Shown here: positions 1 to 64,000 of the stretch, piece after piece
Numbering within the stretch: the first letter of the stretch is position 1
How the letters are laid out: each line of letters opens with the position of its first letter
Assembly (NCBI RefSeq): GCF_900636965.1
Contig: NZ_LR134331.1
Coordinates: forward strand, 682,001 to 746,000
DNA: 64,000 bases
Source of the DNA: Lacticaseibacillus rhamnosus
Lineage (GTDB): Bacteria; Bacillota; Bacilli; Lactobacillales; Lactobacillaceae
Direction of reading: 5' to 3'
The notes under the pieces: generated by a model
Database searches by the model: none
The model's input: only the letters and a program-made list of their open reading frames with translations
What the model was told of the DNA's origin: nothing
Translations under genes and position numbers: made by a program

Positions 1-2
1 TA

Positions 3-1484
3 CACCAAAATGCTCAGTTAGCGCAGAAAATTGCGGAAAATGCCATTGTGTTACTAAAAAATGATGACCACATTTTGCCATTGAAGACCAGTGAATCATT
101 AGCGGTTGTTGGTGAGATGGCCAAGGAAACCCGCTTTCAAGGTGCAGGTTCTTCCCATATTCAAGCAGCTGAACAAGTGTCGATTTTGACCGGAATCAAA
201 CAGGCCGGGCTCACTTATGATTTCGCAGCCGGGTATCGACTTGATGATGAAGTTGATCAAGAGAAAACTGCCCAAGCGTTGGAATTAGCGCGGACGCACG
301 ACAAGGTTATTTTTGTTGCCGGGTTACCCGATAACTATGAATCAGAAGGGTTTGACCGGAAGAACATGGCCCTGCCAAAAGTACAAAACGACTTGCTTCA
401 GGCCATTGCAGCGATTAATCCGCATGTCATTGTTTTATTGGTCGCCGGAGCACCGGTTGAGATGCCATGGTTAGATCAGGTACAGGCGATCTTGAATTTA
501 TATTTAGGCGGGGAGCATATTGGAACGGCAACCGCACGGGTACTGACTGGTCAAGTCAACCCCAGTGGCAAGTTAGCCGAAACCTATCCTAAGCGCTATC
601 AAGACGTTGTGTCAGCTGAGATTTATGACAAACACACGCGCGCGGTTCCTTATGTAGAAAGTTCCTATATCGGGTATCGTTACTTCGATAAGGCAAAAGT
701 ACCGGTGGCGTTTCCGTTTGGTTTTGGTCTTAGTTACACCACTTTTGCGATCAAGCATGTACGGCTTGTCAATGACGAAGTAACCGATGCACAGCCGGTG
801 ACGGTTCAATTAGATGTGACCAATACAGGGGATATGGACGGGGCAGAAGTGATTCAGGCTTACGTCAAAGAACAGCAGCCGCGTCCATTACGGCCGGAAA
901 AAGCGCTAAAGGCATTCAAGAAAGTCTTTATTAAAGCTGGTGAAACAGTCGCAGTTCAGTTGGAATTACCCGCGCAAGCATTTAAAGAATGGCAGGAAAA
1001 GACCCAGACCTGGGTGCTTCCTGCCGCTGCCAAGTCGGTAGCAATTGGCACAAGCGCTGCTGATATTGTGGCAACGTTGCCTGTTCACTTAAACGGCACC
1101 AACGTCACCAATTTCAAAAATATTCCTGATTGGTATACCACACTATCAGGCAAACCGACTGTCCATGATTTTGAACAGTTAACCGGTCAAAAGGTGCCAC
1201 CGCATCATGAGTTTGTCCCGGGAGAATTCACGCGACTCAATACACCGCGTGAAATGCAAAAACACTCATGGATTGTCCGTACGGTAACTCGGATCACGGT
1301 CCGAATGCGAACAAAAGACTATCTTGACAAAGAAGGCCCGGAAGCTAAGTTTCAGCAAGCAATTGTGCTAGATACACCATTAATTCGACTGGCCCAGCAA
1401 GCAAGTGGCATTTTAAAGTTAAGCATGGTTGATCGGTTAGTCGCTGCAGCCAACCATCAATATCTCAAGATGATTTTTGGATAA
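3..1484 (+). CDS. Beta-glucosidase, glycoside hydrolase family 3 (5' truncated by window edge)
   Basis: The frame is open from the left edge and ends at the TAA at 1482, so only the C-terminal part is present (about 493 residues); a GTG at 48 is internal, because the upstream codons (HQNAQLAQKIAENAIVLLKN) already match the family. Visible parts are the GH3 C-terminal alpha/beta sandwich (LLKNDDHILPL, GAGSSHI, GGEHIGTATARVLTGQVNPSGKLAETYPK, PFGFGLSYT) and a fibronectin-III-like domain (about nt 790-1010), followed by a tail of about 140 residues. The TIM barrel with the nucleophile Asp lies outside the window. The family hydrolyses terminal beta-D-glucosides or xylosides; substrate cannot be told. 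No terminator is evident before the next promoter. Confidence 0.9.
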   Translation, partial: HQNAQLAQKIAENAIVLLKNDDHILPLKTSESLAVVGEMAKETRFQGAGSSHIQAAEQVSILTGIKQAGLTYDFAAGYRLDDEVDQEKTAQALELARTHDKVIFVAGLPDNYESEGFDRKNMALPKVQNDLLQAIAAINPHVIVLLVAGAPVEMPWLDQVQAILNLYLGGEHIGTATARVLTGQVNPSGKLAETYPKRYQDVVSAEIYDKHTRAVPYVESSYIGYRYFDKAKVPVAFPFGFGLSYTTFAIKHVRLVNDEVTDAQPVTVQLDVTNTGDMDGAEVIQAYVKEQQPRPLRPEKALKAFKKVFIKAGETVAVQLELPAQAFKEWQEKTQTWVLPAAAKSVAIGTSAADIVATLPVHLNGTNVTNFKNIPDWYTTLSGKPTVHDFEQLTGQKVPPHHEFVPGEFTRLNTPREMQKHSWIVRTVTRITVRMRTKDYLDKEGPEAKFQQAIVLDTPLIRLAQQASGILKLSMVDRLVAAANHQYLKMIFG

Positions 1485-1516
1485 CAAGTGTATTGTAAAA
1501 TAATTAGAATTTTTCC

Positions 1517-1546
1517 TTGACGCGGACAAATGCTTTCCAGTATGCT
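1517..1546 (+). promoter_or_regulatory. Sigma-A promoter of the Phe leader / first binding-protein gene
   Basis: TTGACG (1517-1522) and TATGCT (1541-1546) are separated by 18 bp. Transcription would begin near 1553, about 25 nt before the leader peptide start. It is the only good promoter between the GH3 gene and the leader. Confidence 0.6.
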
Positions 1547-1578
1547 TAATCCCATACAAAACCGAGGGAGTGTTCACC

Positions 1579-1635
1579 GTGATGAATTATCGGCAAACAC
1601 AACTGAATAACTTTTTTGGCAGCTTTTTTGGATAG
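1579..1635 (+). CDS. Phenylalanine-rich attenuator leader peptide (18 codons)
   Basis: GAGGGAG (1564-1570) precedes GTG at 1579 by 8 nt; ATG at 1582 is the alternative start. From that ATG the peptide reads MNYRQTQLNNFFGSFFG and ends with TAG at 1633-1635. Four of the last seven residues are Phe (TTT at 1612, 1615, 1624, 1627). The stop codon directly abuts the first arm of the attenuator hairpins at 1636. The peptide's role is inferred to be that of a ribosome-stalling sensor of charged tRNA-Phe, not a functional protein. Its counterpart at 3343 shares TQL and an aromatic-Gly ending but carries Tyr codons. It is too short for usual gene callers. Confidence 0.8.
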   Translation: MMNYRQTQLNNFFGSFFG

Positions 1636-1711
1636 CGGTTTGCACTCGGATGCAAACCGCGCAAGCAACGGTTTGCATCCATGAGGCTGTCACATTGAAT
1701 GTGCCAACAAA

Positions 1712-1745
1712 GCCGTGTGGATGAACAATCATCCATGCGGCTTTT
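1712..1745 (+). terminator. Attenuator terminator T1 (Phe leader)
   Basis: Arms 1712-1723 and 1730-1741 form 12 continuous pairs (two G-U) with loop AACAAT, followed by TTTT at 1742-1745. It is conditional on segments 3 and 4 not pairing. Confidence 0.7.
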
Positions 1746-1760
1746 CGATACCGAAAACTC

Positions 1761-1803
1761 GGGCCAGTCGCATGGATAAAATCCAACGGCTGGCCCATTT
1801 TTT
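1761..1803 (+). terminator. Attenuator terminator T2 (Phe leader)
   Basis: GGGCCAGTCG (1761-1770) pairs with CGGCTGGCCC (1787-1796) over 10 bp. An inner TGGAT/ATCCA stem extends it, and T6 follows at 1798-1803. It is a strong intrinsic terminator about 430 nt upstream of the structural gene. Confidence 0.85.
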
Positions 1804-1926
1804 GTGAGCGTGAGCTGGCGCGGTTAAGGATCGGAGTGTAAGCGGCCTTGGACGTGATGGCCGGGCTTTGGCCATTGCGTCCAAGGTCCTTACACGCAGA
1901 TCCTTGCGCCAGCGAGCGCGTTATGA
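1804..1926 (+). repeat. Long palindromic repeat, copy A (forward)
   Basis: It starts GTGAGCGTGAGC directly after the T-tract of T2 and ends GCGCGTTATG. The inner arms GGATCGGAGTGTAAG and CTTACACGCAGATCC, and CCTTGGACG/CGTCCAAGG, fold over a GGCCGGGCTTTGGCC apex. Confidence 0.9.
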
Positions 1927-1928
1927 TC

Positions 1929-2057
1929 AAGCGTGAACCGGCGCGGTTAGGAGCCGGAGTGTAAGTGGCCTTGGACGTGATGGCCGGGGGCTTTGACCAT
2001 TGCGTCCAAGGTCCTTACACGCAGATCGCAGATCCTTGCGCCAGCGAGCGCGTTATG
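1929..2057 (+). repeat. Long palindromic repeat, copy B (forward)
   Basis: This tandem neighbour of copy A differs from it in outer-arm bases. A 7-bp duplication (GCAGATC twice, near 2021-2034) in the right arm unbalances the hairpin. Confidence 0.88.
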
Positions 2058-2234
2058 ATCAAGCGTGCGGAGGGGCTAACCCGTCTGATAATACCGGTTA
2101 ATCAGACGCGTTCACCTAAAAAGCAACCAAAAAAGGTACTCGGTTTTGGCTTTTGTTAATTAAAAAATAACTTGGACGAATATGTGATCTAATTGTCTAA
2201 CGGCGCTGGATCGCGCAAATTGGGAGGAATTTTA

Positions 2235-3191
2235 ATGAAAAAGCATCTCGTACTCACGTTGGCAGCAACTGTCTTGATTGGATTAACCTTAATTGGCTGC
2301 GGCAAGAAATCAAGTGCCGCCAGCAGTCGAACGGTTAAAGTCGGTATTTTACAGTTAATGGACCAAACTGCTTTGACCGAAGCGCGTAAAGGGTTTGAAT
2401 CAGAACTTGCCAAGGCTGGCTACAGTGGCAAGCGGATCAAACTTGATTATGTGAACGCACAAGGCGATCAAGCTAATCTCAAAACCATGAGTGACCGGCT
2501 GGCGCGCGATAAGAATGATGTTAATTTGGCCATTGCCACACCAGCTGCTCAAGCCTTGCAAAAAGCCGATAAGAAGACACCGTTGCTTTTCACGGCGATT
2601 ACTGATCCTAAATCTGCAGGACTGGTGACGAATTTAGAAAAGCCTGACAAGAATGCGACCGGGGTTACAGATTTAGTCGCGGTGGCAGATCAGATTAATT
2701 TGCTGCATCAGACTTTCCCGCAAGCTAAAACGATTGGGTTAATGTACAACGCCAGCGAACCCAATTCGGTTTATCAAATCAAACATGCTAAGGCACGGCT
2801 CAAACAGTTGGGGTTGCGCTATCAGATTCGAACCGCAGCAACCACCAATGATGTGCAGCAGGCAGCCGAAAGTTTAGCCAAGGATGTCGACGCCTTGTAT
2901 CTACCGGCCGATAACGTGATGGCTGCTGCAATGCCGACGATCGGTAAAGTTGCCAAAGCTCACCAGATTCCGGTCGTCCCAGCCGCATCAACCATGGTTA
3001 AAGATGGAGGCACCATCACCAAGGGCATCGATTACCGTGATCTTGGCAAACAAACTGCGAAGATGGCGATCAAACTGCTTAAGGGAACAGCAGTCAAAAA
3101 ACTAAGCGTTGAAAAACCGGCCAAAGTTGAAACCGTAAAAAATGAAACAATGCTGAAAAATATTAAGCAAACGGTGCACCTGCCAAAATAG
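2235..3191 (+). CDS. ABC transporter substrate-binding lipoprotein (TrpX family), Phe-leader controlled
   Basis: 318 residues from ATG at 2235 after TGGGAGGA (2221-2228). A lipoprotein signal peptide (MKKHLVLTLAATVLIG) ends in a lipobox with Cys22 (LIGC). The mature protein has the two-lobe periplasmic-binding fold of the ABC_sub_bind family usually annotated as tryptophan or amino-acid binding: VKVGILQLMDQTALTEARKG, DYVNAQGD, ATPAAQAL, LLFTAITDPKSAGL, LPADNVMAAA, and a GIDYRDLGKQTAKMA ending. It is clearly paralogous to the gene at 3776. No permease of its own follows, so it probably feeds the permease/ATPase at 4773-6549. The leader at 1579-1803 suggests phenylalanine as ligand; that is inference. 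Confidence 0.88.
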   Translation: MKKHLVLTLAATVLIGLTLIGCGKKSSAASSRTVKVGILQLMDQTALTEARKGFESELAKAGYSGKRIKLDYVNAQGDQANLKTMSDRLARDKNDVNLAIATPAAQALQKADKKTPLLFTAITDPKSAGLVTNLEKPDKNATGVTDLVAVADQINLLHQTFPQAKTIGLMYNASEPNSVYQIKHAKARLKQLGLRYQIRTAATTNDVQQAAESLAKDVDALYLPADNVMAAAMPTIGKVAKAHQIPVVPAASTMVKDGGTITKGIDYRDLGKQTAKMAIKLLKGTAVKKLSVEKPAKVETVKNETMLKNIKQTVHLPK

Positions 3192-3266
3192 CCATGATAT
3201 CAACATTCTTTGACATTTTTCGATATTCTGAAATCCGATTAGCCAACCTACCGGCGAAAACTTGTG

Positions 3267-3295
3267 TTGACAAACTGAGATTATGAGTATACGCT
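3267..3295 (+). promoter_or_regulatory. Promoter of the Tyr leader / transporter operon
   Basis: TTGACA (3267-3272), 17 bp, then TACGCT (3290-3295). No terminator is evident between the first binding-protein gene (stop 3189-3191) and this point, so read-through transcripts would also enter the second attenuator. Confidence 0.55.
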
Positions 3296-3342
3296 TTGAA
3301 ACAAGCCAGAAGGGTTAACTTCTGAGCAAAGGAGTGTTGATC

Positions 3343-3402
3343 ATGAGACAAAGAAAAACAACACAACTTATTCACGCGTACTATTACGGCTATTTCGGAT
3401 AA
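3343..3402 (+). CDS. Tyrosine-rich attenuator leader peptide (19 codons)
   Basis: AAAGGAG (3328-3334) lies 8 nt before ATG 3343. The peptide is MRQRKTTQLIHAYYYGYFG with TAA at 3400-3402. Tyr codons sit at 3379, 3382, 3385 and 3391, with Phe at 3394. The stop codon touches the first attenuator arm at 3403. Layout matches the Phe leader at 1579 (TQL, then an aromatic cluster, Gly, stop), but the codon cluster is Tyr. It is inferred to sense charged tRNA-Tyr by ribosome stalling. Confidence 0.83.
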   Translation: MRQRKTTQLIHAYYYGYFG

Positions 3403-3478
3403 TGGTTTGTATCTCATGGATACAAGCCAATCAGGTTTGTATCCATGATGGCCGTGAGTATTTCACTTGCAATTAACC

Positions 3479-3511
3479 GCCACATGGACGAATTCATCCA
3501 TGTGGCTTTTT
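3479..3511 (+). terminator. Attenuator terminator T1 (Tyr leader)
   Basis: GCCACATGGA (3479-3488) and TCCATGTGGC (3497-3506) are perfectly complementary and followed by TTTTT (3507-3511). Confidence 0.75.
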
Positions 3512-3531
3512 CTTTCCCGGGAAAAAAGTAA

Positions 3532-3576
3532 AAGGCCAGTCACATGGATGAGAAAATCCAGTGGCTGGCCTTTTTT
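3532..3576 (+). terminator. Attenuator terminator T2 (Tyr leader)
   Basis: AAGGCCAGTCAC (3532-3543) pairs with GTGGCTGGCCTT (3561-3572) over 12 bp with an inner TGGAT/ATCCA stem; a T6 tract ends at 3576. Confidence 0.87.
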
Positions 3577-3628
3577 GGCGAGTGAGTTCTGTAGTGCGAG
3601 TGCCAGTGTGAGTAGAAGGTGACTCGCG

Positions 3629-3755
3629 CTCACCATAACGCGTTCACAGGGCCAGAAACCTGCGTGTAAGCACCTTGGTCGCAATGGCCAAGAGCGGGCC
3701 ATCACGATTAAGGCCGCTTACACTCCGACTTCTAACCGCGCTGGTTCACGCTCAC
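3629..3755 (-). repeat. Long palindromic repeat, copy C (reverse)
   Basis: It runs from CTCACCATAACGCG to CGGTTCACGCTCAC. Its GCTCAC end is followed by TTTATTTT and then the AGGAGG of the binding-protein gene at 3776. The stem CACCTTGGTCGCAATGGCC / GGCCATCACGATTAAGG is imperfect here. Confidence 0.88.
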
Positions 3756-3775
3756 TTTATTTTAGGAGGAAGAAA

Positions 3776-4744
3776 ATGATGATTAAAAAAATGGCTGCCG
3801 TTGTAGCAGCGGCGTTGACGGTTGTGGCTTTGGCTGGTTGTGGTAAATCCACGAGTGCTGCGGCTGATAAGAGTCAGGTGAAGGTTGGGGTTTTGCAATT
3901 GATTGATCAGCAAGCCTTAACCGCAGCACGAAAAGGTTTTACCGAAGAGCTTGCTAAAGCCGGTTACAAGGGTAAGAAGATCAAACTTGATTATGTGAAT
4001 GCCCAAGGCGATCAGTCGAATCTGCAGACGATGAGTCAACGCCTGAAGCGGGATAAGAACGATGTTAACCTAGCGATTGCCACTCCGGCAGCTCAGGCTT
4101 TGCATAAGGAAGATGCTACAACGCCAATGCTGTTTACAGCGGTGACGGATCCTAAGGCGGCCGGGCTGGTAAGTAACCCTTCTAAGCCAGACAAAAATGC
4201 AACGGGGGTAACGGATAAAGTCGATGTTGCAGGGCAAATCAGCTTTATTCACAAAGTTTTCCCTAAAGCCAAGAAAATAGGGTTGCTCTTCAATGCCGCT
4301 GAAGAAAATTCCCAGGTTCAAGTTAAGCTTGCCAAGGCAGCAATTAAGAAGTTAGGGTTGACGTCAGTTGAGAAGACCGCGGCAACGACCAATGATGTTG
4401 AACAAAGTGCCACGGCCTTGATGAAGCAAAGTGATGTCATCTACATTCCAACCGACAACACGATGGCCGCATCTATGGCCACCATTGGTAAGGTCAGCAC
4501 CAAGGAAAAAGTTCCGGTTGTGCCAGCCGATGCCACGATGGTTAAGTTAGCCGGAGTTGCAACGGTCGGCATCAATTACGAGGACCTCGGCAAACAAACC
4601 GGTAAGTTGGCAGTTAAGCTTTTGAAGGGTAAACAGGTCAAAGATTTGGCAGTTGAAACACCTGCCAAAACCCGGTTAGTCACCAATCCCAAACGGATGC
4701 AGCAATTTGGGCTGACTGAAGCGATGTTGAAACAAGCAGAATAA
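3776..4744 (+). CDS. ABC transporter substrate-binding lipoprotein (TrpX family), Tyr-leader controlled
   Basis: 322 residues; AGGAGG (3764-3769) is 6 nt before ATG 3776. The signal peptide ends in lipobox LAGC with Cys22. Mature sequence parallels the paralogue at 2235 motif by motif (VKVGVLQLIDQQALTAARKG, DYVNAQGDQSN, ATPAAQAL, TAVTDPKAAGLV, IPTDNTMAASM, GINYEDLGKQTGKLAVKLL). The permease follows 28 bp later, so this gene heads the transporter operon. A Tyr-rich leader and terminator pair precede it, so tyrosine is the inferred cargo. Annotation pipelines would likely call it tryptophan-binding; the leader argues against Trp because no Trp codon is present in either leader. Confidence 0.9.
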   Translation: MMIKKMAAVVAAALTVVALAGCGKSTSAAADKSQVKVGVLQLIDQQALTAARKGFTEELAKAGYKGKKIKLDYVNAQGDQSNLQTMSQRLKRDKNDVNLAIATPAAQALHKEDATTPMLFTAVTDPKAAGLVSNPSKPDKNATGVTDKVDVAGQISFIHKVFPKAKKIGLLFNAAEENSQVQVKLAKAAIKKLGLTSVEKTAATTNDVEQSATALMKQSDVIYIPTDNTMAASMATIGKVSTKEKVPVVPADATMVKLAGVATVGINYEDLGKQTGKLAVKLLKGKQVKDLAVETPAKTRLVTNPKRMQQFGLTEAMLKQAE

Positions 4745-4772
4745 GCGAGCATTTTTAAAAAGGGGTTTCGTT

Positions 4773-5744
4773 ATGGATATTGTGACATCAAGTATTGCCC
4801 AAGGATTATTGTGGTCGGTCATGGCCATTGGCGTGTATCTGACATTTCGTATTTTAGACATTGCCGATATGACGGCAGAAGGTAGCTTTCCACTAGGCGC
4901 GGCAATAACTGCTCAGGCAATTGTATCAGGAGTTGGCCCGATTGCAGCAACGTTGCTGGGTTTTGCCGGCGGGGCTGCTGCAGGTGCGGTGTCGGGTTTT
5001 CTGACGACCAAATTGCACATTCCGGATCTGCTCACTGGTATTTTGACCATGACCGGTTTATATTCCGTCAATCTTTTCATCATGGGAAAAGCCAATGTCA
5101 GCTTGATTGGCGCGGTCAAGACTGTGTTCAATTTGACAGATAGCGGGGATGCGACAACGACTGGCATCATCGTGGGCGCTATTGTGGTGGCAATTGTCAT
5201 CGGAGCTCTGGTTTTCTTCTTCCATACCGAAATGGGATTGGCTGCAGCCGCAGTTGGTAACAATCAGAATATGGCGGCTGCTAACGGGATTAATAATGAT
5301 GCGATGAAGATCATTATTTACATGTTGAGCAATGGTTTGATTGCATTGTCTGGCAGTCTCATGGCACAGACTAATGGCTATGCAGATCTGTCCATGGGTA
5401 TTGGCACAATTGTAATTGCCTTGGCCGCTATCATCATTTCCGAAATCCTGGTGCGCGGGGTGCCGTTGTGGGCGCGTTTGCTAATGATCATTGTGGGTGC
5501 CGTGATTTACCGGCTCATTATTGCGGTGGTCTTGGATATGGGCGTGGATCCGAACTACTTGCGCTTCTTCTACGCACTCATGTTGACAATTTTCTTATCA
5601 CTGCCGTTGTTGAAAAAGAAACTCTTCCAAGTAAAAGTACGACACAGCAATCGGCAACAGGTCAAGTCTGACCAACGCATGGTTGCCAAAACATCGGATC
5701 ATATGACGATTGCACCGGCAGAGCAACAAAAGGAGGTTCATTAA
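4773..5744 (+). CDS. ABC transporter permease (TrpY/LivH-like)
   Basis: 323 residues, ATG 4773 after AAAAAGGGG. It is very hydrophobic with about eight to nine membrane helices of the BPD_transp_2 type (ILDIADMTAEGSFPLGAAIT near the N terminus is typical of this amino-acid permease group; GIGTIVIALAAIIISEILVRG later). A polar tail of about 50 residues rich in Lys/Gln follows the last helix. It would form the channel for both lipoproteins at 2235 and 3776. It lies 28 bp after the second binding protein and 1 bp before the ATPase start, so it is co-transcribed under the Tyr attenuator. Confidence 0.9.
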   Translation: MDIVTSSIAQGLLWSVMAIGVYLTFRILDIADMTAEGSFPLGAAITAQAIVSGVGPIAATLLGFAGGAAAGAVSGFLTTKLHIPDLLTGILTMTGLYSVNLFIMGKANVSLIGAVKTVFNLTDSGDATTTGIIVGAIVVAIVIGALVFFFHTEMGLAAAAVGNNQNMAAANGINNDAMKIIIYMLSNGLIALSGSLMAQTNGYADLSMGIGTIVIALAAIIISEILVRGVPLWARLLMIIVGAVIYRLIIAVVLDMGVDPNYLRFFYALMLTIFLSLPLLKKKLFQVKVRHSNRQQVKSDQRMVAKTSDHMTIAPAEQQKEVH

Positions 5745-5745
5745 C

Positions 5746-6549
5746 ATGGCAGTTCTGGACGTACGCGGGTTGCACCAATATTTTGAGCAAGGTACCGTCA
5801 ATGAGAATCACGCGTTAAAAGGAATTGATTTGAGCCTGGAACGTGGTGAATTTGTCGCTATTATTGGTGGTAATGGTGCAGGTAAATCAACCTTGTTAAA
5901 CAGCATCGCCGGAACATTGCCGGTTAATCAAGGCCAAATCCTGATCAATGGCAAAGATGTCACTTACCAAAATGTTGCGAAACGGGCCAAGCTCATTGCG
6001 CGGGTTTTCCAAGACCCGCGTTCTGGCACTGCCTCTTTATTGACGATTGAACAAAACCTTGCCTTAGCAGAAAAGCGTGGCGAATGGCGTAACTTCTGGG
6101 CAGGCGGCGTCAAGCGTCGTGATCGGCAGCATTTTCAGGAGAAACTGGCGACATTGGGTTTAGGACTAGAGAAACGTCTTGGCGCAGAAATGGGCTTGCT
6201 TTCAGGAGGCCAACGCCAGGCAGTGACTTTGTTAATGGCAACCTTGAAGAAGCCGGCGTTGTTGCTGCTGGATGAACATACGGCGGCGCTTGATCCTCAA
6301 ACGAGTGCGACTGTTATGGCCTTGACAGATCAAATGGTGCGCGCTCAACAGATTACCACTTTGATGATTACGCACAACATGGCAAGCGCGTTGAAATACG
6401 GTGACCGCTTAATCATGTTGGATCACGGGGAGATCGCTGTTGATGTACGCGGCGAGGAAAAGCGACATTTGACAGTTGAAGATTTGTTAACACTGTTTAA
6501 AGAACGCAGCGGGCAGGAATTTGCCGATGATGCGGTCTTGCTGAGCTAG
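5746..6549 (+). CDS. ABC transporter ATP-binding protein (TrpZ-like)
   Basis: 267 residues from ATG 5746, preceded by AAAGGAGG (5729-5736) within the end of the permease gene; an upstream in-frame ATG at 5710 would read through that RBS and is rejected. It has Walker A GGNGAGKST (about residues 41-49), Q-loop VFQDP, signature LLSGGQRQAVTLL, Walker B LLLLDEHTAALD and H-loop MITHN. It powers the importer formed with the permease at 4773. The operon ends at a strong terminator at 6564. Confidence 0.93.
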   Translation: MAVLDVRGLHQYFEQGTVNENHALKGIDLSLERGEFVAIIGGNGAGKSTLLNSIAGTLPVNQGQILINGKDVTYQNVAKRAKLIARVFQDPRSGTASLLTIEQNLALAEKRGEWRNFWAGGVKRRDRQHFQEKLATLGLGLEKRLGAEMGLLSGGQRQAVTLLMATLKKPALLLLDEHTAALDPQTSATVMALTDQMVRAQQITTLMITHNMASALKYGDRLIMLDHGEIAVDVRGEEKRHLTVEDLLTLFKERSGQEFADDAVLLS

Positions 6550-6563
6550 TTTTGAAAACTTAA

Positions 6564-6613
6564 ATAACCGGCATGCGATCATGATTAAATGAGCGCATGC
6601 CGGTTATCTTTTT
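6564..6613 (+). terminator. Intrinsic terminator of the ABC importer operon
   Basis: ATAACCGGCATGCG (6564-6577) pairs perfectly with CGCATGCCGGTTAT (6594-6607), followed by CTTTTT. Confidence 0.88.
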
Positions 6614-6639
6614 GCCTATAAAATCGATTTACTTGCAAT

Positions 6640-7599
6640 CTAGCTGATTTTCACAACCGTCCGCAGTGCGTGATGGGTAAAGTGTTTGTTCAAAACGTGC
6701 GGCAAGTCAGAGAGATTGACCGTTTGATAAGGCACTGGGGCTAGCTTGGCTAACGCGGTCCAAGCAGCTTGACGTAAGGCTGTTGGCGCACTCACAGAAT
6801 CAATCCCGATCAAGCTGATGTTGCGCAAAATGAACGGAAATACCGTGAGCGGTAGGGAAGCGCCTGCAGCATTGCCACATAGCGCAACCGCTCCACCGTA
6901 ACGCATACTCGGTAACAGGCTGGTGGTGAAACTACCACCAAGCGGATCGATGGCAAAGTCAAATTGTTGACGTGCCAATGCCTTGCCTTTTGGTAACTCG
7001 TCAAGGGCTAGTGTGGCGGTTGCTCCGAGCGCGCGAACCTGTTGTTGCTGATCAGGCGTGCGGACAAGGGCCACGCGGTTTGAAAAGCCGGCATTTGCCA
7101 ATAATCGCAAGGCAATACTGCCAACCCCGCCAGTTGCACCACCAACCAAAATCAACGGCTGTCGTTCAGGTGTCATTCCGGCATGCATCAACGCTGTGAC
7201 ACACAACGCTGCCGTCAAACCGGCTGTTCCAAACGCCATCGCAGTTTCCAGTGTGAGATTTTTAGGTAATGGTAGCGCCCATTGTGCCGGAACGCGGGCA
7301 TATTCAGCGTAACCGCCACCTTGACTGACGCCTAAGCCATGACCGGTCACAATAATTTGATCGCCTTTTTTAAACTGCGCGTCGTGACTAGCGACAACGG
7401 TTCCACTTAAGTCGATGCCTAGGATCTGCGGAAATTGCCGCACAACTTGGTTTTGTGGTTGATAGGCCAATGCATCTTTGTAATTAACGTCTGAATAAGC
7501 AACCTTGATCAAAAGTTCGCCGGCAGGTAAGTCATCTGTCGTCATAGTTTGTAAGGTAGCTTGTTGGCCGTCGTGGAGCAATGCCTGAAACGGTTGCAC
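6640..7599 (-). CDS. YhdH/YhfP-type quinone oxidoreductase (MDR superfamily)
   Basis: 319 residues. The start is GTG at 7599, because AGGAGG lies 7 nt upstream; the longer in-frame extension to 7683 would translate a repeat remnant. Features of the zinc-free MDR group: YSDVNYKDALAYQ, the GIDLSGTV segment, and a Rossmann motif VGGATGGVGSIALRLLA. The YhdH/AcuI group reduces acrylyl-CoA-like or quinone substrates with NADPH; the natural substrate here is unknown. A short derivative of the palindromic repeat (7614-7641) lies just before the ribosome site. It is convergent with the ABC operon. Confidence 0.85.
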   Translation of the reverse strand: MQPFQALLHDGQQATLQTMTTDDLPAGELLIKVAYSDVNYKDALAYQPQNQVVRQFPQILGIDLSGTVVASHDAQFKKGDQIIVTGHGLGVSQGGGYAEYARVPAQWALPLPKNLTLETAMAFGTAGLTAALCVTALMHAGMTPERQPLILVGGATGGVGSIALRLLANAGFSNRVALVRTPDQQQQVRALGATATLALDELPKGKALARQQFDFAIDPLGGSFTTSLLPSMRYGGAVALCGNAAGASLPLTVFPFILRNISLIGIDSVSAPTALRQAAWTALAKLAPVPYQTVNLSDLPHVLNKHFTHHALRTVVKIS

Positions 7600-7613
7600 T
7601 TTATGACCTCCTA

Positions 7614-7641
7614 GTGAGCATGAGCAGGTGAACGCGTTATA
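7614..7641 (+). repeat. Short (internally deleted) derivative of the palindromic repeat
   Basis: It reads GTGAGCATGAGC, then AGGTGAACGCGTTATA: only the two outer ends of the family remain. In the direction of the minus-strand gene, its GCTCAC end sits immediately before AGGAGG. Confidence 0.65.
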
Positions 7642-7741
7642 GCGCAATTCGACTCCTAATCTGACAAACGGGGCACGCACCATAGCTTGCTCAAATATTA
7701 ACTAAAGCATAGCAGATTCATCAATAAATACAAAACAACCG

Positions 7742-10408
7742 TTATTCCGCATCGCCAATCAATTCCGATGGTTGCCATGCGGCTAATTCATTGCGATGCT
7801 GGCGGCGTTTGTAACCTTCCACAACCAGCATCGGCAACCAGATGACCGCCAAAACAATGAGCCATTGTCCGAGATTTAACGGTGCCAGCCGAAAGACCTG
7901 TTGAAGCGGGGCCACAGTGGCTAACAACAAGATCAAGGTAATGGTACCAAGTAAGCTGCCGGTTAATATCGGATTGACCGTGAAGGCAGCGCGATTAAGT
8001 CGTCCACGGGTTTTGATCGGGAAAATATCCAACATTGAGCCAATCGCCAGCGTCAAAAAGAGCATGGTCATGCCGACAATTGGTTGATTGGCGCTCAAGC
8101 CAAAGCGACCGAGTGCGTAAACGCCGAGGATTAGGCCAACGTAAGTCGTTGTCCGCACCGCTACTCTTTTTCCAAGTCCACTGGTAAAAATGCTGGCTTT
8201 TTTAGGAATCGGTTTAAGCCGCATGATGCCAGGTTCGGCTAGTTCACGGCTCAAGAAGAAGCCGGGAATACCGTCAGCGAGCACGTTGACGATTAATAGC
8301 TGTTCCGGCGTCATAATTGCCCCCCAGCCGATCAGAACCGCGATCAGCATGGTGAAAATCTGCGCGAAATTGACGGAAATCAGAAATTCAACGGCCTTGA
8401 GGATATTTTGATAAACAGTTCGTCCTTGTGCCACCGCATCGATAATTGTCGCAAAGTTGTCATCGGTGAGCACCATATCGGCGGCGTTTTTGGCCACGTC
8501 CGTTCCGGTGATGCCCATTGCAATGCCAACATCGGCGGCTTTTAGCGCGGGGGCATCGTTTACGCCATCGCCGGTCATGGCCACAACGGCTTGTTGCTGC
8601 TGCCATGCTTTGACGATTCTGATTTTATCGGTCGGAGTGGTTCGGGCGAAAACGCGAATTTGCTGAATATCAGCGGCCAATGCTTCATCACTCATTTGAC
8701 TCAGATCGTGCCCGGTGATGGCGCGTTGACCGTGGTCGAGGATGCCGATGTCTTTTGCGATGGCAGTGGCAGTGTCAAGATGGTCGCCGGTGATCATCAC
8801 GGTAATAATGCCTGCATCTTTTGCGGCTTGAATCGCAGCCGGTACTTCTGGACGCGGTGGATCAATTAAGCCAATCAGTCCTAAAGGTTGCACGGCGGTT
8901 AATTGGGTCTCCCAGTTGGCACCGGGGTCGTTTTCGAATTGCTGGTAACCTGCTGCCAAGACTCGCAATGCCTGCGCAGTCATCTGATCATGAATCGCTG
9001 TAGCTTCCTCGTGCCAATGATCATTGGAAAAGGCAATCCGATCAGCAGCGCCCTTGATGATAGCCAGAAAATGGCCATCGGGAGTTTTGTGCAAGGTCGC
9101 CATGGTCTTTTTATCGGATGAAAATGGTGACTCGGCAATTCGTGGATAGCAGGTTTCAAGATCATCCCGGTTTAAGTCGTAGTGGGCCAGCAGCCGAACA
9201 ATTGCCAGCTCGGTGGCATCACCGATATCCGGTTCGCCTTGTTTGGTGAGCCGGGCGTTGGTTGCCAGTCCCAGATAAGTCAAAAATTGCTGCTGATTCG
9301 TTGATAAGGGTTGATCGGTAACTTTTTGGAGTGTTTCACCAAACGGCCAAAAATGGGTCACGGTCATTTGGTTTTGCGTCAATGTGCCGGTTTTGTCGGA
9401 AGCTATAACGTTGATGTTCCCGATGGTTTCAACCGCGGTCACTTGTCGAATAATGGCGTGGCGTTTGGCCATTTTCTGGACGCCGTGCGCCAAGCTGAGC
9501 GTGACGATGACCGGCAATGTTTCCGGAACCGCCGCAATGGCAAGACTCACACCGAGCATGAGACTTTCGGTTAAGGTTTCTTGGTGGTAAAGCATGGACA
9601 ACAACATCGTCAGCGCACCGCCTAAGATGGCCACTAACGATAGACGTTTGCCCAGTGCGTTTAGGCGTTTGGCTAATGGTGTCGCTTGTTTTTGCGTTTG
9701 ATTCAATAATGATGCAATTTTTCCCAACTCGGTCTTCATACCTGTGGCGGTGACAATAGCGCTGGCTTTTCCACTGGTAATTGCCGTACCGGAAAAAAGG
9801 CGATTGACGGCATCACCAAGATCATCCGGCACTTCAGTCAGTGGCGCGGCAGATTTGGCAACGGCGGAACTTTCTCCTGTCAAAACTGCTTCATCGGTTT
9901 CGAGATCCTGACTGTGAATTAGTCGCGCATCTGCCGCTACTGCATCACCTGCTTTGAGGAGCATCAAATCACCGCGGACTAAATCTGCTGCGGCAATGGT
10001 TTGGGTCTTACCTTCACGAACAACGGTGACTGTTTGAACCGTCATGGCTTTTAAAGCTGCCAATGCTTTTTCGGCACTGTGTTCTTGGTATAAGGCAATG
10101 GCGACGTTAAGGATCACAATGCTGCCGATTACAATTGTTTTGGTCCAGTCACTGTCAGTCGTCAGGGCTAGATAAGCAGATAGGGCAACGGCAAATAGTA
10201 AAATTAACGAGGTAATGTCGCTAAGGTGGTGCCCGATTTGCCGCCATAAACTGGGCTTTTTGGCAGCAGTCAGTTGGTTGGGGCCATCTTCTTGGCGGCG
10301 TTTGGCAGCTGCGTTTGTTGTTAAACCGGTTGTGAGGTCGGTGTCAAAATCAGCGGCCAAATCGCTCGGCGTCAAAAGCGTCAGGTCTTTGGTCGTTGGT
10401 GTTGGCAT
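7742..10408 (-). CDS. Cation-transporting P-type ATPase (PMR1/PacL-like, Ca2+ or Mn2+)
   Basis: 888 residues from ATG 10408 (MPTPTTKDLTLL), with GAAAGGATTGAG upstream; the open frame further upstream to 10573 has no ribosome site and enters a repeat. It is a P2-type pump: cation ATPase N domain, TGES phosphatase loop (DEAVLTGESSAVAK), phosphorylation site ASDKTGTLTQNQM, ATP-binding KGAADR, hinge MTGDGVNDAPALKAADVGIAMG, and a PEGL-equivalent segment AAVPETLPVIVTL. About ten membrane helices. The P2A group exports Ca2+ or Mn2+ from the cytosol. It is monocistronic as far as seen; no metal riboswitch is recognisable upstream. Confidence 0.92.
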   Translation of the reverse strand: MPTPTTKDLTLLTPSDLAADFDTDLTTGLTTNAAAKRRQEDGPNQLTAAKKPSLWRQIGHHLSDITSLILLFAVALSAYLALTTDSDWTKTIVIGSIVILNVAIALYQEHSAEKALAALKAMTVQTVTVVREGKTQTIAAADLVRGDLMLLKAGDAVAADARLIHSQDLETDEAVLTGESSAVAKSAAPLTEVPDDLGDAVNRLFSGTAITSGKASAIVTATGMKTELGKIASLLNQTQKQATPLAKRLNALGKRLSLVAILGGALTMLLSMLYHQETLTESLMLGVSLAIAAVPETLPVIVTLSLAHGVQKMAKRHAIIRQVTAVETIGNINVIASDKTGTLTQNQMTVTHFWPFGETLQKVTDQPLSTNQQQFLTYLGLATNARLTKQGEPDIGDATELAIVRLLAHYDLNRDDLETCYPRIAESPFSSDKKTMATLHKTPDGHFLAIIKGAADRIAFSNDHWHEEATAIHDQMTAQALRVLAAGYQQFENDPGANWETQLTAVQPLGLIGLIDPPRPEVPAAIQAAKDAGIITVMITGDHLDTATAIAKDIGILDHGQRAITGHDLSQMSDEALAADIQQIRVFARTTPTDKIRIVKAWQQQQAVVAMTGDGVNDAPALKAADVGIAMGITGTDVAKNAADMVLTDDNFATIIDAVAQGRTVYQNILKAVEFLISVNFAQIFTMLIAVLIGWGAIMTPEQLLIVNVLADGIPGFFLSRELAEPGIMRLKPIPKKASIFTSGLGKRVAVRTTTYVGLILGVYALGRFGLSANQPIVGMTMLFLTLAIGSMLDIFPIKTRGRLNRAAFTVNPILTGSLLGTITLILLLATVAPLQQVFRLAPLNLGQWLIVLAVIWLPMLVVEGYKRRQHRNELAAWQPSELIGDAE

Positions 10409-10517
10409 ATGCTCAATCCTTTCTGGGGTCGAGTTGTCTTTGTACTTACTTTTAATAACCGTAACATAATGATGCGGTGGCTGTAAAATCTTGTGCTGAA
10501 GTGCGTAGTTGTTCGAC

Positions 10518-10600
10518 CTCACCATAACGCGTTTTCCGGCGCAGAAATCTGCGTGTAAGGACCCTTGGCGCAATGGTCAAAGTGCGATTATCACGTTTAA
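10518..10600 (-). repeat. Palindromic repeat, copy D (reverse, one arm degraded)
   Basis: The CTCACCATAACGCG end and the first arm (GCGCAGAAATCTGCGTGTAAGGACCC) are clear; the second arm decays after GATTATCACG and the GCTCAC end is missing. Confidence 0.75.
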
Positions 10601-10680
10601 AGAGTGGTTGATTTTAAGAAGGTAGACGGGAGGGCGGAAAAGCTTTCTATTCTAGGCATTTAGGGGAATAACATTGCGTT
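10601..10680. other. Intergenic remainder, nothing recognised
   Basis: The spacer between repeat copies D and E, upstream of the P-type ATPase, holds no open frame with a ribosome site, no hairpin and no convincing promoter. Confidence 0.5.
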
Positions 10681-10804
10681 CTATAACGCGCTCACAGTCG
10701 CAGCAATCTGCGTATAAGGACCTCTAGCCTAAATGGCAAAGACCGGCCATTTAGGCTAGAGGCCACTTATACTCCGATTGCTAGGCGCTCCTGTTCGCGC
10801 TCAC
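10681..10804 (-). repeat. Palindromic repeat, copy E (reverse), with a fully different stem
   Basis: The central stem is CCTCTAGCCTAAATGG / CCATTTAGGCTAGAGG, 16 perfect pairs that share little sequence with other copies, while the ends ATAACGCG and GCTCAC and the GTATAAGG/CTTATAC blocks are kept. The GCTCAC end abuts the A6 of the next terminator. Confidence 0.9.
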
Positions 10805-10842
10805 AAAAAATGGACTGCTTTGTGTTATTAGCAGTCCATTTT
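10805..10842 (-). terminator. Intrinsic terminator of the glycosylation operon
   Basis: AAAAAATGGACTGCT / AGCAGTCCATTTT; on the minus strand the stem is followed by T6. It lies 27 bp after the GT2 stop. Confidence 0.82.
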
Positions 10843-10869
10843 GGTACAGATATCAAATCTTAGTTACCG

Positions 10870-11847
10870 TTAATTTTGCAAGGCGTGGTAGCGGTAATTT
10901 TGTTGTTGGGTCGTTTGCGTTTTAAAGCCATAAGTGTCAGCCACAATGTAAAGCGGTCGGTGTCGGCTTTGGGCAAACATTCGGCCGATGTAGTTGCCAA
11001 GTAGACCGATGCTGAAGGTGATGCCGGCACCAACAAGTAACGTTGTCGCGATCACCCAAGTTAATAAGCTGAGATGACCTAAAAAGAAACTGATGCCGAC
11101 AATAGCCACGGCCAGTAGTAGAAAGAAGCCGCTAAGCCAGTTGGCAATTGTTAAAGGAACGGTGGAGAAGCTGGTAATGCCGTTCATGGCAAGGTGTAGC
11201 ATTTTCTTTAATGGATAATGGGTTTCTCCGGCGGTTCGTTTTTGCCGATCATATTCTACGGCAATTTGCCTATACCCAACCCAGGCCACCATGCCGCGCA
11301 CGTACGGATCATGTTCATTCATTTGTTTCAAAACGTTCACGACGCTGCGATCCATTAAGCGAAAATCACCTGTATCGACGGGGATGTCAACACTTGTGAG
11401 CGCCTTTAGCACGCGATAAAAAGTTTCGGCAGTTACCTTCTTGAACCAAGTCTCGCCGCTGCGTTTGCGTCGTTTGCCATAGACAACATCATAGCCTTCT
11501 TGCCAGCGGGCGATCATGGCTGGGATGACGCTTGGCGGATCTTGTAAATCAGCGTCCATGACGACAACGGCATCACCGCTTGCGTAACGAATGCCCGCGG
11601 TAATGGCAAGTTGGTGCCCAAAGTTGCGCGAGAAGTCTACGAGGCGAATGGTTGGGTTTTTAGCCATCGCGGCTTTAATCTGGGTGGCACTGTCATCGGT
11701 TGAGCCATCATTGACGAAGATAAGTTCATACCGTTCTGGTCGCGCCCGGACATAATTGGCAAGTTCGGTTAACGTTTCGCCAATGCCTGCGCTTTCGTTG
11801 TAAACGGGTAAGACAACGGAAATGAAGGGATTTGTTTTTTGTCGCAT
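10870..11847 (-). CDS. Glycosyltransferase family 2 (GtrB/DPM1-like, bactoprenyl glucosyltransferase)
   Basis: 325 residues from ATG 11847, 8 nt after AAAGGAG; the GTG just before is an alternative. It has the GT2 N domain (ISVVLPVYNESAGIG, FVNDGSTDDSA, DADLQDPP with the metal-binding D-x-D), QTTQQQ-rich C terminus, and two membrane helices near residues 225-300. GtrB-type enzymes load glucose or another sugar onto undecaprenyl phosphate on the cytoplasmic face. It is the third gene of the GtrA-GT39-GT2 operon, 30 bp after the GT39 gene, which supports an envelope (teichoic acid or glycoprotein) decorating role. Confidence 0.88.
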   Translation of the reverse strand: MRQKTNPFISVVLPVYNESAGIGETLTELANYVRARPERYELIFVNDGSTDDSATQIKAAMAKNPTIRLVDFSRNFGHQLAITAGIRYASGDAVVVMDADLQDPPSVIPAMIARWQEGYDVVYGKRRKRSGETWFKKVTAETFYRVLKALTSVDIPVDTGDFRLMDRSVVNVLKQMNEHDPYVRGMVAWVGYRQIAVEYDRQKRTAGETHYPLKKMLHLAMNGITSFSTVPLTIANWLSGFFLLLAVAIVGISFFLGHLSLLTWVIATTLLVGAGITFSIGLLGNYIGRMFAQSRHRPLYIVADTYGFKTQTTQQQNYRYHALQN

Positions 11848-11877
11848 CACGCTTGCTCCTTTCTGAATTAATGAAAA

Positions 11878-14076
11878 TTACTTCACCATGCTGGCATCAA
11901 GTTCATACAGCGTGCCGCTGCCCATGCCGCCCATTGCCATACGACCACCATGATTATTTTGGGCGTTGGTGGTTGTCTTGCTGCCGTATTTGCTTGCGGC
12001 CACTTTTTTGCCGACTTTTTCGACCCACGCTTCAATCTTTGAATTGCCGGCGCGACCCGATGACAGGTAATATTTCATGTCGCCACTTTTGACCAGTGCT
12101 TTGAATTGCTTCAAAGTAATTGCCGGGTCAGTGCCGTTAAATCCACCGATTGCCATAACCGCTTTACCGGATTTGATAATATACGGGGCAGCAGTGCTAG
12201 CGTTACTGGTAGCAAAAAGGTATTTGGCATTGCCTTGATGAGCTTCAACGTACTTCAATAAACCGCTATTGACACTGCCACTACCGATACCACCGCTATT
12301 ACCGCCTGACGTTAGCAAAGTAGGGCCAGCGGTTGGAATGCCCGATGACGAGCCGGCAAGTGTCGGTGTCAACGACCAGAAACCCGGTGCGGCTAAGATA
12401 GCGGCAATCGCCACGCCCAGCGCCGATTTCCGCCAGGTTTTGGTTCGGGCGATGAAGAGCAGTGCCAAACCGATTACACCGGCAATGACCACAAGAATCG
12501 GTTGCCACTGATAGTAAAGACTGACATACCAAGTCTGAAGTGCAGTCGTTGCGGCAAGTGCAAGCGGGAGCAGCCAACTCTGCCAGTGCTTGAAGCTTAA
12601 TTTGAACTGGTTAAACATGGTGACTGTGCCGATACCGAATAATGCCGCGAGTGGTGGCGCAAGCATAATCGTGTAATAAGGATGGAAAAAGCTGGCGATT
12701 GAAAAGAAGCCGGCGACTGGCACAAGCCAACCAAGCCAGAAAAGCAAGTGATTTTGCTGACTTGTGGTTTGGTACCATTTGCGCTTTCGATCAAGATAAT
12801 AAGCAAAGGCACTGATAAAGCCAATGATAGCCATCGGTGCAAGCCAGCTTATTTGTGGACCAAGATCAGATTGCAGCAGGCGCAGTGGCCCGGCATTCCC
12901 AATTGAAAAGGCACCACCGCCGCGACCGCCAGCTGCACCACCACCAGTACCACGGCCGCCTTTAAAGTTGCCCTCTGCAAAGTTTGCAGGTGCGTTGTTT
13001 GTAGATGTGCCGGATTTGGTTTTCACAGTAGGTTGTTTGCCGTTGGTTCCAGCTGGCGGCGTGCCGCCCTGACCTTGACCATTACCTGGGCGACCACCAC
13101 CATTTCCGCCAGGTGGCGTACCGGTTGTGCCCTTTGTGCCGGTTGGTGGATTTCCTTTAGTGCCAGTCGGTGCCGTGCCGGTTTTGCTATTATTGCCTTT
13201 GGTCGCCCCAGATGTCGGGTTCATTTCACCAGTCGCTTTGGTCTTGCTGTTGCCCATACCGGGGAAGGCCGCACCGGTACCGGTTGTTTGGCCCAATAAT
13301 CGTTCAGTACCGTTATAGCCAAAAGCCAGCTCCATTTCTGAATTCGTTTGGGAACTGCCGACATAGGGCCGCTGGCTGGCGGCGGTTGAGTCCACCTGTA
13401 GTGGCCAGGCAAGTGTCATGACAGCCATCGCAGCTAATGCAATCCCCAGTGTAGCCAATCGGCGCCATAACTGCTGCTTTGATGCAAGCCAGAAAAAGAG
13501 TAATAAGGCTGGCAAAATCATGAACGCTTGGAGCATTTTAATGTTGAACGAGACCCCGATCAAAGCAAAACTCATGACAACCAGCCAGGGCTTACGGTTG
13601 GTGATTGCTTTCATCAGGCACCAGCTGGCGAGCAGCAGAAAGAACTGTAGTGTGGCGTCCATGTTATTTGTTCGGGAATCCGCGACAACGATGGGCGTTA
13701 AGGTGAGTGCCAATGCAGCTAAGCGGGCGGCCCAAACATTAAAGCGGGGTTTGATCATGTTATAGATTAGCGCCACGCTGCCGATGCCAAACAAAATTGA
13801 GGGTAAAACAACTGACCAGCCGTGAACGCCGAAAATTTTGGCGGAAATGGCCATGAACCAAAGCGCTACCGGTGGTTTGTCAACGGTGATAAAGCCAGCG
13901 GGATCAAATGCGCCGTACCAGAAATTGTGCCAACTTTGGATCATACTGGTGATAGCAGCCGTGTAATAATCATTAGCGTTTCCTGCTTCCCAGATATTCC
14001 AGCTGTAAAGAAACGCAGCCAGAACGAGAATGCCAATGAGCCACCAATCAAGGGTCCACTGTTTAATTTTTTTCAT
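11878..14076 (-). CDS. Membrane glycosyltransferase, GT39/ArnT-like (YkcB type)
   Basis: 732 residues; AAGGGAG precedes ATG 14076. N-terminal PMT/ArnT fold with about eight to ten helices and the catalytic loop D-P-A-G-F-I-T-V-D-K-P-P, followed by D-S-R-T-N-N-M-D. A striking Gly/Thr/Pro/Asn-rich stretch (about residues 255-385, nt 12920-13310) is inserted in an extracytoplasmic loop, then four helices and a soluble C-terminal domain. The family transfers a sugar from undecaprenyl phosphate to an acceptor outside the membrane. GtrA overlaps its start by 14 bp, so translation is coupled. Together with the GT2 gene this is a complete three-component Gtr system. Confidence 0.88.
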   Translation of the reverse strand: MKKIKQWTLDWWLIGILVLAAFLYSWNIWEAGNANDYYTAAITSMIQSWHNFWYGAFDPAGFITVDKPPVALWFMAISAKIFGVHGWSVVLPSILFGIGSVALIYNMIKPRFNVWAARLAALALTLTPIVVADSRTNNMDATLQFFLLLASWCLMKAITNRKPWLVVMSFALIGVSFNIKMLQAFMILPALLLFFWLASKQQLWRRLATLGIALAAMAVMTLAWPLQVDSTAASQRPYVGSSQTNSEMELAFGYNGTERLLGQTTGTGAAFPGMGNSKTKATGEMNPTSGATKGNNSKTGTAPTGTKGNPPTGTKGTTGTPPGGNGGGRPGNGQGQGGTPPAGTNGKQPTVKTKSGTSTNNAPANFAEGNFKGGRGTGGGAAGGRGGGAFSIGNAGPLRLLQSDLGPQISWLAPMAIIGFISAFAYYLDRKRKWYQTTSQQNHLLFWLGWLVPVAGFFSIASFFHPYYTIMLAPPLAALFGIGTVTMFNQFKLSFKHWQSWLLPLALAATTALQTWYVSLYYQWQPILVVIAGVIGLALLFIARTKTWRKSALGVAIAAILAAPGFWSLTPTLAGSSSGIPTAGPTLLTSGGNSGGIGSGSVNSGLLKYVEAHQGNAKYLFATSNASTAAPYIIKSGKAVMAIGGFNGTDPAITLKQFKALVKSGDMKYYLSSGRAGNSKIEAWVEKVGKKVAASKYGSKTTTNAQNNHGGRMAMGGMGSGTLYELDASMVK

Positions 14077-14470
14077 GTGCCGTAACTCCCTTTTCTCGAA
14101 ATACCCAGAACTTACTTAAAAGGAAGTTCGTTGGGACGGTAATCATAAGTGCAAACATCGGTGCTAATGGTTTTGGTAAATTCAATGCATCATTCCAGAA
14201 GCTTGTGAGTATCAGGCTCATGATAAAGGTGAGACCATACGAAAAATAGTATCGTGGTGCCACACTTTTAAGGTCGCGGTGATCTTTAACCTTAAAGACC
14301 CAGGTATCATTGAGGAAAAGTCCTAAAACTGACGTTAATCCATAGCCGACACCCATCGCAGCGGTTGGATTGATCAATTGGTATAATGTCAGGTAAAGCA
14401 AGTATGTCAAAATAGTATTGATACCACCGACTAAACCGAAGCCAATGAATTGTTTCAGCTTTTGGCGCAT
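14063..14470 (-). CDS. GtrA-family membrane protein (putative lipid-linked sugar flippase)
   Basis: 135 residues from ATG 14470 after GGGAGCGATTCG. Four predicted helices and the GtrA signature (FIGFGLVGGINTILTYLLY; LNDTWVFK; LSKFWVFRE). GtrA proteins are thought to move undecaprenyl-P-sugar across the membrane. It is the first gene of the operon and overlaps the GT39 start. The promoter lies in 14471-14590, divergent from the two-component system at 15190; TATGCT on the minus strand near 14510-14515 is a plausible -10. Confidence 0.85.
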   Translation of the reverse strand: MRQKLKQFIGFGLVGGINTILTYLLYLTLYQLINPTAAMGVGYGLTSVLGLFLNDTWVFKVKDHRDLKSVAPRYYFSYGLTFIMSLILTSFWNDALNLPKPLAPMFALMITVPTNFLLSKFWVFREKGVTAHEKN

Positions 14471-14548
14471 CGAATCGCTCCCTTCTTGATGAATGGGATT
14501 AGTATGCGAGATGCAGCATAAATTAACCTTAAAGCCAGCAATTTTTTT

Positions 14549-14583
14549 CTTAAGCTGAGTTTATGATTTTCATGTTAAGCTGA
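14549..14583. promoter_or_regulatory. Possible CiaR-like operator (TTAAG half-sites)
   Basis: CTTAAG-CTGAG-TTTATG (14549-14565) resembles the CiaR direct repeat NTTAAG-N5-WTTAAG with one mismatch, and TTAAGCTGA occurs twice (14550-14558 and 14575-14583). It sits just upstream of the presumed -35 of the gtrA operon and near a CiaRH-like two-component system. Speculative. Confidence 0.3.
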
Positions 14584-14644
14584 CGCTGTAATTGATAAGA
14601 CTGAAACATTGGCTTTGGTGGGGATGGTGGTTGGTGGTTAGGCC

Positions 14645-14664
14645 CCTAACCGCGCCGGCTCACG
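14645..14664 (-). repeat. Remnant arm of a palindromic repeat
   Basis: CTAACCGCGCCGGCTCACG is the last arm of a unit whose other parts are missing; it adjoins the four-unit array. Confidence 0.6.
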
Positions 14665-14791
14665 CTCACCATAACGCGTTCGCAGTCGCAGCAATCTGCG
14701 TGTAAGGACCTTGGTCGCAATGGCCAAAGCCCGGCCATTACGCCCAAGGCCACTTACACTCCGATTGCTAAACGCTCCTGCTCACGCTCAG
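14665..14791 (-). repeat. Palindromic repeat, array copy F (reverse)
   Basis: First of four tandem units. Stem ACCTTGGTCGCAATGGCC / GGCCATTACGCCCAAGG and outer block AGCAATC/GATTGCT. Nearly identical to copy H 249 bp further on. Confidence 0.92.
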
Positions 14792-14913
14792 CTCACCATA
14801 ACGCGCTCCCCGGCGCAGAAACCTGCGTGTAAGGACCTCAGTCGCAATGGCCAAGAGCGGGCCATCACGCCTGAGGCCGCTTACACTCCGGCTTCTAACC
14901 GCGCCGGCTCACG
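14792..14913 (-). repeat. Palindromic repeat, array copy G (reverse)
   Basis: Second unit; stem CCTCAGTCGCAATGGCC / GGCCATCACGCCTGAGG. Nearly identical to copy I 249 bp on, different from F and H. Confidence 0.92.
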
Positions 14914-15040
14914 CTCACCATAACGCGTTCGCAGTCGCAGGGGCCTACGTGTAAGGACCTTGATCGCAATGGTCAAAGCCCGGCCATTACGCCCAAGGCC
15001 ACTTACACTCCGATTGCTAAACGTTCCTGCTCACGCTCAG
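14914..15040 (-). repeat. Palindromic repeat, array copy H (reverse)
   Basis: Third unit, duplicate of F (period 249 bp) with a few differences, for example GGGGCCTACG in place of AGCAATCTGCG, which breaks outer pairing. Confidence 0.92.
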
Positions 15041-15173
15041 CTCACCATAACGCGTTCGCCGGCGCAGAAGTCTGCGTGTAAGGACCTCAGTCGCAATGGC
15101 CAAGAGCGGGCCATCACGCCTGAGGCCGCTTACACTCCGGTTTCTAACCGCGCCGGCTCACGCTCACGCTCAC
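15041..15173 (-). repeat. Palindromic repeat, array copy I (reverse)
   Basis: Fourth unit, duplicate of G. The terminal CGCTCA is doubled (CACGCTCACGCTCAC) and is followed by TTTT and the AGAGGAG ribosome site of the response regulator. Confidence 0.92.
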
Positions 15174-15189
15174 TTTTAGAGGAGAATTT

Positions 15190-15885
15190 ATGATAGTTAA
15201 ACCTAAAATTCTGGTAATTGAAGACGATCCTGATCTGAATGAGAGTATTGTTGATTTTGTTCGGGACTTTTCTCAGCCTGAAGCTGCTTTGACGGGTGCT
15301 GATGGTTTGTATTTGGCAGAAGAGGGGATTTTTGATGCCATTGTGCTGGATATTATGCTGCCAGAGCTGAATGGGTTTGATTTGCTTAAGCAGCTGCGAG
15401 CTAAGCAAGTGAAGACCCCGGTTCTTATTTTGACGGCTAAAGATGCTCTGACAGATAAGGTGCGTGGTTTTGAGTTGGGTGGTGACGATTACCTTACCAA
15501 GCCATTCCACCGTGAAGAGCTCATTATGCGGTTAAAAGCATTGTTAAAGCGGACAGGACATTTTTTTGATGAGGATGGGTTAACAGCCGGCCCGTTTGAA
15601 GTCCACCTAAACCGGCATGAAGTCTTAATTCACGACAAACCAGTAGCGTTAAATGGAAAAGAATTCGACTTGTTAGTGTACTTATTACAGAATCAAAAAA
15701 CCATTATTACGAAGGATCAGATTTTTGATCGGTTGTGGGGATTTGATTCGGATACGGCCGTCAGTGTCGTCGAAGTTTATATGTCGAACCTGCGCAAAAA
15801 GTTAAAACCGATGCAAGCCGACGTATGGATCAAAACAATTCGCAATGTCGGTTACATCTTTCAGGAACCGGAGGACCGTGCATGA
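15190..15885 (+). CDS. Response regulator, OmpR family (CiaR-like)
   Basis: 231 residues; AGAGGAG lies directly upstream of ATG 15190. Receiver domain with acidic pocket IEDDPD, phospho-acceptor Asp in IVLDIMLPE, Thr in LILTAKD and Lys in LTKPF; winged-helix DNA-binding domain at about 130-225 (VALNGKEFDLLVYLLQN, VVEVYMSNLRKKL, IRNVGYIF). Sequence pattern FDFLxD, GADGLYLAEEG resembles streptococcal CiaR, a cell-envelope stress regulator; that assignment is from memory. The last codon overlaps the kinase start (ATGA). The four-unit palindromic array occupies its 5' region, and the gtrA operon is divergent. Confidence 0.9.
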   Translation: MIVKPKILVIEDDPDLNESIVDFVRDFSQPEAALTGADGLYLAEEGIFDAIVLDIMLPELNGFDLLKQLRAKQVKTPVLILTAKDALTDKVRGFELGGDDYLTKPFHREELIMRLKALLKRTGHFFDEDGLTAGPFEVHLNRHEVLIHDKPVALNGKEFDLLVYLLQNQKTIITKDQIFDRLWGFDSDTAVSVVEVYMSNLRKKLKPMQADVWIKTIRNVGYIFQEPEDRA

Positions 15886-17174
15886 ATGCAGATAAAGGCA
15901 TTAAGCGACAACAGCGACGTTTATTTATCGGTCAACTACTGAGCTTTGCCGGACTTTTTCTAGTGCTGGGGGTCATTGTTTTTTTCCTTTATGAACGTTC
16001 GATTTATCAAGATATCGATCATTCGCTGGAACAACAAAAAATAATGCTTACCAAGCCGGCACAAACCATGAGCGGTGCAGGTGGTCCCGGACGCCCGGTG
16101 ACTTCACGACCAGTACCTTTTCGGATGAACATGGTGGTTTTTAATAAAAAAGGAAAAATCATCAATCAGGCGATGTTAGGTGAACGGTTTTATGCCTATT
16201 TCAAAACGTTAAAACTAGATCGTCAGGCAGTTAATAAGTTGCAAAATTTGCCGACTTCAAATGGCACCTTTAGAACTTTACTGGTGAAGGTTCCGGTGAC
16301 GGCCGCAGATCCTCAATATGCCGGGCATTATGTGTTGATCTTGCAAAATACGGACGCTCAAGAAGCTGCCATTCGTTCTTTTCGTCAGGTTCTGATTTTG
16401 ACGATTATCCTATTTTGGGCGTTGGCACTGGGCTTGTCATATTGGTTATCAACCCGTTCAATGCGCCCGATTGTTCGGTCATGGCAGCGGCAGCAAGATT
16501 TTGTGGCAGACGCAGCGCATGAACTACGAGCACCACTGGCTGTGATTCAAAGTAAACAGGAAGCCTTGCTAACCAAGCCGCAAGCCACCATTATTGACGA
16601 AAGCGAGGCCATCGCAACGTCACTGGGCGAGACCAAGCGTTTGCGGCAACTCACGGATGATTTACTGACAATTGCCAAGGCCGATAGCAACACGATTGAA
16701 ATCGAATTGACCGATCTGCGGTTTGATCAAACACTGGCCCCGCAACTGGCTTCTTATCACGACATTGCGATTAGTCAGGATAAATCGTTTACCACCACGA
16801 TTCCGCCAAAAAGCCATGCCTGGTTTGACGCTGCACGGATTAAACAGTTACTGGTTATCTTACTGGACAATGCATTTAAATATACCCAGGCAGGCGATTC
16901 CATCTGGGTGAAGGTCACCCAAACCTCAAAAGAGTGGCAACTGGTAGTAGGCAACTCCGGACCAAGCATTGCTGACGCGGATAAATCACGTATCTTTGAG
17001 CGTTTCTATCGCGAAGATGCATCCCGTAGCCGAAAAACCGGTGGCAGCGGTCTGGGACTAGCCATTGCCCGCTGGATTGTGACCATCCATCATGGCCATA
17101 TCGAAGTAAAAGATGTTCATCCGCATGGTGCCGCTTTTGTGGTGACCTTGCCAAACAAACCGCGTGGCATTTAA
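15882..17174 (+). CDS. Sensor histidine kinase (CiaH-like)
   Basis: 430 residues from ATG 15882, overlapping the regulator stop by 4 bp after GGAGGACC; an alternative frame start at 15825 lies inside the regulator gene. Two membrane helices (about 18-40 and 170-190) flank an extracytoplasmic domain of about 125 residues. H-box DAAHELRAPLAVI with His and, unusually, Ala in place of Thr before Pro; N-box LLDNAFKYT; G1 NSGPSI; F-box IFERFYR; G2 GGSGLGLAI. No clear HAMP domain. It phosphorylates the adjacent regulator. Confidence 0.9.
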   Translation: MNADKGIKRQQRRLFIGQLLSFAGLFLVLGVIVFFLYERSIYQDIDHSLEQQKIMLTKPAQTMSGAGGPGRPVTSRPVPFRMNMVVFNKKGKIINQAMLGERFYAYFKTLKLDRQAVNKLQNLPTSNGTFRTLLVKVPVTAADPQYAGHYVLILQNTDAQEAAIRSFRQVLILTIILFWALALGLSYWLSTRSMRPIVRSWQRQQDFVADAAHELRAPLAVIQSKQEALLTKPQATIIDESEAIATSLGETKRLRQLTDDLLTIAKADSNTIEIELTDLRFDQTLAPQLASYHDIAISQDKSFTTTIPPKSHAWFDAARIKQLLVILLDNAFKYTQAGDSIWVKVTQTSKEWQLVVGNSGPSIADADKSRIFERFYREDASRSRKTGGSGLGLAIARWIVTIHHGHIEVKDVHPHGAAFVVTLPNKPRGI

Positions 17175-17186
17175 AAATTAAATACG

Positions 17187-17232
17187 AAAAATAGCCGTTC
17201 TCCAAACTCATAGGCTTGGAGGCGGCTATTTT
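17187..17232 (+). terminator. Bidirectional terminator after the two-component system
   Basis: AAAAATAGCCG..CTCCAA / TTGGAG.CGGCTATTTT forms a long stem between convergent genes and has T-runs on both strands. Confidence 0.8.
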
Positions 17233-17316
17233 CATGGTGGAAAAATTAAGGGTGAAGCAGCAGTGTGAAGCTTTGGTTGGGGATCGTCAGAATAGTCAAG
17301 TTACCCGTTTTAGCTT

Positions 17317-17697
17317 TTAACGGGCCGGATTATTGCGGACACCATTGGCTTGTGTGAAATCAATGAAGCCCATGTTGGTATCAATGTCGCCACCATCACC
17401 ACTTAAAACCAAAGTATTTAAGGTCGAGTTGAAATGGACATGCATATTGGCATTTAAGTCTTCCTGCGAATAACCCTTGATCAAAATTGGCCCAAGATTA
17501 CTGCTGATCTCAGTGTCATAGTCGGTTGCTGGGTCACTAGCCTTGACGACATTAAGTGAAAATTGAACTTGCATATGAATCATCGCGTGCTGCGAATACG
17601 GCCCAACACCATCTTCAAACGTCAAAAGCAACTTCTTGTCCGAACCCAAATGCGGTTGGATCTTGTTCACAGCGCCTTCGTCAAAATGGATTTGCAT
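17317..17697 (-). CDS. HesB/IscA-like (FeS_biosyn fold) protein lacking cysteines
   Basis: 126 residues from ATG 17697 (MQIHFDEGAVNKIQPHL), preceded by AAAGGGG; the open frame extending to 17811 has no ribosome site. The N terminus and the LLLTFEDGVGPYSQHA, FSLNVV and TNMGFIDF segments fit the iron-sulfur biosynthesis core domain seen in lactobacilli. The family normally uses conserved cysteines to hold Fe-S clusters; this protein has none, so a direct cluster carrier role is doubtful. It is monocistronic and convergent with the kinase gene. Confidence 0.7.
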   Translation of the reverse strand: MQIHFDEGAVNKIQPHLGSDKKLLLTFEDGVGPYSQHAMIHMQVQFSLNVVKASDPATDYDTEISSNLGPILIKGYSQEDLNANMHVHFNSTLNTLVLSGDGGDIDTNMGFIDFTQANGVRNNPAR

Positions 17698-17935
17698 CAG
17701 ATCAACCCCTTTCGACGTCAATGTAGGCTGATTAAGCAGTAAAAGCAACTTTTTTGACTTAGTGGTAATTTTACAACTGCTGCTGCTCATTTGCGGCTGA
17801 GGGAGCGTCAACGGTGATCCAAATAACGGCGGTCTTAAAAATTGACGCCAATCAGAATGAACTTTTTTATTTTTAAAATCGATTTTTTGTAATGATGTAT
17901 GATAATTCCATTTGTGAAGCCCTATACTATCTGAA

Positions 17936-17950
17936 TGAAAACGGTTAACA
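17936..17950. promoter_or_regulatory. Imperfect cre-like site before nitroreductase
   Basis: TGAAAACGGTTAACA resembles the CcpA cre consensus TGNAARCGNWWWCA but carries one extra base in the right half. It lies just after a possible -10 (TATACT 17923-17928), about 30 nt before the gene. Weak. Confidence 0.25.
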
Positions 17951-17978
17951 TATTAATTAAGAAATGAGGTAATTTAAA

Positions 17979-18638
17979 ATGACAGAAACAGTAGCGCCAA
18001 ACAAATTAACTAATAACGATTTAGCAAAGGTGATGTTCGATCGGCATTCGGTTCGCAAGTTCGATCCAACGGTAAAAATCAGCCGCGATGAGCTGCAAGA
18101 TATGATTCGGGAGGCAACAACCGCGCCGTCCGCATGCAATTTGCAGTCGTGGCATTTTGTCATCATTGACACCTCTGAAGGCAAAGAGAAGTTGAAAAAA
18201 GCGGCCATGAAATTCAACTATCCGCAAATTGATACCAGTTCCGCCATTATTTTCGTTGCCGGCGATACCCAATCACATGAGGTCTATCGCGATGTGTGGA
18301 CGAAGGTTTACGAGGCAGGCAAAATCAGTAAAGAGAAGCTGGACCAAATCTTCAACACCTTCCTACCACTGTACGAACATGCCTCACCTGAATTTCTGAC
18401 TTTAGATGCGACCATTGACGGCGCTATGGTTGCCATGCAATTGTTGCTTCTAGCCCGAGCATACGGATATGACGCCAATCCATGGTCCGGGTATGACTTT
18501 AAAACGATCATCCCAACACTAGGCCTGGATCCTAAACGCTTTGTACCGGTTATGGCGGTTGCCATCGGAAAAGCCGCTGAACAGCCATTGCAAACAGAGC
18601 GCTATGACGTCAAGCAACTGATTGATTACCTAGATTAA
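17979..18638 (+). CDS. Nitroreductase family protein
   Basis: 219 residues, ATG 17979 after GAGGTAATTT. FMN-binding nitroreductase fold: RHSVRKFDPTVKISRDEL with the phosphate-contacting Arg/Ser, EATTAPSACNLQSWHFVII, and a C-terminal GIGKAAEQP-like segment (VAIGKAAEQPLQTERY). Family members reduce nitro groups, quinones or flavins with NAD(P)H. The lactate oxidase gene follows after 39 bp and has its own strong ribosome site; co-transcription is likely. Both are flavoenzymes that affect redox balance when oxygen is present. Confidence 0.88.
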   Translation: MTETVAPNKLTNNDLAKVMFDRHSVRKFDPTVKISRDELQDMIREATTAPSACNLQSWHFVIIDTSEGKEKLKKAAMKFNYPQIDTSSAIIFVAGDTQSHEVYRDVWTKVYEAGKISKEKLDQIFNTFLPLYEHASPEFLTLDATIDGAMVAMQLLLLARAYGYDANPWSGYDFKTIIPTLGLDPKRFVPVMAVAIGKAAEQPLQTERYDVKQLIDYLD

Positions 18639-18677
18639 CCGAGTCACATTGACTGCGAAGAAGAAAGGAAACAAATC

Positions 18678-19784
18678 ATGGTAGATGCAGTGAAAGCTGA
18701 TCCATTCGGCAAAGTTAATGCAATTGATGTGTTAGATTTAGCAAGTTTAGAAGCGCGCGCTGAAAAAGTCCTTGGTCGCGGTGAATTCGGGTACATCAGT
18801 GAGGGCTCTGACGATGGCTACACCATGCACCGCAATACAACGGCATTTCAAGATGTGCACATGCTGCCACGTGTGTTACAAGGCGTTGAAAATCCGGATC
18901 AGTCAACAACGTTTATGGGCGCAAAACTTGCTTCACCGCTGCTAACCGCTCCCATTGCCAGCAACACTTTGGCCCACCCAAGCGGTGAACTCGGTTTAGC
19001 AAAAGGCGCCAAAGAAGCCGGTATCATGATGTCCCAAAGCACCTTTGCTTCCAAAACCATCGCGGAAACCGCAGCGGTCAGCGATGGTGCGCCATACATG
19101 TTTCAGTTGTATATGCCTAAAGACTGGGAATATTGTCAATACTTGCTAGACGAAGCGAAACAGGCCGGTGCACTGGCCATCATTTTGACAGCAGATTCAA
19201 CATTAGGCGGTTATCGTGAAAAAGACGTGATGAATCATTACCATCTCAAAGGCCGACTTGCCAACCTCGAAGGCTATAACACAGGGCAATCCGGGGTTGG
19301 TGCAGGCGGTTTGTTTAAAGAATCCATGCAAAAGCTGGATCTTGGCCTGATCAGTAAATTAGCCAGTTATTCAGGCTTGCCGATTATTATCAAAGGCATC
19401 CAACACCCTGCCGATGCCGTTGCTGCCATTACAGCAGGTGCTGCGGGAATTTACGTCTCCAATCATGGTGGCCGCCAACTCGACGGGGCACCAGGCGCCA
19501 TTGAACAGTTACCCGCCATCGCCGCCGCTGTGGATCATCGCGTTCCCATCATCTTTGACGGCGGTGTTCAGCGCGGCACCCATGTACTCAAAGCGCTGGC
19601 ACTAGGCGCTGATCTCGTTGGCATTGGCCGACCATTTAGTTATGGGTTAGCACTTGGCGGCTGGCAAGGCGTCAAGGATGTTGCCGACCATCTGAAAATG
19701 GAAATCAACATCGCCATGCAGCTGACCGGCTGCCAGACGATGGCGGATGTGAAGCAGATGAAGGTTAAAACGACATTTGCTTAA
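18678..19784 (+). CDS. FMN-dependent lactate oxidase / alpha-hydroxy-acid oxidase
   Basis: 368 residues, ATG 18678 after AGAAAGGA. TIM-barrel FMN enzyme with the diagnostic SNHGGRQLDG motif (catalytic His and substrate-binding Arg), FQLYMPKDWEY, LTADSTLGGYREKD, IIIKGIQHPADA and IIFDGGVQRGTHVLKALALGADLVGIGRP. Closest to lactic-bacterial lactate oxidases, which turn L-lactate and O2 into pyruvate and H2O2; a lactate monooxygenase or an NAD-independent dehydrogenase activity cannot be excluded from sequence alone. It is followed by a strong terminator. Confidence 0.9.
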   Translation: MVDAVKADPFGKVNAIDVLDLASLEARAEKVLGRGEFGYISEGSDDGYTMHRNTTAFQDVHMLPRVLQGVENPDQSTTFMGAKLASPLLTAPIASNTLAHPSGELGLAKGAKEAGIMMSQSTFASKTIAETAAVSDGAPYMFQLYMPKDWEYCQYLLDEAKQAGALAIILTADSTLGGYREKDVMNHYHLKGRLANLEGYNTGQSGVGAGGLFKESMQKLDLGLISKLASYSGLPIIIKGIQHPADAVAAITAGAAGIYVSNHGGRQLDGAPGAIEQLPAIAAAVDHRVPIIFDGGVQRGTHVLKALALGADLVGIGRPFSYGLALGGWQGVKDVADHLKMEINIAMQLTGCQTMADVKQMKVKTTFA

Positions 19785-19790
19785 GAAATT

Positions 19791-19833
19791 AAAAAGCGTT
19801 GGGCAATTTTGAAATGATTGCTCAACGCTTTTT
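19791..19833 (+). terminator. Terminator after lactate oxidase
   Basis: AAGCGTTGGGCAAT / ATTGCTCAACGCTT (14 bp, one G-U) followed by T5. Confidence 0.88.
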
Positions 19834-19937
19834 GAATATAACGTTTAAAGATACTTGTTGATACGAAATCAAAAATGGGGGAGGCGAGAAAGACCTTTGT
19901 ATCTACATTTCATTTCTTAATCTGACAAAATTATCAA

Positions 19938-19968
19938 AGATCCGCCGTGGCATTGCAACCACGATCTG
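19938..19968 (-). terminator. Weak hairpin downstream of the LPXTG gene
   Basis: AGAT..CGTGG / CCACG-ATCT around a CATTGCAA loop; on the minus strand only a short T-run follows. It may end the surface-protein transcript. Confidence 0.35.
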
Positions 19969-20056
19969 CCCTTGGTGGAGAAGAGCCGACTTCTTTAGTC
20001 TAGCGGATAATTGACGTTGACTAGTAAATTAATCAAAGCCAAACAATCATTTCAGC

Positions 20057-22924
20057 TTAACGTTGATGACGATATTTACGATGAGATTCAAAGCCAAGCA
20101 TACTTAATGCCGTCATAGCAAAACCAAGCAACATCATCCAAACGGTTATCACTTGATTTTCACCTGTTTGTGGGAAACTGTGCCGGCCATTTGAGTTAAC
20201 CGAGGCCTTGGCGGCTAGTGGTTTGGTCACTGGTGCGGCAGTCTTAGTGCCTGGAGTTGTTTGTGTTTGAGCGATTTTGATGATATTACCGTATGGATCA
20301 ACCATTTGACCATTCACAACTGACCATCCGGATACGGGATGACCGTTTTGATCAAGCACTTGTTGGCCATTAATATGATAGCCATGTTTTAATGCGTCTG
20401 CTTTAGATTCAAGCTGATGTTGTTGACGAGTAACATTATCAGCCAAAGTTTCAGCATCTTGGGCAGCTTTTAGAACTGATTTAGCTGTTTTGAGTTGTTG
20501 TTGCGCAGCGGTTAAGCTTGCGGTTGCCTCAGCCAATTTATTCTTAGCTGTCGCGGCTTTAGCCTTTGCATCTGCTAAAACAGCTTGTTTTTCACTAAGA
20601 TTCTTTTCTGCCGCAACGACAGCAGCTTTGGCTTTTGCAACCCCAGCGTCAGCTTTGGCCTGTGCTTCCTTAGCTTTGATTAAACGATCCTGTGCATGAT
20701 TCAGTTGATCGAGTTTGGCTTTTGCGTCTGTTACGGCTTGTTCCGCCTTCGCTAATTTAGCTTTTGCATCAGCGGTTGCGTCTTGATCTTTTTTAAGCTG
20801 GTTCTGAGCTGCTTCGAGACTTGCTTCAGCAGTAGCCTGCGCTGACTTTGCGAGTGACAGCTGTTTTTCCGCCTCAGCTTGTGCGGTTTTGGCAGCATTG
20901 AGCGCTGCAATCTTTGCTGGTTGATCTTGCAGACTTGCTTCGTAGATCTTTTGAGCAGTTGCTAATGCTGTTTCCGCGTTTGTCACAGCAACTTTGTTAA
21001 CGGCCACTTTATTATCAGCACTAGTCTTTTTGACGCTGGCTGCTTTTTGATCTTGAACGGCATCATTATAGTTAGCTTGCGCCTTTGTTTGTTCACCATT
21101 AGCCTGATCAAAAGCCGATTGTGCGGCAGCTTGGGTGGCGTTTGCCGTTGCAAGGTCCGCTTGCGAGCTAGCAAGTTGAGTTTGAGCATTCTTTAGGGCA
21201 GTTGAAAGTGCTTTTGTATCCGTTGATGTATTGAAGGTTGCATCATCGTTAACGGTTGCAACATTGACAGTTAGGAAAAGGAGTTGACCAGAACGGGCGA
21301 TTGTAACAGTGTCGGCTAACGTTTTGCTGGATTCGCCTACTCTATTGAACCCAAGTAAGGGTTGTAGATTTGAGGCAGCCAAAGTACCGTCTGAGGTGTC
21401 ACCTGATTTACTTAAGAAACTTGATAAGACACTATTGTTAAACACATTATCTTTTAAAATAGCCATATTGTACTGAGTTAATGGGTTTGTAGGCGGGTCA
21501 TCAAGCCAAGCAACTGTACCATCACTCTTTTTTGTGGGATAAAAGGCACGACTGTAAAGGAAGGAACCACCAGCAATGTCAGATGGTCCTATAACAGCAA
21601 CCTTTGTAGTGCCATTAACGCTATTGCTATTAATAATGGGCGGCATACCTAATTGCGTTCGGATGCGATTAAAAATTGCGAGATAGAGGTCTTCTATATG
21701 TGATTTCTGCGCAGAAGTGAGTGAATCATAGGCGCCTGATGGGGCGGCAAAGTTAATTGACGATATACCGATCGTTCTGCCTTTGTAATCTGTGCCAGTG
21801 TTCGTGTAAGGAAGTTCTTCACTCCAGTCAGCATCCGTAGGTTTATACGAGATACTAATACCTTTAGCAATGGTGGCTAAATGTGAATGTATATAGTTAC
21901 CATCTCGTGACTTGCTTGCCACCAGTTCCTTGGCAGTCGCTTTGGCATTGTCGGAGACGGTGACAGTAATGCCTTCTGCTGCTAAATCAATATTTGTCTT
22001 GGCTTGGGCCGCATCAAGAGCAGCTTGTGCATCCGTAACAGCTTTTTGTGCCTCCGCGACTTTTGCTTTAGCTGCAGTACTCTTAGCAGTTGCCTGTGCG
22101 AGTGCATCTTTGGCACTACTCGTTGTTGTGGCTTGATGGTCCAAACTAGACTTGGCTGCAGAGACCAATTGATCAGTGGCCGCTTGGGCAGTCTGTGCTT
22201 GATCGGCTTCTGCTTGGGCCTTGCTTAAAGCACTTTTGGCAGCGGCAAGGCTAGTGCTTGCTTGATCGACTGCAGTCTTGGCCGCCGTTGTATCAAGGGC
22301 CTTGGCAGCATCACTGGTGGCTTGCTTGGTGACGTTAACCTTGGATTGTTCTTGAGCGGTAGCATTTGCGGCGGATTGGGCGGCAGAACTAGCAGCGGAT
22401 TGAGCAGCTTGATCTTTGGCCTGCTGACTCGTTGCTAAATTAACAGTAGATTGGGCCGCTTCTTGTTCCGCCTTAGCATCACTCACAGCTGTCGCAGCAG
22501 ACTGCTTGGCTTCCGGTGTTGCCGCATCAGCTGCAGATTGTGCTGCGGAGGTCTGAGTTGCAGCAGACTCGGCGGCAGCAGCAGAACTGGCTGCTACACT
22601 TTGGGCCGCTTCCTTTGCTGCTTGGGCCGCGTCAACCTTTTGTTGCGCAGCGCTTTGTTTTTCCGTAGTGTCGGCGACATTTTTTGATGCATCATCCTTA
22701 GCTTTTTGGGCCGCATCGACATTGCCTTGCGCATCTTTTACGCCTTGTTGCGCAGATTCGACCGGTGTTTTAGCCGAAGTATCAGCCGCGGACTGAGCTG
22801 TCTTGCTTGTCGCACTGCTGGTTGGCGTTTGGTCATCGGCGTGTACGGTCGTCACACCGCCAGCAACGGTCAATACGGCGGCTGTTGCCACAGTGGTGGT
22901 GAGTAACGAATTATGCTTATTCAT
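20057..22924 (-). CDS. LPXTG-anchored surface protein with SEC10/PgrA domain
   Basis: 955 residues from ATG 22924 with GGAGGGG upstream. Sec signal peptide (about 1-31, ending VHADD); Ala/Gln/Lys-rich coiled-coil repeats (about 40-330); a globular SEC10/PgrA-type domain (about 335-590: YIHSHLATIAKGISISYKP, LYLAIFNRIRTQLGMPP); more coiled coil (about 600-850); a Gly/Pro-containing linker with HPVSGWSVVNGQMVDPYGN; LPQTGE sorting signal, membrane helix and RKYRHQR tail. Sortase A would attach it to the wall. The domain was named for plasmid surface-exclusion proteins, but no conjugation genes are near, so adhesion or aggregation is more likely. A double-HTH regulator is divergent. Confidence 0.92.
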   Translation of the reverse strand: MNKHNSLLTTTVATAAVLTVAGGVTTVHADDQTPTSSATSKTAQSAADTSAKTPVESAQQGVKDAQGNVDAAQKAKDDASKNVADTTEKQSAAQQKVDAAQAAKEAAQSVAASSAAAAESAATQTSAAQSAADAATPEAKQSAATAVSDAKAEQEAAQSTVNLATSQQAKDQAAQSAASSAAQSAANATAQEQSKVNVTKQATSDAAKALDTTAAKTAVDQASTSLAAAKSALSKAQAEADQAQTAQAATDQLVSAAKSSLDHQATTTSSAKDALAQATAKSTAAKAKVAEAQKAVTDAQAALDAAQAKTNIDLAAEGITVTVSDNAKATAKELVASKSRDGNYIHSHLATIAKGISISYKPTDADWSEELPYTNTGTDYKGRTIGISSINFAAPSGAYDSLTSAQKSHIEDLYLAIFNRIRTQLGMPPIINSNSVNGTTKVAVIGPSDIAGGSFLYSRAFYPTKKSDGTVAWLDDPPTNPLTQYNMAILKDNVFNNSVLSSFLSKSGDTSDGTLAASNLQPLLGFNRVGESSKTLADTVTIARSGQLLFLTVNVATVNDDATFNTSTDTKALSTALKNAQTQLASSQADLATANATQAAAQSAFDQANGEQTKAQANYNDAVQDQKAASVKKTSADNKVAVNKVAVTNAETALATAQKIYEASLQDQPAKIAALNAAKTAQAEAEKQLSLAKSAQATAEASLEAAQNQLKKDQDATADAKAKLAKAEQAVTDAKAKLDQLNHAQDRLIKAKEAQAKADAGVAKAKAAVVAAEKNLSEKQAVLADAKAKAATAKNKLAEATASLTAAQQQLKTAKSVLKAAQDAETLADNVTRQQHQLESKADALKHGYHINGQQVLDQNGHPVSGWSVVNGQMVDPYGNIIKIAQTQTTPGTKTAAPVTKPLAAKASVNSNGRHSFPQTGENQVITVWMMLLGFAMTALSMLGFESHRKYRHQR

Positions 22925-22966
22925 TTTTAAGCCCCTCCAAATGTAAAATCTAAACCCCATTTACTT

Positions 22967-22989
22967 AGATGTTATTGATAACAACATCT
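22967..22989. promoter_or_regulatory. Dyad in the 5' region of the LPXTG gene
   Basis: AGATGTT / AACATCT with ATTGATAAC between, about 45 bp upstream of the start codon. It could be an operator or a 5'-UTR hairpin. Confidence 0.35.
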
Positions 22990-23032
22990 ACACTAGGAAT
23001 ATTAAAATTATTTTGGTTAAAGTGAAGCTTTG

Positions 23033-23046
23033 TTGCATATTCGCAA
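23033..23046. promoter_or_regulatory. Palindromic operator-like site 1
   Basis: TTGCATATTCGCAA matches the perfect palindrome TTGCATATATGCAA at 27996 in 12 of 14 positions. It lies about 110 bp upstream of the LPXTG gene, just upstream of a plausible promoter (TTCACT-16-TAATAT, minus strand), and in the same intergenic region as a double-HTH regulator gene. Confidence 0.45.
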
Positions 23047-23381
23047 TTTTAGTTGTGTACAACATTGTTTGTGCATGGTACTTTAATAAAAAGTTCGTAT
23101 AGCCTTCGTTATCCTTTGAGCAAGCACAATTAAATTTCGGGTGCGACCAAGTAAATTGGGCAAAGATAGGGTCGTGTGCAATAATACTGTTTTGAAGATG
23201 ACACAAAAGAACCAAGTCGCTTTTAAAATGAGATAAAGTGATTCGGTTCTTTTTAAATTACATGATTGGAAATTTAGATTCGTAAGCTCGTGATCATTCA
23301 TAAAAACACGCTAACACGGAAGATACCTGTTATGCTAAGTTTGTCAGTTGGATGGGGTACCGGTTAGAAAGGGTGTTGAAT

Positions 23382-25187
23382 GTGGATGAAAATTTTGAAC
23401 TTAAAAGACTGGGTAAATTTTTTAAGGATTTCCGAACAGGGAGAGATTTAACTTTAAAGGAAGCTGCAGGCGAAGATTGGTCCGCAACCACTTTGTCGCG
23501 TTTTGAGAATGGCGTTAGTGACATTAGCAATGAGAAGGCTACGGGGTTAATTCGTCGGATCGGAATACAGCCCCAAGATTTCTTACTGTATCCTGAAGCT
23601 CCGGGAGCTTTTCCCATGCACTTACAAACGCTTATTCAAATAAACGACATCAATGCTTTGACAAAACGACGCGCAGAGTTCTTTTTAGAGAATAAGAAAA
23701 CAACTAGTATGACCAAGTTAGCCTCAGTCCTTTTTGATGCTGGTATTCATTGGCCTGAAGCAAAGTATCATTTTGATGCTGAAGCAGAACAAATTATCGC
23801 GGATCGGTTGACTATTCCCGAAAATCTGACCCCGTTCGAATGGGAGATACAGGAAGCCATCATGGGACCCGCAAGTCATGAGCTATTGATGTTACTTTGG
23901 TATCGAACAGATCGAATGAAACATAATTTGCGCAAAGAAGAGCGTGGAACAATTCTTGCAAAATTGTGGCTTGGTGCCTTGATGGATCGTGATGTTGAAT
24001 TTCTTGATACTTTTAGATCTGATTTGACCGAAGAAATGGATAAGTACGGCGAGTTAGAATCATACACGGAGTGGCAAGAAGTATGGCATTTCACCAAATT
24101 GTTAGAACAATGGGTCGTTTCTCAAAACGTCGCTCATGAAAAACAAATTGATGATATGATTACCGACACACAGTTGATGGGTGATATTAGCCAAGCTAAA
24201 TATTTTACGTTGATATTTGCTCGTACAAGGCAGGGACATCCGTATCACAACTATGAACTGAAAAATCCCGATCCTATGCCGATTGTAGTCCGTAAGACGG
24301 CTGGCGGTGTGATACTTGGCCGTAGACGCTATTTGGGCCTTCATCTAGACGACATTGTCTTGGGTCGCAACAAATCGACACTTCGCCGTTTTGAAAAAGC
24401 TGAGTCACAACTTTCTTTTGGCGGCTTGGTTCAGCTAAGTGGACAAATGGCTGTTTTAGTACCTACTTTACTTGGAAGTATGAATGTCACATTGCAAGGC
24501 CAAAATCGCAATATCACATTGTGGTTTTCCTGGTATGACATGGTGTCACTTAAAGCGCGCGGCAAGGACGTTGCAAGTGCCCAAGATGTGATAAATCGAA
24601 CCATGAAATTCATGAAAGATGTTCCAGCAAAGATCCGGCAAGGACAGCTCTTTGTCTTGCAACGTGCGGCCATGGAGGTTGGATTTAACCATTTTGATGA
24701 AAGTGAACAACGGACAGTCGCCTCTAAACTTTTGAAGCAACTGCTAAAGTCAAATCATTGGGGATTATTTGAATACTTAATCCTACGCTATATTTGTCCT
24801 TTATTAGCATTCGATGACTTATCGTTGTTATTTCAACATGTTCAGCGTATTTTAAGCAAGCAACCGGGATTTTTTGGTCGCTCATATGCATACGGTGCCA
24901 TGTCCCTTGCATTTGTCTGTGCAGTGAAAACAAAGTCGTCTGATGAAGTCGTAAATTTTATTCAGGGTCTGGGCTGGATCAATGATATCGATGAAGCTGA
25001 TGGTTCGCGGTGGATGGCAATGGGTAGCAGAGAGATAGCGCTTGACTTAATTCAGAAGACTGAAACAAGCAAAAACGCGGTTAAACAATTTATTGTTCGT
25101 TGTCAGAACACGGGGCATCATAAAGTCTTGGCTGATTTAAAGGATTATTGGCGTGAACTAGTACCGAATGACTATTTTAAGATCTAA
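23382..25187 (+). CDS. Large transcriptional regulator with two HTH domains (Rgg/XRE-like), paralogue 1
   Basis: 601 residues if started at GTG 23382, 8 nt after GAAAGGG; an in-frame ATG at 23352 lacks a ribosome site. An N-terminal XRE/Rgg-type HTH (about 5-60: LGKFFKDFRTGRDLTLKEAA, ATTLSRFENG) is followed by a helical region. A second HTH of the same type sits at about 305-360 (ILGRRRYLGLHLDDIV, STLRRFEKAESQLS), again followed by a helical region. Rgg proteins are normally about 280-300 residues with one HTH, so this looks like a duplicated or fused Rgg. It is divergent from the LPXTG gene, a likely target. A homologue lies at 26050-27870 on the other strand. Confidence 0.75.
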   Translation: MDENFELKRLGKFFKDFRTGRDLTLKEAAGEDWSATTLSRFENGVSDISNEKATGLIRRIGIQPQDFLLYPEAPGAFPMHLQTLIQINDINALTKRRAEFFLENKKTTSMTKLASVLFDAGIHWPEAKYHFDAEAEQIIADRLTIPENLTPFEWEIQEAIMGPASHELLMLLWYRTDRMKHNLRKEERGTILAKLWLGALMDRDVEFLDTFRSDLTEEMDKYGELESYTEWQEVWHFTKLLEQWVVSQNVAHEKQIDDMITDTQLMGDISQAKYFTLIFARTRQGHPYHNYELKNPDPMPIVVRKTAGGVILGRRRYLGLHLDDIVLGRNKSTLRRFEKAESQLSFGGLVQLSGQMAVLVPTLLGSMNVTLQGQNRNITLWFSWYDMVSLKARGKDVASAQDVINRTMKFMKDVPAKIRQGQLFVLQRAAMEVGFNHFDESEQRTVASKLLKQLLKSNHWGLFEYLILRYICPLLAFDDLSLLFQHVQRILSKQPGFFGRSYAYGAMSLAFVCAVKTKSSDEVVNFIQGLGWINDIDEADGSRWMAMGSREIALDLIQKTETSKNAVKQFIVRCQNTGHHKVLADLKDYWRELVPNDYFKI

Positions 25188-25356
25188 CAAGTAATCACTG
25201 ATAAACAAATAAACAAACACTGAAAGCGTGTGAATGACGGACTAGAAGCTTGAAATCTAAAAATTTTTGGTGCTCTTTTTATGAAGTGCGTCTTGTTAGT
25301 ATAAAAATAACCGCAACTCCTTTGAAAGAGTTACGGCCACTGCCTGCCAAGCAAGG

Positions 25357-25388
25357 AATGTCGGACATTCCTTTGGACATTCTTTTTT
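25357..25388 (+). terminator. Probable terminator after double-HTH regulator 1
   Basis: GAATGTC (25361-25367) can pair with GACATTC (25381-25387) before T7; an alternative inner palindrome GGAATGTCGGACATTCC overlaps. Confidence 0.55.
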
Positions 25389-25403
25389 TGATTTTCTTTG
25401 CAA

Positions 25404-25440
25404 TTAAATGACAGTTTTTAAGCTGAAACTATCATTTAAA
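25404..25440 (-). terminator. Hairpin downstream of tRNA-Ala(GGC)
   Basis: AAATGACAGTTT / GAAACTATCATTT stem, 45 bp past the tRNA 3' end on the minus strand, without a good T-tract. Confidence 0.35.
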
Positions 25441-25483
25441 TCCTTAATATGACAATGATTGACAGCCGTTTATATAACAACTA

Positions 25484-25556
25484 TGGATCTTAACGGACTT
25501 GAACCGTCGACCTCCTGCATGCCATGCAGGCGCTCTCCCAGCTGAGCTAAAGACCC
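25484..25556 (-). tRNA. tRNA-Ala (anticodon GGC)
   Basis: 73 nt. The cloverleaf folds fully: acceptor GGGTCTT/AAGATCC with the G3-U70 wobble that identifies alanine tRNAs, anticodon stem CCTGC/GCAGG, loop ATGGCAT with anticodon GGC, T arm GACGG-TTCAAGT-CCGTT, discriminator A. CCA is not encoded. It reads GCC/GCU codons. Confidence 0.95.
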
Positions 25557-25607
25557 GCTATTTCAATGCGTATAAACAAAGTTGTGCCTAAACTATTTTC
25601 GAAAACG

Positions 25608-25637
25608 ATTATACCAAGGTTGACGGCTGCTTTTCAA
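25608..25637 (-). promoter_or_regulatory. Promoter of tRNA-Ala(GGC)
   Basis: On the minus strand TTGAAA (25637-25632), 18 bp, TATAAT (25613-25608). Start would be about 45 nt before the mature tRNA. Confidence 0.65.
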
Positions 25638-25760
25638 CTAGGATGCTGGCCAAAATGGAAAACTTGGCACACTTAGAATTTGGGTTAAATCGCGAAGTCT
25701 GGGGACTAACGAAAATATTGTGCAAAGTCACGTTTAGTCTCTAGTGATTATGCTGCTCAG

Positions 25761-25890
25761 ACGTTTACTTAACACATTTACAGGCAAAGAAGTCTGTGTA
25801 CGAACCTTAAGTGCAATTGCCGAGCCCGAGTGATCACGTTTATGGCACTTACGCTTCGACTTCTAGCCGCGCCGGTTTACCACGCTTGCA
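25761..25890 (-). repeat. Palindromic repeat, copy J (reverse, strongly diverged)
   Basis: Recognisable blocks are AGAAGTCTGTGTACGAACCTTAAG, ATTGCCGAGC, GGCACTTACGCTTCGACTTCT and AGCCGCGCCGG. Many substitutions have weakened the stem, so it looks like an old copy. Confidence 0.65.
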
Positions 25891-25893
25891 CAG

Positions 25894-25923
25894 AAAAAAG
25901 CGAGGCCCCAACCCCGCTTTTTT
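25894..25923. terminator. Bidirectional terminator between repeat J and regulator 2
   Basis: AAAAAAGCG.GG / CC.CGCTTTTTT with T6 on both strands. It is about 125 bp beyond the end of the second double-HTH gene. Confidence 0.75.
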
Positions 25924-26009
25924 CAATACTCCTCCACTGAGGTTACCCACTTCTACTACCTCAACCTGTCATAAATTATGGCGCCTTTATTGAGTGGCTC
26001 CCAGCAAAT

Positions 26010-26023
26010 TTGCATATATGCAT
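26010..26023. promoter_or_regulatory. Palindromic operator-like site 2
   Basis: TTGCATATATGCAT contains the perfect 12-bp palindrome TGCATATATGCA. It is 27 bp past the stop of the double-HTH gene at 26050, so its role here is unclear. Confidence 0.3.
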
Positions 26024-26049
26024 GTTAAAGTATCTTAGTTTTTGTAATT

Positions 26050-27870
26050 TTAATCTTTGTAGGATGAGACAAACTTATCAATAAAGCCTTTCGGTAAATG
26101 CTTGATATTGAAACTTTTCAAATTTGTAATTGCATTAGGATGGCCTATACGCAAGGATTCATGGACGTAGAGTTCAACTTGATCCGCATTAGCTTTACTT
26201 GGATCGAGGAGATAACGCCCAAGATACCAAGAACCCAAAGCTTCCCAGCGCTCGGGACTTGGATCAGTGGATGTCAATAGCCATCTAAAGCTTTGCAAAA
26301 ATGCGCTCAGCTCTTTTGATGAATAGTGGAGAATAACCCGAATAATAGCTTGATTCAGTCCACTAAAAACGTAATTAATTCCTACCGTTAGTGGGTGCTT
26401 AACAACGACATGATTCCCTTTTTGGAACAGCATTGTCAGTTGTTCAGGATTTAGCCAATTGACGAGTTCTTGACTAGTGTGGGTTTCTAAGGCGCCCCAG
26501 TGATTATTCTGTAATAATCTTGACAGAAGTATGGGTGCTTGCCGAAGCATTGTGGGATCATTTGCTGACACTAATCCTGATGCTGATTTCAATACAAATA
26601 GTTGCATGTTGAGTGTGTTTGCTGGTATATCAGAAAATTGAGTCGTGAATTGATGAATGAGATTGGCGACTAAATGTTTGTCTTCGTTTAGAGCAGTAGC
26701 TTGCTGTACTTGTTTGAAAGTTTGTTTTAGTGAGATCTTTCCTAGAACATTGTCTGATGTCGGATCAAGTGAGCTAAGAATCTGCGAAGGTAATAAAGCT
26801 AACTCACCACAAAGTTGAAATAAACAAGATGCGGCTAGTTGCGTCTGACCGTTTTCAAAGCGTCTTAATGTTGTGGGGGAGACATTTAAATTAATGTCCG
26901 TGATTTTGAGACCGAGATACAGACGTTGGCGTTTAACAACTTCCTGAGCTGTGTGTGCTTCCGTTAGTTTACGCGGATGGTCAATTAATTGCGTGTTGTG
27001 ATACACACTTCCAGATTGAGTTCGCACTAACATCATTTCAAACCACCGAGCATCAGTCATAACATCGTATTTTTTCAGGATACTAATGATTGCTTGGATC
27101 TTGGCTTTATTTTGATTCGTTGGTGTGCGCAGCCAGTTTGCAACACTGCGACCGTATTGCCAGTTTGGCATGAATTCAATGATGCGGTCGCGAACTGAAT
27201 CAGCGACGTACCATTCTGCCAATTCAGACTCCATATCGTTAACGAGTTCCATATCTTGATCCATCAAGGCACCGAGCCATAACAATAGTTCGATCATTTC
27301 CCGAGGTTGGCGCCAGTTGTCAGGAATTCGTTGAGCACGATGCCAAAGCAAAGACAGCAGTTCATGGCTGGCCGGACCAGCGATTGCCTTGTAAAGTTCT
27401 AACTCTAAGATGGTAAAACGTTCAGGGGTAGCCAAGCGGTCTGCCAAAAGCTGCTCATCTTCACTGCTAAATCGAAACTGGGGATTAGGCCAATTTTCAG
27501 CTGCCGCGAACATAAGGCGGGCTAACTCAGTCATGCTATTGATATGTGGATGTGCAGCAAAGAATCCACGCTTGCGTGCCTCCAAAATGGCAATGTCATT
27601 TAACTGCGTGAGGTCTTGTAATTGTAAAGGAAAATTGGCCGGAATCGATTCATAAAACTCCAAAAAATCTAATTCATCGATGCCAATTTTGGTCATAAGT
27701 GACAGCATTTTGTCGGTACTAATATCGATTTCACCGCGTTCGAATCTTGATAAAGTGGCAGCAGACCAGTTACTGCTGACTTCCTGCAGAGTTAAGCCAC
27801 GTGCGATGCGTTGACTGCGAAAGAAGCTCCCCAAAGCCTCTAATACGGAACCGCTTTTATTCGTTTTCAA
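26050..27870 (-). CDS. Large transcriptional regulator with two HTH domains (Rgg/XRE-like), paralogue 2
   Basis: 606 residues from TTG 27870; the GGAGGGGG that would serve it overlaps an in-frame ATG at 27885, which is therefore unlikely to be the start. Same layout as paralogue 1: HTH1 at about 12-65 (ALGSFFRSQRIARGLTLQEV, AATLSRFERGEIDIS) and HTH2 at about 305-360 (VVKRQRLYLGLKITDI, TTLRRFENGQTQLA), each followed by a helical domain, as if two Rgg-like halves were joined. It is flanked by two tRNA-Ala genes on the same strand. A perfect palindrome lies about 125 bp upstream. No obvious target gene is adjacent; it may control itself or the LPXTG gene. Confidence 0.75.
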   Translation of the reverse strand: MKTNKSGSVLEALGSFFRSQRIARGLTLQEVSSNWSAATLSRFERGEIDISTDKMLSLMTKIGIDELDFLEFYESIPANFPLQLQDLTQLNDIAILEARKRGFFAAHPHINSMTELARLMFAAAENWPNPQFRFSSEDEQLLADRLATPERFTILELELYKAIAGPASHELLSLLWHRAQRIPDNWRQPREMIELLLWLGALMDQDMELVNDMESELAEWYVADSVRDRIIEFMPNWQYGRSVANWLRTPTNQNKAKIQAIISILKKYDVMTDARWFEMMLVRTQSGSVYHNTQLIDHPRKLTEAHTAQEVVKRQRLYLGLKITDINLNVSPTTLRRFENGQTQLAASCLFQLCGELALLPSQILSSLDPTSDNVLGKISLKQTFKQVQQATALNEDKHLVANLIHQFTTQFSDIPANTLNMQLFVLKSASGLVSANDPTMLRQAPILLSRLLQNNHWGALETHTSQELVNWLNPEQLTMLFQKGNHVVVKHPLTVGINYVFSGLNQAIIRVILHYSSKELSAFLQSFRWLLTSTDPSPERWEALGSWYLGRYLLDPSKANADQVELYVHESLRIGHPNAITNLKSFNIKHLPKGFIDKFVSSYKD

Positions 27871-27995
27871 ATATACCCCCTCCAAAGATGTTTTAATTCA
27901 GGTGGCATCCATGATACGTATATCGGTGAGTGTCATGGAGCATGTAGACGATATAAGCCAATTATGAGAGAACGACGGTGCAGAAAAAAGATTTT

Positions 27996-28009
27996 TTGCA
28001 TATATGCAA
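27996..28009. promoter_or_regulatory. Palindromic operator-like site 3 (perfect)
   Basis: TTGCATATATGCAA is a perfect 14-bp inverted repeat upstream of the second double-HTH gene, followed by CTTTATTGTACACA. The first site (23033) is followed at the same distance by TTTTAGTTGTGTACAA. Confidence 0.5.
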
Positions 28010-28064
28010 CTTTATTGTACACACCAGCGGCAAAACTACGATTATCATGATCGCACGGATTGAA

Positions 28065-28116
28065 CAAAAAAGACTCTAGGATTAAGAACTTCAAAAATTC
28101 TCAATGCTAGAGTCTT
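28065..28116 (-). terminator. Terminator of tRNA-Ala(CGC)
   Basis: AAGACTCTAG (28070-28079) and CTAGAGTCTT (28107-28116) pair perfectly; the minus strand continues with T6. Confidence 0.8.
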
Positions 28117-28201
28117 ATTTAAAAAATCCCAACGCTTGTTACCTATATACCTGCTACCAAGCCTGCGCTGCTTTATATAATTACTTGGCGACTTTCAATT
28201 A

Positions 28202-28274
28202 TGGATCCAAACGGACTTGAACCGTCGACCTCCTACATGCGAAGCAGGCGCTCTCCCAACTGAGCTATGGACCC
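28202..28274 (-). tRNA. tRNA-Ala (anticodon CGC)
   Basis: 73 nt. Acceptor GGGTCCA/TGGATCC with G3-U70, anticodon stem CCTGC/GTAGG (one G-U), loop TTCGCAT with anticodon CGC, discriminator A, no encoded CCA. It is very similar to the tRNA-Ala(GGC) at 25484 except in the anticodon arm and acceptor, suggesting a duplication. It reads GCG. Confidence 0.93.
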
Positions 28275-28288
28275 AAAACACAAACCTA

Positions 28289-28317
28289 ATTGTACTGAAC
28301 TTCGACGTTGGTGTAAA
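28289..28317 (-). promoter_or_regulatory. Promoter of tRNA-Ala(CGC)
   Basis: On the minus strand TTTACA (28317-28312), 17 bp, TACAAT (28294-28289), about 15 nt before the tRNA. Confidence 0.6.
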
Positions 28318-28477
28318 GGGGATTGACCGTAATTGGGCAAGGATGTCTGCCGTTAAGCAAGGAAAATAATAGTGGAAAGCACGATTATTTTGGAAAGCAC
28401 ATACGAGGCACTTGCAGAAAAGGCGGCCATATGATTGATTTCGGAATGACAGCGCCTGACTCAAAGTTTTATCAAGC

Positions 28478-29485
28478 TTATCTTGATTCAGCTCGCCGGG
28501 TGATAAGGGCAATGAAGACGTTTTGGAGCACACCTCCGATAACGAAGATGAGCCAAGAATAGCTCCAGGTATCGAAAAGGGTTGAGGCCAAGAAGTAGGT
28601 GACAAGAATCAGTGGCCAATAAACTTGCCGGAAAAGTGCAATGTCTTGACGTGCGCGCTGGTTATGGTGGTGTTTTGCTGCGGACCAACTGCTTGTGTGT
28701 TCGTCATGGGGTTCCGGAGCTGAATTTGGGACTGTTGTGGCGTAGGTGTAACGTTTCAGTTGCGAATAATTAATGGAAACATAAAGAATAAGATAAGTAC
28801 CTAATCCTGCGATAATGAGAAACAGCGCGCCACCTGCGTCATCGCTGATAAAATGGCTAATGTATTCAGAGAGGATGGCAGGGATGAGAGAGCAGATGCA
28901 AATCATGATGCCAACGATCAGGCCCGCAGCGAATTGCCGACTATAGGCCGCCGTTTCTTGTTGGGCAAGGTGCTTGGCGCTTTTGGTGATTGGTCGGTCA
29001 TTGAGTAACTTTTTTTGCTGGCTGTACGTGGTGCCTGCCCAAATGAAGAGACCGACTGCGATGGCGTCTAGTAGGAACATGCCAATGACCCCGAACACTT
29101 CATAACGAGAGGTGCCGGCATAGGCAGGTAAGGCGACGCTGATGCAGCATAGCAATACGCCAAGCGCGATTTGGGTGGCAAAATGGTCAACGCTTTGCCA
29201 AAAATGCCGCAGTTCTGATTCGGTAATGGCATCATCGTCGGCTGCCGCTTCAGCACGGTTGGGATCGGATTGCACCGGGAGGCCCAGATCAGCGCGCAAC
29301 TCATCTAAGGAACCAAATGCACTGATCACAGCACCGATGGCTTCTTCTTCACTTTTACCGTCCCGTAGCAAATCGCGATAATAGTCGCGCATGTTGGCGA
29401 GCATGTCGGTTTTTGCCTGTTGGGTTTTGGCATTATCGGGTAGTGAGGCGAATAGACTATCTAAGTAGGTTTTAATCGTATCCAT
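28478..29485 (-). CDS. HAAS/DUF1700-type membrane protein partnered with PadR
   Basis: 335 residues, ATG 29485 after GGAGGAACC. The N-terminal 75 residues form the helical HAAS-like domain (TYLDSLFASLPDN, ANMRDYYRDLLRDGKSEEEAIGAVISAFGSLDEL) that typically accompanies PadR regulators. After a polar linker come about six membrane helices in three pairs. The PadR gene lies 19 bp upstream in the same operon. The family is thought to sense or act at the envelope, but no enzymatic role is known; function unassigned. Confidence 0.8.
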   Translation of the reverse strand: MDTIKTYLDSLFASLPDNAKTQQAKTDMLANMRDYYRDLLRDGKSEEEAIGAVISAFGSLDELRADLGLPVQSDPNRAEAAADDDAITESELRHFWQSVDHFATQIALGVLLCCISVALPAYAGTSRYEVFGVIGMFLLDAIAVGLFIWAGTTYSQQKKLLNDRPITKSAKHLAQQETAAYSRQFAAGLIVGIMICICSLIPAILSEYISHFISDDAGGALFLIIAGLGTYLILYVSINYSQLKRYTYATTVPNSAPEPHDEHTSSWSAAKHHHNQRARQDIALFRQVYWPLILVTYFLASTLFDTWSYSWLIFVIGGVLQNVFIALITRRAESR

Positions 29486-29504
29486 GGGCAGGTTCCTCCA
29501 AAGG

Positions 29505-29843
29505 CTAAAGATCGGTTAACGGCTGATTCAAGAATAAATCGACAACAGTTTTGACGCGGCGCCATTCTGCGGCTTTAACTGCGAGAAAGGTTTGACCGCT
29601 TGAGGTGATGCGATAGTAAGTTCGCGGCTTTCCATTTGTGACTGCACCGGGGTAAGCTTCGATATAGCCATTTTTACTTAAACGGTTGAAGGCGGCGTAA
29701 AGGGTGGTCTCGCGAATGATGTATTGTCCGGAGGTTCGTTCGCGAATTTCTTTGCCAATTTTGTAACCGTACGAATCGCCTTGATGTAAAATGGCGAGAA
29801 TAAGGACGTCATTATAGCCACGCATGGCATCACTACTGATCAC
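29505..29843 (-). CDS. PadR-family transcriptional regulator
   Basis: 112 residues from GTG 29843, 7 nt after AAAGGAGG; the in-frame extension to 29903 crosses this site and is rejected. Winged-helix PadR signature: MRGYNDVLILAILHQGDSYGYKIGKEI, TTLYAAFNRLSKNGYIEAY, GKPRTYYRIT. The C-terminal helix mediates dimerisation. It likely represses its own operon with the HAAS membrane protein, as is common for this pair. Confidence 0.88.
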   Translation of the reverse strand: MISSDAMRGYNDVLILAILHQGDSYGYKIGKEIRERTSGQYIIRETTLYAAFNRLSKNGYIEAYPGAVTNGKPRTYYRITSSGQTFLAVKAAEWRRVKTVVDLFLNQPLTDL

Positions 29844-29974
29844 GAGCGCGCCTCCTTTGTGCAGGGTTGGTTGGTGCAGCAGTGGTCGTGAACTAACTGG
29901 CAAAGGTGCCGTTCGTTGACTACTGCATCTGATGAAGTAATGCTAACACGATTACTTCATCAGGTAAAGTAAAA

Positions 29975-30000
29975 AAACACCTTCAATCATGAAGGTGTTT
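29975..30000 (-). terminator. Terminator of the SemiSWEET gene
   Basis: AAACACCTTC-AATCAT-GAAGGTGTTT; the minus strand ends in T7. Confidence 0.85.
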
Positions 30001-30012
30001 GCTGATAGTCGA

Positions 30013-30318
30013 TTAATGTACAAAAACAGTAACGAATGTAACTAGCCCAAACAGAATACCTGGCATATTAGAGATAATGATTGGCCAATCTTTGTAAGTT
30101 TTTAACCAGCCATAGCAAGTCCATAAGGTAGCATTAACCATTGCTACTAATGGTTGAATTGGATTGACTGGACTTCCAGAAAAGTTTGCAATGATTTCCG
30201 GAATGTACGAAACATACATTAAAATACAGGTAAAAGTTGCCAGCTTACTGAGGAGTTTGAGCCGCTTTATTCGGGCGGGGTCAACACCATCAGGATATTT
30301 CCCAGTATCAACGCGCAT
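30013..30318 (-). CDS. SemiSWEET-family transporter
   Basis: 101 residues, ATG 30318. Three helices (about 22-42, 51-71, 76-98) with the PQ-loop/MtN3 pattern: YVSYIPEIIANFSG in helix 1, PIQPLVAMVNATLWTCYGWL in helix 2 and a conserved Asn in helix 3 (IIISNMPGILFG). Bacterial SemiSWEETs work as dimers that move sugars down their gradient; the substrate here is unknown. Usual family length. It is single, between terminators. Confidence 0.85.
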   Translation of the reverse strand: MRVDTGKYPDGVDPARIKRLKLLSKLATFTCILMYVSYIPEIIANFSGSPVNPIQPLVAMVNATLWTCYGWLKTYKDWPIIISNMPGILFGLVTFVTVFVH

Positions 30319-30474
30319 TTAAAATGCCCCCTTCTTTTAGGATAAAAATAACTTTAACACGATTGGTCTTAAATGCCAAGTCGAGGTGATGGCTGTGATA
30401 GAATCGAATAGGCGGCCAGCATCGCGTTGGTCAATTTTTATTTTTTCTGAAAAAGCACGAAATGAGGGAACTTT

Positions 30475-30774
30475 ATGGCAGACAAAGAGACAGATATGGT
30501 CACTCGGATTCAGAAGCAGGAAGGTGCCGATGCGATCATGGATAAGGGGTTTGTGACCGAACGGGATATCCCTGAAATGATGGATAAGACATGGAGTGGG
30601 AAGTTGTTAGATGCCATTAATGATGAATTGCGCCTACGCACAGTTATAAATCGAGCAGTGATGCAACAATTTCATTATTATATGGGTGATGGAACGATTA
30701 TCTATGATCCCGGCCAGCTGAATTCAGAAGGGGCAAAGATTGCATTGCAGCATGCTTTAGGTTTCCGGAAATAA
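30475..30774 (+). CDS. Hypothetical protein, 99 residues
   Basis: ATG 30475 follows GAGGGAAC. Acidic, soluble, mostly helical, with no signal peptide or membrane segment. Notable parts are MVTRIQKQEGADAIMDKGFV, the IPEMMDKTWSGKLLDAINDELRLR helix and a C-terminal YYMGDGTIIYDPGQLNSEGAK motif. I do not recognise a family. It is isolated between divergent and convergent neighbours. Confidence 0.65.
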   Translation: MADKETDMVTRIQKQEGADAIMDKGFVTERDIPEMMDKTWSGKLLDAINDELRLRTVINRAVMQQFHYYMGDGTIIYDPGQLNSEGAKIALQHALGFRK

Positions 30775-30806
30775 AACCTTGATCTTAAAGCAACTGGAGG
30801 CATCAT

Positions 30807-31832
30807 TTACAGAGAAAAGGGCCCAGTCAAAACGACTTTACCGACCATATGCCCTTCTTCTACTAATTGAGTGGCAGCTTTTAAGTTTGCTACATTAATG
30901 CCGGTGAATTCTTTGGTTACCGAAGCCTTTATTTGTCCGTCTTGATACAGAGTTAGAAGTTTGCTGAGGATCGCGCCTTGAGAAGCAATGTGGTACGCAA
31001 AATCGGTTTTAGCAAACATATACTCGTAATCAAAACTGGCTGCTTTATCTTTGACGACTGCCAAATCAAGCCCGGCTTGCGGACCGACAATGCACCCAAT
31101 ATGGCCAAATGCCCGAATTAACTGACTGGCAGCGGCTAGATAGGGTTCGGGATGATAGAGGAGCGCAATACCATCAACGGTTTGAATGCCGGCTTGATGG
31201 ATTTGGGCGATCAGATCCTCGTGGTAATCGAGCGGCACATCAACGTGATGGTCGCGCAGCCATGGATGATTTTTGGGACTACTCGTGGCTAAAACAGTTA
31301 AGCCGCTCCAATGGGCTAACTGACTGAGCATGGAACCGACACCGCCAGCGCCATTGATAATCAGTAATTGTTGACCTTTATTCGCATTGTACTCGGGAAT
31401 GAAGCCCATTTTTTCAAATAGCAACTCCCAAGCCGTCAATCCGACCAGTGGCAGTGCTGCCAAGTCAGCAGTAGGGGCTTGTTGTGGTGCGCGGGCAATT
31501 AGTCGTGCGTCAACTGCCTGATATTGCTGATTACTGCCGGGTTTGCGGGTGGTGCCGGCGTAAATGACCCGATCGCCAACATGATAACCAGCAACCTGTG
31601 CGCCAACTTGGGTGATGGTTCCAACTGCATCATATCCCAGCACTTGTGGTGTTGCTTGTCGCGTTGCCGCTTGCCGACGTTTGGTGTCAATCGGATTGAC
31701 CGATACGCCGTCAACTTGTACAACGACTTCATTTGGTTGGGGAGTCGGGACAGGGAGGGCAAAGCTTTGGAAGCTGTTTTCGGCAGTGATCGCTAAGCCT
31801 TTAGTAAAACCGATCGCAATATTTTGTGACAT
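30807..31832 (-). CDS. Zinc-binding-type alcohol dehydrogenase / quinone reductase (MDR)
   Basis: 341 residues, ATG 31832 after AAAGGACG. GroES-like N domain (VSVNPIDTKRR, LGYDAVGTI, GDRVIYAGT) and Rossmann domain with LLIINGAGGVGSMLSQLAHW. The catalytic and structural zinc cysteines are missing, so it belongs to the quinone-oxidoreductase-like branch using NADPH. C terminus EEGHMVGKVVLTG is typical. Physiological substrate unknown. Confidence 0.87.
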   Translation of the reverse strand: MSQNIAIGFTKGLAITAENSFQSFALPVPTPQPNEVVVQVDGVSVNPIDTKRRQAATRQATPQVLGYDAVGTITQVGAQVAGYHVGDRVIYAGTTRKPGSNQQYQAVDARLIARAPQQAPTADLAALPLVGLTAWELLFEKMGFIPEYNANKGQQLLIINGAGGVGSMLSQLAHWSGLTVLATSSPKNHPWLRDHHVDVPLDYHEDLIAQIHQAGIQTVDGIALLYHPEPYLAAASQLIRAFGHIGCIVGPQAGLDLAVVKDKAASFDYEYMFAKTDFAYHIASQGAILSKLLTLYQDGQIKASVTKEFTGINVANLKAATQLVEEGHMVGKVVLTGPFSL

Positions 31833-32042
31833 TTGAATCGTCCTTTCGTTTAATCTGTCGTTATTGTAACCTTTTTATGAAGTGAGTTGGAAATGCACAG
31901 GTTATTTGGTAAAATGTGCAGGATATTGGCGAAACAAGCCAAGTGTGCGCAACCCAGCTTGAAAAATTCGATGCCGATTGACGAATCATAAAAAATTAAC
32001 GATGAACATGACGTGAAGACGATAGCTTTAAGGAGGCTGCTC

Positions 32043-32405
32043 GTGAAAAAATTTGGCTCAAAACGTGAATTGATAGGCTTGGTCATTGTCTTAGTACTGG
32101 CAGCGGCGGGGTTTGCATTTTTCGCGTGGTACACGATGCGGCCGGCTGATACGATCGGGACAATTGCGACAATTAGTTTTGGCATTGTATTATCCGCCTT
32201 GATTGGTATCGTCTTATTGTTAGATGCTGCAGCCAGGACTCGGTGGCGACGTTTCTGGATTGATCTTTTGTTCGCCGGGTTAATGCTGGCGCTGATTGAT
32301 TATTACTTCCTGGATGTCACCGCGCCGTGGCAGATGCTGGTGACGGGTGCTGGCCTGGCCGTGGTACTGGTTGCACTCTTAGCTATTCGAAAGATCGATG
32401 AATAG
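32043..32405 (+). CDS. Small membrane protein of unknown function
   Basis: 120 residues from GTG 32043, 6 nt after AAGGAGG; an in-frame start at 32013 precedes the ribosome site and is rejected. Four predicted helices (about 10-30, 38-60, 68-85, 92-112) with short polar loops and a KKFGSKREL N terminus. No family recognised. It is followed by a terminator shared with the convergent gene. Confidence 0.7.
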   Translation: MKKFGSKRELIGLVIVLVLAAAGFAFFAWYTMRPADTIGTIATISFGIVLSALIGIVLLLDAAARTRWRRFWIDLLFAGLMLALIDYYFLDVTAPWQMLVTGAGLAVVLVALLAIRKIDE

Positions 32406-32422
32406 TGTTAATGACGACTAGC

Positions 32423-32461
32423 AAAAAAGCTCTCCGAAAAATTTATTCGGGGAGCTTTTTT
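32423..32461. terminator. Bidirectional terminator
   Basis: AAAAAAGCTC.CCGAA / TTCGG.GAGCTTTTTT between convergent genes. Confidence 0.88.
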
Positions 32462-32478
32462 GCTTTTACGTATGCGTG

Positions 32479-32958
32479 CTAGTTCATACGCTGGACGGTT
32501 ACAGGAACCGTTTTTGGCAGTACTTTTGACAGTTCGGTTAACAGGTTTTGAAGACTGGCCTGAAATGTCAGGCGGACCATCCGGCGTTTGCTAAGGGCAA
32601 ATACGGCAACAACCCATTCCTGGCCATTTGGAAGGCTTACCGGTGTCAAGGTGATACTGGACATGTGCGTGTATGGAATCACGCGCGCCAGTAAACCGTT
32701 GGCGATCAGGCGAGTAGGGGCCAGTCCGCCAGTCCCTGCCATAATGGATAGCACCAAAAAGATCGAGATGAAAATAATATACGGCATGTTGTTGACTCGG
32801 GTTGTCATAAACCAAAAGCCAAGCAGCACGGCCCAGATAAGCTGAGATACTGCATATCGGGAAGTAAATTGGATCTTACTTTGCCAAAAAAGATAGTAGC
32901 CAGCTAGGCCAATTAAAACGATGTCCAGTCCGATCAATAACACATTAAAACTATTCAT
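32479..32958 (-). CDS. Membrane protein, DUF-type, coupled to AI-2E-family gene
   Basis: 159 residues from ATG 32958; the AAGGAG used for it lies within the end of the upstream gene, and the two genes overlap by 8 bp (ATGAATAG), so translation is coupled. Three helices in the first 80 residues, then a soluble C-terminal part (about 90-159) with IPYTHMSSITLTPV and RMVRLTFQASLQNLLTELSKVLP, resembling a PH-like or DUF5673-type fold; that resemblance is weak. Function unknown. Confidence 0.75.
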   Translation of the reverse strand: MNSFNVLLIGLDIVLIGLAGYYLFWQSKIQFTSRYAVSQLIWAVLLGFWFMTTRVNNMPYIIFISIFLVLSIMAGTGGLAPTRLIANGLLARVIPYTHMSSITLTPVSLPNGQEWVVAVFALSKRRMVRLTFQASLQNLLTELSKVLPKTVPVTVQRMN

Positions 32959-34117
32959 GAGGTACTCCTTTTTGGTCAACTTCATCTGTGGGGTGATCTG
33001 ATTCGTACAAACCAGAAACCTGCTGATACCAGCTAAAGAATCGCGTGACGACAATTTTCAAAACGGCAAAGCCAGGGATGCCGAGAATGACCCCGACCAA
33101 GCCAAAGAGATTGCCGGCTGTGAGCAGGACAACCACAATGGTAATGGGATGAAGTTCAAGTTTGCTGCCCATAACCAGCGGCGAAATCAATTGCGTTTCG
33201 ATCAACCATTCAATAAAGAAGACGACAATCACGGCGAGAATCATGCGTGGAGAAGTTAACGCGCCCATGATTAGCGGTGGGATCATCGCAAGGGCCGAGC
33301 CGAAATAAGGGATCAGATTCAACGGGCAAGCCAACAAGCCGAAAATCAAACCGTAACGCAATCCGATAACCGAATAGCCGATCATGAACATCACCGCAAC
33401 GCATAATGCGACCGTGATCTGGCCTTGCACGTATGAACCGACTTTTTCATTCATTTCATGGAGCATTTGCTTAACCGAGCGGCGCAGTTTCGTTGGTACA
33501 ATCTGCAAGATCATCGGCGTGAACTTATCGCCATCTTTTAGCATAAAGAAGAGGATGATGGGCGCAGTGGAAATTGTGACGACCACATTGCCGACAATGC
33601 CAATCAGATTCTGCAGCTGTGAAATGGTGCCAGTCACAAAGGCACCTTGTTTACCCGTGAAGAAAGTCTGGACTTCATTGGCAATTTCGTTGAGATCATG
33701 TTGCGACAGGATGTTCTGTTTGTCATTTAAATCATCTAACCATTTGCCGATTTCGGTAAATATTTGCGGAGCGGAATCAACGATACTGGTGATTTGATTG
33801 CTGACAGCAGGAATAAACCGTAATAAGCCCCAGACCAGCAGGCTAATCAATACAATGAACAGCAATCCGATTGCCAAGCCCCGATGCAACCCGGCTTTTT
33901 CAAGGCGGTTGATAATCGGAACGGTGAGATAGAAGAGAATGCCGGCAAAAATAAATGGCGGCGCAATAATCCCTAGAAAATCAACGACTGGTTGAAAGAC
34001 CCAAGCAATTTTGGTAAAGACAAAAATGACTAGCAGGGCCAAAAGCAAATCAACTAGCAGAATCATGAACTTACTATTAACAAAGCGGCGATAGAGCCAC
34101 GAGTCGGTACGTTTCAA
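32951..34117 (-). CDS. AI-2E family transporter
   Basis: 388 residues from TTG 34117, 7 nt after GAGGAGG; upstream in-frame codons to 34222 have no ribosome site. About seven to eight helices and the family pattern: IAPPFIFAGILFYLTVPIINRLEK, VVVTISTAPIILFFMLKDGDKF, GLRYGLIFGLLACPLNLIPYFGSALAMIPP, VVFFIEWLIETQLISPLVMGSKLELHPITI. Named for TqsA (autoinducer-2 export), but most members have other or unknown cargo, including Na+/H+ exchange. It is divergent from the small membrane protein at 34563. Confidence 0.87.
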   Translation of the reverse strand: MKRTDSWLYRRFVNSKFMILLVDLLLALLVIFVFTKIAWVFQPVVDFLGIIAPPFIFAGILFYLTVPIINRLEKAGLHRGLAIGLLFIVLISLLVWGLLRFIPAVSNQITSIVDSAPQIFTEIGKWLDDLNDKQNILSQHDLNEIANEVQTFFTGKQGAFVTGTISQLQNLIGIVGNVVVTISTAPIILFFMLKDGDKFTPMILQIVPTKLRRSVKQMLHEMNEKVGSYVQGQITVALCVAVMFMIGYSVIGLRYGLIFGLLACPLNLIPYFGSALAMIPPLIMGALTSPRMILAVIVVFFIEWLIETQLISPLVMGSKLELHPITIVVVLLTAGNLFGLVGVILGIPGFAVLKIVVTRFFSWYQQVSGLYESDHPTDEVDQKGVPHE

Positions 34118-34376
34118 AGGCGATCCTCCTCTAATAACGGTAAAGGTTATATTCCGGTCACAGCACGCCAAAGCGGTCAGACAGTCACAAAAGCCCTTAC
34201 AAAACAAACGTAGGGCTGGCAAGTTAACCTTGTCAGTAACCGACAGCTGAAGTCGTCACTTTAGCGCTGATTTTAAGCACAAAAATCAAGTACACCTTGT
34301 ATAACAATGATACTCGACTGAGTAGCATTTTTCGAGGATGGGTTCCGTGAAATGTCAAGAACGTGTAATTGCAGTC

Positions 34377-34393
34377 GTTACATAAAATTTACA
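34377..34393 (-). promoter_or_regulatory. WalR (YycF)-type box
   Basis: GTTACA-TAAAA-TTTACA is the reverse complement of TGTAAA-N5-TGTAAC, a full match to the WalR consensus TGTWAH-N5-TGTWAH. It is about 80 bp upstream of the -35 at 34472. WalR governs cell-wall genes in Firmicutes. Confidence 0.4.
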
Positions 34394-34471
34394 AAAACAC
34401 GCTGAAATCGTTACAAATATTATAAAAGCCTAAACAAAGGCGCTTAATGTAAATTTTACATATACAAAAGC

Positions 34472-34499
34472 TTTACAAATCAAAAAAATCAGGTATGAT
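34472..34499 (+). promoter_or_regulatory. Promoter of the 64-residue membrane protein gene
   Basis: TTTACA (34472-34477), 16 bp, TATGAT (34494-34499). Confidence 0.55.
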
Positions 34500-34562
34500 A
34501 AAGTCACAACCAAAACGGTGAGTCAATGTCGGTTCATCCGATACGGAGAGGAGTGACCCCAT

Positions 34563-34757
34563 ATGAGCATACTTCGGGGCGCTAAATGGACATTAATAAC
34601 TCTGACCCTGGTCGCAACTTTGCTATTGTTTAGTAACTATGCGACGGCCGGCATCTTGTTGATGGCTCTAGATATTTTCTTAAGCTTCTTCTATGCAGTC
34701 ATCAAGAGCAGATGTGATCGGCGTCAGATGCATAAGATGCCATTATTGCATAACTAA
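34563..34757 (+). CDS. Small two-helix membrane protein
   Basis: 64 residues; GGAGAGGAG precedes ATG 34563. Two membrane helices (about 9-27 and 29-48), basic C terminus KSRCDRRQMHKM. No family recognised. It has its own promoter, a possible WalR box and a terminator, and coding appearance is good despite the size. Confidence 0.68.
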   Translation: MSILRGAKWTLITLTLVATLLLFSNYATAGILLMALDIFLSFFYAVIKSRCDRRQMHKMPLLHN

Positions 34758-34767
34758 TTGATGAAAC

Positions 34768-34798
34768 AATCCACAGCCATGACGACTGTGGATTTTTT
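34768..34798 (+). terminator. Terminator after the small membrane protein gene
   Basis: AATCCACAG / CTGTGGATT followed by T6; a palindromic repeat begins right after the T-run. Confidence 0.87.
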
Positions 34799-34919
34799 GT
34801 GAGCGCGAGCCGGCGCGGTTAGAAGTCGGAGTGTAAGTGGCCTTAAGCGTGATGGCCAAGACCGGGCCATTGCGCTTAAGGTCCTTACACGCAGACTTCT
34901 GCGCCGGGGAGCGCGTTAT
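34799..34919 (+). repeat. Long palindromic repeat, copy K (forward)
   Basis: A textbook copy: AGAAGTC.GGAGTGTAAG / CTTACACGCAGACTTCT and CCTTAAGCG / CGCTTAAGG arms around GGCCAAGACCGGGCC; it starts GTGAGCGCGAGCCGGCGC at the terminator T6. Confidence 0.93.
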
Positions 34920-35089
34920 AGAAAGCAGGATAAAACCATCGAATTGCCCACCCAAGCATGCTTTGTCCTTGCATTGGGGAGCGGCGCGGTCCATACGCAA
35001 ATAAAAAGCGTTAATGGCCTTAATATTGAGGCAAAAAGATATTTTGTTGCGCCTAACGACAGTTTTTTCAAATGAAACAGCAAAAACAA

Positions 35090-35118
35090 TTGCAAACGTC
35101 CGTTCGTATTGGTATGCT
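35090..35118 (+). promoter_or_regulatory. lexA promoter
   Basis: TTGCAA (35090-35095), 17 bp, TATGCT (35113-35118). The SOS box fills the spacer. Confidence 0.75.
35093..35106. promoter_or_regulatory. LexA (SOS) box, autoregulatory
   Basis: CAAAC-GTCC-GTTCG matches the Gram-positive box CGAAC-N4-GTTCG with one mismatch and overlaps the -35 and spacer, so LexA binding would block its own promoter. Confidence 0.75.
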
Positions 35119-35151
35119 GAGTGTAACAAAAGAGAACGAGGCGGTGAGCGG

Positions 35152-35778
35152 ATGCCAACACAAGCAAGTCAGAAACGTTGGAAACAGATTTTACAAACAA
35201 TCTATGAAGCGATCGAGGATCATGGGTACCCGCCCACGGTTCGCGAAATCGGTAAATCGGTCGGACTCAGCTCTTCCAGTACGGTCGCGGCTTACTTGGA
35301 GAAGTTGCTGGCGGCTGGCTTGATTGCCAAAGATCCGTCTAAACCGCGGACTATTGAAGTCACGACAGCAGGGCTTGATTTTATTGGGGTTCAGGCACAA
35401 GGAATCCCTATTGTCGGAACGGTTGCTGCAGGGGTTCCCATTACGGCGATTGAAAATATTGATGATTATTTTCCTGTCCCTGACGATCTTCCGTATTCCG
35501 CCGATGAATTGTTTATGCTTCGGGTCCAAGGCAGTTCGATGATTAAGATCGGCATTTTAGACGGCGATCAGATTATTGTCAAGAAACAAAATGATGCCGA
35601 AAATGGCCAGATTGTCGTTGCGATGACCGAAGAGGATGAGGCAACGGTTAAACGCTTTTACAAAGAAAAGCATGGCGTTCGTCTGCATCCGGAAAATGAT
35701 GATATGGATGATATGTACTTCCCAAGTGTCACGATTCTCGGAATTGTCGTTAGTTTATATCGGCCGGCGCTTGTGTAA
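35152..35778 (+). CDS. lexA: LexA repressor
   Basis: 208 residues from ATG 35152 (MPTQASQKRW); GAGGCGGTGAG is the ribosome site, and the frame open further upstream would run through the promoter. Winged-helix DNA-binding domain (about 1-70: YPPTVREIGKSVGLSSSSTV) and S24 autoprotease domain with cleavage site Ala93-Gly94 (TVAAGVP), nucleophile Ser129 (GSSM) and general base Lys167 (TVKRF). It represses DNA-damage genes until RecA filaments trigger self-cleavage. An SOS box in its own promoter indicates autoregulation. Confidence 0.96.
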   Translation: MPTQASQKRWKQILQTIYEAIEDHGYPPTVREIGKSVGLSSSSTVAAYLEKLLAAGLIAKDPSKPRTIEVTTAGLDFIGVQAQGIPIVGTVAAGVPITAIENIDDYFPVPDDLPYSADELFMLRVQGSSMIKIGILDGDQIIVKKQNDAENGQIVVAMTEEDEATVKRFYKEKHGVRLHPENDDMDDMYFPSVTILGIVVSLYRPALV

Positions 35779-35813
35779 TCAGCTCATAATTCAGTAGGAC
35801 GAATCGCCCTCAC

Positions 35814-35869
35814 ATCAAAAAGACATTTACCAGCTACTTTATCGAAGTGGTGGTAAATGTCTTTTTGAT
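35814..35869. terminator. Bidirectional terminator after lexA
   Basis: ATCAAAAAGACATTTACCA and its perfect complement flank a short loop; it serves lexA and the convergent lipoprotein gene. Confidence 0.88.
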
Positions 35870-35898
35870 TATGTACCCTGATGTCAACGTTGCAAATA

Positions 35899-36372
35899 TC
35901 AAGGTTGGGCGAGGCGATCAAGGTCGTCTTGCGGTACCTTTTTGTAAACAGGTCCATTTGGAAGTTGCTTGAGTTGACCTTTTTTGGTGAGTTGGAATTG
36001 CAAAGTAGAACTGGCCGCTTGTGGTTGCGCTTTACCCGTGAAGGTGAAAACTCGACTTTTTAATGTAAGCTGAGCGGCAAAAATTCCCTGATCGGTACTT
36101 TCAAAAACGCCGCCTTGGTTGGCTAAGGTTTCAAGATAGTAGCCGCTGGTTGAGGACGTGACCCGGATGGCCTTTTTGCGATTATCGACTTGGACGAACG
36201 CGTGGCCGACAAGTGTACTTAAAGTGGCTTTGGGAACGGTCTTTTTAGTGGGCTTGACGTGGCTGGTGACGGTGCTGGCCGCTGGCTGTTTGGATGTAGA
36301 CTTGCTTGCCGGGGTTGTGGAAGAGCAGCCGCTTAGCAAGATTAAGATGGTAAGAAATATCAGCTTTTTCAT
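35899..36372 (-). CDS. Putative lipoprotein of unknown function
   Basis: 157 residues, ATG 36372. Signal peptide with lipobox LLSGC (Cys16), then a Ser/Thr/Lys-rich linker to about residue 50 and a small beta-rich domain (LVGHAFVQVDNRKKAIRVTSS, YYLETLANQGGVF, SRVFTFTGKAQPQA). It would be anchored on the outer membrane face. No family recognised. It is 10 bp downstream of the AEC transporter gene and probably co-transcribed. Confidence 0.75.
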   Translation of the reverse strand: MKKLIFLTILILLSGCSSTTPASKSTSKQPAASTVTSHVKPTKKTVPKATLSTLVGHAFVQVDNRKKAIRVTSSTSGYYLETLANQGGVFESTDQGIFAAQLTLKSRVFTFTGKAQPQAASSTLQFQLTKKGQLKQLPNGPVYKKVPQDDLDRLAQP

Positions 36373-36382
36373 TTCCGAGCTC

Positions 36383-37330
36383 CTAGTGAATAAATTGGAT
36401 GCAGGTCATAACGATAGGAATCACGATCATTGATAGCAAGGTGGTTTCTGTGACCATGATGGCAGCATAATCAGCATCGGCGTCATAGAGTTTGGCCACA
36501 ACCGGTGCATTGGTCATGACCGGCATGCAGGACTGGAGAATAAAGATTTGTTTCATCAAGGTCGGAACCGGAGCAAAAGCAACCAATGCGGTCATGAGTA
36601 GCGGCGCAAAAAGAAAGCGGCCACTAAAGATACCCCAGGCTTCCTTGCTGAGCCGCAACTGCCGCCAGCCAGCCGTATGCAACGCAATACCGATAAAAAA
36701 CATGGATCCAGGTACCGTTAAGTCACCAACATATGTCAGATCCGCCATTAGAAACTCCGGGAGCTTGATGTTCAATAAGACGAGCACAATCCCGAACATG
36801 AAGCCTAATAACGGAGGTGAGAAAACCTTGCCGAGCGCCTTTTTTAAATCAAAGCGTGCCGGTTTGGGCCCATCACCTTGGATAAGATAAACCCCGATTG
36901 TCCAGAAAATAGTGGTATTGGCCATGTAATAAACGAGGACGTAAGGAAGGCTGCGAGGACCAAACAGTGCCAAATTCACCGGTAAACCAATAAAAACCGT
37001 GTTGGAGTTGAAGAACATGGATTTAAAGGTGCCTTTTCGTGACTTCGGTACTTTCAACAAGTAACAAACCAGAAATGACAAGGCGAAAAGGATCATCATG
37101 GATAACACCGGGAAGAACAAATCCGGTAGCAAGCGCAAAAGCATACCCGCAGTGAACTTCGACGAGATGGTGACGATCATGTAAGCAGGCAATGCGACTT
37201 GGGTCACCACCTTGGCGATGACCTTGCTAGAGTGGCTGTTAAACCAGCCGCGCGCCGTTAGAAAGTAGCCGATGATGATGAGAATAAGAATTTCGAAAAC
37301 GCCAAAAACGCTTGAGATAAATGCTGTCAA
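36383..37330 (-). CDS. AEC-family (auxin efflux carrier type) transporter
   Basis: 315 residues from TTG 37330 after AAGGAAGTGG. About ten helices; characteristic N-terminal ILILIIIGYFLTARGWFN and SSKVIAKVVTQVALPAYMIVTI, GTFKSMFFNSNTVFIGLPVNLALFGPRSLPYVLVYYMANT, and a C-terminal FILQSCMPVMTNAPVVAKLYDADADYAA. It is homologous to the malate-locus permease at 44447. AEC members in lactic bacteria carry malate or other carboxylates; the substrate of this one is unknown. Confidence 0.88.
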   Translation of the reverse strand: MTAFISSVFGVFEILILIIIGYFLTARGWFNSHSSKVIAKVVTQVALPAYMIVTISSKFTAGMLLRLLPDLFFPVLSMMILFALSFLVCYLLKVPKSRKGTFKSMFFNSNTVFIGLPVNLALFGPRSLPYVLVYYMANTTIFWTIGVYLIQGDGPKPARFDLKKALGKVFSPPLLGFMFGIVLVLLNIKLPEFLMADLTYVGDLTVPGSMFFIGIALHTAGWRQLRLSKEAWGIFSGRFLFAPLLMTALVAFAPVPTLMKQIFILQSCMPVMTNAPVVAKLYDADADYAAIMVTETTLLSMIVIPIVMTCIQFIH

Positions 37331-37351
37331 ATACCGCCACTTCCTTATAAA

Positions 37352-37969
37352 TTATTTTGGTCGCCGCAATGTAAACGTTCGTCCCAATTCGGCGTAGTTA
37401 GGACCGGCAAGCCGGGCAATGGGGGCCAAGGCAGTTGGATTCACATGCAGTGTCGGTAAATCAAGCACGGCTTCTGCAAAATGAAATTGACGGATTTCTA
37501 GAATAAAGAGATCCGTCATGATGATTCCCGCCGCATTACGAATGGGGACATATTGGTAAAGACTGGTTTCAAAGCGAATGCGAGCAGCTTGTAAACCCGG
37601 CACCTGAATCTCCGTGCTCGGAATCAATGGTAAATCAATCAGCGTTAATTCACTTTGATCAGGAGCCAGTCTTGCTGCGGTTTGATTCATCGCCTTGGTA
37701 AGATCAGTGCTAACCATGTGCACAACCGCTTCATGGCGAGCAAGGAGGTTGGCCGCAGTATCTTTTGGCGCTTGGCGTTCGCGCAAAATCGCAACCGATA
37801 ACAACGGCAACTGATTGGAAATCCCGGTTGTAAACGAAAATGGTGCTAGATTAATGAGACCTGCTGTATTCTGGGTGGTAATCCAAGCGATTGGCCGTGG
37901 GATGATGCTGCCGGACAAAAGCTTGTATTGTTCATGCGGTGAAAGTTCGCTGGCAGATAGGTTAATCAT
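37352..37969 (-). CDS. Flavin reductase-like (FMN-binding split barrel) protein
   Basis: 205 residues from ATG 37969 with TGGAGG upstream; upstream in-frame codons lack a ribosome site. Flavin_reduct domain pattern: LLSGSIIPRPIAWITTQNTAGLINLAPFSFTTGISNQLPLLSVAI, KDTAANLLARHEAVVHMVS, ARIRFETSLYQYVPI. DIM6/NTAB group; binds FMN and reduces it or a quinone substrate. It lies 21 bp upstream of the AEC gene start and may be in the same operon. Confidence 0.85.
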   Translation of the reverse strand: MINLSASELSPHEQYKLLSGSIIPRPIAWITTQNTAGLINLAPFSFTTGISNQLPLLSVAILRERQAPKDTAANLLARHEAVVHMVSTDLTKAMNQTAARLAPDQSELTLIDLPLIPSTEIQVPGLQAARIRFETSLYQYVPIRNAAGIIMTDLFILEIRQFHFAEAVLDLPTLHVNPTALAPIARLAGPNYAELGRTFTLRRPK

Positions 37970-38202
37970 CGTAGACCTCCAGTACATAACAAATCCGATG
38001 GTGAGACCTTGCAATAGAAGCTGGTGTAGCCCAAAAGTACGTCACGACTGCAAGTGTAGCGCAGGGAACGAATGGCGTCAAAAGGACAAGCTCGTTTGGC
38101 ATTCTCAAGCACTCACTAGTTTGTTCAAAGTTGTCAGGGCACAGCGGCAGTCGAGCTTAATAGCCAAACGTAAGGCATCACCCAGTGAGACTTAGCGCGA
38201 AC

Positions 38203-38241
38203 AAAAAAGCGATGTTTGGCGATTGAGATCGCAAACATCGC
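38203..38241 (-). terminator. Terminator of the Ser-rich membrane protein gene
   Basis: GCGATGTTTG.CGAT / ATCG.CAAACATCGC; the minus strand continues with T6. Confidence 0.83.
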
Positions 38242-38267
38242 CGTATAGGCATCGGAGGACCGATTGA

Positions 38268-39227
38268 TTAATGGGGACTGGTATCAGTAGCAGAATTTGA
38301 TCCGGGATCAGTCGGAGATGGTGACTGACTGCTAGACGAACCGGCTGGCGGCTGGTTACTTTGATCGCTACCAGGCTTTTCGGAATCGTCGCCAGTCTGC
38401 GTACCCTGACCGCCAGTTTGAGCCGGATTGCTACCTGACGCGCCGCTTTGGCTATGCTGACTTTCGACACTAGGCGCGGCAGAAGATGATGGTTCAGTGG
38501 AAACAGTTGAGGAAACAGAATGACTAGTTTGGGAGTTTGTTGATGACGGTACCGAGCTGATGACTGAACTTGAAGAAACGCTTGAAGCAGTCTGCGAGGT
38601 TTTAAAATTCGCTAGACTGACAAGCTTTTTCTTAGAACGTTGTAGGGGCAAACTAGTCGTTAAATAGTGATAATTATGAGGCGTTTTACCCTTCAACGAG
38701 ATGGTATTGTTGAGCTCTTTCTTCAAGGCAGTTGTGTAGCTCAGCACGGTGCCAGATGCGTCCTTGGCTGAATATTCATCAACAGTTGATGCCTGCTTGT
38801 GCTTGTATGTCGTGGTCGTCGTGTAAGTGTAGACATTGGCGTGATCGGATACAAGCGTCAACTTACCTTTTTTCTGTTTAATACTACCGGTATCATTAAT
38901 GACTTGTGGCTGACTATGCGCGTCAATAATGAGCAGGCGGGTATAAGTCTTGGCAGTCGTTAATTTCACATAAACAGTAAGATCGTGATGAACACCGTTT
39001 TCGTCCGTGACATCGCCAGTAGCGGTATAAGTCCCGCTTTTAAAAGACTGGGTGACTGCCGAGGTGGATGATGCGCTACTGCTTGAAGAGGAAGCGACAG
39101 GTCCTTGAACCTTAGCTCCCCGAAGCACTAGCCAGATGAAGACACCGATAAACAGAATAATCGCGCCGATTCCGGCTAGTGTGAGGTAAAGCGTTCTGCG
39201 ATTCCGGCGAATACGTTCACGTCGCAT
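38268..39227 (-). CDS. Membrane-anchored, Ser-rich extracellular protein, unknown function
   Basis: 319 residues, ATG 39227. A basic N terminus (MRRERIRRNRR) and one membrane helix (about 13-36) place the rest outside. A Ser-rich spacer is followed by a beta-rich region (about 60-200: FKSGTYTATGDVTDENGVHHDLTVYVKL, DSHANVYTYTTTTTYKHK-like) and a Ser/Thr/Pro/Gln low-complexity C terminus (about 210-319) that could span or decorate the wall. No sorting signal. No family recognised; the folded part could be a small ligand or wall-binding domain. Confidence 0.72.
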   Translation of the reverse strand: MRRERIRRNRRTLYLTLAGIGAIILFIGVFIWLVLRGAKVQGPVASSSSSSASSTSAVTQSFKSGTYTATGDVTDENGVHHDLTVYVKLTTAKTYTRLLIIDAHSQPQVINDTGSIKQKKGKLTLVSDHANVYTYTTTTTYKHKQASTVDEYSAKDASGTVLSYTTALKKELNNTISLKGKTPHNYHYLTTSLPLQRSKKKLVSLANFKTSQTASSVSSSSVISSVPSSTNSQTSHSVSSTVSTEPSSSAAPSVESQHSQSGASGSNPAQTGGQGTQTGDDSEKPGSDQSNQPPAGSSSSQSPSPTDPGSNSATDTSPH

Positions 39228-39392
39228 GGATTGCCTCCTGAGATAAAATGAATTTTGTTCAAAACTGGGATAGATAAGGATGAACCAGAAGTATCACAAA
39301 TGAGCTGCCGGTATACTACGATCACATAAACCTTTGTACGTGATCGCAGTCGATAGCGGCGGCCCACTAAAATACTAATGACAGGATCATGT

Positions 39393-39965
39393 CTAATATG
39401 ACTTTTGCACAATGATGTTGCCATTAGCAAGTATCAAAGTTTCAATCGGCATATCAAAAGATTCAACTGGCCAGTCTGGTTGGTTAAACGCCATAACCGG
39501 TGGCACCAGCGTCACCGTATGGCCTGGGTAATCGGCTAAAAAACGATCATAATAGCCGCCGCCAAAGCCAATACGGAAATTGTCTGCCAGCGAAAAACCG
39601 ATCCCGGGAACAATCAAAAGATCAGGGGCCGGCTCGACTTGATCGGCATGATAAGGCGGCTCGGGAATACCGAAACGACTGGTTACCAACTGATCAAAAC
39701 CGGGGTCTGGCAGGAAAACCATTTGACGTTTAGGCATAACGCGCGGCAGGAACACAGCTTTGTTGGCAGCATGAGCAGCTGCAATGATAGGGGCAGTGGG
39801 AACTTCAAAAGGTCCGCTAACCGTGACCCCGATGCTGTCAGCTTGCTGCCACAGCGGAGTTTTCACTAATGCTGCCAATAGATTTTCCCCAGCCATCTGG
39901 GTTTCTTTGGCCGCTGTTTGTAGGCGCTTGAGCTGACGGGAGCGAAATTCGGCTTTCGTAGACAT
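39393..39965 (-). CDS. fthC: 5-formyltetrahydrofolate cyclo-ligase
   Basis: 190 residues, ATG 39965. Signature motifs: N-terminal basic RSRQLKRLQ helix, the ADSIGVTVSGPFEVPT sheet, KAVFLPRVMPKRQMVF, and the ATP/folate loop IGFGGGYYDRFLADYPG. It converts 5-formyl-THF to 5,10-methenyl-THF with ATP, salvaging an inhibitory folate. The DUF488 gene lies 7 bp upstream on the same strand, so they form an operon. Confidence 0.93.
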   Translation of the reverse strand: MSTKAEFRSRQLKRLQTAAKETQMAGENLLAALVKTPLWQQADSIGVTVSGPFEVPTAPIIAAAHAANKAVFLPRVMPKRQMVFLPDPGFDQLVTSRFGIPEPPYHADQVEPAPDLLIVPGIGFSLADNFRIGFGGGYYDRFLADYPGHTVTLVPPVMAFNQPDWPVESFDMPIETLILANGNIIVQKSY

Positions 39966-39972
39966 GACAACC

Positions 39973-40323
39973 TCACTTATTTTTTAGGAATTCGCTTAAG
40001 ACAACCGCTTGATTATGGGTTTCATCTTTAGCTCCGTATAACATGATAACCGGATCCTGTTCGTGTTCCTTTAAAGTTTTAATGAAATTTGGCAAATCCG
40101 GATTTTTTGCTAGCTCTGCCAAATAGCGTTCTTTGAATTCAGGATATTTTTCCGGATCATGACCGAACCATTTACGCAATTCCGGAGAGGGCGCAATGGT
40201 TTTGGCCCATAAATCCAATGCCGCGTTGACCTTGCTGATGCCACGTGGCCAGATTCTGTCAACAAGAACGCGAAAACCTTGGGCTTGGGGTTTTTGATAA
40301 ATCCGTTCGAGTGTTACTTTCAT
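39973..40323 (-). CDS. DUF488 family protein
   Basis: 116 residues from ATG 40323 (MKVTLERIYQKP) after GAGGTGATCG. Family motifs: FRVLVDRIWPRGISK, WAKTIAPSPELRKWFGHDPEKYPEFKERYLAEL, and VIMLYGAKDETHNQAVVL. DUF488 proteins are small cytoplasmic proteins of unknown activity, sometimes linked to stress or nucleic-acid metabolism. It is the first gene of a two-gene operon with fthC. Confidence 0.88.
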   Translation of the reverse strand: MKVTLERIYQKPQAQGFRVLVDRIWPRGISKVNAALDLWAKTIAPSPELRKWFGHDPEKYPEFKERYLAELAKNPDLPNFIKTLKEHEQDPVIMLYGAKDETHNQAVVLSEFLKNK

Positions 40324-40413
40324 ATCGATCACCTCATTTCTTATGATACCAGTCTTGGCAAGTCGTGAATGTTCTAGTCGCGATACGGTATACTAATTAA
40401 AAGAGGTGTCATC

Positions 40414-41349
40414 ATGATTACGTGTTATCAAATTCAAAAAGACCGCAATGTGCAGGTGGCAACGGATGATCAGGCTAACTGGATTAGGGTCCAATCTCCT
40501 TTACCCCAAGAACTGCAAACCTTGGCAACCACTTACGGACTTCCGCAAACCTATGTCGATGCGGCTTTGGATAAACATGAAAATGCACGGGTAGAAGGGC
40601 TGGATCCGGCTGATAAGATGCCGGGCCTAATTGTTTTACGGTATCCAATCGAAATAACCAATGAATTAGGATTCCGCCAATTTAACACCGTACCGCTCAC
40701 GATGATCTTACTGGCCGATCGCGTTATCACGATTATGCAGCATCCATTGCGGGCTTTTGACGACTTGGCCGCGCAGCCATTATCCTCCAAACCGGAAGAA
40801 TTTGCCTTGGAAGTTTTGTGGTTAGTGTTGCACCAATTCGTGATTGACATGGATCAATTAAATGACGAAACCAAACAGATTGAAGGCAGTCTGGGCAAAG
40901 CAGCTAAAAATACTCAGCTTTATCAATTGATGGCGATGCAAAAGAGTCTGGTCTTTTTTGATGCGGCGTTAGAGCACTCGGGAAACCTACTCAAGTCATT
41001 ACGTGCAGGCGAGCGCTTTTTCACGGCGGCTGGTTACCTTCGTCGGCTACATGACGTGGAAGTCGAGGTGGTTGAGGCTCAAACCATGGTCCGCATTACG
41101 AACAAATTATTGGAGCAGTATTCGACTGCTGTGAGTGCGATTGTATCAAATAACCTGAACCTCATCATGAAGGTCTTGACGAGCCTGACAATTATTTTGA
41201 CCATTCCCACCATCGTTGGCGGAATTTACGGTATGAATGTACGGCTGCCATTTGAGAATGCGTACTGGGCATTTTGGTGGCTGATTGGCGGCACCGCGGT
41301 TTTATGCGGTCTTGCCGCATGGTGGTTGTGGCGCAAGGATTACTTTTAA
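40414..41349 (+). CDS. CorA-family divalent cation transporter
   Basis: 311 residues, ATG 40414 after AGAGGTG. A cytoplasmic N domain of about 250 residues with long helices is followed by two C-terminal helices and the selectivity motif G-M-N (GIYGMNVRLPFE), then the basic WLWRKDYF end. CorA proteins are pentameric Mg2+ (sometimes Co2+/Ni2+) channels. Standard length; monocistronic with its own terminator. Confidence 0.92.
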   Translation: MITCYQIQKDRNVQVATDDQANWIRVQSPLPQELQTLATTYGLPQTYVDAALDKHENARVEGLDPADKMPGLIVLRYPIEITNELGFRQFNTVPLTMILLADRVITIMQHPLRAFDDLAAQPLSSKPEEFALEVLWLVLHQFVIDMDQLNDETKQIEGSLGKAAKNTQLYQLMAMQKSLVFFDAALEHSGNLLKSLRAGERFFTAAGYLRRLHDVEVEVVEAQTMVRITNKLLEQYSTAVSAIVSNNLNLIMKVLTSLTIILTIPTIVGGIYGMNVRLPFENAYWAFWWLIGGTAVLCGLAAWWLWRKDYF

Positions 41350-41418
41350 AGTGGCAGATACTTTCAACGCCCGCAAAATTGGCTTGTTTGGCGTCAACTA
41401 TAGGAAAAAATTCCATAT

Positions 41419-41458
41419 AAAAATCGATTCTAACGTATTTGCTGGAATCGATTTTTTT
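41419..41458 (+). terminator. Terminator after corA-like gene
   Basis: AAAAATCGATTC / GAATCGATTTTT with T-runs on both strands; convergent with the LysR gene. Confidence 0.85.
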
Positions 41459-41473
41459 CTGGGCAGCATTGCC

Positions 41474-42352
41474 TCACTTATATGATTTTAAAATCGATTC
41501 GAACCGTTTCATCGCTGGCGTTAAAACGCGATCTTTGCGATGTACGATCGAGATTGTGAAGGCCGGCTGATGGGCATCATCAATGGCTAAAGTAGCCAGA
41601 CGGTCATCGGGGTTAATTGCGATTCTGGTTAAGAACCCGATCCCGACATTTTGGCGAACCAATCGCTTGAGTAGGGGCACATCGCCGGTTCGATAAACGA
41701 TATTCGGCGAGAATGTGTGCCGTTGTTCAAACCAGGCAAACGCGCGGGTATGGACAAAGCCCTCACTTAAAGTAATGAATTGGCGTTTAGCAAGCGTGGC
41801 GAAACGAACGCTTTTGTTGGCTGCCAAAGGATCGTCTTTGCGGGTGATGATCACAAACGGTGCCGCATTGATTTGTACGACATGTAAGTCAGACTCGACT
41901 AATGGACCACTGGCACCCAGCACGGCGAAGTCCAACTTGCCAGCTTTGATTTGATCAAGCAAAGCGGCCGATCCAGCTTCGATGGTTTCCAGCTGTGGCA
42001 TTAAACCGGTATTAATCAAATCGGGCGCAATCTTAGGAAACAGATAACCACCGATGATTGGAGGAAGACCAAAGCGGATTTTGGTTTTTTTATCCCATGC
42101 AATGTCTTGTTGGGCAAGTGTCAACTGATTCAGAATAATCGCCGCATGGGCCGCTAGCTGTTCGCCAGCCGGGGTCACACTGATATCATGATGACGGCGG
42201 TCGCGAATAATCAGCTGTGCGTGAAAATAATCCTCCAGACGCTTAATCGCGGTTGTAATAGTGGGTTGACTAACTGCGAATTTTTCAGCAGTTTGTGAGA
42301 AATTGCCGGTTTTCGTTAGCGAAAGAAAATAGTCAAAATCCCGAGTATTCAC
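41474..42352 (-). CDS. mleR: LysR-family regulator of the malolactic locus
   Basis: 292 residues, ATG 42352 after AGGAGG. N-terminal winged HTH (MNTRDFDYFLSLTKTGNFSQTAEKFAVSQPTITTAIKRLEDYF) and a C-terminal periplasmic-binding-like effector domain. It is divergent from the malolactic enzyme gene, the usual arrangement for MleR, which activates malate decarboxylation in response to malate. Two palindromic repeats lie between the two genes; the first ends right at the T7 before this gene's AGGAGG. The MleR identity rests on context. Confidence 0.82.
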   Translation of the reverse strand: MNTRDFDYFLSLTKTGNFSQTAEKFAVSQPTITTAIKRLEDYFHAQLIIRDRRHHDISVTPAGEQLAAHAAIILNQLTLAQQDIAWDKKTKIRFGLPPIIGGYLFPKIAPDLINTGLMPQLETIEAGSAALLDQIKAGKLDFAVLGASGPLVESDLHVVQINAAPFVIITRKDDPLAANKSVRFATLAKRQFITLSEGFVHTRAFAWFEQRHTFSPNIVYRTGDVPLLKRLVRQNVGIGFLTRIAINPDDRLATLAIDDAHQPAFTISIVHRKDRVLTPAMKRFESILKSYK

Positions 42353-42371
42353 GTTTAGCCTCCTAAAAAAA

Positions 42372-42493
42372 GTGAGCGCGAGCCAGCGCGGTTAGAAGTC
42401 GGAGTGTAAGTGGCCTTAAGCGTGATGGCCGGGTTTTGGCCATTGCGCTTAAGGTCCTTACACGCAGACTTCTGCGCTGGGGAGCGCGTTATG
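42372..42493 (+). repeat. Long palindromic repeat, copy L (forward)
   Basis: Arms AGAAGTC/GACTTCT and CCTTAAGCG/CGCTTAAGG as in copy K, with loop GGCCGGGTTTTGGCC. Its GTGAGC end is next to A7 (T7 before AGGAGG of the LysR gene). Confidence 0.93.
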
Positions 42494-42502
42494 GAGCAGA
42501 AA

Positions 42503-42615
42503 AGCCAGCGCGGTTAGGAGCCGGAGTGTAAGCGGCCTTGGACGTGATGGTCGCTCTTTGACCATTGCGACCAAGGTCCTTACACGCAGATCCCTGCGCC
42601 GGGGAGCGCGTTATG
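42503..42615 (+). repeat. Long palindromic repeat, copy M (forward)
   Basis: Tandem with copy L. Arms GGAGCCGGAGTGTAAG / CTTACACGCAGATCC and CCTTGGACG / CGACCAAGG; the left-most GTGAGCG is replaced by GAGCAGAAA. Confidence 0.9.
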
Positions 42616-42686
42616 GTGTGAGCTGCCACGCCGACAAAAGAAAAATAATGGCGTCATATAAAAATATTTTATCACTTCTGTTAGGT

Positions 42687-42716
42687 TTGACTATAGTTTT
42701 TGCGGCGGCGTATCGT
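42687..42716 (+). promoter_or_regulatory. Promoter of the malolactic operon with upstream dyad
   Basis: TTGACT (42687-42692), 18 bp, TATCGT (42711-42716). The dyad ATAAAAATATTTTAT (42658-42672) lies 15 bp upstream of the -35, where a LysR activator would bind. Confidence 0.5.
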
Positions 42717-42774
42717 CTCCTCTTGTGATTAAAAGTTGTGTCCGATTTAACTGGCACAAAAAGGAGTGTGGACT

Positions 42775-44442
42775 TTGAAATATACACCAGAACAGATCCT
42801 GAATAACCCATTTTTAAATAAAGGGACTGCTTTTACGCAGGAGGAACGGAACCAATATGGCTTGAATGGTTTGCTGCCACCAGCTGTACAAACACTTGAT
42901 CAGCAGGTTAAGCAAGCTTATGCCCAGTTGCAGACCAAGCCAACTGATTTGGCCAAGCGTCAATTTTTGATGACCTTGTTCAACGAGAATCATGTTTTAT
43001 TCTATAAGCTTTTCTCCGAGCATATCAACGAATTCATGCCAATTGTTTACGATCCGACTATTGCCGACACGATTGAAAACTACAGTGCACTTTTTGTTAA
43101 TCCACAAAATGCCACGTATCTTTCAATCGATGATCCGGACCATATCGAAAGCGCACTGAAGCATAGCGCAGATGGCCGCGATATCCGGTTGCTGGTTGTA
43201 AGCGATGCTGAAGGTATTCTTGGTATTGGCGATTGGGGCACGCAGGGTGTTGACATCTCAGTCGGCAAATTGATGGTTTATACGGCTGCTGCCGGCATTG
43301 ATCCGAGTCAGGTCTTGCCAGTGGTCTTAGATGTCGGCACTAACAATGAAAGTTTGTTGAACGACGACCTTTATTTAGGCAATCGTCACAAGCGCGTATA
43401 CGGTGAAAAGTATCACAACTTTGTCGATAAATTTGTCGCCGCAGCAGAAAAGCTGTTCCCGAACCTGTATTTGCATTTTGAAGACTTTGGACGCAGTAAT
43501 GCTGCAGATATTTTGAATCAATATAAAGACAAGATCACTACCTTCAATGATGACATTCAAGGTACCGGGATCATCGTTTTGGCCGGGCTATTAGGCGCCA
43601 TGAATATTTCCAAGCAAAAATTGACCGACCAAGTTTATTTGAGCTTTGGTGCCGGAACTGCCGGTGCTGGTATTGCTTCGCGAGTTTACGAGGCCTTTGT
43701 TGAAGAAGGCTTGAGCCCAGAAGAAGCCAAGAAGCATTTCTACTTGGTGGACAAACAAGGCTTACTCTTTGATGACATGACGGATTTGACGCCAGAACAA
43801 AAGCCGTTTGCCCGTTCTCGCAGCGAGTTTGCTAATGCAGACGAGCTGACAACGCTTGAAGCTGTCGTTAAGGCAGTTCATCCAACAGTCTTGGTTGGCA
43901 CGTCAACCGTTCCGGGTACGTTTACGGAGAGTATCGTCAAGGAAATGGCTGCTCACACCGATCGACCGATTATCTTCCCATTGTCCAATCCGACGAAGCT
44001 GGCCGAAGCTAAAGCAGATGACTTGATCAAGTGGACGGATGGCCGTGGCTTGATTGCTACCGGGGTTCCGGCTGCTAATGTTGAATATAAGGGTGTCAGT
44101 TATGCGATCGGTCAGGCGAATAATGCGCTGGTTTATCCGGGCCTGGGCTTGGGAACCATTGCTTCAACGGCCAAACTGTTGACGGACTCCATGATCTCGG
44201 CCGCTGCGCACAGTTTAGGTGGAATTGTTGATCCGGATCAGCCAGGTGCTGCCGTGTTGCCACCGGTTTCGAAGCTCGATCAGTTTAGCCAAACCGTTGC
44301 GATTGCTGTTGCTGAAGACGCCATCAAGAATGGGTTAAACCAGCAACCGATCAGCGATGCCAAACAGGCTGTGGCCGACATGACCTGGAAGCCGGAATAT
44401 CAGCCATTACCGGATTCAATTGAACTAGACTTGGAGGAATAG
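42775..44442 (+). CDS. mleS: Malolactic enzyme
   Basis: 555 residues if started at TTG 42775, 8 nt after AAGGAG; GTG 42766 overlaps the ribosome site. Malic-enzyme fold: N domain with [29 protein letters not shown], the YDPTIAD segment, [22 protein letters not shown], a metal-binding FEDFGRSNA segment, FNDDIQGTG, the Rossmann motif [10 protein letters not shown] and [11 protein letters not shown]. Length and sequence fit malolactic enzymes (L-malate to L-lactate and CO2, NAD and Mn2+) rather than the shorter NAD malic enzyme. The permease gene starts 4 bp after the stop. Confidence 0.93.
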
Positions 44443-44446
44443 AACT

Positions 44447-45433
44447 GTGACTGCATTAAGTACATCCATTCAAAGTGTGCTGACCATCGTTTTGCTCATT
44501 GCCGTGGGTTATGTTTTACGGCGGCAAGGGCGGTTCGATGATCAGTTTGGTAAAACCATCTCTGATTTATTGATGAAAATTGCGTTGCCTGCTTCGATCT
44601 TTATTTCTGTTTTGCAACGACTGACTTTAAACAAGCTGGTAAGTCTGTCATCCGGCTTAGTTTACGGCTTCGGTGCCGTTATTCTTGGCTATCTGATTGC
44701 CTTTTTGCTGGTTTGGCTGCTTAAAGTTCGGCCAGGACGGCGTGGCACTTTCATCAACATGTTCGTCAACGCCAACACCATTTTCATCGGCTTACCGTTG
44801 AACCTGGCCTTGTTTGGTGACAAGGCGGTGCCATATTTCCTGATGTATTACGTGGTTAACACAGTTTCAACTTGGACAGTGGGTGCCTTCATCATGGCAT
44901 GGGATGATCCGACTCAGGAAAAAGCAGAAAAAAGCGGCGCCAGCTTCAACTGGAAGAAGTTATTGCCAGCGCCATTGGTTGGTTTCCTGGTTGCGTTAGT
45001 CTTTCTGTTGCTTAAGATTCCGTTTATCCACGTTGGCTGGTTAGGTTTTGCAGTTAACACGCTGGATTATGTTGGTAGTTTAGTAACGCCACTATCATTG
45101 ATTTATATCGGGATTATTTTAGCTGATGCCGGATTAAAGGCTATCCGGTTTGATCGCGATACGATTGTGGCCTTAATTGGTCGTTTTGTGATTGCGCCAG
45201 CTTTGATTACTGGTTTGATCTTGTTGGGCATGCACGCTGGCTTCAATGTGCCGGGACTTGAAGCCCAAACGCTGATCATTCAGGCGGCGGCACCAGGACT
45301 TGCGGTCTTGCCGATTCTGGCGACTGAAGCCCATGCCGATGTTGAATATGCCACCAACGTTGTCACAACTTCAACCGTTTTGTTCGTGGTCGTCGTGCCG
45401 ATTCTCATGATGCTCGTTCAAGGTTTGGCATAA
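44447..45433 (+). CDS. Malate permease, AEC family (MleP/MleT)
   Basis: 328 residues from GTG 44447; TTGGAGGAA lies at the end of mleS. Ten helices with family motifs: IVLLIAVGYVLRRQGRFDDQFGKTI, MKIALPASIFISVL, GTFINMFVNANTIFIGLPLNLALFGDKAVPYFLMYYVVNT, and AAAPGLAVLPILATEAHADVEYATNVV. It brings malate in, probably exchanging for lactate or with H+, for decarboxylation by MleS, generating a proton gradient. Co-transcribed with mleS and closed by a strong palindromic terminator. Confidence 0.9.
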   Translation: MTALSTSIQSVLTIVLLIAVGYVLRRQGRFDDQFGKTISDLLMKIALPASIFISVLQRLTLNKLVSLSSGLVYGFGAVILGYLIAFLLVWLLKVRPGRRGTFINMFVNANTIFIGLPLNLALFGDKAVPYFLMYYVVNTVSTWTVGAFIMAWDDPTQEKAEKSGASFNWKKLLPAPLVGFLVALVFLLLKIPFIHVGWLGFAVNTLDYVGSLVTPLSLIYIGIILADAGLKAIRFDRDTIVALIGRFVIAPALITGLILLGMHAGFNVPGLEAQTLIIQAAAPGLAVLPILATEAHADVEYATNVVTTSTVLFVVVVPILMMLVQGLA

Positions 45434-45450
45434 AGTGAATAGTTTGAGGT

Positions 45451-45488
45451 GCAACAAAAAAAGAGCCAGCTGGCTCTTTTTTTGTTGC
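45451..45488. terminator. Bidirectional terminator, perfect 38-bp palindrome
   Basis: GCAACAAAAAAAGAGCCAG followed directly by its exact complement, including T7 on both strands; it ends the malolactic operon and the convergent tpx gene. Confidence 0.92.
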
Positions 45489-45490
45489 TT

Positions 45491-45988
45491 TTAATGTTGA
45501 TGGGCTTCGAGATAAGCTAAAGCGCTGGTGTAGTCCGGCTCGTGGGTTTGTTCAGTGATCAACTCGCGATACTTAACGGTGCCGGTGTCGTCGATAATCC
45601 AGACACTGCGGGCATCAGTATGATTGTCAGCAACAAACAGTCCCATGGCTTTCCCAAAGTCAGCATTTTGATCGGACAGTAGCTGCATTTTCTTGACGTT
45701 CTCTGCGGCGCACCATGTTTGCTGTTCTTGAGGGGTATTGGTCGAAATAGTATAAAAATCGACGTTATCAAACGCATCCATATCTTCGTTGAAGTGCTTG
45801 GTTGAAATACTGCAAACTCGCGTGTTGATGTCTGGAACAACGCTGATTAACGTCAAACGTCGGCTAAGATCTTGCGTGGTTAAAGACTGACCTTGCGCAT
45901 CCTTGACCGTAAAAACGGGTAACTTTTCACCAATTGCTGTTGGGGTACCGTTTGTCATGATAGCGGTGCCGTGACGAGTTATTTCCAT
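45491..45988 (-). CDS. tpx: Thiol peroxidase (atypical 2-Cys peroxiredoxin)
   Basis: 165 residues, ATG 45988 after AAGGAG. Thioredoxin fold with the Tpx pattern: GTPTAIGEKLPVFTV, peroxidatic Cys in the VPDINTRVCSISTKHFNE segment (the reference motif has VPSIDTxVCdxQTrkFNe) and a second Cys in TWCAAENV that can act as resolving Cys. It removes H2O2 and organic peroxides with thioredoxin; useful next to a lactate-oxidase-bearing genome. A ~42-bp repeat derivative precedes its ribosome site. Confidence 0.93.
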   Translation of the reverse strand: MEITRHGTAIMTNGTPTAIGEKLPVFTVKDAQGQSLTTQDLSRRLTLISVVPDINTRVCSISTKHFNEDMDAFDNVDFYTISTNTPQEQQTWCAAENVKKMQLLSDQNADFGKAMGLFVADNHTDARSVWIIDDTGTVKYRELITEQTHEPDYTSALAYLEAHQH

Positions 45989-46012
45989 CAGAATTCACTC
46001 CTTGTATTGTGT

Positions 46013-46054
46013 GCTGAGCGTAAGCCAGACTTCTGAGCTGGCGAACGCGTTATG
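46013..46054 (+). repeat. Short derivative of the palindromic repeat
   Basis: GCTGAGCGTAAGCCAGACTT then CTGAGCTGGCGAACGCGTTATG: the two outer ends remain and AGCCAG/CTGGC can pair. It lies upstream of tpx. Confidence 0.7.
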
Positions 46055-46329
46055 TGCGTTTCCCGGCGTGTTGGAAAATTTTGAAACGCCGGAAAAACAC
46101 AGTAACCGAAAACTACTTTGCTCAATAATAACGCCTGACATCCTTAGTTTAACATGACCACATACTAAAATAAATGTGCACAATCTAATTGCAACATGTC
46201 GATCAGCATATAAATTGACGCGAATATAAATATTTATGTAAGGTTAAATTAATGGCAAGTAGCAGTCCGTGGTTATTGCTATCCTAATGAATGGAACTCG
46301 CGCAAGAAAGTGGCAAAGGGGGCGGTCAA

Positions 46330-46851
46330 ATGGAGCAGACATTGGTAGTTTATAGTTCCGAGACAGGGTTTACGCAGCGATTTGCCTTATGTATCGCGCA
46401 AACGTTACATTGCGAAATGATTGATGTACAGTTTTTGACCGCTTCAGATCTGAAAAATCGGTCATTGGTGATATATGGCGGTCATCTTGTGGGCAATAAA
46501 GTGTTGGGATTAAAATCCTTTTATCGCCAATTTAAAGAAGATTTGCCTGAACAATTTATTGTGTTCGGCAGCGGGGTTGTCCGGCGCGAGTCCGTGAATT
46601 GTCAACAGATTGCGCAGTATCAGCAGAATCATCAGTGTCAATGCACCCGTTTTTATTATCTGCAAGGGCATCCAAAACTGAATCAAATGAACCTCTTTTG
46701 GCGGATTCGGGCTGCGTGGGCATTAAAACGCTACGGAAGCCGATCCTGCCCAGCGGTTCAAGACGCCATTCGTCCGCTGGTTTCGGATGTGACTCAGGTA
46801 TTGAATCGCTCATTTGCTACTGATATCGTTGAAAACCCACCGTTGTCTTGA
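46330..46851 (+). CDS. Flavodoxin-domain protein
   Basis: 173 residues from ATG 46330 after AAGGGGGCGG; the upstream in-frame ATG at 46291 has no ribosome site. Flavodoxin-like N terminus (TLVVYSSETGFTQRFALCIAQTL) with the FMN phosphate loop SSETGFT, then LVIYGGHLVGNKVLGLKSFYRQF and FIVFGSGVV, as in the HemG-like flavodoxin_5 group. The C terminus is Arg/Lys-rich. Electron donor or protoporphyrinogen-oxidase-like role cannot be assigned; no heme genes are near. Confidence 0.8.
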   Translation: MEQTLVVYSSETGFTQRFALCIAQTLHCEMIDVQFLTASDLKNRSLVIYGGHLVGNKVLGLKSFYRQFKEDLPEQFIVFGSGVVRRESVNCQQIAQYQQNHQCQCTRFYYLQGHPKLNQMNLFWRIRAAWALKRYGSRSCPAVQDAIRPLVSDVTQVLNRSFATDIVENPPLS

Positions 46852-46872
46852 CTTCGGTGGGTTCTGTGTTTT
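46834..46872 (+). terminator. Terminator overlapping the end of the flavodoxin gene
   Basis: AACCCACCG / CGGTGGGTT, then an interrupted T-run (CTGTGTTTT); the stop codon lies inside the loop region. A repeat starts at once after it. Confidence 0.6.
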
Positions 46873-46996
46873 GTGAGCGTGAGCCAGCGTGCTTAGAAGT
46901 CGGAGTGTTGTAAGTGGCTTTGGCCGTGATGGGCGGGTTTTGACATTGCGGCTGGGCTTCTTACACTCCGACTTCTGCGCCGGAGAACGCGTTATG
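46873..46996 (+). repeat. Long palindromic repeat, copy O (forward, partly rearranged)
   Basis: It starts GTGAGCGTGAGC and ends GCGTTATG, but the right arm reads CTTACACTCCGACTTCT, a copy of left-arm type sequence, and GTGTTGTAAG has a 3-bp insertion. The hairpin is weaker than in other copies. Confidence 0.85.
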
Positions 46997-47007
46997 GTTA
47001 AAACTGA

Positions 47008-47982
47008 TTATTCACCCTCGGCAATTGAGCCCACCAAAATATGGAAGTATTTATAAATTGATGTTGGCGGCTCAGTCAAAATAATCGTTCGGGCGAAAGC
47101 AAAAATATCGGCTAAGTCTTTAAACTTTAAAGCCGCTGCTATTTCAACAACCTGATCTAACAATGCACGTGCCTTTTTGTGCTGTCCTTGGCGTGCGCAC
47201 AATTCGGCACGATGGAACTGTGCCCATAAAGCAAACTCAGCGCTTGGCTTTTTGTCGAGCGCTGTTTCTAATTGGCTCAGATACCTAGCGGCAGCCTGAT
47301 TATCTTGCCGGGTTAATTCCAACATCACCTGATTTTCCAATAAGTTAAGGATAAGTAACGGCGCACTGCGAAAATGGCGATAGTGGTGACTACGCTTGAT
47401 GGCAATTGTCAGTAAGCGATGTTGTGTTTCAGCCGGCATCGCAATGCTGAAGATGATGAAAAGATATAAATCGAGTTCCCCCCAATTGTCTAGTTGCTGG
47501 AGATATTGTTCCGCGACATGGGTAAGATCGGGTCGCACTGGCAACTTATGCGCCTCATCAATGACCAATGACTGAAAAAAGACAGGCAAAAGCATGCGCG
47601 CGTTGACAGCCAGTTTATTTTTGAGCGTGGGTGTTTGTTGAAAGCGGGTTTGCGCTTGCCGGACGTTTTCCTTCATTTTACGCAGAGTTTCGGGAAAATC
47701 CTGGGGGTTGGCTGACATTGTGAGGGACGAACCAAAATAAGTCTCAAGCATCCGATCAAGATTACTGTAGTCCATGTCAAAATCATCAGCGGCAATATAT
47801 AAGAATTCTTCCGGTGTTGTTTCTAAGCGTTCCAGCAGGTGCAATAGTTTCGTGACCGTTATGTCGTTTTGTCCGCGCTCGACCTTGGACAGATAAGAAC
47901 TACTGATGGTGGCATCGGCTACTTGCGCGAGCGTCAAGCCTTTATTTTTTCGAATTTGTCTAAGAAGCGTACCGATATTCAT
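47008..47982 (-). CDS. Rgg/MutR-family transcriptional regulator
   Basis: 324 residues, ATG 47982. N-terminal XRE HTH (MNIGTLLRQIRKNKGLTLAQVADATISSSYLSKVERGQNDIT) followed by an alpha-helical TPR-like domain (NRMLETYF-like start, then FQQTPTLKNKLAVNARMLL, YLQQLDNWGELDLYLFIIFSIAMP, NQAAARYLSQLE), the standard Rgg arrangement and close to standard length. Rgg proteins bind short peptides and control neighbouring genes. It is divergent from an ABC exporter (start 48097, 114 bp away), the probable target. No short hydrophobic peptide gene was found beside it. Confidence 0.85.
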   Translation of the reverse strand: MNIGTLLRQIRKNKGLTLAQVADATISSSYLSKVERGQNDITVTKLLHLLERLETTPEEFLYIAADDFDMDYSNLDRMLETYFGSSLTMSANPQDFPETLRKMKENVRQAQTRFQQTPTLKNKLAVNARMLLPVFFQSLVIDEAHKLPVRPDLTHVAEQYLQQLDNWGELDLYLFIIFSIAMPAETQHRLLTIAIKRSHHYRHFRSAPLLILNLLENQVMLELTRQDNQAAARYLSQLETALDKKPSAEFALWAQFHRAELCARQGQHKKARALLDQVVEIAAALKFKDLADIFAFARTIILTEPPTSIYKYFHILVGSIAEGE

Positions 47983-48096
47983 GGACTTCGCCTTTCATAT
48001 ATGACATTTTTCGTTTCCATCAGCATAAACCTGACTATATTAAACAACAAGGCATCTGATCAGATGAAGCTAAACAAGATGATGGGAGCGAGGACG

Positions 48097-49689
48097 ATGT
48101 TGACATGGCGTTATGGGCGTAAATGGCAGTTGCTAGTCTATGCGATTGCGGCTTTGTTTTACAGTATGATGAATGTAGGGGTTGCCTACTGCTTGACGAT
48201 ACTGATTCAGGCGGCATCCGCGCGATCTATGGCGCGGTTGGTGCAGGCAGTGGTGCCCAGTTTGTTAATTTTCTTAGGTGCCTCCGTAGCAAATTGGCTC
48301 GTGATGTTCTTGAAGGCCGTGATCACACGCCGAGTCAATTTGAATATTAAGGCAAGAATGGCAGCTTATTTGATTGATGACGCAGATCTCGTCAGCACCC
48401 AATCATCAGCACTGTCGTTTATGACGAATGATTTAAAAATGATCGAAACAAATGGCATTGCAAGCGAATTGGCCATCATTAACCAGCTGTTCATCTTTGG
48501 TGGGGCCATGATTGGAGCGTTTGCGTTTGATTGGATGACCGCCTTAGCCTTTTTCCTCGGCAATCTCATTCCGCTAACGGTGTCCCGAGTTGCTAGGAAG
48601 GGGTTGCATCGCGCGTCAAAAGATTGGTCAACTGCCAATGGTCACTGGACGTCAGGAATCAAGAACTATTTGGCCGGGCGGGATACCATTCGGATTTATC
48701 AGGCGCAGGCGGTTGTTAAAACGCGCATCAACAGGCTGGCACGCGGCCTTGAAGATCAGTTGAAAAAGATGACCGTTTTGACCGGCAGTATGAACACGCT
48801 GGGCATGCTATTGGCACTTTGGTTCGGCGTTTTAGCACCTTTTGGCATCGGGATTTACCGCGTGATGATCGGGGCTTCGACTTTAGCGTTATTTATGGGC
48901 ATTGTGCAACTGTCAAACGATATGCGCAATCCGCTGATTATGGTTATCGAAGCGATGAATCAATGGCAGACGACCAAACCGCTAGTCGCAAAGATCAAGC
49001 AAGCACAGCCTAGAGATGCGTCGACAGCTGAAAAGCCAATAACCACTGGACCCATTGTGCTTAAAGATGCATCGGTAACACTTGGCAAACAAAAGATTCT
49101 TGATTCGCGCAACCTTACCATTAAGCCTGGCCAAAAAGTATTGATTATGGCGCCTTCCGGGTACGGTAAATCCACCTTGCTGCGACTGCTGATCGGCGAG
49201 TTACCGCTAGCCAGCGGACAATATTATCTTGGTAATGTCCAAATAACGGCGGCGACTCGTACGCAATTAAGTCATTTGTTTGGCTTGATTAAACAGACAC
49301 CATTTATGTTTGACGATACGATTCGGTTTAATTTAACGTTAGGCGGTCATTTTTCCCAGACAGCTTTAGACAAGGCGGTGGCTGATGCTGGTCTGACGGC
49401 GCTTATTGCACAAAAAGGATGGGATTATCAAGTTGGCGAAGAGGGCCATCATTTGTCAGGCGGCCAAATTCAACGGCTTGAAATTGCCCGGGCTCTTTTG
49501 CGGCAGCGCCCGATTTTGTTAGCCGACGAGGTCACTTCTGCGTTGGATGAAAAACTAAGTGATCAACTCCATACCCGCCTATTGCAAAGTCCTGCAACGT
49601 TAATCGAAGTGGCGCATCATATAAGTCAGTCATGGCAGCAGCGATACGATCAGGTCATTCAACTTGATGCAGATGCAAAAGCCGGTTGA
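48097..49689 (+). CDS. ABC transporter, fused permease and ATPase
   Basis: 530 residues from ATG 48097 after GGGAGCGAGG; the open frame runs upstream into the regulator region, and ATG 48064 is an alternative start. Six helices in the first 300 residues (ABC type-I exporter membrane domain), then the ATPase: Walker A APSGYGKST, signature HHLSGGQIQRLEIARALL, Walker B PILLADEVTSALD, H-loop EVAHH. The family exports peptides, lipids or drugs as homo- or heterodimers. Being alone beside an Rgg regulator suggests an induced exporter, for example of a peptide or antimicrobial. Confidence 0.87.
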   Translation: MLTWRYGRKWQLLVYAIAALFYSMMNVGVAYCLTILIQAASARSMARLVQAVVPSLLIFLGASVANWLVMFLKAVITRRVNLNIKARMAAYLIDDADLVSTQSSALSFMTNDLKMIETNGIASELAIINQLFIFGGAMIGAFAFDWMTALAFFLGNLIPLTVSRVARKGLHRASKDWSTANGHWTSGIKNYLAGRDTIRIYQAQAVVKTRINRLARGLEDQLKKMTVLTGSMNTLGMLLALWFGVLAPFGIGIYRVMIGASTLALFMGIVQLSNDMRNPLIMVIEAMNQWQTTKPLVAKIKQAQPRDASTAEKPITTGPIVLKDASVTLGKQKILDSRNLTIKPGQKVLIMAPSGYGKSTLLRLLIGELPLASGQYYLGNVQITAATRTQLSHLFGLIKQTPFMFDDTIRFNLTLGGHFSQTALDKAVADAGLTALIAQKGWDYQVGEEGHHLSGGQIQRLEIARALLRQRPILLADEVTSALDEKLSDQLHTRLLQSPATLIEVAHHISQSWQQRYDQVIQLDADAKAG

Positions 49690-49738
49690 AGCAGGTGATG
49701 CTGCGTGACACGGGTGCAATGGAGAATACAGGTCAAAC

Positions 49739-49767
49739 AAAAACCGCATGATAAAAATGCGGTTTTT
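49739..49767. terminator. Bidirectional terminator between exporter and pepF
   Basis: AAAAACCGCAT / ATGCGGTTTTT with a 7-nt loop. Confidence 0.88.
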
Positions 49768-49774
49768 GTCGTTC

Positions 49775-51589
49775 TTATACCTGCTCAATTTCTTTACTTA
49801 ATGCCTCAATCTCATCAACTGTCGTCCCCAAGAAACTGATTGCATGCTTCAAAGCGGCGTCGGTGGTGACATCAACGCCGGCGACTCGAGCTGCTTCGAC
49901 TGGATCAAGTGAGTCGCCTAGGCTGAGATAACGCAACCACCGATCAACGGCTGGTTGGCCTTGTTGTTCGATGGCTTGGAATGCTTGGGTAGCAACCGTC
50001 AAGCCAGCTGAGTAGGAGTACGAATAAAGTCCCATGTAGTAATGACTTTGCCGCATCCAAGTCAGCTCAGCACCTGGCTCAAGTTCTACTGCCGATCCCC
50101 AAAAATCGGTCAGGACTTTACGCGTAATGGCGTCCAACCGAGCAGCATCAAAAGTTTCGCCGTTATCGATCAAGTTATAGACTTCCCGTTGAAACGCGGC
50201 TTCGAGCAGATGGGTGACAAAGTTGTGGAAATAGGTATCATTTAATAACCGTGACAAGGCAAAGCGCTTCATTCGCGGATCTTTAGCGTTTTCTTCGAGA
50301 TAGTGAGTCAGCAACAGTTCGTTGAAGGTGGAAGGACTTTCGACCAAATAGGCATTAAAGTCCGCATCCAACACATTATGGGCTTCCTGTGAGCGGACCA
50401 TCTGAGCGGTATGGCCTAACTCGTGAATCAAGGTGTAAACGGCAGGCAGCGTATTACTCCAAGTCATTTCGACATAAGGATGCACACCATACGGTCCAGC
50501 AGTGTAAGCTCCGGAATCCTTGCCTTGATTAGCAGGGAAATCGATCCACCGCTCTGAGAAAGCCTGCATCATCTGTGCCTGGTAATCTTGACCCATGAGT
50601 GCGGTGGCATTTTTAATATCTTCTTTGGCTTGTTCTAGTGTGATGGTTGGCGCATAATTCGGATCAATGTCGATTTGCAAATCGGTATAACCAATATGAT
50701 CAAGCCCCCAAAGCGATTTCACATGTGTCACATAACGACGCATGATCGGAGCTAAATCGCGCATGATAACATCAATCTGACGGTTAAACATCTCGCGGGT
50801 GATTTCTTGATCGGCGAGTAGATAGTCAATCACCGAATCATAACCGCGCATGGTAGCCGTAATCTTTTCACGCGTGACTTGGGCTAAGTAACCTGCCGCC
50901 ATCGTGTTTTCATAACGACGCAAGGTCTGGTTGAATTGAGCGTAAGCGGCGCGCCGAATTTCGGTATCGGGATGTTTTTGATAATTTTCTTCATACATGA
51001 CAAACGATAACGGGTAAGTTTTACCGTGCGCCGTAAACGTACCAAAGTCCATATCGCCAAAGATGCTTTGGTCGCGAATATCACTTGGAGCCTGAAAAAC
51101 CGGTGTCAATTCGGCTAGCACCTTCTCGGCAGCTGGTGGTAAGGCACCTTGTTTGGCAACTTTGATTTGGCGAATAAAACCGGCATAATCAGGAGCGGTC
51201 TCGACAACTGCATCAAGCACGTTTTCGGAAAGTTGCGTGAGTTCGGCTCGAAAGAAACTTAGCTGACCGCTGATTTCGCCATCGAGGCCCGTTACCTGAG
51301 CCTGCCGCGTACGCAATGCAGGATCAGTTGTATCGGTGGAGTATGGCATAAAGCCCCAATGAATGATGCGACTGGCAAGAGCTACAATGGTTCCATAGTC
51401 AGCTAATGCATCCGCAATGACAGCTGGTTGCGTCAATTTGCCTTGATACATCCTGACAAAATCCTTGGTCAAGGCCCGCACCTGCTTTACTGCTTCAGTG
51501 TACGCAAAATCATCGTTGAAAATCGGAGTAAGATCCCAAGTCAACTGCTGATCGACTGCTTGCCGTTTTGGTAGTGTTGTCTCGCTCAT
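49775..51589 (-). CDS. pepF: Oligoendopeptidase F
   Basis: 604 residues from ATG 51589 (MSETTLPKRQAV) after AAGGAGG; the extension to 51625 is part of a repeat derivative. M3B metallopeptidase with zinc site HELGH (about residue 390, YTLIHELGHTAQMV) and downstream Glu in ESPSTFNE; N-terminal oligoendopeptidase domain; C-terminal LTWMRQSHYYMGLYSYSYSAGL typical of PepF. It cleaves 7-17-residue peptides in the cytosol, serving peptide nutrition and turnover. Monocistronic. Confidence 0.95.
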   Translation of the reverse strand: MSETTLPKRQAVDQQLTWDLTPIFNDDFAYTEAVKQVRALTKDFVRMYQGKLTQPAVIADALADYGTIVALASRIIHWGFMPYSTDTTDPALRTRQAQVTGLDGEISGQLSFFRAELTQLSENVLDAVVETAPDYAGFIRQIKVAKQGALPPAAEKVLAELTPVFQAPSDIRDQSIFGDMDFGTFTAHGKTYPLSFVMYEENYQKHPDTEIRRAAYAQFNQTLRRYENTMAAGYLAQVTREKITATMRGYDSVIDYLLADQEITREMFNRQIDVIMRDLAPIMRRYVTHVKSLWGLDHIGYTDLQIDIDPNYAPTITLEQAKEDIKNATALMGQDYQAQMMQAFSERWIDFPANQGKDSGAYTAGPYGVHPYVEMTWSNTLPAVYTLIHELGHTAQMVRSQEAHNVLDADFNAYLVESPSTFNELLLTHYLEENAKDPRMKRFALSRLLNDTYFHNFVTHLLEAAFQREVYNLIDNGETFDAARLDAITRKVLTDFWGSAVELEPGAELTWMRQSHYYMGLYSYSYSAGLTVATQAFQAIEQQGQPAVDRWLRYLSLGDSLDPVEAARVAGVDVTTDAALKHAISFLGTTVDEIEALSKEIEQV

Positions 51590-51610
51590 GTAAAAAGCCT
51601 CCTTAAAAAA

Positions 51611-51657
51611 GTGAGCGCGAGCCAACGCAGGCTTCTGCGTTGGGGAAGCGCGTTATG
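51611..51657 (+). repeat. Short derivative of the palindromic repeat
   Basis: GTGAGCGCGAGCCAACGCAG then GCTTCTGCGTTGGGGAAGCGCGTTATG: the central ~75 bp are gone but CCAACGCAG/CTGCGTTGG still pairs as a small hairpin. Its GTGAGC end abuts A6, that is T6 before the pepF AGGAGG. Confidence 0.8.
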
Positions 51658-51926
51658 TGCGAATCGCCGCGTTTAACACCAGGAAACGCACTATAGTGGC
51701 TAAAGTATAGCATTGATCACGACTAAAACGCATGCGCACGCTAGCAAGTTCAGAATTTTTCCAAAAAGGTATTGGTACATCTATGCTTACTGCCGGTAAT
51801 AGCAGTTCATTTTGCGGGAAAAATAAACTTAACTAAAGCTAAACTGCCTTTTTTCATCAGCTACCACTCGTGTATACTGAATATGAACGAATTTACTGAA
51901 AATATTCAAGGAATCGAGGCACATGC

Positions 51927-52373
51927 ATGGCAGAAGAACAAACTTTAGTCTTGGTTAAGCCCGATGGTGTCGCCCAAGGACATATCGGCGAGGTCATTAC
52001 CCGCATAGAACGACGCGGATTCACCATTGAGGCACTAAAAGTCACACAGGCAACCTCCGCCCAATTACATCAGCATTATGCAGCACTTGTTGACAAGCCG
52101 TTCTTTCCCAAAATTGAACGCTTCATGACCAGTGGCCCGCTGGTGGCGATGATTGTCAGCGGGTTTAATGTGATCGAAGCCGTTCGAACGATGACAGGCG
52201 CTACGAATCCCGGAGATGCTGCGCCAGGCACGATTCGCGGGGACTTTGGTCGGGAATGGGCCGATCAGACGATTCGCAACGTTATTCACAGCTCAGATAG
52301 CGAAGCCAGTGCGCAACGTGAGATTCCAATTTGGTTTGCAGACAAGCAATATGCCCCTAAAGCCAATCAATAG
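51927..52373 (+). CDS. ndk: Nucleoside diphosphate kinase
   Basis: 148 residues, ATG 51927. Motifs: TLVLVKPDGVAQGHIGEVITRIERRGF, PFFPKIERFMTSGP, GATNPGDAAPGTIRGDFG and the phospho-acceptor His in RNVIHSSDS. It balances NTP pools by moving the gamma phosphate between nucleotides. Many lactobacilli lack ndk; the casei group is an exception as far as I recall. TATACT (51873-51878) is the likely -10. Confidence 0.95.
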   Translation: MAEEQTLVLVKPDGVAQGHIGEVITRIERRGFTIEALKVTQATSAQLHQHYAALVDKPFFPKIERFMTSGPLVAMIVSGFNVIEAVRTMTGATNPGDAAPGTIRGDFGREWADQTIRNVIHSSDSEASAQREIPIWFADKQYAPKANQ

Positions 52374-52431
52374 CCGCTTTGGCCTAGTTCATTTTAATAG
52401 CATCATCTGAAACTGTATTTGAAGAAAGCAT

Positions 52432-52483
52432 CCAAAAAGGCAGTTGCGATACGATCTGTGATCATACCGCAACTGCCTTTTGG
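52432..52483. terminator. Bidirectional terminator after ndk
   Basis: CCAAAAAGGCAGTTGCG / CGCAACTGCCTTTTGG stem between convergent genes. Confidence 0.85.
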
Positions 52484-52519
52484 TGTCATCGGATTAATGT
52501 AGCAGGTGCTTTTAAGCCG

Positions 52520-52849
52520 TTAGTAGTAGGTGCGGCGATTGCCGAAGTTTAATTTGGCAATGATGGTGTTGGGTTCCGTCATATCCGGTGATTGCAGCCA
52601 CAAGCCGCGGGACGCGAGCTCTTTAAACAGATAATTTATCGTGGCAATTTCTTCAGCTGCAGGGTCGTCAATTTTAGCACCGGCTTGATGCGCCTGTGCA
52701 ATGGCATCGTCCGCGAATGTATCATTCAAAGTGGCATACAGTTTGCCTAGTTCATCGTCCAGATAAGCTTCTAGTGCAGTAAAAAAAGCGCCATGATCGG
52801 CTTTACGATCAAAATACCGCGCTACTAGCTGGTTGTTGTCAATCCCCAT
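52520..52849 (-). CDS. Hypothetical protein, 109 residues
   Basis: ATG 52849 after AAGGATG. Soluble, acidic, helical (FFTALEAYLDDELGKLYATLNDTFADDAIAQAHQAGAKI), with a C-terminal beta-like NTIIAKLNFGNRRTYY. No family recognised. It lies 80 bp upstream of where the P-type ATPase gene ends and is transcribed in the same direction; no terminator separates the two. Confidence 0.65.
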   Translation of the reverse strand: MGIDNNQLVARYFDRKADHGAFFTALEAYLDDELGKLYATLNDTFADDAIAQAHQAGAKIDDPAAEEIATINYLFKELASRGLWLQSPDMTEPNTIIAKLNFGNRRTYY

Positions 52850-52929
52850 CTATAACACATCCTTTTTAAATGATTTTACCATGCGTCAGTGATCAAAAGA
52901 AATCATCGTTTTTTAAAGCTGGGTGCAGC

Positions 52930-55278
52930 TTACCGCCAGTTGATTTTAGAAAGCACCCGTCGACCGAGGAATTCTTGAATCAAGAGGTAAAACGGTACGG
53001 TTGAGGCCATGAGCGGCAGATAGAGTAAGGCTAACTGCCAATGCCATAAGTTGGCGAGTGAAAAAATACCGTTGAAAACAAAGAAGACAAGAAATAGCGC
53101 GACACTGAGACTCGCAAGCAAGCCGGTTTTAAGCCGGTTAAACGGTCGCGCAACGACTAGCAGGACATTCAAGGAAATAGTCCCGATCAACATGGCTACC
53201 ATGGTCGAAGTGGTATCGAAACTGAGATGGAAGAATGATTCCATCCAGGTTAACAGGAGCGTATAAACAACGACGCTAATAGCCGCTGGTGCCGCGACTG
53301 TCATGACCTTTTGCATGAACTGACCGGTGACGCGTTCGAAGTTAGGCTCTAGGGTCAAGAAGAAAGAGGGAATGGCCACCCCAATAGCTGAAACCGGGGT
53401 GAGATTGATGGGGACAATCGGATAATCGAGCGGCAAAAAGACAAAGATAGTCGCTAAAATGACGGAATACATGGTCTTGACCAGATACATCGAGGCCACA
53501 CGTTCGATGTTGTTGATGACCCGCCGCCCTTCGTTTAGTACCCCGGTCATGGCATCAAAATTAGAATCCAACAAAACGAAATCGGCAATCGAACTGGCGG
53601 CATCGGCACCGGAAGCCATCGCAATGCTGCAGTCACTTTGGCGCAACGCCAAGACATCGTTAACACCATCGCCGGTCATCGCAACCGTATGCCCCAAAGC
53701 CTGATAAGCCATGATGAGCTGCTTTTTTTGATCCGGGGTCACCCGGCCGAAGACATTGTATTGGTTAACCAGCGTTTGAAAATCAGCGGCGGTGGCATCA
53801 GCAGAAATGGTGCTCATGTCCACACTGCGATCAGCACCTTCGAGATGGGCTTGCTTGGCGATGTTAGCGACTGTGGTCGGATCATCACCCGAAATGACTT
53901 TTAAAGCCACGCCTTGGGTCTTGAAGAAATCAAACGTGTTGATGGCAGTCGGGCGTAATTCATCCGTGATGAGAATCAAGCCGATTAACTGCGGATTAAC
54001 CAAAGGCTGGGTAAGTTGGGTGGCCGTTCCCACCGCAAGCACCCGGTAGCCATTTGCCGCAGCTTTTTGAATCTTAGCCGTTATGGCAGCTGGCAGTTGA
54101 TCACCAAATGTAAACTGGGGCGCCCCCATAAACAAGGCTTGTCCATCCACAACGGCCCCGGACCATTTGCGAGCTGAAGAAAATGGAACGGTCTGGGTGA
54201 CTTGTTGATTGGCATCGGCATCGGCTGCAGCTTTGATTGCCAAAGCCGTTTCATTGTCATCGTTGAGTGCATAGACGATCGCAGCGGCGGCGCGGGTGAC
54301 ATCTTTAGCGGTTCGTCCGTCTGCAGGTAATGTGTCGGTGACTTTGAGCTTGCCACTGGTAATCGTCCCGGTTTTATCCAAACATATTGTGTCGACTCTT
54401 GCTAAAGCTTCAATGGCCGGTAATGCCCGCACCAAGACGCGCTTGACAGCAAGGTTGCGTGCAGAAACAGCGAGTGCAACGTTTGTTAACAAAACCAGTC
54501 CTTCAGGGATCATCCCGATCATGGCTGCACTGGTGGTTAAAATCGCGCGATTATAATGACCCCGTCGAATCATGGAAACCGTGAAAAGAATGACGCCGAT
54601 TGGAATCAAAACATAGGTTAAAACCCGAATGATACGATTGATAGTGGCTAATAGCTGACTTTGACTGGCCTTTTCTGCCTTAGCTTCTAGCGCTAGTTTA
54701 GCGGCAAAGGTAGCGTCACCGACAGCGGTTACTTGCATGGTAGCCTGTCCCGATACAACAAATGCACCGGAGAGCAAAGTGTCACCAACTTTTTTGGCAA
54801 TGGGGCGGGATTCACCGGTTAGTGGACTTTCATCGCTTTCAAGGCCGTTGGTAGCTACCACGGTGCCGTCCACCGGAATTTGGTCCCCGCGTTTGAGGAT
54901 GACCATATCGTCCATAACCAGTTGCTCAAGCTCGACTTTTTCCACCTGACCGTTACGGATGACTGTCGCACGGGTGGCAGCAAGAATCGACATTTTGTCA
55001 ATTTGGCGCTTGGCTTGAATCTCCTGAATCGTACCAATGGCAGTATTGATAATGGCAACACCGAGAAACAGTAAATTCTTATAGCTACCAGTCGTAATAA
55101 TGAGCGCACCCAACACGACATTGACCAAGTTGAATAAAGTGAAGGTATTGACTTTGATGATCTGGCTAATTGATCGTGTCAGTGGCTTTAGTGGCAGGTT
55201 GTGTTGGCCTGCATCGATTCGTTGCTGAACTTGTTCTTCCGATAACCCTTGATCAGGTGAAATCTTTTGCTCTGCCAT
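52930..55278 (-). CDS. Cation-translocating P-type ATPase (CtpE-like)
   Basis: 782 residues from ATG 55278 (MAEQKISPDQGLSEEQ) after TGGAGGG; the extension to 55341 precedes that site. Motifs: DESPLTGESRPIAKK, MIPEGLVLLTNVAL in helix 4, phosphorylation site CLDKTGTITSGKL, MTGDGVNDVLALRQSDCSIAMASG. About ten helices. The helix-4 IPEGL and short N domain match the CtpE group, implicated in Ca2+ uptake in mycobacteria; cargo here is inferred. It differs from the PMR1-like pump at 7742. Confidence 0.9.
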   Translation of the reverse strand: MAEQKISPDQGLSEEQVQQRIDAGQHNLPLKPLTRSISQIIKVNTFTLFNLVNVVLGALIITTGSYKNLLFLGVAIINTAIGTIQEIQAKRQIDKMSILAATRATVIRNGQVEKVELEQLVMDDMVILKRGDQIPVDGTVVATNGLESDESPLTGESRPIAKKVGDTLLSGAFVVSGQATMQVTAVGDATFAAKLALEAKAEKASQSQLLATINRIIRVLTYVLIPIGVILFTVSMIRRGHYNRAILTTSAAMIGMIPEGLVLLTNVALAVSARNLAVKRVLVRALPAIEALARVDTICLDKTGTITSGKLKVTDTLPADGRTAKDVTRAAAAIVYALNDDNETALAIKAAADADANQQVTQTVPFSSARKWSGAVVDGQALFMGAPQFTFGDQLPAAITAKIQKAAANGYRVLAVGTATQLTQPLVNPQLIGLILITDELRPTAINTFDFFKTQGVALKVISGDDPTTVANIAKQAHLEGADRSVDMSTISADATAADFQTLVNQYNVFGRVTPDQKKQLIMAYQALGHTVAMTGDGVNDVLALRQSDCSIAMASGADAASSIADFVLLDSNFDAMTGVLNEGRRVINNIERVASMYLVKTMYSVILATIFVFLPLDYPIVPINLTPVSAIGVAIPSFFLTLEPNFERVTGQFMQKVMTVAAPAAISVVVYTLLLTWMESFFHLSFDTTSTMVAMLIGTISLNVLLVVARPFNRLKTGLLASLSVALFLVFFVFNGIFSLANLWHWQLALLYLPLMASTVPFYLLIQEFLGRRVLSKINWR

Positions 55279-55444
55279 CGCATGCCCTCCAGTACTTTTC
55301 ATCCATTTTACCAATCCAGACAACAAGATGCCGAATATCACACTTGTTTTTACAAAACTTTGAAGTTGCTGGCATGGTTGGGTTATGGTTAGGGAGTCAT
55401 GAAACCGTCATAATGAGATGAAAGTTATAGAAAGAAGTGCTCTC

Positions 55445-56368
55445 ATGGTAAAACGAAACCCAAATGGAACCCGATTTATCACATTACCTAATGGCTACCA
55501 CTTGTGGACCCAGACATTAGGCAGTGGCCCGATTCAATTACTGACGTTGCACGGCGGACCAGGCGGCACGAATGAAGTGTTTGAAAATTTTGCTGCTGAA
55601 CTGGCATCTTTTGGTGTCCGTGTCTCGCGGTACGACCAACTGGGTTCATTTTTCTCTGATCAACCGGACTTTTCCGATCCGGCTAATCAAAAGCGTTTTC
55701 TCAATATTGCCTATTATGTTGACGAAGTGGAAAATGTTCGGCAACAGCTGGGCCTTGATCATTTTTACCTATTAGGTCAGTCCTGGGGCGGTGTGTTGGC
55801 GATTGAATATGGCTTGAAATATCCGCAGCATCTTAAGGGACTTATTTTGAGCTCGATGATTGATAACTTGGATGAGTATTTAGTTAACATTAACAAGATT
55901 CGGGAGACCATGTTTTCTAGTGATGACGTGGCATACATGCAACGGATTGAAGCCCAGCACGCGTTTGCGGATGCTAAATACCAGCAGTTGGTGCGTGAGT
56001 TAGGGGAGCAATATCTTCATCATGCCAAAGATCCCCAGCCGCGCCATTTAATTAGCACGTTGGCGACCCCCGTGTATCATCATTTTCAAGGTGATAATGA
56101 ATTTGTGATGGTAGGCGCACTTAAGGACTGGGATCGACGGGCTGATATACATCGTCTGACAATGCCGACTTATCTGACATTCGGTGGACATGAAACCATG
56201 CCGTTATCAGCTGCCAAGCGAATGGCTCAGACAATACCAAATGCCACTTTGCATGTCACACCTAATGCCGGTCATGGTCAGATGTTGGACAACCCGACAG
56301 ATTATTTCAGTCATTTGGGTCAGTGGCTTGTGAAAACGGATGCTGGATCACCTTTATTAGATAATTAA
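55445..56368 (+). CDS. Proline iminopeptidase-like alpha/beta hydrolase
   Basis: 307 residues from ATG 55445 (MVKRNPNGTRF) after AGAAAGAAG; ATG 55418 is an unlikely alternative. Oxyanion motif LLTLHGGPGGTNE, nucleophile elbow GQSWGG, and catalytic His in NAGHGQML. The HGGPG and GQSWGG motifs are those of the S33 family, which removes N-terminal proline or other residues from peptides. It supports peptide use along with PepF. Confidence 0.88.
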   Translation: MVKRNPNGTRFITLPNGYHLWTQTLGSGPIQLLTLHGGPGGTNEVFENFAAELASFGVRVSRYDQLGSFFSDQPDFSDPANQKRFLNIAYYVDEVENVRQQLGLDHFYLLGQSWGGVLAIEYGLKYPQHLKGLILSSMIDNLDEYLVNINKIRETMFSSDDVAYMQRIEAQHAFADAKYQQLVRELGEQYLHHAKDPQPRHLISTLATPVYHHFQGDNEFVMVGALKDWDRRADIHRLTMPTYLTFGGHETMPLSAAKRMAQTIPNATLHVTPNAGHGQMLDNPTDYFSHLGQWLVKTDAGSPLLDN

Positions 56369-56420
56369 CGTTATAATATAAATGGTAAGTATATGTCTCT
56401 CATGTCATGGAGGTGCTTTC

Positions 56421-56768
56421 ATGTCTGATTTTGATGAATTAAAAGAAGGGCTACTTGAACCGGTTCATGCCTTTGATCACGCACTGGAGCAACAACCCGA
56501 TTTGATTATTCCGTTAGCAGTGATTCATTTGATTCCCATTGCACTGACTTTAGGCGGCGGCATTGCGATCATTCGCGGTCACCAGAAATTACGCGCGGAA
56601 AAAGAACGAACCAAGCAATTGAGCCTGAAGCTGGAAATGCACAAACGTCATCATGGCCGGCATCCATGGCGACTGGCACCAGAACATCGTGGCGCACATG
56701 AAGTGTTTGCACCGGAATATGCAGAAGTACCGGTTAATAAAAAACATCATTTGCATCACAAGCATTAA
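56421..56768 (+). CDS. Small membrane protein with His-rich tail
   Basis: 115 residues from ATG 56421 after TGGAGG; the upstream in-frame start at 56382 lacks a ribosome site. One membrane helix (about 27-50: LIIPLAVIHLIPIALTLGGGIAII) then a basic helix and a His-rich C terminus (MHKRHHGRHPWR, EHRGAHEVF, KKHHLHHKH). The His clusters might bind divalent metal or act at low pH; no family recognised. It is 52 bp after the S33 hydrolase gene and probably co-transcribed. Confidence 0.72.
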   Translation: MSDFDELKEGLLEPVHAFDHALEQQPDLIIPLAVIHLIPIALTLGGGIAIIRGHQKLRAEKERTKQLSLKLEMHKRHHGRHPWRLAPEHRGAHEVFAPEYAEVPVNKKHHLHHKH

Positions 56769-56791
56769 TTTGTATTAGGTGATTTGCTTTG

Positions 56792-56829
56792 AAACGACTC
56801 CCGCCAATAAACCCGCGGGAGTCGTTTTT
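56792..56829 (+). terminator. Terminator after the His-tailed protein gene
   Basis: AAACGACTCCCGC / GCGGGAGTCGTTT with T5. Confidence 0.87.
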
Positions 56830-56851
56830 CGGTTGGGGGGTTCTTGCATAC

Positions 56852-56977
56852 TCTCGAAACGCGTTCCCCGGCGCAGGAGTCTGCGTGTAAGGACCTTGGA
56901 CGCAATGGTCAAAGCCCGCCCGGCCATTACGCTCAAGGCCACTTACACTCCGGTTTCTAAGCGGGCTGGCTCACGCT
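56852..56977 (-). repeat. Palindromic repeat, array copy Q1 (reverse)
   Basis: First of three tandem units; GGACCTTGGACGCAATGG / CCATTACGCTCAAGGCC, with a CGCC insertion near the apex. Confidence 0.9.
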
Positions 56978-57100
56978 CTGCTGAAACGCGTTCGCCGGCG
57001 CAGGAGTCTGCGTGTAAGGACCTTGGATGCAATGGTCAAAGCCCGACCATCACGTCCAAGGCCGCTTACACTCCGACTCCTGAACGCGCCGGCTCACGCT
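56978..57100 (-). repeat. Palindromic repeat, array copy Q2 (reverse)
   Basis: Begins CTGCTGAAACGCG; stem ACCTTGGATGC / ..CGTCCAAGG with outer AGGAGTC/GACTCCT. Repeats with period 123 bp as Q3. Confidence 0.92.
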
Positions 57101-57224
57101 CTGCTGAAACGCGTTCGCCGGCGCAGGAGTCTGCGTGTAAGGACCTTGGACGCAATGGTCAAAGCCCGACCATCACGTCCAAGGCCACTTACACTCCGAC
57201 TCCTGAACGCGCCGGCTCACGCTC
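57101..57224 (-). repeat. Palindromic repeat, array copy Q3 (reverse)
   Basis: Almost identical to Q2; ends GGCTCACGCTC next to T5. Confidence 0.92.
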
Positions 57225-57300
57225 TTTTTACTTTCAGATTGAATCTCGCGTACAGTTGGGGGAAAATGAAGGACACAATTATGTTTTGGAGATGATGTTT

Positions 57301-57825
57301 GTGTCAACCATATTTATGCGGGTTGCGATGCCTGCTGATATTCCTGCAATGATGAAAGTTATCGCGTCTGCGCGGCAGTTTTTGGGCGCGCAGGGAATTG
57401 ACCAGTGGCAGGGGACTTATCCGGATCAGGCCGCGATTGAGCAGGACATTGCTACCGGTATCGGCCGGGTTTTGATTGTGGATGGCCGGGTTGCCGGAGT
57501 GGCGGCTTTAGTTGTCGGTCCGGATCCGCATTATCTCAGAATTGATGGGGCAGGCTGGTTGGCAGATGTCCCGTATCTAGCAGTTCACCGATTCGCACTT
57601 GACGGTAGTATTCGCGGTAAACAGTTGAGTCGGGTATTTTTTAGCAACATTATGAGTGAAGCTTATCGGCGCGGTTTTGACGATTTGCGAGTGGATACCC
57701 ACGCAAAAAATGTGATCATGCAGCATGCGATTACAGGTATGGGCTTTGATTTTCGTGGCATCGTTTATATGGACGAACCGGTTCCTGAACGCAATGCCTA
57801 TGAAGTTCGGTTAACATCGGTTTAA
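57301..57825 (+). CDS. GNAT-family N-acetyltransferase
   Basis: 174 residues from GTG 57301 after TTGGAGATGATGTTT; an in-frame ATG at 57292-57297 is possible, but the frame open far upstream (from 56779) is only translated repeat sequence. GNAT fold: RVAMPADIPAMMKVI, VLIVDGRVAGVAALVV, YLAVHRFALDGSIRGKQLSRVFFSNIMSEAYRRGFDDLRVDTHAKN with the acetyl-CoA loop, and MGFDFRGIVYMDE. Substrate unknown. The antiporter gene follows after 24 bp. Confidence 0.85.
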   Translation: MSTIFMRVAMPADIPAMMKVIASARQFLGAQGIDQWQGTYPDQAAIEQDIATGIGRVLIVDGRVAGVAALVVGPDPHYLRIDGAGWLADVPYLAVHRFALDGSIRGKQLSRVFFSNIMSEAYRRGFDDLRVDTHAKNVIMQHAITGMGFDFRGIVYMDEPVPERNAYEVRLTSV

Positions 57826-57849
57826 TAGACGTAAACATGGAGGGTAAAG

Positions 57850-59004
57850 ATGCAGGACATTGGTAACTTAGCACTTATTTTAGTAACAACATTGGTATTG
57901 GCACACGTGAGTCGGTTGCTGAAAATGCCCGCAGTTATTGGCGAATTATTAGCAGGAATTTTAATTGGGCCGGCACTTCTGGGATGGATTTCGTCTACGC
58001 ATACGATTTCACTATTTGCAGAAATCGGTGTCATTATTCTGATGTTTTTAGCCGGGTTGGAAAGTGATCTGGAGTTATTGAAGAAATACTTTAAACCCGG
58101 TATGTTAGTCGCGGTTATCGGCGTTATTGTGCCAGTTGTCGTTGTCTTTGGCTTTGCCCATCTTTGGGGATTTAACTTGACCAGCAGTCTCTTTCTTGGC
58201 ATTACATTTGCGGCTACTTCGGTTTCCATCTCGGTTGAGGTTTTAAAAGAATTGCATGCCTTGGAAGGTCGCAATGGGGCAACGATCTTAGGGGCTGCAG
58301 TCGTAGACGATATCTTGACGGTCTTAATTCTAAGTTTTACGGTCGCAGTATTAGGGGAACAAAAAACAACCAGTGTTCCGTTTTGGCTGCAAATTATCGA
58401 GCAACTGTTGTACTTCGTTGGAATTTATTTTGTGGTCAGATGGGCAGCGCCGTATTTAATGCGGTTGTCTGAAAAATTATTCCCGGCTTCTGCGGTTACC
58501 ATTATGTCGTTATTGATTTGCCTTGGAATGGCATATGTGGCCGATCTTGTGGGCATGTCTGCAGTCATCGGTGCTTTTTTTGCCGGAGTTGCGGTTGGAC
58601 AAACTCATTATCGGCATGAGGTTGATGGCAATTTGAGTGCAATCGGGTATGCCGTTTTTATTCCGGTATTTTTCGTCAGCGTTGGCTTGAATATGCGTTT
58701 TGATACCTTTGGCCGTGATTTGGGCTTCATTGCCATTTTGACGGTTTTGGCATTGGTGACCAAGTGGGTAGGCTGTGGCCTTGGCGATCGTTTAGCAGGC
58801 GCTAGTTGGTTACAAAGCAATGTTGTGGGAGCTGGCATGGTTTCGCGCGGTGAAATGGCGCTCATTGTGGCTCAAATTGGGTTTGAGGCCAAGCTTATGG
58901 ACGCAGAATACTATTCCGCCGTCATTGTGGTTATTGTCATCACAACGTTAATTGCCCCGGTTATTTTAAAAGACGCACTACACCGTGAACAGGAACTTGT
59001 ATAA
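57850..59004 (+). CDS. Cation/proton antiporter (CPA2 family, NapA/KefB-like)
   Basis: 384 residues, ATG 57850 after GGAGGGT. About 12 helices; family motifs RLLKMPAVIGELLAGILIGPALLG, GVIILMFLAGLESDLELLKK, TFAATSVSISVEVLKEL and the ion-binding Asp pair in GAAVVDDILTVLILS; no TrkA nucleotide-binding domain at the C terminus, as in NapA. It exchanges Na+ or K+ for H+ and helps pH and salt homeostasis. No intrinsic terminator follows; a palindromic repeat starts 4 bp after the stop. Confidence 0.92.
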   Translation: MQDIGNLALILVTTLVLAHVSRLLKMPAVIGELLAGILIGPALLGWISSTHTISLFAEIGVIILMFLAGLESDLELLKKYFKPGMLVAVIGVIVPVVVVFGFAHLWGFNLTSSLFLGITFAATSVSISVEVLKELHALEGRNGATILGAAVVDDILTVLILSFTVAVLGEQKTTSVPFWLQIIEQLLYFVGIYFVVRWAAPYLMRLSEKLFPASAVTIMSLLICLGMAYVADLVGMSAVIGAFFAGVAVGQTHYRHEVDGNLSAIGYAVFIPVFFVSVGLNMRFDTFGRDLGFIAILTVLALVTKWVGCGLGDRLAGASWLQSNVVGAGMVSRGEMALIVAQIGFEAKLMDAEYYSAVIVVIVITTLIAPVILKDALHREQELV

Positions 59005-59007
59005 TAG

Positions 59008-59129
59008 AGAGCGTGAACAGGAGCGCATAGAAATCGGAGTGTAAGTGGCCCTGGACCGAAATGGCCGGGCTTTGGCCATTTTGATCCAGGGTCCTTACAC
59101 GGAGATTTCTGCGACTGTGAGCGCGTTTA
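59008..59129 (+). repeat. Long palindromic repeat, copy R (forward)
   Basis: AGAGCGTGAACAGGAGCGCA left end; arms AAATCGGAGTGTAAG / CTTACACGGAGATTT and CCCTGGACC / ..GATCCAGGG round a GGCCGGGCTTTGGCC apex. It directly follows the antiporter stop and could act as its terminator. Confidence 0.9.
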
Positions 59130-59135
59130 AGGATA

Positions 59136-59162
59136 GAGCGTGAACAGGAGCGCATCGAAATC
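59136..59162 (+). repeat. Duplicated left arm of repeat R
   Basis: GAGCGTGAACAGGAGCGCAT followed by CGAAATC repeats the first 27 bp of copy R with one mismatch; the remainder is absent. Confidence 0.8.
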
Positions 59163-59260
59163 ATTGTCTAAGCGCCCATACCTGTTGTCGGCGTTACTAA
59201 TAGACGACACTTAATGGCTTTTTTACAGCCTTTCATTCATGTCAAATAAGGAGGATCTCA

Positions 59261-59917
59261 ATGGCAACATTATTTTTTGATTTTGATGGCACGGTAGCAG
59301 ATTCAGAAGCAGGAATCGTTGCAGCATTAAAGTACATGGTTCAGGATCGCGGATTGCGTCCGTTGGATAATTCAGCCTATGTTCAATTTATTGGCCCGGC
59401 GTTGGTGCAAAAGCTTCCTGAAGTCTGGCCGGAATTGGATGATATTGAAGTTAAGCGGGCAATTGATGCCTTTCATCACTATTATCAAGAGGAAGGCTTA
59501 TATCAAGCCAAACTTTATCCTGGCTTTCTAGATACGATGACGGCATTGAAGGAACAGGGACACCATCTTTATATTGCTTCGGCTAAACCCGAGATGATGC
59601 TGCATCGCCTTGTTAAACACTTTGCCTTGGATCGTTACTTTAACGCTGCTTATGGGGCAAGTGACGATGAGCAGACGCGCGTCACGAAGACGGATGTTTT
59701 GGCCTACGCCTTAAAAGAAACCAATGAAGATCCTGCTAAAAGTGTCATGGTCGGGGATCGCGCGAATGACATGATTGGCGGCTTGGACAATCATGTTCAG
59801 TTACTCGGTGTGACTTATGGCTTTGGATCAGCCAAAGAGCTAGAAGATGCGGGAGCTAAGGTGCTTGTCGATAAACCGGAAGCAATTCCTGCAGGTTTGG
59901 CAAAATTGGCTAAATAA
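59261..59917 (+). CDS. HAD-superfamily hydrolase (phosphoglycolate phosphatase-like)
   Basis: 218 residues, ATG 59261 after AAGGAGG. HAD motif I DFDGTVADSEAG, motif II in LYIASAKPE, Lys motif III before VTKTDVLAYAL, motif IV VMVGDRANDMIGG; the cap is the helical C1 type. It probably dephosphorylates a small metabolite such as a nucleotide or phosphoglycolate. Bidirectional terminator follows. Confidence 0.88.
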   Translation: MATLFFDFDGTVADSEAGIVAALKYMVQDRGLRPLDNSAYVQFIGPALVQKLPEVWPELDDIEVKRAIDAFHHYYQEEGLYQAKLYPGFLDTMTALKEQGHHLYIASAKPEMMLHRLVKHFALDRYFNAAYGASDDEQTRVTKTDVLAYALKETNEDPAKSVMVGDRANDMIGGLDNHVQLLGVTYGFGSAKELEDAGAKVLVDKPEAIPAGLAKLAK

Positions 59918-59974
59918 TAAGCGTTAGATAAGTTTGAAGCTATTAAATCCCTGATGGCATCACGATGGGGATAC

Positions 59975-60021
59975 AAAAGGCGAATGCATTTTCCATATGT
60001 GCGGAGAATGCATTCGCCTTT
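59975..60021. terminator. Bidirectional terminator
   Basis: AAAAGGCGAATGCATT.TCC / GGA.AATGCATTCGCCTTT between the HAD gene and the convergent MarR gene. Confidence 0.88.
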
Positions 60022-60030
60022 ATTCAGTCA

Positions 60031-60489
60031 TTAGCGATTCTTTTTAGCGGCTTGCTGTGGCCGAATGACCTTGGAACCAATTTCATTCAATAACTTCACG
60101 AACTGTTTTGCTTTGCGTTCGCCTAGTGCTGCGACCCATTCGTTGAATTGCTCATTGGCATTTTTCGTAATGGCCGCTTCGACCTGTTTGCCAAGCGGGG
60201 TTAACTGTAGCATATTGCGGCGCCGGTCAGCTTCAAACTTTGACTGGGTGACGTAATTTAAGTTGCGTAAAACCCGCAGTTGACGGGCTACCGCGGGCTT
60301 GGTTACGCCACGCTTATTCACAATTGCAGTTAAACTGATTTCCGGATCATTGGCAATGTCCGATAAAATCCGATATTGCTCAAAACTTAAGTGATACGCC
60401 GCCATTGGTTCCGAGATCAGTTCATTGATATTCTTGAACGTTGAAAAATAGGCATCCACATATGCCTCTAGTAAGGGTTTATCAGTCAT
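60031..60489 (-). CDS. MarR-family transcriptional regulator
   Basis: 152 residues, ATG 60489 after GGAGGAAGAA. Winged-helix core: FEQYRILSDIANDPEISLTAIVNKRGVTKPAVARQLRVLRNLNYVTQSKFEADRRRNMLQLTPLGKQV, flanked by dimerisation helices. It is divergent from the hydrolase gene at 60611, which is a plausible target. The short 121-bp gap would hold both promoters. Confidence 0.88.
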   Translation of the reverse strand: MTDKPLLEAYVDAYFSTFKNINELISEPMAAYHLSFEQYRILSDIANDPEISLTAIVNKRGVTKPAVARQLRVLRNLNYVTQSKFEADRRRNMLQLTPLGKQVEAAITKNANEQFNEWVAALGERKAKQFVKLLNEIGSKVIRPQQAAKKNR

Positions 60490-60610
60490 ATTTCTTCCTC
60501 CGAATATTAGTTTAACAAATCACGGGTCACATGTAACTTGAAATTCTGAAAAGTTGCGGTACACTTTTCAGTTATGTAAAGGTCTTGAACCACTTATGGA
60601 GGTTAATAAC

Positions 60611-61543
60611 GTGCGAAAACATAAAAAAGCTTGGCTGATCGGTATTCTGTCGGTCATTGGGGTGATGGTGGCCGGGCTGGTGGGTGCCAGCTTATATTTT
60701 TATCAGTATGCCTTTGTTCCATCCAAGAAATCTTTCTTGAGTGGGAAGGAAAGCCGGATTATTACGGATAGTAAAGTATGGCTTAAATCTGTACATAAGG
60801 AAACCTGGACTGAACAGGCAGCCGGCGATAAGCTCAAACTAGTCGCGGATTATGTACCCGCAGCCAAACCGACCAATAAAACGATCGTGGTTGCGCATGG
60901 TTATATGACCAACAAGGAATACATGGCCCCGCAAATCAAGATGTTTCACGATGCCGGATTTAACGTCTTGGCTCCTGATGATCGCGGCCAAGGCCAGTCG
61001 GAAGGAAACTATATCGGTTACGGGTGGCCGGATCGACTGGACTATCTCAAATGGATTAACCAGATTATAAAAAAACAAGGCAAACAGAGTCAGATTGCCT
61101 TGTACGGGGTCTCGATGGGCGGTGCAACCGTGATGTACCTTAGTGGCGAGAAGTTGCCGCCGCAAGTCAAAAGTATCGTTGAAGATTGTGGTTATACCAG
61201 CATCATTGACGAACTTGCTTATCAAGCCAAGTCAATGTTTAATATCCCGAAGTGGCCGTTGGTACCGGCAGTTGCGCTAACTGCGACGTTCAAAGCCGGC
61301 TACAATGTTTTTGATGCCAGTGCCATTGACGCTTTGCACAAAAACACCCGACCGATTTTATTCATTCATGGCAGTAAAGACACCTTTGTCCCGACCAAGA
61401 TGGTTTATCAAAACTATCGTGCGGCCACAAAATCGAAAAAAGCTTTGTGGGTCGTTAAAGGCGCAGCACATGCCCGTAGTTTTCCGGATCATCAGAAGGC
61501 ATATACAAAGCGCGTGGTTGGCTGGTTCAACGCTAATTGGTAA
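60611..61543 (+). CDS. Membrane-anchored alpha/beta hydrolase
   Basis: 310 residues from GTG 60611, 8 nt after GGAGG; an in-frame start at 60554 is rejected since it lies upstream of that site and close to the promoter. N-terminal membrane helix (about 9-30), then the hydrolase domain: IVVAHGYMTNKE oxyanion region, APDDRGQGQSEG, nucleophile elbow LYGVSMGGAT (Ser), Asp in FIHGSKDTFVP and His in GAAHARSF. Family of extracytoplasmic esterases/hydrolases common in lactobacilli; substrate unknown. Confidence 0.88.
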   Translation: MRKHKKAWLIGILSVIGVMVAGLVGASLYFYQYAFVPSKKSFLSGKESRIITDSKVWLKSVHKETWTEQAAGDKLKLVADYVPAAKPTNKTIVVAHGYMTNKEYMAPQIKMFHDAGFNVLAPDDRGQGQSEGNYIGYGWPDRLDYLKWINQIIKKQGKQSQIALYGVSMGGATVMYLSGEKLPPQVKSIVEDCGYTSIIDELAYQAKSMFNIPKWPLVPAVALTATFKAGYNVFDASAIDALHKNTRPILFIHGSKDTFVPTKMVYQNYRAATKSKKALWVVKGAAHARSFPDHQKAYTKRVVGWFNANW

Positions 61544-61558
61544 CCGTTGTATGTCTGC

Positions 61559-62029
61559 TTAATGGGTGGCAGTATGAGCAACACGGGTTAAGACGGTGTA
61601 AATTTTTTTGGCATCGCTTGGTGTTCCGCGCAACTCGTAATCGGCCAAAAAAGGCGCGTCGAATTCCTTGGCGTAGCGTTTGGCGGTCAGACAATATTGT
61701 TCATTGAAATTGCGGTTGCCAGAACCGATGATGCCTAGACAAAGCTTGGCATTGTCGCCTTCTGCCAGATAGTCACCCATGGCATTGGTCATCAGTTCCT
61801 TGACGCCGTTATCAATGCCGTTACCACCATCGAGATAGGTGGGTACCATCACAAAGAACGGTTTCGTTTCGCCGTCACTTTGCGTCGCCTCGGAAATTTC
61901 TTTTAGAACAATCGCTGGATTTTCCGGATTCTGATCATGTTGGGTTTGCGCATATTCGGCTAGACGTTTAGCAAATGCGCGCGTGTTACCTGAAATTGAA
62001 ATAAATAAGATGCGAATAGGTTCAGTCAT
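61559..62029 (-). CDS. nrdI: Ribonucleotide reductase assembly flavodoxin NrdI
   Basis: 156 residues from ATG 62029 (MTEPIRILFISISGNTRAFAKRL) after AGAGGCAG; the extension upstream crosses a terminator. Flavodoxin-like FMN loop SISGNTR and NrdI features FFVMVPTYLDGGNGIDNGVKELMT, GIIGSGNRNFNEQYCLTAKRYAKEF, and FLADYELRGTPSD. NrdI supplies oxidant to activate the dimanganese NrdF of class Ib RNR. nrdE/nrdF/nrdH are not adjacent in this window, so it is a stand-alone copy. Confidence 0.9.
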   Translation of the reverse strand: MTEPIRILFISISGNTRAFAKRLAEYAQTQHDQNPENPAIVLKEISEATQSDGETKPFFVMVPTYLDGGNGIDNGVKELMTNAMGDYLAEGDNAKLCLGIIGSGNRNFNEQYCLTAKRYAKEFDAPFLADYELRGTPSDAKKIYTVLTRVAHTATH

Positions 62030-62100
62030 GTGGCCTGCCTCTTTCATTAGAGTTTTGAAAATAACAATGATGCGGCTGATCGTTAAGGTGAGCTGGTTAG

Positions 62101-62146
62101 AAAAAGAAGTCGCGGTGCTGTCACTGATAGCGCCGCGACTCTTTTT
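62101..62146 (-). terminator. Terminator between aldo-keto reductase and nrdI
   Basis: AGTCGCGG.GCT / AGC.CCGCGACT stem with A/T-runs on both sides. Confidence 0.8.
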
Positions 62147-62203
62147 AATGAAATGGATCTGATGCAATCAATGCTTGTTGCCAAAATGAGCTGATTTGCA
62201 ACA

Positions 62204-63028
62204 TTAGAACTCTTGATAGACCGCTGGATCCTGATTGTTTAAGCGTCCATCTGATTTAGTTAATGCGTCAATCGCAGCCATTTCTTCTTTAGTCAGGCTG
62301 AAATCAAAAACATCGAGATTCGTGCGCTGGCGGGAAAGATGGGCAGACTTTGGAATCGGGAGAATGTGGTGTTGAAGATCCCAACGCAAAATAACCTGGC
62401 CAACATTCTTGCCATGGGTTGCGGCGATCTGTTTAATCGCTGGTTCTTGCAAAACCGCTCCCCGCCCTAAAGGACTCCATGCGACCGTTTGAATATTGTG
62501 CGCGTCATCGTACTCGCGTTGTTCTTGCTGATTGAAATAGGGATGTAATTCAATCTGGTTGACTGCTGGCGTGACCCCGGTTTCCTTGATGAGCCGGTCA
62601 ATATGCTCAGGCAGAAAGTTTGAAACGCCAATAGACCGGATCAGTCCGAAGCGTTGGGCCTGAATCAGCGCTTGCCATGCTTCTAGATAAAGATCCTCTT
62701 TCGGATTCGGCCAGTGAATCAAATAAAGGTCGTAGTAATCTAAACCGGCTCGATATAGGCTTTCTTCGATGGTATCAATCGCCTCTTGATAACGATGGTG
62801 GCGTCCCGGAAGTTTAGACGCAACAATAAGCTGACTACGTGGGATCCCACTTTGACGCACTGCTTCGCCCACAGCACCTTCATTTTCATAATTAAAGGCT
62901 GAATCCAACAAGCGGTAACCCAGATTAAGGGCCCCAACCATGGCTCGAACCCCGTTAGTCCCGGTTAATTTATATGTGCCAAAACCAATGGCTGGTAAAA
63001 CATTGCCGTCGTTTAATGTATAGTGCAT
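62204..63028 (-). CDS. Aldo/keto reductase
   Basis: 274 residues from ATG 63028 (MHYTLNDGNVLPAIGFGTYK) after AGGAGG; the extension to 63100 has no ribosome site. TIM-barrel AKR with catalytic tetrad visible as Asp (LLDSAFNYENE), Tyr in the same segment, Lys (IVASKLPG) and His (LYLIHWPNP); NADPH site near IPKSAHLSRQRTN. Family 5-like (2,5-diketogluconate reductase type). Reduces aldehydes or ketones; exact substrate unknown. Confidence 0.92.
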   Translation of the reverse strand: MHYTLNDGNVLPAIGFGTYKLTGTNGVRAMVGALNLGYRLLDSAFNYENEGAVGEAVRQSGIPRSQLIVASKLPGRHHRYQEAIDTIEESLYRAGLDYYDLYLIHWPNPKEDLYLEAWQALIQAQRFGLIRSIGVSNFLPEHIDRLIKETGVTPAVNQIELHPYFNQQEQREYDDAHNIQTVAWSPLGRGAVLQEPAIKQIAATHGKNVGQVILRWDLQHHILPIPKSAHLSRQRTNLDVFDFSLTKEEMAAIDALTKSDGRLNNQDPAVYQEF

Positions 63029-63229
63029 TTGAGAAACCTCCTTGTGAAGTTGTGACCCGATGCAACATCGAATAAATACATGTGAAAGTGAGGTTGCCAA
63101 CCGGCGCCAACACCAGCAATCATACGGCGAAAAGCGATTTAGGATGATGGCTTAATGATGACCGACATGCATCACCATTAAGTGTAGTCCAAATGTCAGG
63201 AAGCGTACAAGTCATGATGACGCTTCGTG

Positions 63230-63235
63230 TATAAT
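63230..63235 (+). promoter_or_regulatory. -10 element before the terminal gene
   Basis: A perfect TATAAT at 63230-63235 with only a weak -35 (TACAAG near 63206). It limits the start codon of the following gene to beyond about 63242. Confidence 0.45.
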
Positions 63236-63263
63236 AGGGCCAGATGCGAGGGAGGGGATCCAC

Positions 63264-64000
63264 ACGAGAACACAACAATGGCGAGGCGTCTCCCGTAGTT
63301 GGTTTGCATTATTTACGCTGATCTTTTGGGTACTTCTTTTTGTTGAAGCCTTTAGTACCGGTATGATGTTGACCATTGGGACACCCGCACGAACAGAGCA
63401 AATCGTTGTTAAAAGCCAAGGTCTGCAACAACTCACGGATACTTTAAACCATGATCTGGTAACAACGGCGAACCAAAATGGCGCTGCTTTGAATAGTGAC
63501 ACTAAACTGGTCACCCTTGATGACACTCAGCGGCTTGCCGTTAAAATGATCACTGCCAGTGCAGCTAACCAAACGCATATTTCACTGGCAACCATTAAAG
63601 AAAGTCTGACGAGTCGGCTTCAGACAGCGGCGAAAAATCAAGGTCAAAATTTTGACGATCAAAAAGTGTTGGCGAGTCTCAATGCCAAACTTGAATATGA
63701 AATCAATGAGTCAATCATGGAGCAAGGCTGGGGGCTTATTTATCCGTTGTTGGTCCTTATGACCCAGACAGCGGTGATTGTAGCCGCGATTTTGCTGGTG
63801 ATTGTTCTGCTCATTATGTTAAAAACAGCACACTCATGGCGGCGGTTTATGGCCGTTGTTGGGCGGTCGACTTACGCAATGGGTTATTTTGGTGGTTTCA
63901 TAGCGATTCTTGTAACTGCGAGTCCATTGTTAGGCATGATTAGTACGCGGGCACCGTTAAATACGCAATTAGCGAGTGATTTAATTCGGGCATACTCACC
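63264..64000 (+). CDS. Membrane protein of unknown function, 3' truncated by window edge, apparent ACG start
   Basis: The frame QQWRGVSRSWFALFTLIFWV has no stop from before 63264 to the window end, but no ATG, GTG or TTG in a suitable place. GGGAGGGG (63250-63257) points, with 6-nt spacing, to ACG at 63264 (ACG AGA ACA CAA). The first in-frame ATG (63361) would remove the first membrane helix. Visible: helix about 13-32, an extracytoplasmic Thr/Gln/Asn-rich domain of about 115 residues, then helices near 165-190 and 210-230. No family recognised. Either ACG is a rare start, or an ATG has mutated or been misread. Confidence 0.7.

Follow-up and report, generated by a model that had tools for sequence, protein, structure and literature searches.

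Introduction

The trp, pheA, and his attenuators of Escherichia coli combine a translated leader containing codons for the end product with mutually exclusive helices and a terminator, and the cognate pathway lies downstream. Codon-based attenuation replaces the T-box in the hisS/hisZ leaders of bacilli (PMC2965389) and in the leucine-rich ilv leader peptide of Staphylococcus aureus (PMC5794164). In Streptococcus, the trpXYZ aromatic uptake operon is controlled at termination by a Trp T-box, which is a tRNA-binding riboswitch without a leader peptide (PMC9382623). Two Rfam entries are also related to the present work. The trpB motif (RF04312, or SRC-39-1; more than 900 members) was proposed to be a riboswitch and was classified as a strong candidate, although its authors did not dismiss a classic attenuator (PMC11109978). 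The RNA sRNA_2410 (RF02863) was found as a small RNA of Enterococcus faecium, in which RNA-seq detected short transcripts and a Northern blot revealed two (PMC5593968).

This study analyzed positions 3343–3576 of the window, that is, the whole 64,000-nucleotide stretch of Lacticaseibacillus rhamnosus DNA. Very probably, this element is a ribosome-mediated attenuator that regulates a Tyr-type SBP2-permease-ATPase operon by sensing charged tRNA-Tyr. It shares with the E. coli attenuators all of the features listed above; unlike them, it belongs to a Firmicute, precedes a transporter, has two tandem terminators, and contains sensor codons that pair with a distal segment (3b), and a ribosome at its stop codon would mask segment 1 so that the 2:3 pairing blocks the antiterminator. 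Termination control of a homologous uptake operon is shared with trpXYZ, whereas the T-box has no leader peptide. Attenuation by codons in place of a T-box is shared with hisS/hisZ and ilv, but those leaders carry His or branched-chain codons and are unrelated in sequence. The trpB motif has the same 2:3 hairpin, antiterminator shoulder, T1, transporter family, and upstream leader ORF, but its codons are those of Trp (WQxW) and the published model omits the ORF. The Enterococcus RNA aligns in P0, 1:2, 3/3b, and T1, and its leader (TQLN..FFFSYFR and a stop codon) precedes a gene for a TrpX-like binding protein (SBP); it differs in its mixed Phe/Tyr codons and in being filed as a small RNA. This kind of attenuator is known, whereas the present branch with its topology, as well as reassigning the two Rfam entries, seems to be without precedent in the literature searched, in which we found no description of the element as a Lactobacillales leader peptide.

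Organization of the Tyr and Phe leaders

The features of the two leaders and their downstream genes are as follows.

1582–1635, forward strand: Phe leader peptide MNYRQTQLNNFFGSFFG and its stop codon, from ORF reading and genus comparison
1712–1800, forward strand: tandem terminators of the Phe leader (T1 1712–1741, T2 about 1761–1796)
2235–3191, forward strand: SBP1 binding protein (PF04392, TrpX-like), whose pocket is Phe-type, the selectivity position being Ala
3267–3295, forward strand: putative Tyr-leader promoter (TTGACA and TACGCT, 17 nt apart), with promoters at the equivalent place in relatives
3329–3334, forward strand: Shine-Dalgarno sequence AAGGAG, read from the sequence
3343–3402, forward strand: Tyr leader peptide ORF (ATG 3343, TAA 3400–3402), encoding the 19 residues MRQRKTTQLIHAYYYGYFG
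3379–3396, forward strand: sensor codon cluster Tyr-Tyr-Tyr-Gly-Tyr-Phe, from ORF reading and genus comparison
3385–3391, forward strand: segment 0 (TACGGCT), the sensor-codon strand of helix P0, pairing with 3450–3456
3403–3414, forward strand: segment 1, directly 3' of the leader stop, pairing with segment 2
3418–3429, forward strand: segment 2, pairing with segment 1 or segment 3, with covariation
3434–3448, forward strand: segment 3, pairing with segment 2 or, as antiterminator, with the T1 5' arm
3450–3456, forward strand: segment 3b (GGCCGTG), which is complementary to the sensor codons, from P0 partner comparison and covariation
3479–3511, forward strand: intrinsic terminator T1 (stem 3479–3506, then a U tract)
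3534–3576, forward strand: intrinsic terminator T2, its 5' arm complementary to the T1 3' arm
3776–4744, forward strand: SBP2 binding protein (PF04392, TrpX-like), with a Tyr-type pocket (Asp252, Tyr268)
4773–5744, forward strand: permease (Pfam domain PF02653)
5746–6549, forward strand: ATPase (Pfam domain PF00005)

A preliminary description had placed an ORF at ATG 3343 with a peptide ending in YYYGYFG, and the sequence confirmed both the coordinates and the translation. The cluster comprises four Tyr codons and one Phe codon, and most relatives have YYYGYYG. The same description had given both copies one layout, a leader before a transporter operon. The leaders do correspond, but an operon follows only the second copy, in which SBP2, the permease, and the ATPase occupy 3776–6549; SBP1 is a single gene without operon partners. 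Neither protein reached the cut-off of 390 for the TrpX tryptophan SBP model NF041285 (SBP1, 317.5; SBP2, 316.3), and both are predicted to be relatives of the TrpX family rather than Trp equivalogs.

The leaders of relatives have a TTGACA-N17-TATTCT-like promoter at the same place, stronger than the TACGCT version predicted in the window, and the best promoter score was at least 10 for 54% of the leaders versus 1.4% of shuffles. The motif AGGAG(T/C)G is kept ahead of most Lacticaseibacillus leaders. As in an attenuator, a leader ORF with Shine-Dalgarno sequence, start, and stop sits between the predicted promoter and a terminator, and T1 has the longest stem (10 pairs) among 14 terminator-like sites in 10 kb. 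The RNA of the Tyr leader folds better than its shuffles (z = -8.4, 0/200), and the Phe leader yielded z = -8.0. A search of the window's genome returned these two leaders only, together with two weak matches that are the antisense of the same palindromes.

A repeat of approximately 125 nt, often tandem, lies at 1800–2062 and, by eye, also at about 3590–3770, and has 91 matches in the window's genome. Three tandem copies of it are located on the minus strand at window positions 56858–57224 (genome 738858–739224). The number of copies between terminator and SBP gene may render the leader-to-gene distance variable in relatives.

Conservation in Lacticaseibacillus

We compared 30 Lacticaseibacillus genomes, the window's own among them. 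The named species nearest to the window's genome were L. chiayiensis and L. zeae. A Tyr- or Phe-coded leader preceded the Tyr/Phe-type SBP genes in 30/30, and some genomes had three leaders. The leaders fit the pattern xxxxTQLNxx(YYY or FFx)G(YY or FF)G followed by the stop codon, and their N-termini differ in sequence and, by whole codons, in length. The Tyr-codon comparison proposed in the preliminary description revealed that the aromatic codon cluster is conserved across the genus with synonymous variation: Tyr, Phe, Gln, and Asn each use two codons, and the Leu of TQLN uses five. Because the leaders are present in every genome and vary synonymously, they are not a chance occurrence.

The leader flavour follows the SBP clades (5 changes observed, 29.3 in shuffles). 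Since both flavours occur genus-wide and track these clades, the duplication with sensor swap that the preliminary description had recognized in the Phe/Tyr pair is supported and can be refined to an old event, probably older than much or all of the genus. SBP1 looks broken in two relatives, with two frames in one genome and an aberrant translation in another (L045 and L069; G005 and G004, respectively), perhaps because of sequencing error or decay.

RNA structure and covariation

In an alignment of 51 leaders, we scored the pairings 1:2, 2:3, 3:T1 5' arm, T1, T1 3' arm:T2 5' arm, T2, and P0. The results revealed that 91.6% of the cells were paired in the off-state helices (P0, 2:3, and T1), compared with 34–37% when the partners were slid by 1–3 columns as a control. 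Double-change pairs in these helices numbered 15 versus 9.7 in shuffles (0/500), and cells changed on both sides numbered 102 versus 36.9, both counts being uncorrected for relatedness. The on-state helices (1:2 and 3:T1) were 94.6% paired (30–41% in the slid control), with 7 double-change pairs versus 3.7 in shuffles (4/500, again uncorrected for relatedness). This covariation fell mostly in 1:2, in which 6/9 pairs had double changes. A permutation test on the 3:T1 helix yielded no covariation signal because its sequence is nearly invariant. The leaders therefore contain mutually exclusive helices that end in an intrinsic terminator and are supported by covariation, with 3:T1 itself too conserved to contribute.

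Helix P0, which joins the sensor codons to segment 3b, was paired in 90.9% of cells and had double changes in 5/7 pairs. One of its column pairs reads A-U in 23 sequences, C-G in 8, and U-A in 7; Tyr leaders have A-U there, and Phe leaders of the TTC-GGC type have U-A. Since this column change is the Tyr/Phe codon change itself, the codon change is compensated in P0. In 21/21 genomes, the P0 partner fitted its own codons better than those of the sister leader, with a mean gain of 8.8 kcal/mol over the Tyr/Phe swap. Because the sensor codons form an RNA strand, the RNA must change in compensation when the sensor is swapped, and the doubling of codons as a structural strand provides a clear case of co-evolution between coding and structure. 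The earlier reading as leader peptide plus attenuator was thus borne out by the comparative evidence, namely the conserved ORF, its codons, and the covarying helices.

Two other stretches are kept in the genus: T1 and T2 are separated by a short hairpin resembling CCGGGAAA (window 3512–3530), and 3b is followed, ahead of T1, by a stretch that contains TTTAAC (window 3457–3475).

Leader type and transporter pocket

The nearest solved relatives of SBP1 and SBP2 are the Tyr-binding protein CD0873 of Clostridioides difficile (6HNI–6HNK), 3LFT of Streptococcus pneumoniae, and 3LKV of Vibrio cholerae. Selectivity has been assigned to two CD0873 residues: Glu263, which touches the Tyr hydroxyl and has Ala as its counterpart in the Phe and Trp binders, and Tyr279, whose counterpart in the Trp binder is Gln (PMC6816091). 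Among Lacticaseibacillus Tyr leaders, the SBP downstream had Asp at the 263 position in 30/31 (25/26 of the main type and 5/5 of a third clade), the single exception having Thr. The Phe leaders preceded an SBP with Ala in 25/25 scorable cases. In other genera, Trp leaders preceded an SBP with Gln at the 279 position in 26/26, versus Tyr or Phe for Tyr/Phe leaders; residue 263 was less tidy outside Lacticaseibacillus, with Ser, Thr, Val, and Ala accompanying Tyr, Phe, and mixed leaders.

The co-segregation of leader codons with the pocket residue (Asp versus Ala) supports the earlier assignment of Tyr and Phe as the sensed residues of the pair, and from it the downstream gene is predicted to handle the same amino acid. 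Sensing of the cognate amino acid is a prediction with three independent lines of support: covarying helices, the pocket residue, and the aroE, transketolase, and trpB genes that follow relatives of the element.

A divergent TrpX-like paralog (approximately 38% identity) had no such leader in the eight genomes read, and its sampled relatives had a Trp-type pocket (Val at 263, Gln at 279; 7/7). For the copy in the window's genome (L001, G000:C1:1848919–1849854), an aromatic leader, an Rfam match, and a T-box core-like string were sought and none was found.

Proposed switch

The comparison shows the ORF, the aromatic codon cluster, the helices, and the link between codon type and pocket residue; ribosome stalling, the direction of the switch, and the order of events are the parts of the mechanism that we infer. 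RNA polymerase would start near 3267–3295, and a ribosome would follow it, translating the 19 leader codons. A shortage of Tyr would stall this ribosome on the Tyr codons at 3379–3393, where it covers segment 0 and spares segment 1; 1:2 would then form, leaving segment 3 free to capture the T1 5' arm, and the released T1 3' arm would capture the T2 5' arm, so that both terminators fail. When Tyr is ample, the ribosome at stop 3400 would mask segment 1, 2:3 would form, and T1 and T2 would terminate. Without translation, P0 (sensor codons plus 3b) and 2:3 would likewise favour termination. The Tyr leader thus very probably switches on a tyrosine importer when tyrosine is short, and the Phe leader at 1582 would act alike for SBP1.

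The leader stop codon adjoins segment 1 in every leader. Under an assumed footprint of 12 nt downstream of the ribosome, a Tyr codon of 3379–3393 in the A site places the edge at or before 3403, which spares segment 1, and a ribosome at the stop covers to about 3412, which masks it. We folded the RNA in each ribosome state up to the T1 5' arm; this decision point was used because folding with the T1 3' arm is uninformative, the terminator always winning. Averaged over 54 leaders, the stall state favoured 1:2 (6.7 pairs) and 3:T1 (7.0 pairs), whereas the stop state had 10.6 pairs of 2:3 and none of 1:2. For the window Tyr leader in the stall state, the equilibrium fold still prefers 2:3, although 1:2 would be the first to form during transcription. 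With the complete T1 present, equilibrium folding favoured T1 in every ribosome state and in nearly all sequences; antitermination must therefore be kinetic, as in classical attenuators.

Relation to RF04312 and RF02863

At curated thresholds, neither a T-box nor any other Rfam family was found in the window, and no T-box match appeared even at E up to 5; identity as a T-box leader was rejected on this basis. The window leader aligned over the full length of RF04312 (42.8 bits, E about 6e-5; gathering cut-off 59) and of RF02863 (37.4 bits; gathering cut-off 61). Curated scores exclude it from both families despite the alignments and the common architecture; a different Lactobacillaceae relative (L122) clears the RF02863 cut-off with 83.7 bits. 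By its defining features, the window element is, as read from sequence, a leader-peptide attenuator.

An aromatic leader ended at model position 15 in 30/30 RF02863 loci versus 0/967 random places in the same loci, and in all 30 loci read a gene followed at a short distance, usually one for an aromatic SBP or aroE. For RF04312, 26/33 loci (the window included) passed an automatic leader filter versus 3/1086 random places, and the loci above the cut-off had a Trp leader in 30/30 (25 automatic and 5 read by hand, L175 among these). Outside Lactobacillales, a 398-genome phylum sample contained three weak RF04312 matches, in which reading revealed no convincing leaders. These findings suggest that RF04312 and RF02863 are branches of one aromatic leader-peptide family.

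Alternative explanations

The published guess for the trpB motif, applied here, would have the RNA bind Tyr (or Phe or Trp) itself, with the small ORF incidental. The conserved, strong structure and the terminator and antiterminator agree with such a metabolite riboswitch, as does the ranking of the motif as a strong candidate (PMC11109978). The ORF, however, is kept as a peptide with Shine-Dalgarno sequence, start, stop, and aromatic codons that match the transporter pocket, and it lies outside the trpB motif model because that model begins 3' of the leader stop. Varying columns vary mostly as base pairs, and no obvious invariant aptamer core was seen. We consider a riboswitch very improbable. 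A stand-alone, trans-acting small RNA, the category under which the Enterococcus relative is filed, would account for the short E. faecium transcripts seen by RNA-seq and Northern blot (PMC5593968); terminated leaders explain them as well, two tandem terminators would give the two Northern bands, and the aromatic leader with a close downstream gene in 30/30 RF02863 loci leaves the trans-acting reading extremely improbable.

Two further proposals keep the attenuator and alter its working. The sign could be opposite, with stalling causing termination and completed translation causing read-through, and thermodynamics alone leaves the sign unfixed for the window Tyr leader. Nevertheless, the stop abuts segment 1 in every leader, so that a stop ribosome masks it and a Tyr-codon ribosome does not, and induction by plenty would be odd for an uptake operon; we regard this sign as quite improbable. 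A more plausible, still doubtful, addition is that QLN in the exit tunnel aids a pause at the stop or aromatic codons. Classical biosynthetic leaders seldom conserve non-sensor residues, and LN stands ahead of the cluster in 50/54 leaders of Lacticaseibacillus, in 30/37 of other Lactobacillaceae, and in 25/25 of RF02863, and five Leu codons are in use. Against such nascent-chain control, the window Tyr leader itself has LI instead of LN, only 7/24 Trp leaders have LN, and part of the LN conservation could reflect common descent. Attenuation by aromatic codons, with stalling leading to read-through, is the explanation that we favour.

Distribution in Lactobacillales

A covariance model built from the 51 leaders detected the element in 61/251 Lactobacillaceae genomes and 14/40 genera. 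In addition to aromatic SBPs, it precedes transketolase (leader ..YYYFWFFS) and aroE (..YYYYWFRK), both confirmed by Pfam, and a putative aminotransferase (..FYFWYFR) and an APC-like permease (..FAFSLFG), both named from sequence only; relatives also stand ahead of trpB, judged in the same manner. The Tyr/Phe pair would thus be one corner of a Lactobacillales-wide family that includes Trp and mixed-aromatic leaders. The window leaders, the trpB motif, and Enterococcus sRNA_2410 probably form one such attenuator superfamily, in which the sensor can be exchanged among Tyr, Phe, Trp, and mixed types and the sensor-codon helix covaries with it. If so, a riboswitch candidate and a small RNA, both orphans so far, would become leader-peptide attenuators with stated sensors, directly testable, and codon-based attenuation would be common in Lactobacillales, where T-boxes are usually expected. 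Because sensors are swappable within one superfamily, leader codons would predict the ligand of the downstream transporter, and leader type would offer an inexpensive way to predict which aromatic amino acid a transporter of food or gut bacteria takes up.

The element before the APC-like permease occurs in another Lactobacillaceae genus (L133, L139, and L149), with FAFSLFG clear in L133 and L149; the residue sensed by this leader would be Phe. A Lactobacillaceae Trp branch (L124, L130, L131, L135, and L142) has a single Trp codon, in RWQSR before the stop or in FWQSQH, rather than WQxW, and these leaders precede SBPs with Gln at the Trp position.
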